Source of the DNA: Pavlovales sp. CCMP2436
Lineage: Eukaryota > Haptophyta > Pavlovophyceae > Pavlovales
Direction: 5' to 3'
DNA length: 12,805 nucleotides
Assembly (NCBI GenBank): GCA_026770615.1
Contig: MU631364.1
Span: 56,436-69,240, forward strand
Numbering within the stretch: the stretch's first letter is position 1; each line of letters opens with the position of its first letter. The position numbers and the translations under genes are program-made. Below are positions 1 to 12,805 of this stretch, one piece after another. The notes beneath the pieces were generated by a model. The model saw nothing but the letters and a program-made list of their open reading frames with translations, had not been told where the DNA came from and searched no databases.

Positions 1-158
1 AGGAAACAACCAAAAACAGTAGCGAGATACCTTGAAAAAAAAGAGGAAACAACCAAAAACAGTAGCGAGATACCTTGTTCTTCTCGCTACTGGTAATTTA
101 ATAATTTCAAATAATATAATATAACAGTATATTATCAGTCGCGATCATCGTGCAGTAC
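1..158 (-). other. Myosin intron 10, partial, with two copies of its own 5' splice site
   Basis: The true donor is at 158. Copies of the exon-10 end and donor (CAAGGTA core) lie at about 67-83 and 27-37. A 34-bp direct repeat (1-34 and 44-77, period 43) carries both. The nearer copy also keeps GAGAAGAACAAG, matching exon 10. Confidence 0.75.
61..91. repeat. 10-bp perfect inverted repeat around a donor copy
   Basis: AGTAGCGAGA (61-70) and TCTCGCTACT (82-91) pair perfectly. The 11-nt loop contains the copied splice donor. Confidence 0.8.
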
Positions 159-236
159 CTTGTTCTTTTCGCGCCAGCCGCTCCCCCCGTACGAGACGGT
201 CGCCGCGTAGTGCCGCACGGAGAAGCCGGCGCTGGG
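159..236 (-). CDS. Myosin exon 10 (HYAATVSY...EKNK)
   Basis: A 78-bp exon of 26 codons encoding PSAGFSVRHYAATVSYGG then SGWREKNK, the family block FxIxHYAGxVxYxxxGFLEKNKD. Acceptor GATCAG|CCCAGC, donor AACAAG|GTACTG, phase 0. The conserved Gly of HYAG is Ala here. The next exon would begin D.L and lies outside the window. Confidence 0.92.
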
Positions 237-1208
237 CTGATCATTGTTTATTGTAGTGATTAGTTATTAGTGGCCGATCATTATTAATTATTGTGGTTAG
301 TTATTAGTATTACTCTGACTGATAACAAACGGCGTCATTGTCGATCTACTCACAAATATGAAATATGAAATATGAAATATGGCGCTTGTTCTGATTCGCA
401 GTTTGATGATGACTCAATATGAGTCGCCCTGTCCGGCTGGCTAGAGACCCCTTGTTAGAAATCGTGGCCGGGGGGAAGGGATAGCAGCCGCCCCCGTGAA
501 AAGGGGCAGGCTCGGCGAGCTGCGCACAGCGCACGTAATTCATAATATTCAATATTATATTAATATGTTAATGTATTTATAATATTATTTTATGCCGCCT
601 CCGCACCTGTAGCCCCTCCGCCAATAATAATAATATTGTTATCTTATGTTATATCTTAAGAATATAACACACCTTATTCTATTATTATATTAATAATCTA
701 ATAATCTAATAAATTATTATATGCCTCATCCGCACCGCACCTGTACCCCTTCCGCTAGCAGCAGCACGGCGGTGGCACCGGTGGGCGCGGCAGATGCCTC
801 GAGCAGCGGAGGCCCTCCACCTGATAAATGAATAGAAGCATAGTTCATGTAATCAAATGAGTCACACGATGAGGGGGGAGGGTGCACACACGCACCGCCC
901 TGCGGTATTTTCGTCAATTCGGTTTTAGGGGGTCAAATGTGTTATTGGGGTCATATATTAGACGAAAGCCCCGCAGTTCTTGACCCCAAATAACACAATT
1001 GACCCCCAAAAGCCGAATAGACGGAAACTCACCTGGAGGGATGTTCGCCGCGTGCGCTCGCAACGCCTTGCACACGAAGGCCTCATCCTGAGCAGCAGCA
1101 GCAGTGGCAGTGGCAGCAGCAGTAGTATTAGTACACTGAGCAAAATTGTGGTTGTTATTATAATCGTCTTCTTCTACTTCTGCTTCAATATATATAGGCC
1201 ATATGTTG

Positions 1209-1255
<47 letters not shown>

Positions 1256-4200
1256 AGCAAACCACTTACACTCCATTAGACTTAGTTATTGATTTTATAG
1301 TACCCTCCCACGCCCCCACCCTGTTACTCTCCTCTTGTAACGGCAGAATCGGAGAAGCTTCGAGTATTTTCGCGAAAATGAGGGCATATTCGGACATCGA
1401 AGAAATGTCGAAAAACGGTCGGATTGGGAGGCGTTGAATCGTAATTACCCAAAAAACGCCCGGATTGGGTGACGCATAAATCGGAATGCCCGAAATTCGT
1501 CCGGATTGGGACGTCCATAAATCACTGGATGGATTAGTTTCTGGCTGGACATGGACAATGGACACGGAGAATTACATACAAACAATGCATCGTCACGACT
1601 TCTCTTTTGTAAATGGACAGACCAGGATTAATCAGAGTTGATTAATTACTTACAAACAATTCGATTAGTTACTTACAAACAATTCGATTAATTACGTATA
1701 AACAATTCGATTAATCACTTATAACAATTGGGTGTCATCCCGTCTCGGCCGTATGTAATCGTATTAATTCATTAGAGGAGCCGGTTGGAAAAGTCCCGGA
1801 CGGAAAAGTTTCTGACTGGACATGGACAATGGACACGAGTTTGAATTTAAAAAAAAATACTTACAAACAATTCGAATCACGGCGTCTTCTTGTATGTGGC
1901 CTCTGATTATAATTACATGGACGCCTTGTGGATCCAGTCCCCAATCGTCAGCTCCATGACTCCATGACTCCATGACTGCTGCATCGCAGATGATTACCGA
2001 TCTATGTGTATATATTTACGTGTTTATAGATTATCGATCCATTCTGCTCCATACTGATCTATGATATGATCGTATTTCATTTCACAGCGATGCCTACTCC
2101 GCCTGCGGCAAGAACTGTCGGACAGGTAAAGCTTCGCTCCCCTTAAAAAATTACCCCCTCCGCGAGCAGGTACAGCATTATCAAATATGAACACAAATAC
2201 ATTTCTTCTCTTCTCTTCTCGTCTCGTCTCTTCTCTTCTTCTTCTTTTTTCTCTTCTCGTCTCTTCTCTTCTTCTTCTTTTTTCTCTCCTCGTATTTTCT
2301 TTTCTTTCTTTTCTCTTTAACTCTTTTCTTTTCTTTCTTTTCTCTTCTCTTCTCTTTTCTCTTCTTTTTTCTTCTCTTCTCTTCTCTTTCTTATTCTTTT
2401 CTCTTCTCTTCTCTTCTCTTTCCTATTCTTTTCTCTTCTTTACCGATCCGTTCTGCAGCGATGCCTCCTCCGCGAGCAGGTGCAGCAGCCCCAGCGGCGG
2501 CCTGTCGAAGAGCTCCAGGCGCGCACCGCCTTGATAGCAAATAATGAAATATGGTATGGCGTTATATTAGATAAAATATGATTAAATCAGTCATTCACAC
2601 AATTCCAATGCAGTGAAGGCAGCAGTACCGAAAAAAAAAAAAAAAAAAACCCGTCTGCGCCCCCCTTATCAAATAGCATCACCTTTATTTATCATCATTA
2701 TTATTGCTATTACTATATTATTATTATTTCTATTGATGATATTATTAATATTAATACTAATAATAATAAGTGTACCGTCGGCGTCCAGTGCCACCTTTAT
2801 CAACTAATTTATTCATATATAGTTAGGAATAGTACCGTCGGCGTCCAGTGCCACTTTGAGCCACGGCACGCCCTCTGCCTCGTACTCCTGCTGCTGACTC
2901 ACCTGCGCATCGCATAAAAATAAGTCAGAATAATAATAATAAAAGTAACAAGAAGAAGAAGAAGAAGAAGAAGAAGAAGAAGAATAACGGCAGCAATCAT
3001 GATCATAACAATAGCAGCAGCAATCATGATCATAACAATAGCAGCAGCAATCATGATCATAACAATAGCAGCAGCAATCATGATCATAACAATAGCAGCA
3101 GCAATCATGATCATAACAATAGCAGCAGCAATCATGATCATAACAATAGCAGCAGCAATCATGATCATGGTGAGAATAACGCCCTCAGCCCCTTACTCCT
3201 GCTGCTGACTCACCTGCGCATCGCACCAGAAGAAGAAGAACATACCATCACAACTTTTATTACTCTGCTTTCTTGACTGCCGAGAAGGTGCGAAAGGAGC
3301 TCTAACTGTTATAATTCTTTATTCTTTATTCTTTTATTATTTATTATTCGTATTCTTTTTACTAGCAATCATGTTCATGGTGAGAAAAACGCCCTTCACC
3401 CCTTACTCCTGCTGCTGGTTCACCAGGACGTCTTTTGTTGTCTTTAGTATTCGTAGTAGTTGTATGATAGATACGATGATTATATTATGAACATGATGAT
3501 GATGATGAAAATGATGATTATGAATACTATGATACTTATCATCATACTTACCGGCTCACCAAGACGTCTGCTGCGAAGTAATAATAAGTATATTCTATTC
3601 TATAATAATAACGAGAGGTTCACCAGGACGACAGCTGCGAAGTAATGATAATTATATCATATTATATTATTCTATAGTAATAACGAGAGGCTTACCGTGA
3701 CGGCTGCGGCGAAGGAATAATAAAAATAACATTAATAACAATATATTACATAGAAATAACGAGAGGCTTGTCAGGACGTCTGCTGCGAAGGTTGATTATT
3801 AATTTATTATCATAATTACTAGGAGCGGCTCACCAAGACGTCTGCTGCGAAGTTTGCCTGCAGCCGCTCGTTCGCATAGTTGATGCACAGCTGGGGGCAG
3901 GGGGGGGGAGTAGTTGCAGCAGACAGTCAGTAGCTGGCAGGAAGGGGGGGGGGGGCAGTGGCAGTGGCAGCAGACAGTCAGTAGCTGGCAGGAAGGGGGG
4001 GGGGGGCAGTGGCAGTGGCAGCAGACAGTCAGTAGCTGGCAGGGAGGGTGCGGTGCGGGGGGCGGGGGGCAGCTGACAGGGCGGTGGACGGTGGGACGGC
4101 ACCTGCCCGAAGCCGTTATTATTCGTTATTATTAATTTATGATTGCTGTTGATTTCACTATTCTTGATTTGATTATGACTATTGCTGTCATTACGAGTTG

Positions 4201-6615
4201 TAGGAGTAATATGCCTCACCTGCTCGAAGCCCCCCCCCTTTTTTTTAGAACTATTGTTGTTATTGCTGTTAATTATGTTGATGATGATGATGATGATGAT
4301 GGTTGCTGTTGTTATACAACTGCCAACAACTGTAGCATACAGCTGCCAACAGCTGAATATGCGTCACCTGCTCGAAGCCGTCGCGCCCCTTGCCGAAGCA
4401 CTCGAAGCCGAAGAGGTCCAGCAATCCGATGCACGCCAGCCGCTCGGCCGCGCCAACGGCTGCCGGCGCGAGGGGGGCGGGCGCCAAGGAGAGCGAGGAG
4501 CGCGACTCTCTGCTCGGCGTGAGTTAGTTATAACAATAGGTAGTTATTTATTATTACTATTATTATTTTAAAATAGCTCTGACCAGCGCACGGCTCCTCC
4601 TCCGGGCTGAGTTAGTTATAATTTGTGATTAGGTGGAAAAGGATGCGTTCGTAACAGTAGGTAATAAAACATTTAGAACACGAACAAAAGGGCGCACGGC
4701 CGAGCGCCGCCACGAGGGGGTCGGCTGCGTACCTGGGGGCGCCAGCACCAAGCGCGAGGTCGCGTGCTGCCTGCTGCTGCTCGCCGCTGCCGCTGAGTTC
4801 TGCATTCGCGCGCGCGAGCAGGAAGTCGAACAGGCGGGCGTACAGTGCCTTGGCCAGCGCGCGCGCACCATCGGCTGCCTGCCAGAGTCAGTTTTTTTGT
4901 TTTTTGTTTGTTTGAGGGGTTGGGTGAGGGATTGGGCTAGGGTTTGGGGGTGGGCTGGGCGTCGTTCGAACTGAGGGTGGGGCTAGGGTTTGTGTTAGGG
5001 TTTCGCGCTGAGGGAACAGGGCCAGGGGGCTAAGGCGAGGGCTAGGGTGAACGCTAGGGTGAGGGTGAGGGCTACCTGCTGCGGCGAGAGGCGCAGCGTG
5101 ATTGTCTGGTCGTCTGCACCCACTCGGATGCGCCTGCGCAAAAGCTGCGCGAGCAGCGCGGCGGCGGCGCTGTCCGCGAGCGCCGCCGGCGTAGGGCTGC
5201 CTGCCCCTGCCGCGTGACTTGGCGCGAGCGCCTCGCCGCCCGCCTCTTCCCAGTCCGCCGCGGCCCACTTGGCCTCCTCCCAATCCGACGAGTCCTCCGC
5301 CTCCTCGGCGTAAGCGCCCGTCTCCTCCTCCTCCAAGCCGCCGCCGCCGTCCGCGCCGCCCCCGTCCACCAGCCCGAGCAACCGCGCCGCCGCGCGCAGC
5401 CACCGCCGCCCCTCCTCGCCGGCGAGCGTGGCGCCCTCTTCGCCGTCGGCGCGCGCGACGAAAGCGCACGCGGCGCCGCAGAGCGTCAGCGCGGTGGCCA
5501 CGACGCTGAGCACGACGCGCACCCCGTCGGCTTCAACGCCGGTGAGTGCCATCGCCGCGACCGTCCGCTCCAGCGCCTCGCCGTCGTTGACTCCGCTGAT
5601 GGTGTAGCAGCCGGAGAGGCGCAGGCTCGGGTAGGCGGAGGGGTCTGTGGGCAGTCCCACGCCGCCATCCGCCTCCGCGCCAAAGAGGTGGCGTAGCGTC
5701 GAGGCGAGTGCCTCCGAAACCGCCCCCGGATCCGGGCCCACGCCGAGCGCGCGACCACCCGCCAGCAACTGGTAGAAGATGTGGAAGGAGCGTTCATCGG
5801 CTGCGGGAGATGTGACGCGCGAGCGCTCGAGCATGTACATGCGCAGCTCAGCCCGCACGAGCGCGCACGCGTGAGAGCGCCGGCCAAACGACAGCGCCAC
5901 GTGCTTGCCGAAGCGGCTGGAGTTATCGTTGCGCAGCGTGCGCGCGTTGCCAAATGCCTCGAGCAAGGGATTTGTCGCACTGATGTGTGTGTTAGTTTCG
6001 ATATCACGCAATTAGCTCGCAATTAGCTCGCAATTAGTCACACAGCGCGCGTGTGCGTGTTAGTGTGCGTGCGTGCTCTCACTTTGAGTGTGAGGCGCGT
6101 GTGTTTGTGTTTGTGTGTGTTTTGTTTGTGGTGCGAGTGGACGCGCACCTGATTGCGATAGAGATCGTGTGGCCCGCGCCGCCCGCTGCGGACGCGCCGG
6201 GCGGCCCACTCGCACCACTCGCGGCAGCAAGGAATCCGATCGTGAGCTTGAGCGTCTCCGTCTTGCCCGTGCCTGACTCGCCCGAGATAAGGATCGACTG
6301 GTCGGCCTGCAGCTCCTCATCATCGCAGAGTGCGAACAGGCGAAGCGCCGCCTTTCGATAAGCGCGCTCCGCGATCGCAAACACGTGCGGCGGCAGGTCG
6401 TCACCCGCTGCCGCGCCCGCTGCGCAGTAGCGGCGCACCGAGTCGGAACCGTAGAGCTCGGCTGAGCCCACCCACGAGTGGGGGTTGGTGAAGAGCACTA
6501 CTCCCGGACAGACATCGGTGTAGAGCGCGTGCGCCGCGAATCGCTCCCGCACGGCGGCCACAAGCGCCAGTTCGCCTGCGGACTCTAGATTCGAGGCGAG
6601 CGCCACCATTGGTCC
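159..6615 (-). CDS. Myosin heavy chain, motor domain, ten exons, 3' end beyond window
   Basis: Actin-based ATP-driven motor, cytoplasmic. The proposed join, in transcript order, is 6149-6609(or 6615), 5076-5979, 4733-4878, 4368-4509, 3834-3890, 2836-2902, 2444-2529, 1033-1087, 741-820 and 159-236. This gives 2076 nt from the ATG, exactly 692 codons, and every junction is GT..AG with matching phase. Counting from that Met, the P-loop GESGTGKTE is near 110-118, LEAFGNA 160-166, switch I NDNSSRFGK 171-179, switch II DLFGFE 535-540, and FEQ/LCINYANERLQ starts at 549. Then come PPLGLLHLLAEE and HYAATVSY...EKNK. These landmarks define the family beyond doubt. The actin-binding loop, converter, IQ motifs and tail would lie off the left edge. 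Oddities are an acidic insertion at about 385-430 and HYAA where HYAG is usual. The N-terminus before VALASN is unresolved, because an acceptor-like CAG at 6616-6618 suggests an upstream exon. I cannot assign the myosin class. Confidence 0.93.
436..540 (-). repeat. Dispersed ~105-bp repeat, copy 1
   Basis: On the minus strand this reads ACGTGCGCTGTGCGCAG..., GCCCCTTTTCACGGGGGC, then AACAAGGGGTCTCTA. It is clearly homologous, in opposite orientation, to 6784-6890. It contains a short hairpin (GCCCC/GGGGGC around TTTTCAC). Both copies have AT-rich flanks. I saw no pol III A or B box, and no family is recognised. Confidence 0.85.
592..622 (-). repeat. Copy of exon 9 end plus donor inside intron 9
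   Basis: Matches 730-753 at the exon 9/intron 9 boundary, including CTACAGGTGCGG against GTACAGGTGCGG. It lies 120-140 bp downstream of the real donor in transcript sense. Confidence 0.7.
741..820 (-). CDS. Myosin exon 9 (poorly conserved loop before HYAA)
   Basis: Encodes GGPPLLEASAAPTGATAVLL then LAEGVQ, a Gly/Ala-rich segment in the region that is variable between myosins. It is supported by acceptor TATCAG|GTGGAG, donor TACAG|GTGCGG and phase agreement on both sides, not by motif. The alternative donor GAAGGG|GTACAG is also in phase and would drop two residues. Confidence 0.68.
821..1032 (-). other. Myosin intron 8 (212 bp)
   Basis: More than half is an inverted repeat (909-1027). The donor CAG|GTGAGT and the acceptor-side sequence CAG|GTGGAG resemble each other. 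Confidence 0.75.
909..1027. repeat. Inverted repeat with ~46-bp arms next to the exon 8 donor
   Basis: The left arm is about 909-954 and the right arm about 979-1027, with a 24-bp loop. Shared blocks include GGGGGTCAA, TGTGTTATT and GGGGTCA. Pairing extends weakly to the donor at 1032. It could be a small terminal-inverted-repeat element or a local palindromic duplication. No transposase was seen. Confidence 0.85.
1033..1087 (-). CDS. Myosin exon 8 (DEAFVCKALRAHA)
   Basis: A 55-bp exon encoding DEAFVCKALRAHAANIPP plus one base. It matches the family block DKTFxEKLxxxHxxxxxF. Acceptor GCTCAG|GATGAG, donor CTCCAG|GTGAGT, phase 1. The donor lies at the base of a long inverted repeat (909-1027). 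Confidence 0.85.
1213..1250. repeat. (TA)n microsatellite
   Basis: About 19 uninterrupted TA dinucleotides within myosin intron 7. Confidence 0.98.
1420..1510. repeat. Three diverged ~41-bp repeats with CGGATTGGG core
   Basis: CGGATTGGG occurs at 1420, 1461 and 1502, exactly 41 bp apart. The flanks (ACGC, CATAAATC) are partly shared, so this looks like an old tandem array. Confidence 0.8.
1536..1837. repeat. 31-bp direct repeat pair (1536-1566 and 1807-1837)
   Basis: Both copies carry GGACATGGACAATGGACACG, with one mismatch over 31 bp and a separation of 271 bp. Between them lies a tandem block. Confidence 0.85.
1645..1730. repeat. ~24-bp tandem repeat (TTACTTACAAACAATTCGAT)
   Basis: Three to four copies of a unit containing ACAAACAATTCGATTA. 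Related single copies occur near 1573 and 1858. Confidence 0.85.
2031..2176 (-). repeat. Degraded copies of exon 7 end within intron 7
   Basis: 2155-2176 carries CTCCGCGAGCAGGT (exon 7, 2468-2483). 2085-2106 carries CAGCGATGCCT and CTCCGC (exon 7, 2456-2474). 2031-2050 resembles the exon 7 end and donor (ttaccgatccgttctgcagc at 2440-2459, 16 of 20 matching). Confidence 0.7.
2203..2440. repeat. 240-bp polypyrimidine tract (TTCTC/TTTTC)
   Basis: Almost unbroken C/T on the plus strand, with few purines, directly after the exon 7 donor in transcript sense. The pre-mRNA is therefore a GAAGAG/GAAAAG-rich purine run. Its mirror-like composition could allow triplex (H-DNA) formation. Confidence 0.95.
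2444..2529 (-). CDS. Myosin exon 7 (PPLGLLHLLAEE)
   Basis: An 86-bp exon encoding GARLELFDRPPLGLLHLLAE, then EASLQNGS, the family block LIExKPxGILSLLDEECxxPKAT. Acceptor TATCAAG|GCGGTG, donor GGATCG|GTAAAG, phase 0. The spacing to DEAF in exon 8 equals that of ordinary myosins. Confidence 0.9.
2530..2835 (-). other. Myosin intron 6 (306 bp)
   Basis: AT-rich with an A18-type homopolymer near 2631-2649 and TTATTA runs. It contains a 23-bp exact copy of the exon 6 end and donor at 2772-2794, 60 bp from the original. Confidence 0.8.
2772..2800 (-). repeat. Copy of exon 6 end plus donor inside intron 6
   Basis: The block GTACCGTCGGCGTCCAGTGC (plus strand) continuing CAC is identical at 2772-2794 and 2832-2854. 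The second is the real exon 6/intron 6 boundary. Confidence 0.92.
2836..2902 (-). CDS. Myosin exon 6 (QQQEYEAEGVPW)
   Basis: A 67-bp exon encoding VSQQQEYEAEGVPWLKVALD then AD and the first base of a Gly codon. It matches the family EQEEYxxEGIxWxxIxF block, and the distance from LQ in exon 5 to EY is the usual one. The acceptor reads CGCAG|GTGAGT, so the exon itself opens with a perfect donor-like hexamer. Donor GACG|GTACTA, phase 1. Confidence 0.88.
2950..2984. repeat. (GAA)n microsatellite
   Basis: About eleven GAA units, followed by the 27-bp minisatellite. On the transcribed strand it is a TTC pyrimidine tract 47-81 nt upstream of the exon 6 acceptor and may serve as its polypyrimidine tract. 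Confidence 0.95.
2991..3170. repeat. 27-bp minisatellite, about seven near-identical copies
   Basis: The unit begins CAGCAATCATGATCATAACA and ends ATAGCAG. Period 27 keeps reading frames open on both strands, which produces long spurious ORFs. TGATCA palindromes recur in every unit. Copies are almost identical, so expansion is recent. Confidence 0.97.
3162..3417 (-). repeat. Two copies of exon 6 start/acceptor region inside intron 5
   Basis: 3162-3225 and 3365-3417 share AATCATG.TCATGGTGAGAA and CCCTTACTCCTGCTGCTG. The first continues into ACTCACCTGCGCATCGCA, identical to the true acceptor region at 2897-2914. The coding frame is broken in both by GAGTAA where exon 6 has GAGTAC. Confidence 0.88.
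3404..3432 (-). repeat. Fused exon 5 end / exon 6 start copy without an intron
   Basis: In transcript sense this 29-bp stretch matches the last 9 nt of exon 5 joined directly to the first 20 nt of exon 6 at 26 of 29 positions. It is located inside the intron that separates those exons. Confidence 0.75.
3553..3790 (-). repeat. Four copies of exon 5 end plus donor inside intron 5
   Basis: About 26-bp copies at 3553-3578, 3617-3642, 3689-3714 and 3765-3790, with the original boundary at 3827-3852. Spacing is 62-76 bp. Each keeps GACG..(T/A)GCTGCGAAG-like exon sequence and most keep the donor. The linkers between copies share ATAACGAGAGG. Confidence 0.92.
3834..3890 (-). CDS. Myosin exon 5 (LCINYANERLQ)
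   Basis: A 57-bp exon of exactly 19 codons, LCINYANERLQANFAADVL, which continues FEQ of exon 4 into the invariant FEQLCINYxNExLQ block. Acceptor CCCCCAG|CTGTGC, donor CTTG|GTGAGC, phase 0 both sides. It is too short for ordinary ORF calling and was found by motif. Confidence 0.92.
3914..4060. repeat. 52-bp G-rich minisatellite, three copies
   Basis: The unit contains GCAGCAGACAGTCAGTAGCT, GGCAGGAAGG, a G10-G11 run and GCAGTGGCAGTGG. In transcript sense each copy gives a C-rich tract followed by TGCCAG|CTACTG, resembling the true acceptor CCCCCAG|CTGTGC. The plus strand could form G-quadruplexes. Confidence 0.95.
4098..4231 (-). repeat. Two copies of exon 4 end plus donor inside intron 4
   Basis: 4209-4231 matches 4359-4380, ATATGC.TCACCTGCTCGAAG, nearly perfectly across the donor. 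4098-4116 keeps CACCTGCCCGAAGCCGT with one mismatch. Confidence 0.88.
4274..4302. repeat. (GAT)n microsatellite
   Basis: About eight to nine GAT units within intron 4. A looser GAT-rich run is at 3494-3516. Confidence 0.95.
4368..4509 (-). CDS. Myosin exon 4 (switch II)
   Basis: Begins after CCGAGCAG and completes a split Arg codon, then a Ser/Ala/Pro loop, then RLACIGLLDLFGFECFGKG ending GFEQ at the donor GAGCAG|GTGACG. DLFGFE is the switch II motif (family DIxGFE). Phase 0 exit. Confidence 0.93.
4510..4732 (-). other. Myosin intron 3 (223 bp) with duplicated acceptor region
   Basis: Near its 3' end GAGTTAGTTATAA occurs at about 4520-4532 and GAGTTAGTTATAAT at about 4609-4622, each preceded by GC-rich sequence resembling the exon 4 start. 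This suggests a duplicated 3' splice region. I see no copy of its donor. Confidence 0.6.
4733..4878 (-). CDS. Myosin exon 3 (ALAKALYARLFDFLL)
   Basis: Begins after TGGCAG with AADGARALAKALYARLFDFL, matching the family block RDALAKALYxRLFDWLV. Then comes a short Gln/Ala-rich segment. Donor CCCAG|GTACGC, phase 2. The frame joins cleanly to the exons on either side. Confidence 0.88.
4879..5075 (-). other. Myosin intron 2 (197 bp), telomere-like C-rich repeats
   Basis: In transcript sense it is full of CCCTA, CCCTCA and AACCCTA units, starting right at the donor (GTAGCCCTCACCCTCACCC). The pattern is degenerate, with irregular spacing. It ends in an AC/A-rich stretch and acceptor TGGCAG. Confidence 0.8.
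5076..5979 (-). CDS. Myosin exon 2 (switch I, upper 50K region)
   Basis: Largest exon, 904 bp. It opens at ATCAG|TGCGAC, completing a split Ser codon before ATNPLLEAFGNARTLR, then NDNSSRFGKHVALSF, MLERSRV and ERSFHIFYQLLAGG. These are textbook myosin blocks. A Gly stretch and an acidic EEEE/EEAEDSSDWEEAKW stretch follow where most myosins continue compactly. It ends RLSPQQ at CAGCAG|GTAGCC, phase 0. Confidence 0.93.
5980..6148 (-). other. Myosin intron 1 (169 bp)
   Basis: Contains three copies of CAATTAGCTCG-like sequence (6009-6038) and GT-rich low-complexity DNA (6048-6130). Donor side ATCAG|GTGCGCG and acceptor side ATCAG|TGCGACA are similar. Confidence 0.8.
6149..6615 (-). CDS. Myosin exon 1 as modelled (P-loop exon)
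   Basis: Encodes VALASNLESAGELALVAAV..., then VLFTNPHSWVGSAELYG, PPHVFAIAERAYRKA and the P-loop QSILISGESGTGKTETLK. It ends at the donor CAATCAG|GTGCGC in phase 2. ATG at 6609 is the first in-frame Met. The bases before it, ATCAG|GGACCA, look like an acceptor in phase 0, so translation may start in an exon I cannot place. Confidence 0.9.
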
Positions 6616-6640
6616 CTGATGACGGAGGGGCGATCCTCAC

Positions 6641-7182
6641 CTCTTTCACAGCAGTGTCCTCGCGCGTCGCTCCGCACGCGACGGCCGCTCCGGTGCCGCA
6701 CACGCCCGGCCGGTCAACAGAAAACGCGTCCTTTTTAAATGAGGCGCGTGATATAAATTATATTATTTTATAATTAATGACGGAATGACGTGCGCTGTGC
6801 GCAGATCGCCGAGCCTGCCCCTTTTCACGGGGGCGGATGATATATCCTTCCCCTGGCCACGCTTCCCAACAAGGGGTCTCTAACAACCAGTCACAATCTG
6901 AGATTGTCGGAAAACTAGCCTTTTAAAAAATGAAACAAGCCCACAAACTGGAGCCCAGTTCAAGGTCGAGCGGATCAAACCCTGGGCAAGGGCGGCCCTG
7001 GTGGGGCCAACTTCACGAGCGATGCAGATAGCTGGGAGCGGCCGCGCACGACCAGCACATCGCGTGCTGTGGCGCACCCTGGTGACAGAGCATGGAGATC
7101 ATCACAATTCACATACGCTCTCATAGCAGTGTCCTCGCGCATCTGATACCGCTCCGCACGCAACTGCCGCTCTCGTTGCCGT
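6641..7182. repeat. Duplicated ~60-bp block (6641-6698 and 7119-7182)
   Basis: Both copies share AGCAGTGTCCTCGCGC, GCTCCGCACGC and TGCCG in order. In transcript (minus) sense the proximal copy ends CTGCTGTGAAAGAG|GTGAGG, a good donor only 25 bp before the exon 1 acceptor, too close to be a working intron. The distal copy gives RAERYQMREDTAMRAY in an open frame. This may be the missing upstream myosin exon plus its relic, or both may be relics. Confidence 0.6.
6784..6890 (+). repeat. Dispersed ~105-bp repeat, copy 2
   Basis: Plus-strand partner of 436-540, in opposite orientation and about 6.3 kb away. The hairpin GCCCCTTTTCACGGGGGC and the block AACAAGGGGTCTCTA are identical, with scattered mismatches elsewhere. 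The GC-rich core is again preceded by an AT-rich run (6745-6780). Confidence 0.85.
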
Positions 7183-7899
7183 TCACGATGCCCATGTCGA
7201 GTCCGACTTCGACGGGGCTTATGCCGTATGCAGACGGGCGCCGATGGTGGGCTGCTGGCTGAGATGGCGCTCTAGCGCACGCTGAGTATGCATGGCTAAT
7301 TAAAAAATATGTTTAAAAACTTGCTAACTAACAGTACTTAAATGCGCTCAGAAATGCCAAAGCGGGCGTATGGAATGTGGCCAGGCGCACGGGTGCACTG
7401 AGGCTGTTAGACTTTCCGGCTTGGGCATAGCAATAATAAATCATCATGGGCATAGCTCATGGCGTAAAATAATGAAGGTACACCTACTGGCACGGCAGCA
7501 GGTTCACTTCTCACTCTCCATTCTCGGATTGACGTCGAACGTTCATCGTTATATAAATATATAACTATGAACCGACGATTATGAGGGGTCTCGATGGGTC
7601 TCGAGCGAAATAAATTACATAACACGCTGGTTTCAAGCTTTGGGACGCCCCCGCGGTGAGGACCCGCGAATCCCTGGCGCGCCGAAGTGTCGGCAGCGGC
7701 GGCAGCTGGCCGAAGCAAAACGCCACTCTGCCGACTGCCGCGAGCGCACTGAGGCCGGAGCTCGGCAGGCTGCGCGCCGCTCGCCTGCCTGCCTTCCAGA
7801 GCCCCGGGGAGCTGTGATGTGTGCCGAAAAACGGGTGTGCCAGGCTGAATATGAATCCGTGACAGAGGATCTCCCAGCCGCCCCGCGCAGAGCTTAGAC

Positions 7900-8439
7900 T
7901 CAGCCCGCGCGCACGGCGGTTGCTTCCAGGAACTCGAGCGCGTTGCCGTCCGGGTCGCGGCAGAAGACCGCGAGCCGGCCGGACATGCTCATCGTGTACG
8001 GCACGCCCGCCGCCTCGAGGCTCGCCTTGAGCGGCTCGATGCTTTGCACCGTGATGGCGAGGTGCCGGTCGCGCCCGCCGTGCTCCGGCCGGCCGGCGGT
8101 CGGGTCGGGGTTGGGCAGTTCCATCAGGTGCAGCTGGTGCGTGCCGCACCGCACGAAAGCACCCGCGAACGACAGCGTTGCCGGTCGGTACTGCGTGTCG
8201 TCGCCCATGCCGAGTACCTCGGTGTAGAAGGCCAACGACTTGGCCGTGTCGCTTACGAGTACACCGGCGTGCTGGATGCCGCCGTAGTCGACGGCGGCGG
8301 CGACGCAGCGCGGCCGCGAGCGTCCTACGCGCGCGGCCGCGTGGCGCAGCGGCGAGCAAAACGCGCTCGGTACCGAGGCGCCCACCGAGAGCGCCGCCAA
8401 TGTGAGCCAGGCGGCGGAGGTCAGGGCGGAGCGAGCCAT
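7900..8439 (-). CDS. VOC / glyoxalase-fold metalloprotein, probably plastid-targeted
   Basis: 179 aa, intronless. The mature part (about 51-175) is a single vicinal-oxygen-chelate module of two beta-alpha-beta-beta-beta repeats: IQHAGVLVSDTAKSLAFYTE, LHLMELPNPDP, GRPEHGGRDRHLAI and FCRDPDGNALEFLE. Likely metal ligands by position are His57, Glu107, His126 and Glu169, the usual H/E pattern of glyoxalase I and related dioxygenases. PEHGGRDRH is typical of a cyanobacterial and plastid-lineage subgroup. Residues 1-21 form a hydrophobic leader, followed by ASVPSAF and an Arg-rich stretch, matching a bipartite signal-plus-transit presequence of a complex plastid (inference). The substrate cannot be read from sequence, and glyoxalase activity on methylglyoxal is only one possibility. 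It is divergent from the SIS gene across a 291-bp spacer. The start is the first in-frame ATG that includes the leader. Confidence 0.88.
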   Translation of the reverse strand: MARSALTSAAWLTLAALSVGASVPSAFCSPLRHAAARVGRSRPRCVAAAVDYGGIQHAGVLVSDTAKSLAFYTEVLGMGDDTQYRPATLSFAGAFVRCGTHQLHLMELPNPDPTAGRPEHGGRDRHLAITVQSIEPLKASLEAAGVPYTMSMSGRLAVFCRDPDGNALEFLEATAVRAG

Positions 8440-8730
8440 CCGGGATCGCGCGGCGAGGCGGCGGGAGCTTTAAGTGCGTGTGGAGGCAGTTTTAAAAGCG
8501 CTCGTCACAAATAAGGTCGGATGTCCTGGCCTGGCTCTGCACACACATTGGCACGCAGGGGACTCTGCAGCTCCTTTTTTATGTTGGATGTGGTGGTGGT
8601 GGTGCTCTTGCCTGTCGCGCCCTGGTGGTGGTCCTGTTCGGTGTGAGAGCATGTACGTAAAAAGTAGCCTCCCTTCTCCCCGCACGTGTACCCGCTTTTA
8701 AAACTGTACTGTATACAGTAGGCTTACGTG
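8440..8730. promoter_or_regulatory. Bidirectional promoter region with a mirrored 14-bp motif
   Basis: Spacer between the divergent VOC and SIS start codons. CAGTTTTAAAAGCG at 8487-8500 is the exact inverse of CGCTTTTAAAACTG at 8693-8706, so each gene sees CGCTTTTAAAACTG reading toward it, 48-61 bp upstream of the VOC ATG and 25-38 bp upstream of the SIS ATG. The TTTTAAAA core is TATA-like. A (TGG)n run is at 8591-8605. Confidence 0.6.
8707..8720. promoter_or_regulatory. 14-bp perfect palindrome upstream of the SIS gene
   Basis: TACTGTATACAGTA, directly adjoining the 14-bp motif and 10 bp before the ATG. It could bind a dimeric regulator or be in the 5' leader. No function is assigned. Confidence 0.5.
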
Positions 8731-9618
8731 ATGTCGAGCGGCGCCTTCCTGAGGTCGCTGCGCTCGTCGGAGGCGGCGGTCGCGCACGCTGTGCGCCAGC
8801 TGAGCGCGCGGCCGGAGCGCGTCACGGCATTCGCCGCGGCGCTTCACCGCTGCGGTGGCACCATCCTGCCGACCGCGATTGGCAAGAGCGCGGCGGCGGC
8901 GAGCAGGCTAGCCGCGTCGCTGCGCTCTGTCGGCGCGCGCGCGCACTGGGTGCACGCCGCCGAGTGGGCGCACGGCGACCTGGGCGCCGTCCGCGAGGAG
9001 GACGTGATCGTCTGCATCTCCAACAGTGGGCGCTCCGCCGAACTGCTCGCGCTCGCCGCCGAGCTACGCGCGCTGCCGCGGCCGCCGACCATTCTCGCGA
9101 TCACGGGCGACGAGCGCTCGCCGCTCGCGCTCCTCGCGAGCGCGCAGCTCTCGTGGAGCCTGCCCACCGAGCACGAGATCCTCAGGGTCCTCCCTGCGGG
9201 CAGTGCGCTGGCGCAGGACCTCGTCGTCAACGCGCTCGTGGCGCAGCTGGCGGAGCTACGCGGAAGCACCTTGGCGGACCTGACGGCATGCCACCCGGGC
9301 GGCGCGATCGGCGCAGCAGCGGCGAGCGCGGCGCTCGGCGGGCTGTCGGAAATAACTTGGGTACCGCAGGGGCAGCCGCTGCCGCAGCGGCAACAAGTGG
9401 ACCCGTTCGAGAAGGTGCCATACGAGTCGCCGCCGCCGCCGGACATGTGGGTGCCGCAGATGCAGCAGCCAGGGCAGGCGCCCATGTCGTCGCAACCGCC
9501 GTCGCAGCAGCAGCAGCAGCCGCCGCCGCCGCCGCAGCGGCAACAGGTGGACCCGTTCGAGAGGGGCGGGCAGTCGTCGCTACCCATGGGCGGATTCCCA
9601 TGGCCGCGCGGGGGTTGA
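8731..9618 (+). CDS. SIS-domain sugar-phosphate isomerase, KpsF/KdsD (arabinose-5-phosphate isomerase) type
   Basis: 295 aa from ATG 8731 (a GTG directly before it is not a credible eukaryotic start). The SIS fold spans about 10-200. Family landmarks are IGKS (50-53), HAAEWAHGDLGAV (75-87, family HPxEAxHGDLGM), SNSGRSAE (97-104), ITGDERSPLALLA (124-136) and CHPGGAIG (187-194). Candidate catalytic residues corresponding to KdsD Lys59, Glu111, Glu152 and His193 are Lys52, Glu104, Glu147 (or Glu149) and His188. In the family the enzyme interconverts ribulose-5-phosphate and arabinose-5-phosphate for KDO synthesis; here that is inferred. The two CBS domains of bacterial KdsD are absent. Instead residues 205-295 are low-complexity Gln/Pro/Gly with WVPQ and PQRQQVDPFE each present twice. 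There is no evident transit peptide. Confidence 0.85.
   Translation: MSSGAFLRSLRSSEAAVAHAVRQLSARPERVTAFAAALHRCGGTILPTAIGKSAAAASRLAASLRSVGARAHWVHAAEWAHGDLGAVREEDVIVCISNSGRSAELLALAAELRALPRPPTILAITGDERSPLALLASAQLSWSLPTEHEILRVLPAGSALAQDLVVNALVAQLAELRGSTLADLTACHPGGAIGAAAASAALGGLSEITWVPQGQPLPQRQQVDPFEKVPYESPPPPDMWVPQMQQPGQAPMSSQPPSQQQQQPPPPPQRQQVDPFERGGQSSLPMGGFPWPRGG
9383..9560. repeat. In-frame repeat pair, 150 bp apart, in the SIS gene tail
   Basis: CGCAGCGGCAACA(A/G)GTGGACCCGTTCGAGA occurs at about 9383 and 9533, exactly 150 bp apart (50 codons), with a single mismatch over the core. Between them the coding is Pro/Gln-rich with a CAG run (9503-9520). Confidence 0.9.
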
Positions 9619-10011
9619 TTCCGGCGGAAGCAGAGGCTACGCCTTTTGGCCGCTATTATCATTGCAGAACACCAGGTCGGGAGCAGCCTGAGCTGGTGGT
9701 CAACGTAAAATACGGAGTCTTCTTCCGGCGGCGTAAGCCTTACGTACTTACAGCCTAGCAGTAGCACAGTCGCCAATTTGGATGACGTTGACGCCCGTGG
9801 CCTCGCAAGCGGCAGCTAACTAGTTAGCTCGAATAAGCCGCCATGGACATCACCGAATAATGACTAAATGATTTACTAGTAACATCTAAACCCCTATTGT
9901 GGCACGGGACCTATTGCAACAAACTTGCGCGCGATAGACGAATAGTGTGTAAGTTTCTAGTTAACGTCCGTCCCCAAAAGGATCTCGTTGGATTTAAGTG
10001 TTGAAAAACAC
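9619..10011. other. Downstream of SIS gene, no gene seen
   Basis: No credible start codons or motifs. A +1 reading frame overlapping the SIS tail stays open to 9758, so a frameshift at the G5 run before the SIS stop would extend the protein by about 46 residues, but nothing supports that. No clear polyadenylation signal was found. Confidence 0.5.
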
Positions 10012-10700
10012 TCAGATCCAGGGAACCACCCCGAGCACACGGATACCGTCCCCACCGCTGATCAGTTCAGCCACACGACGATCGACGACTGACGACTCTC
10101 GACTGGCACTCTGACCGACCTCCACTGCTCTCCCTCGCGTCGTCTGAAAATGCAGCACCGTCTGCGAGTGCGGCCCACCTTCGCGCATCCCAAACATTAC
10201 TTCCTCGCTAGCCTGGCTCGCATATGTAGAGATTTTGCCCGAGGGCAAAAACCACAAATATACGCGGCTTATTTGCTGGCTCATTCTATCCCACTCCTTG
10301 ACGGGGGTGGGCCTCGGGCATAGGACTTTGGGTTGCAGGGTGTGGCGGGCTTGCTGGCTCATGTTTACGGTTTGAAGACTTTGAGCTGGGGTTAAGGGCA
10401 CATCCGGATCCGTTTTACATATACTTCCGGATTCGTGTCGCGGAGGGGTTAGAAGCGGATCCGTTGGGTCAGAAGCGGATCCGTACGGGGCAAATGCATG
10501 GCCGCTGGTGCTTCGTTTTGAGTGATGCTGTCTGTAGGGGGTATGGGCTCATACTGCATAGGTGGTAAGGCTGATGGTTCCTTGTTCTGAGCGATGCTGT
10601 CCGTTGGGGGTATGGGCTCATATTGTGGTGGTATGGCCGCTGGTGCTGTGATTTGAATCAGTTTCCTTGCTGCCCGCTCTGCTGTCTGGGCGGCCCACAT
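10012..10700 (-). pseudogene. Unknown 222-codon ORF split by a 20-bp tandem duplication
   Basis: Minus-strand ATG at 10700, preceded by GTATAAGTTTAAGG. The first 83 codons contain two in-frame repeats of QYEPIPPTDSI(A/T)QN and end at a TAA inside a 20-bp tandem duplication (10451-10470 and 10471-10484 plus). After one repeat unit is discounted the frame continues without stops for another 139 codons to 10012, for 222 in total. The second half contains SRVYLWFLPSGKISTYAS and GRAVEVGQSASRESSVVDRR. I recognise no domain. Alternatives are a recent null allele, a programmed frameshift, a sequencing error, or two chance ORFs. Confidence 0.35.
10451..10484. repeat. 20-bp tandem duplication containing GGATCC
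   Basis: AGAAGCGGATCCGTTGGGTC at 10451-10470 is followed by AGAAGCGGATCCGT at 10471-10484. A further CCGGATCCGTTTT is at 10404-10416. Confidence 0.9.
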
Positions 10701-11188
10701 GGCTACCTTAAACTTATACGCGTCGTATATAGATATCTGTCCTTATAGTGCGCCACGAGTGCACGGCTTAGAGTTTTGCGACGGGAGTTGGATTGCCGGA
10801 TAGCCCACACCAAGGCGCGTCCAGCTAGCCAGAGCACGTCACTCTTTGACCTCTTGGTCAGCCGTGCAAGAGCGCCGCGCGTTGCGACGAATCAGAAATT
10901 TTGGGCGTGATATCGACTCAAATTACTCTAGCGCACGAATAGAAGCGGCCACTGAGCTCGCTGATGGATCCTAGCGTTCCCTGCCTGTAAGCTAGCGGTC
11001 ACGCCAATGCCGGTGACGTCGCACGAGCTTGGATTTCAGCCGCTAAATTGTGGTCGAGAATTTTACATAAAAAAACACATTTTTTTAAACAACACACCAA
11101 ATCGAGACAAGGAGCGACTGTGAAGAGGGCCAGGCCTCGGCAGAAGACGGGCGAGGCGCGCCTGCCTCACGGCCGAACCACCGTGTAG
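10701..11188. other. Intergenic, nothing recognised
   Basis: Mixed composition, no long open frame, no RNA gene or repeat family I can identify. A T/A homopolymer pair is at about 11068-11087. Confidence 0.5.
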
Positions 11189-11335
11189 GTCGCTGAGTGC
11201 GTGGCCGAGCGCGTGGCAGCTGCGCGTGTGGCCGAGCGCGAGCAAGCTGGAAGCCACCTGCCGGGCTACACCGACCTCATCCGCGACTTCATAGACGAGT
11301 AGAAGGAGGCCGGCAAGGCGTGGCCCTCGCCTTAG
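11189..11335 (+). pseudogene. Short coding relic with in-frame TAG
   Basis: From GTC 11189 the frame reads an Ala/Glu/Arg helix, then EQAGSHLPGYTDLIRDFIDE, TAG (11300-11302), KEAGKAWPSP, TAG (11333-11335). A TAG also closes the frame just upstream (11186-11188). The Glu-rich context around the internal stop suggests a Gln, Glu or Lys codon mutated to TAG. It looks like the tail of a helical protein. The family is unknown, and it could be chance. Confidence 0.25.
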
Positions 11336-11848
11336 GAGTGATGGGCGCGAGTGCCTCCACGCCTCCACTCGACGCCGGCCCGCTTTGGGGGCCTCCAGGC
11401 CCTTCAGTGCGCGCTGAGGTCTAGTGTGCCACATTAGCCCGTTTTAATTATTTTTTACCTCTCTTTTTTACCTCTCTACAACACTTGACATGACCTGAAA
11501 CGGCGGGGCGGGGGCTTGCTTGAATAGGCCAGGCTTCTAAGGGCATGTCAACAACACCCATGACTATCTCCCAGGCCATCAAGCACCCTCCCCCGATCTT
11601 TTACAACTCAGCTGGGACCCGATATGTTCAAAAGTGTGCCACAATAACTTAAGGGTTTAGACATTTGACTACATATTTACATGAGTGAGTTGTTGGTTGT
11701 TGATCGGTTCAATGTTCTGAATCGGAGGCAAAAGTGATCATGACATGGGTGAGTGTGACATGCGTGCAGCGTGTACGTACGCATGCGTGGTTATATTAAT
11801 GTAGGGGGGTTCGGGCTGGCGGTACGTTTCAAGTTCAAGTCAGGCTGA
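11336..11848. other. Intergenic, nothing recognised
   Basis: Contains ACCTCTCTTTTTT followed by ACCTCTCT (about 11457-11477) and TGTGCCACA at 11424 and 11634. No coding signal. Confidence 0.5.
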
Positions 11849-12169
11849 TCTAAGCGCTCCGACGCAGGCTCCTACGCGCTACGCCGAAGTGGGGAGCTGG
11901 TAGAAGTGGTGGATGACGAGGAAGCCGAAAACAAAGCGCTGGAGTTGCTGCGCAACGCAGGGCCGCCCGAGAGTGCGCGAGCAAGTGAGTCCATTGGTGA
12001 TCCCAGCGGTGAAGTATCGCTGGGAAGCGATGTGGTTTTGAATGTCGAGAACTCGTGTGCGCGTGCAGGGCTCGGGCCACAGCGCGGGGGCGCGGTGGAA
12101 GGACTGGTTGAAGAGGGAGCCGAAGAAGCCGAGACCTCGAGCGCGAGCGAGTCCGTGGTTATATGCTAG
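11849..12169 (+). other. GC-rich coding-like island, possible exon
   Basis: Plus frame open for 107 codons between an in-frame TGA (11846) and TAG (12167). It includes RRSGELVEVVDDEEAENKAL then ELLRNAGPPESARA and an acidic end EEGAEEAETSSASES, but no ATG near its start. An acceptor-like CAG precedes 11869 and a donor-like CAA|GTGAGT is at 11983-11988. The minus strand is also open (GFFGSLFNQSFHRAP). It is undecidable from composition alone. Confidence 0.3.
12001..12025. other. 8-bp perfect hairpin
   Basis: TCCCAGCG and CGCTGGGA with a 9-nt loop, inside the coding-like island shortly after the donor-like site. Confidence 0.5.
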
Positions 12170-12805
12170 ATTGCTCGGGGGGCAAGAAGCATCAAGGACA
12201 CCCCCAAAAGCTAGTGATATGCATGCATTTCGAGTATACCACATATGCGCACACCTTCATTATTCTGCCCAAATATGCAATCCGCATTTATATGCACCGT
12301 AATATAAATATATCGCTCCGGACACAGAAATCCGGCAATTCCCGTCTAATCACTCCATCATAGTATCCCTTTGCATTGCAGTACTGTATGTGTAAGGTGG
12401 GAGTGAAAGAATGGCGCGGCCCGCTCAACACCGCACGACAATCGACCGCACGCGCTCTGCTCAGTGTCGGCGGCTGCTGCTGCACAGAGTTGTAAATATG
12501 ATGATAGTATCACTGTATAGTTACTGACTACTGTAGAGCTTTATAGAAGGGAGTCTGGATCTAAATATATGAGCTTGCGGCTCAGCATGGTTCAGCAGGT
12601 GTGTTCTAGATATAATCGGACATTGTTCAAATTAGTATATAAACTTCTGCCCAAGCTATTACACTGACAATAATGCTGCCCTCCCCCCCGGCGTCGCGCG
12701 CCGGGCAAAGCCCCTCGAGGCCGAGTATCTCAGGAAAGCTCGTGCCCAGGACAGGGTATTCGGCCTCGCACTACCCGGCCCCCACCTAAACGGCCCGAAC
12801 GCCAG
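12170..12805. other. Right end, mostly AT-rich, no confident gene
   Basis: Nothing recognised in 12170-12660. At 12673-12789 plus there is a 38-codon ORF (MLPSPPASRAGQSPSRPS and on). It overlaps an imperfect inverted repeat of 14-bp arms, CGAGGCCGAGTATC (12716-12729) and GGTATTCGGCCTCG (12755-12768), with 12 of 14 pairing. It could be a small protein, the start of an exon running off the window, or a structured RNA. Confidence 0.35.

What the first reader, a model, noticed from the sequence alone, without database searches (positions are those of the whole stretch)
1..4732. Introns that carry repeated copies of their own exon-intron boundaries
In at least six myosin introns (4, 5, 6, 7, 9, 10) the sequence just downstream of the true 5' splice site contains one to five extra copies of the exon end plus donor. 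Examples are 23 identical bp in intron 6, about 20 of 22 in intron 4 across the donor, and five copies at 62-76 bp spacing in intron 5. Introns 3, 4 and 5 also have acceptor copies. This is seen directly in the sequence. The inference is that these introns grew, and possibly arose, by serial tandem duplication of splice boundaries, giving each intron an array of decoy splice sites. Introner elements (Micromonas, Aureococcus and others) and intron gain by tandem duplication are known, but I do not know this repeated boundary copying as a described system.
Basis: partly seen in the sequence, partly recalled or inferred. Interest (0 to 1): 0.86.

Follow-up and report, generated by a model that had tools for sequence, protein, structure and literature searches.

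The report
Introns grown from copied exon edges
In this marine alga many introns contain several decaying copies of the exon edges that border them, as if introns keep growing by duplicating their own splice boundaries while the cell goes on using the outermost copy.

Summary
The genome is that of the haptophyte Pavlovales sp. CCMP2436 (a predicted protein is identical over 511 residues to a record of that name, and the contig lengths agree).

I predicted genes in 133 kb of it and tested 85 introns. 33 of 85 carry at least one significant copy of their own exon edge: 59 copies, 1.6 expected by chance, 1 reverse-complement hit. Of introns of 350 bp or more, 24 of 33 do. Copies nearly always reach the splice boundary and fade out within 60-100 nt of exon. 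In most arrays the copy nearest the used site is the most similar. Public proteins indicate that the outermost site is spliced in four such introns.

Best reading: short direct duplications, often with AT-rich filler, arise throughout non-coding DNA here. At exon edges they survive because the outer boundary still splices, so introns lengthen. The decoys show no sign of being maintained. "Introns grew this way" is supported; "arose this way" fits only a few; introners are not supported. An excess of copies ending exactly at the splice site is unexplained.

The parts
159..6609 (-). Myosin motor gene, ten exons to the window edge; exons 6609-6149, 5979-5076, 4878-4733, 4509-4368, 3890-3834, 2902-2836, 2529-2444, 1087-1033, 820-741, 236-159
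   Evidence: open frame of 692 aa; PDB myosins; Myosin_head matches
4208..4231 (-). Intron 4: copy of exon 4 end plus donor, +148
   Evidence: 12 exon and 12 intron nt aligned
4097..4116 (-). Intron 4: second, weaker copy of exon 4 end plus donor, +265
3761..3794 (-). Intron 5: copy of exon 5 end, +62; donor GT lost
3685..3714 (-). Intron 5: copy of exon 5 end plus donor, +138
3613..3643 (-). Intron 5: copy of exon 5 end plus donor, +210
3552..3579 (-). Intron 5: copy of exon 5 end plus donor, +274, 20 exon and 8 intron nt identical
3389..3432 (-). Intron 5: exon 5 end joined directly to the exon 6 start, as in the spliced or pre-intron sequence (diverged)
3179..3225 (-). Intron 5: copy of the acceptor and exon 6 start (12 intron + 35 exon nt)
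2772..2797 (-). Intron 6: copy of exon 6 end plus GTAC, 23 identical bp within it
2031..2177 (-). Intron 7: three weaker fragments of the exon 7 end (2154-2177, 2085-2102, 2031-2047)
601..621 (-). Intron 9: copy of exon 9 end plus donor, +134
71..90 (-). Intron 10: copy of exon 10 end plus donor, +85 (score 14.5); intron runs off the window

Best explanation
In Pavlovales sp. CCMP2436, non-coding DNA keeps acquiring short, local duplications in direct orientation. At introns, a segment at an exon edge (typically 10-40 nt of exon, with or without adjoining intron) is duplicated, often with AT-rich filler between the copies; sometimes the whole unit is then duplicated again in tandem. If the segment includes the splice boundary, the protein is unchanged as long as the spliceosome uses the outermost boundary, and the inner copy becomes intron. 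Duplications inside exons break the protein and are lost. The intron thus works as a one-way ratchet: it lengthens from its edges, and older boundary copies are pushed inwards and decay. Shown here: the copies, their excess over chance in many genes, direct orientation, boundary inclusion, the link with intron length, decay with distance in most arrays, no retention of splice dinucleotides, and outer-site use in the four introns with matching public proteins. Inferred: the repair or slippage mechanism, and the selective filter.
For: Own exon edges beat those of other introns searched in the same intron: 20-mers with score 11 or more, 14 of 86 donor-side (0.18 expected) and 16 of 86 acceptor-side (0.12 expected); down to 1 of 65 and 0 of 56 at 80 and 100 nt into exon 1, and 0 of 65 at 60 nt into exon 2. 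Gapped: 59 copies in 33 of 85 introns, 1.6 expected, 1 reverse-complement hit. Copies reach to within 3 nt of the boundary or beyond it in 22 of 28 donor-side and 30 of 31 acceptor-side cases. 24 of 33 introns of 350 bp or more have copies, 1 of 14 at 60-119 bp. Local duplication is about as common in intergenic DNA as in introns and near background in exons. Polarity 16 of 21 arrays. Outer acceptor spliced in all three kringle-gene introns and in one NIPA-gene intron. GT kept 16 of 24 (18.9 expected if neutral), AG kept 22 of 29 (23.4 expected).
Against: Matched boundary rates exceed intron interior about 2-3 fold at score 10 and about 4-6 fold at score 14, more than the roughly twofold I would expect from a conserved parent copy. 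Of 16 near-identical copies, 8 stop within 4 nt of the splice site; random placement would give about 2 (my arithmetic from the listed extents, after seeing the data). 52 of 85 introns have no detected copy, and 13 of the 26 genes with tested introns have none. 5 of 21 arrays have the opposite polarity. No relative was compared, so no duplication event was observed directly.
Confidence: 0.68

Rival explanations
1. Boundary-specific copying: a splicing- or mRNA-linked process copies exon edges up to the splice site (for example spliced mRNA re-hybridised to the gene, with breaks at exon ends, or repair templated by mRNA). The copies are targeted, not a filtered sample of random duplications.
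For: 8 of 16 near-identical copies stop within 4 nt of the splice site on the intron side, for example myosin intron 6 and L034 introns 2 and 3. Boundary rates exceed the interior beyond the twofold expected. One intron (myosin intron 5) holds a spliced-like junction.
Against: Spliced-junction copies were found in only 1 of 85 introns. Intron interiors and intergenic DNA have local duplications too. Intron flanks are AT-rich and repetitive and may lose visible homology faster than exon-derived sequence.
Confidence: 0.15
2. Maintained decoy arrays: the extra donors and acceptors are kept by selection for alternative or buffered splicing.
For: Many copies keep usable-looking sites; the true donor outscores the copy in only 12 of 24 cases, the true acceptor in 18 of 28.
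Against: GT and AG are not kept above neutral expectation (16 against 18.9 of 24; 22 against 23.4 of 29). Copies decay inwards in most arrays. The public proteins seen use the outer site.
Confidence: 0.06
3. Introns born by duplication: each intron began as a tandem duplication of an exon segment with a latent splice site, and the copies are remnants of that birth.
For: Intron head equals exon-2 head for 5 nt or more in 5 of 86 introns (1.2 expected); 12 of 12 nt in C323 intron 4 (L043). Exon 6 of the myosin begins GTGAGT, like a donor.
Against: Overall head similarity p = 0.24, tail similarity p = 0.07. The commonest copies are exon 1 end plus donor, or acceptor plus exon 2 start, which presuppose an existing intron.
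Confidence: 0.07
4. Mobile introns (introners) or another dispersed element make the copies.
For: Introners are known in many algae (PMC9860276, passages).
Against: Own-genome searches with the myosin intron 5, the L034 intron 3 region and an L041 intron region found no dispersed family apart from simple-repeat stretches; the L034 intron 3 sequence has one 101 bp relative, in intron 1 of the same gene. Only 3 regions were searched, and that search skips simple repeats.
Confidence: 0.02
5. Artefact of assembly or of gene prediction.
For: The published assembly is an Illumina draft (PMC9756366, passages). Introns outside the window come from my own gene finder, started from the manual myosin model.
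Against: Copies differ from each other by substitutions, so they are not plain assembly duplicates. Two predicted proteins are identical to public ones over the part covered. In seven genes with Pfam, PDB or public-protein support for at least part of the protein, 24 of 40 tested introns have copies (my sum from the per-gene list).
Confidence: 0.02

Closest known systems
[quoted passage not shown] potato RdRp case PMC4974935, review PMC3443670; passages seen)
   Same: Short local duplication that involves splice sites and leaves the protein unchanged. The potato case duplicates an intron end plus exon start, as here.
   Different: Here the product is in most cases a longer existing intron with repeated boundary copies, not a new intron; it recurs within one intron and across many genes; and most copies are separated by unrelated AT-rich sequence.
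Repair-mediated duplication by capture of nearby DNA (vertebrates, PMC2671141; abstract and passages)
   Same: Copies of nearby sequence, including splice sites, placed in introns; attributed there to break repair.
   Different: That study excluded copies within 50 bp and includes opposite orientation (a duplicated exon). Here copies lie about 60-200 bp away (nearest copy, 10-90%) and are almost all direct (59 to 1).
Introners (PMC9860276, passages)
   Same: Alter intron-exon structure on a genome scale in algae.
   Different: Introners are dispersed families inserted into exons; here the copied sequence is unique to each locus in the three regions searched.
Minisatellites or tandem repeats in introns (general knowledge, recalled)
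   Same: Some units are ordinary tandem arrays (myosin intron 5; L041 1395-1843).
   Different: The array begins in coding sequence and includes the splice site; 55 of 65 copies are not near full-unit repeats.

Membership tests
[quoted passage not shown]
   runs of 5 nt or more in 5 of 86 introns (1.2 expected, p = 0.0025); overall head p = 0.24, tail p = 0.07
[quoted passage not shown]
   no relative's genomic DNA was available
Tandem (head-to-tail) duplication of whole units | Sequence between true site and copy repeats after the copy | tested here: not met
   10 of 65 copies have 80% or more of the unit aligned; met in single arrays only
Repair-mediated duplication by local capture | Both orientations, short copies of nearby DNA | tested here: not met
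   59 direct hits, 1 reverse-complement hit; short and local are met
Introners | Dispersed family of similar introns | tested here: not met
   three own-genome DNA searches; simple repeats are skipped by that search
Functional alternative splice-site arrays | Splice dinucleotides kept above neutral decay | tested here: not met
   GT 16 of 24 (18.9 expected), AG 22 of 29 (23.4 expected)
Functional alternative splice-site arrays | Inner sites used in RNA | not testable with these tools
   no reads; proteins identical to the outer-site model in four introns

The most novel reading that the evidence does not exclude
Exon edges are copied precisely up to the splice site by a splicing- or mRNA-guided DNA process, so that splicing itself marks where the gene is duplicated and introns lengthen from their boundaries in a self-reinforcing way.
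Probability: 0.15. Interest if true: 0.9.

Novelty: new variant of a known kind. Interest (0 to 1): 0.72.

Why it matters
How introns get longer is, to my knowledge, far less documented than how they are gained or lost. Here introns keep a readable record of their growth: graded copies of their own edges, in most arrays the most similar one nearest the boundary. If it holds across the genome, one alga offers very many natural experiments on how the spliceosome picks the outermost of several near-identical sites, and intron growth by boundary duplication becomes directly testable by comparing strains.

Tried and rejected
Introners: own-genome searches with myosin intron 5, the L034 intron 3 region and an L041 region gave no dispersed family; the many matches fall in one simple-repeat stretch, and the small ones likewise. 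Reverse-complement copies: no score of 10 or more among 69 introns (the donor rank test there did show z = 2.58, p = 0.005, without strong hits), 1 hit. Copies of spliced mRNA: 1 of 85 introns. Maintained splice sites: not above neutral. A purely boundary-specific process: suggested by a first control (intergenic 3.6% against 15-21% at boundaries), but with same-class targets and a matched complexity filter intergenic DNA and introns are alike, so I kept it only as a rival. A first analysis of how far copies extend was faulty because the two aligned stretches overlapped; one search replaces it and one search is not used. Rfam found nothing in the window. The myosin protein search gave only distant relatives and no organism.

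Literature: searches listed no paper that I recognised, from titles and abstract starts, as describing repeated boundary copies in introns. The one paper found on this strain's genome (PMC9756366, searched by terms) has no 'intron' in its main text. Most subscription papers are not in the library.

Rows dropped: 24 of 110 predicted introns (intron under 60 bp or an adjoining exon under 30 bp). One further intron (C469:66001, + gene 2), which I judged doubtful because of repetitive sequence, was left out; it had five high-scoring 'copies' and is still included. Low-complexity matches were filtered; L034 intron 1 is among the introns so counted as negative although one search shows a 69-nt exon-edge copy there. 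The filler figures use only copies closer than 200 bp.

Full report
What is there. The finding lies in a divergent myosin gene on the minus strand. I built the gene by hand; its ten exons give an uninterrupted 692-residue frame, which aligns to solved myosins without gaps at the junctions of introns 4 to 7. Introns 7, 9 and 10 have weaker single copies or fragments. Acceptor copies are convincing only in intron 5; in introns 3 and 4 they are at background level. Intron 5 also holds one stretch (3389-3432) in which the end of exon 5 runs straight into the start of exon 6, as in spliced or pre-intron sequence, with several differences. It may instead be a chance join of a donor copy and an acceptor copy.

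Whose genome. A predicted 511-residue NIPA protein from contig C469 is identical to a public protein of Pavlovales sp. CCMP2436, and that record's longest contig has the length of C469, 109,892 bases. The genome paper reports an Illumina/AllPaths draft of 165.4 Mb (PMC9756366, passages found by term search). The copy held here has 119 Mb, with long stretches reading N.

Is it more than this gene? Its other models are: five tested proteins each match a Pfam family above the cut-off, and two match public proteins exactly over the part covered. Of 110 predicted introns in 133 kb, 86 were kept. I compared each intron's own exon edges with those of other introns searched in the same intron. Own edges win: 14 of 86 donor-side and 16 of 86 acceptor-side exon 20-mers have strong copies, against 0.18 and 0.12 expected. 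The excess is highest at the boundary and is gone by 80-100 nt into exon 1 and 60 nt into exon 2. With gapped alignment, 59 copies lie in 33 of 85 introns against 1.6 expected, with one reverse-complement hit. Long introns have most: 24 of 33 at 350 bp or more, 6 of 18 at 200-349, 2 of 20 at 120-199, 1 of 14 at 60-119. 13 of the 26 genes with tested introns have none, for example C186 (4 introns) and C323 (5 introns).

Anatomy. Copies nearly always reach the splice boundary (22 of 28 donor-side and 30 of 31 acceptor-side to within 3 nt or beyond) and take up to 60 nt of exon. In 16 of 21 arrays similarity to the true site falls with distance from it; in 5 it rises. 10 of 65 copies are near full-length tandem units, as in L041 1395-1843 and parts of myosin intron 5. 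Most others are exon-edge patches whose flanks do not match. Sequence between true site and copy is AT-rich and often simple (27 fillers, GC 0.35 against 0.43 for all introns). Of 16 near-identical copies, 8 stop within 4 nt of the splice site on the intron side.

What the copies do. In four introns bearing copies, public proteins agree with splicing at the outer site. Three are in a kringle gene, whose matching protein comes from a 1,904-bp contig that cannot hold the 1,532 bp of introns besides 1,380 bp of coding sequence. One is in the NIPA gene, whose identical protein is listed from the MMETSP source among others. That these sources are cDNA is my inference from length and source name; the NIPA record is also listed from genome sources. 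Splice dinucleotides in copies are not kept above neutral decay (GT 16 of 24 with 18.9 expected, AG 22 of 29 with 23.4 expected). The true donor outscores the copy in only 12 of 24 cases, so local strength does not explain the preference for the outer site.

Where the copies come from. No dispersed element was found in three searches. Local direct duplication is about as common in intergenic DNA as in introns (score 10 or more: 11.1% and 13.6%, null 2.4% and 2.9%) and near background inside exons (4.7%, null 3.3%). That points to a general mutational process with a selective filter: at exon edges only duplications that leave an intact outer boundary survive. Matched one-sided rates at score 10 or more are 17-28% at boundaries, about 10% in intron interiors and 8% in intergenic DNA; at score 14 or more they are 9-18%, 2-3% and 3%. 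A conserved parent copy should by itself raise detection about twofold (my estimate). The remaining excess and the sharp ends at splice sites are not explained and are the basis of the novel case.

Origin of introns. Evidence that introns themselves arose by duplication is limited to a few: 5 of 86 repeat the exon-2 head in the intron head for 5 nt or more (1.2 expected), the clearest in an SNF2 gene (12 of 12 nt, L043), but the overall tests are not significant.

Known work. Tandem duplication is an established route of intron gain (PMC3443670, PMC4974935, passages), and break repair can copy nearby sequence, including splice sites, to new places (PMC2671141, abstract and passages). I found no description of introns carrying arrays of their own boundaries in the eight searches named under tried and rejected. 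I file this as a new variant of a known kind.

Limits. Gene models outside the window are predictions from a finder that I wrote. The sample is 133 kb of a 119-Mb copy, chosen partly around motor-protein and helicase genes. No relative's genomic DNA and no RNA reads could be used. The excess of copies ending at splice sites was noticed after the fact.

Noticed in passing
window 442-541 (+) and 6783-6882 (-): A 100-bp segment inside myosin intron 9 recurs in inverted orientation upstream of the gene (88 of 100 identical); possibly a small dispersed element. Its frequency in the genome was not searched.
   Followed up: partly
L028 around 5931 (-), intron 1 of a second myosin gene: Telomere-like repeats (GGGTTAGGGTTAGGGTTAG) inside an intron, beside a copy of the exon end; myosin intron 2 in the window has degenerate CCCTA-type repeats.
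   Followed up: no
L034 7423-7868 and 9105-9342: Introns 1 and 3 of the kringle gene share a 101-bp segment at 81% identity, so intron sequence also moves between introns of one gene.
   Followed up: no
L001 1501-3546 (G000:C469:74243-76288): Another myosin has its motor domain in one open frame of 850 residues without a stop, next to intron-rich myosin genes in the same genome.
   Followed up: no
L043, intron 4 of the SNF2 gene (C323): A 122-bp intron whose first 12 nt equal the first 12 nt of the next exon; a candidate for recent intron gain by duplication.
   Followed up: partly
window 7900-8439 (-) and 8731-9618 (+): Two predicted single-exon genes of 180 and 296 codons including the stop; not identified by any search here.
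   Followed up: no
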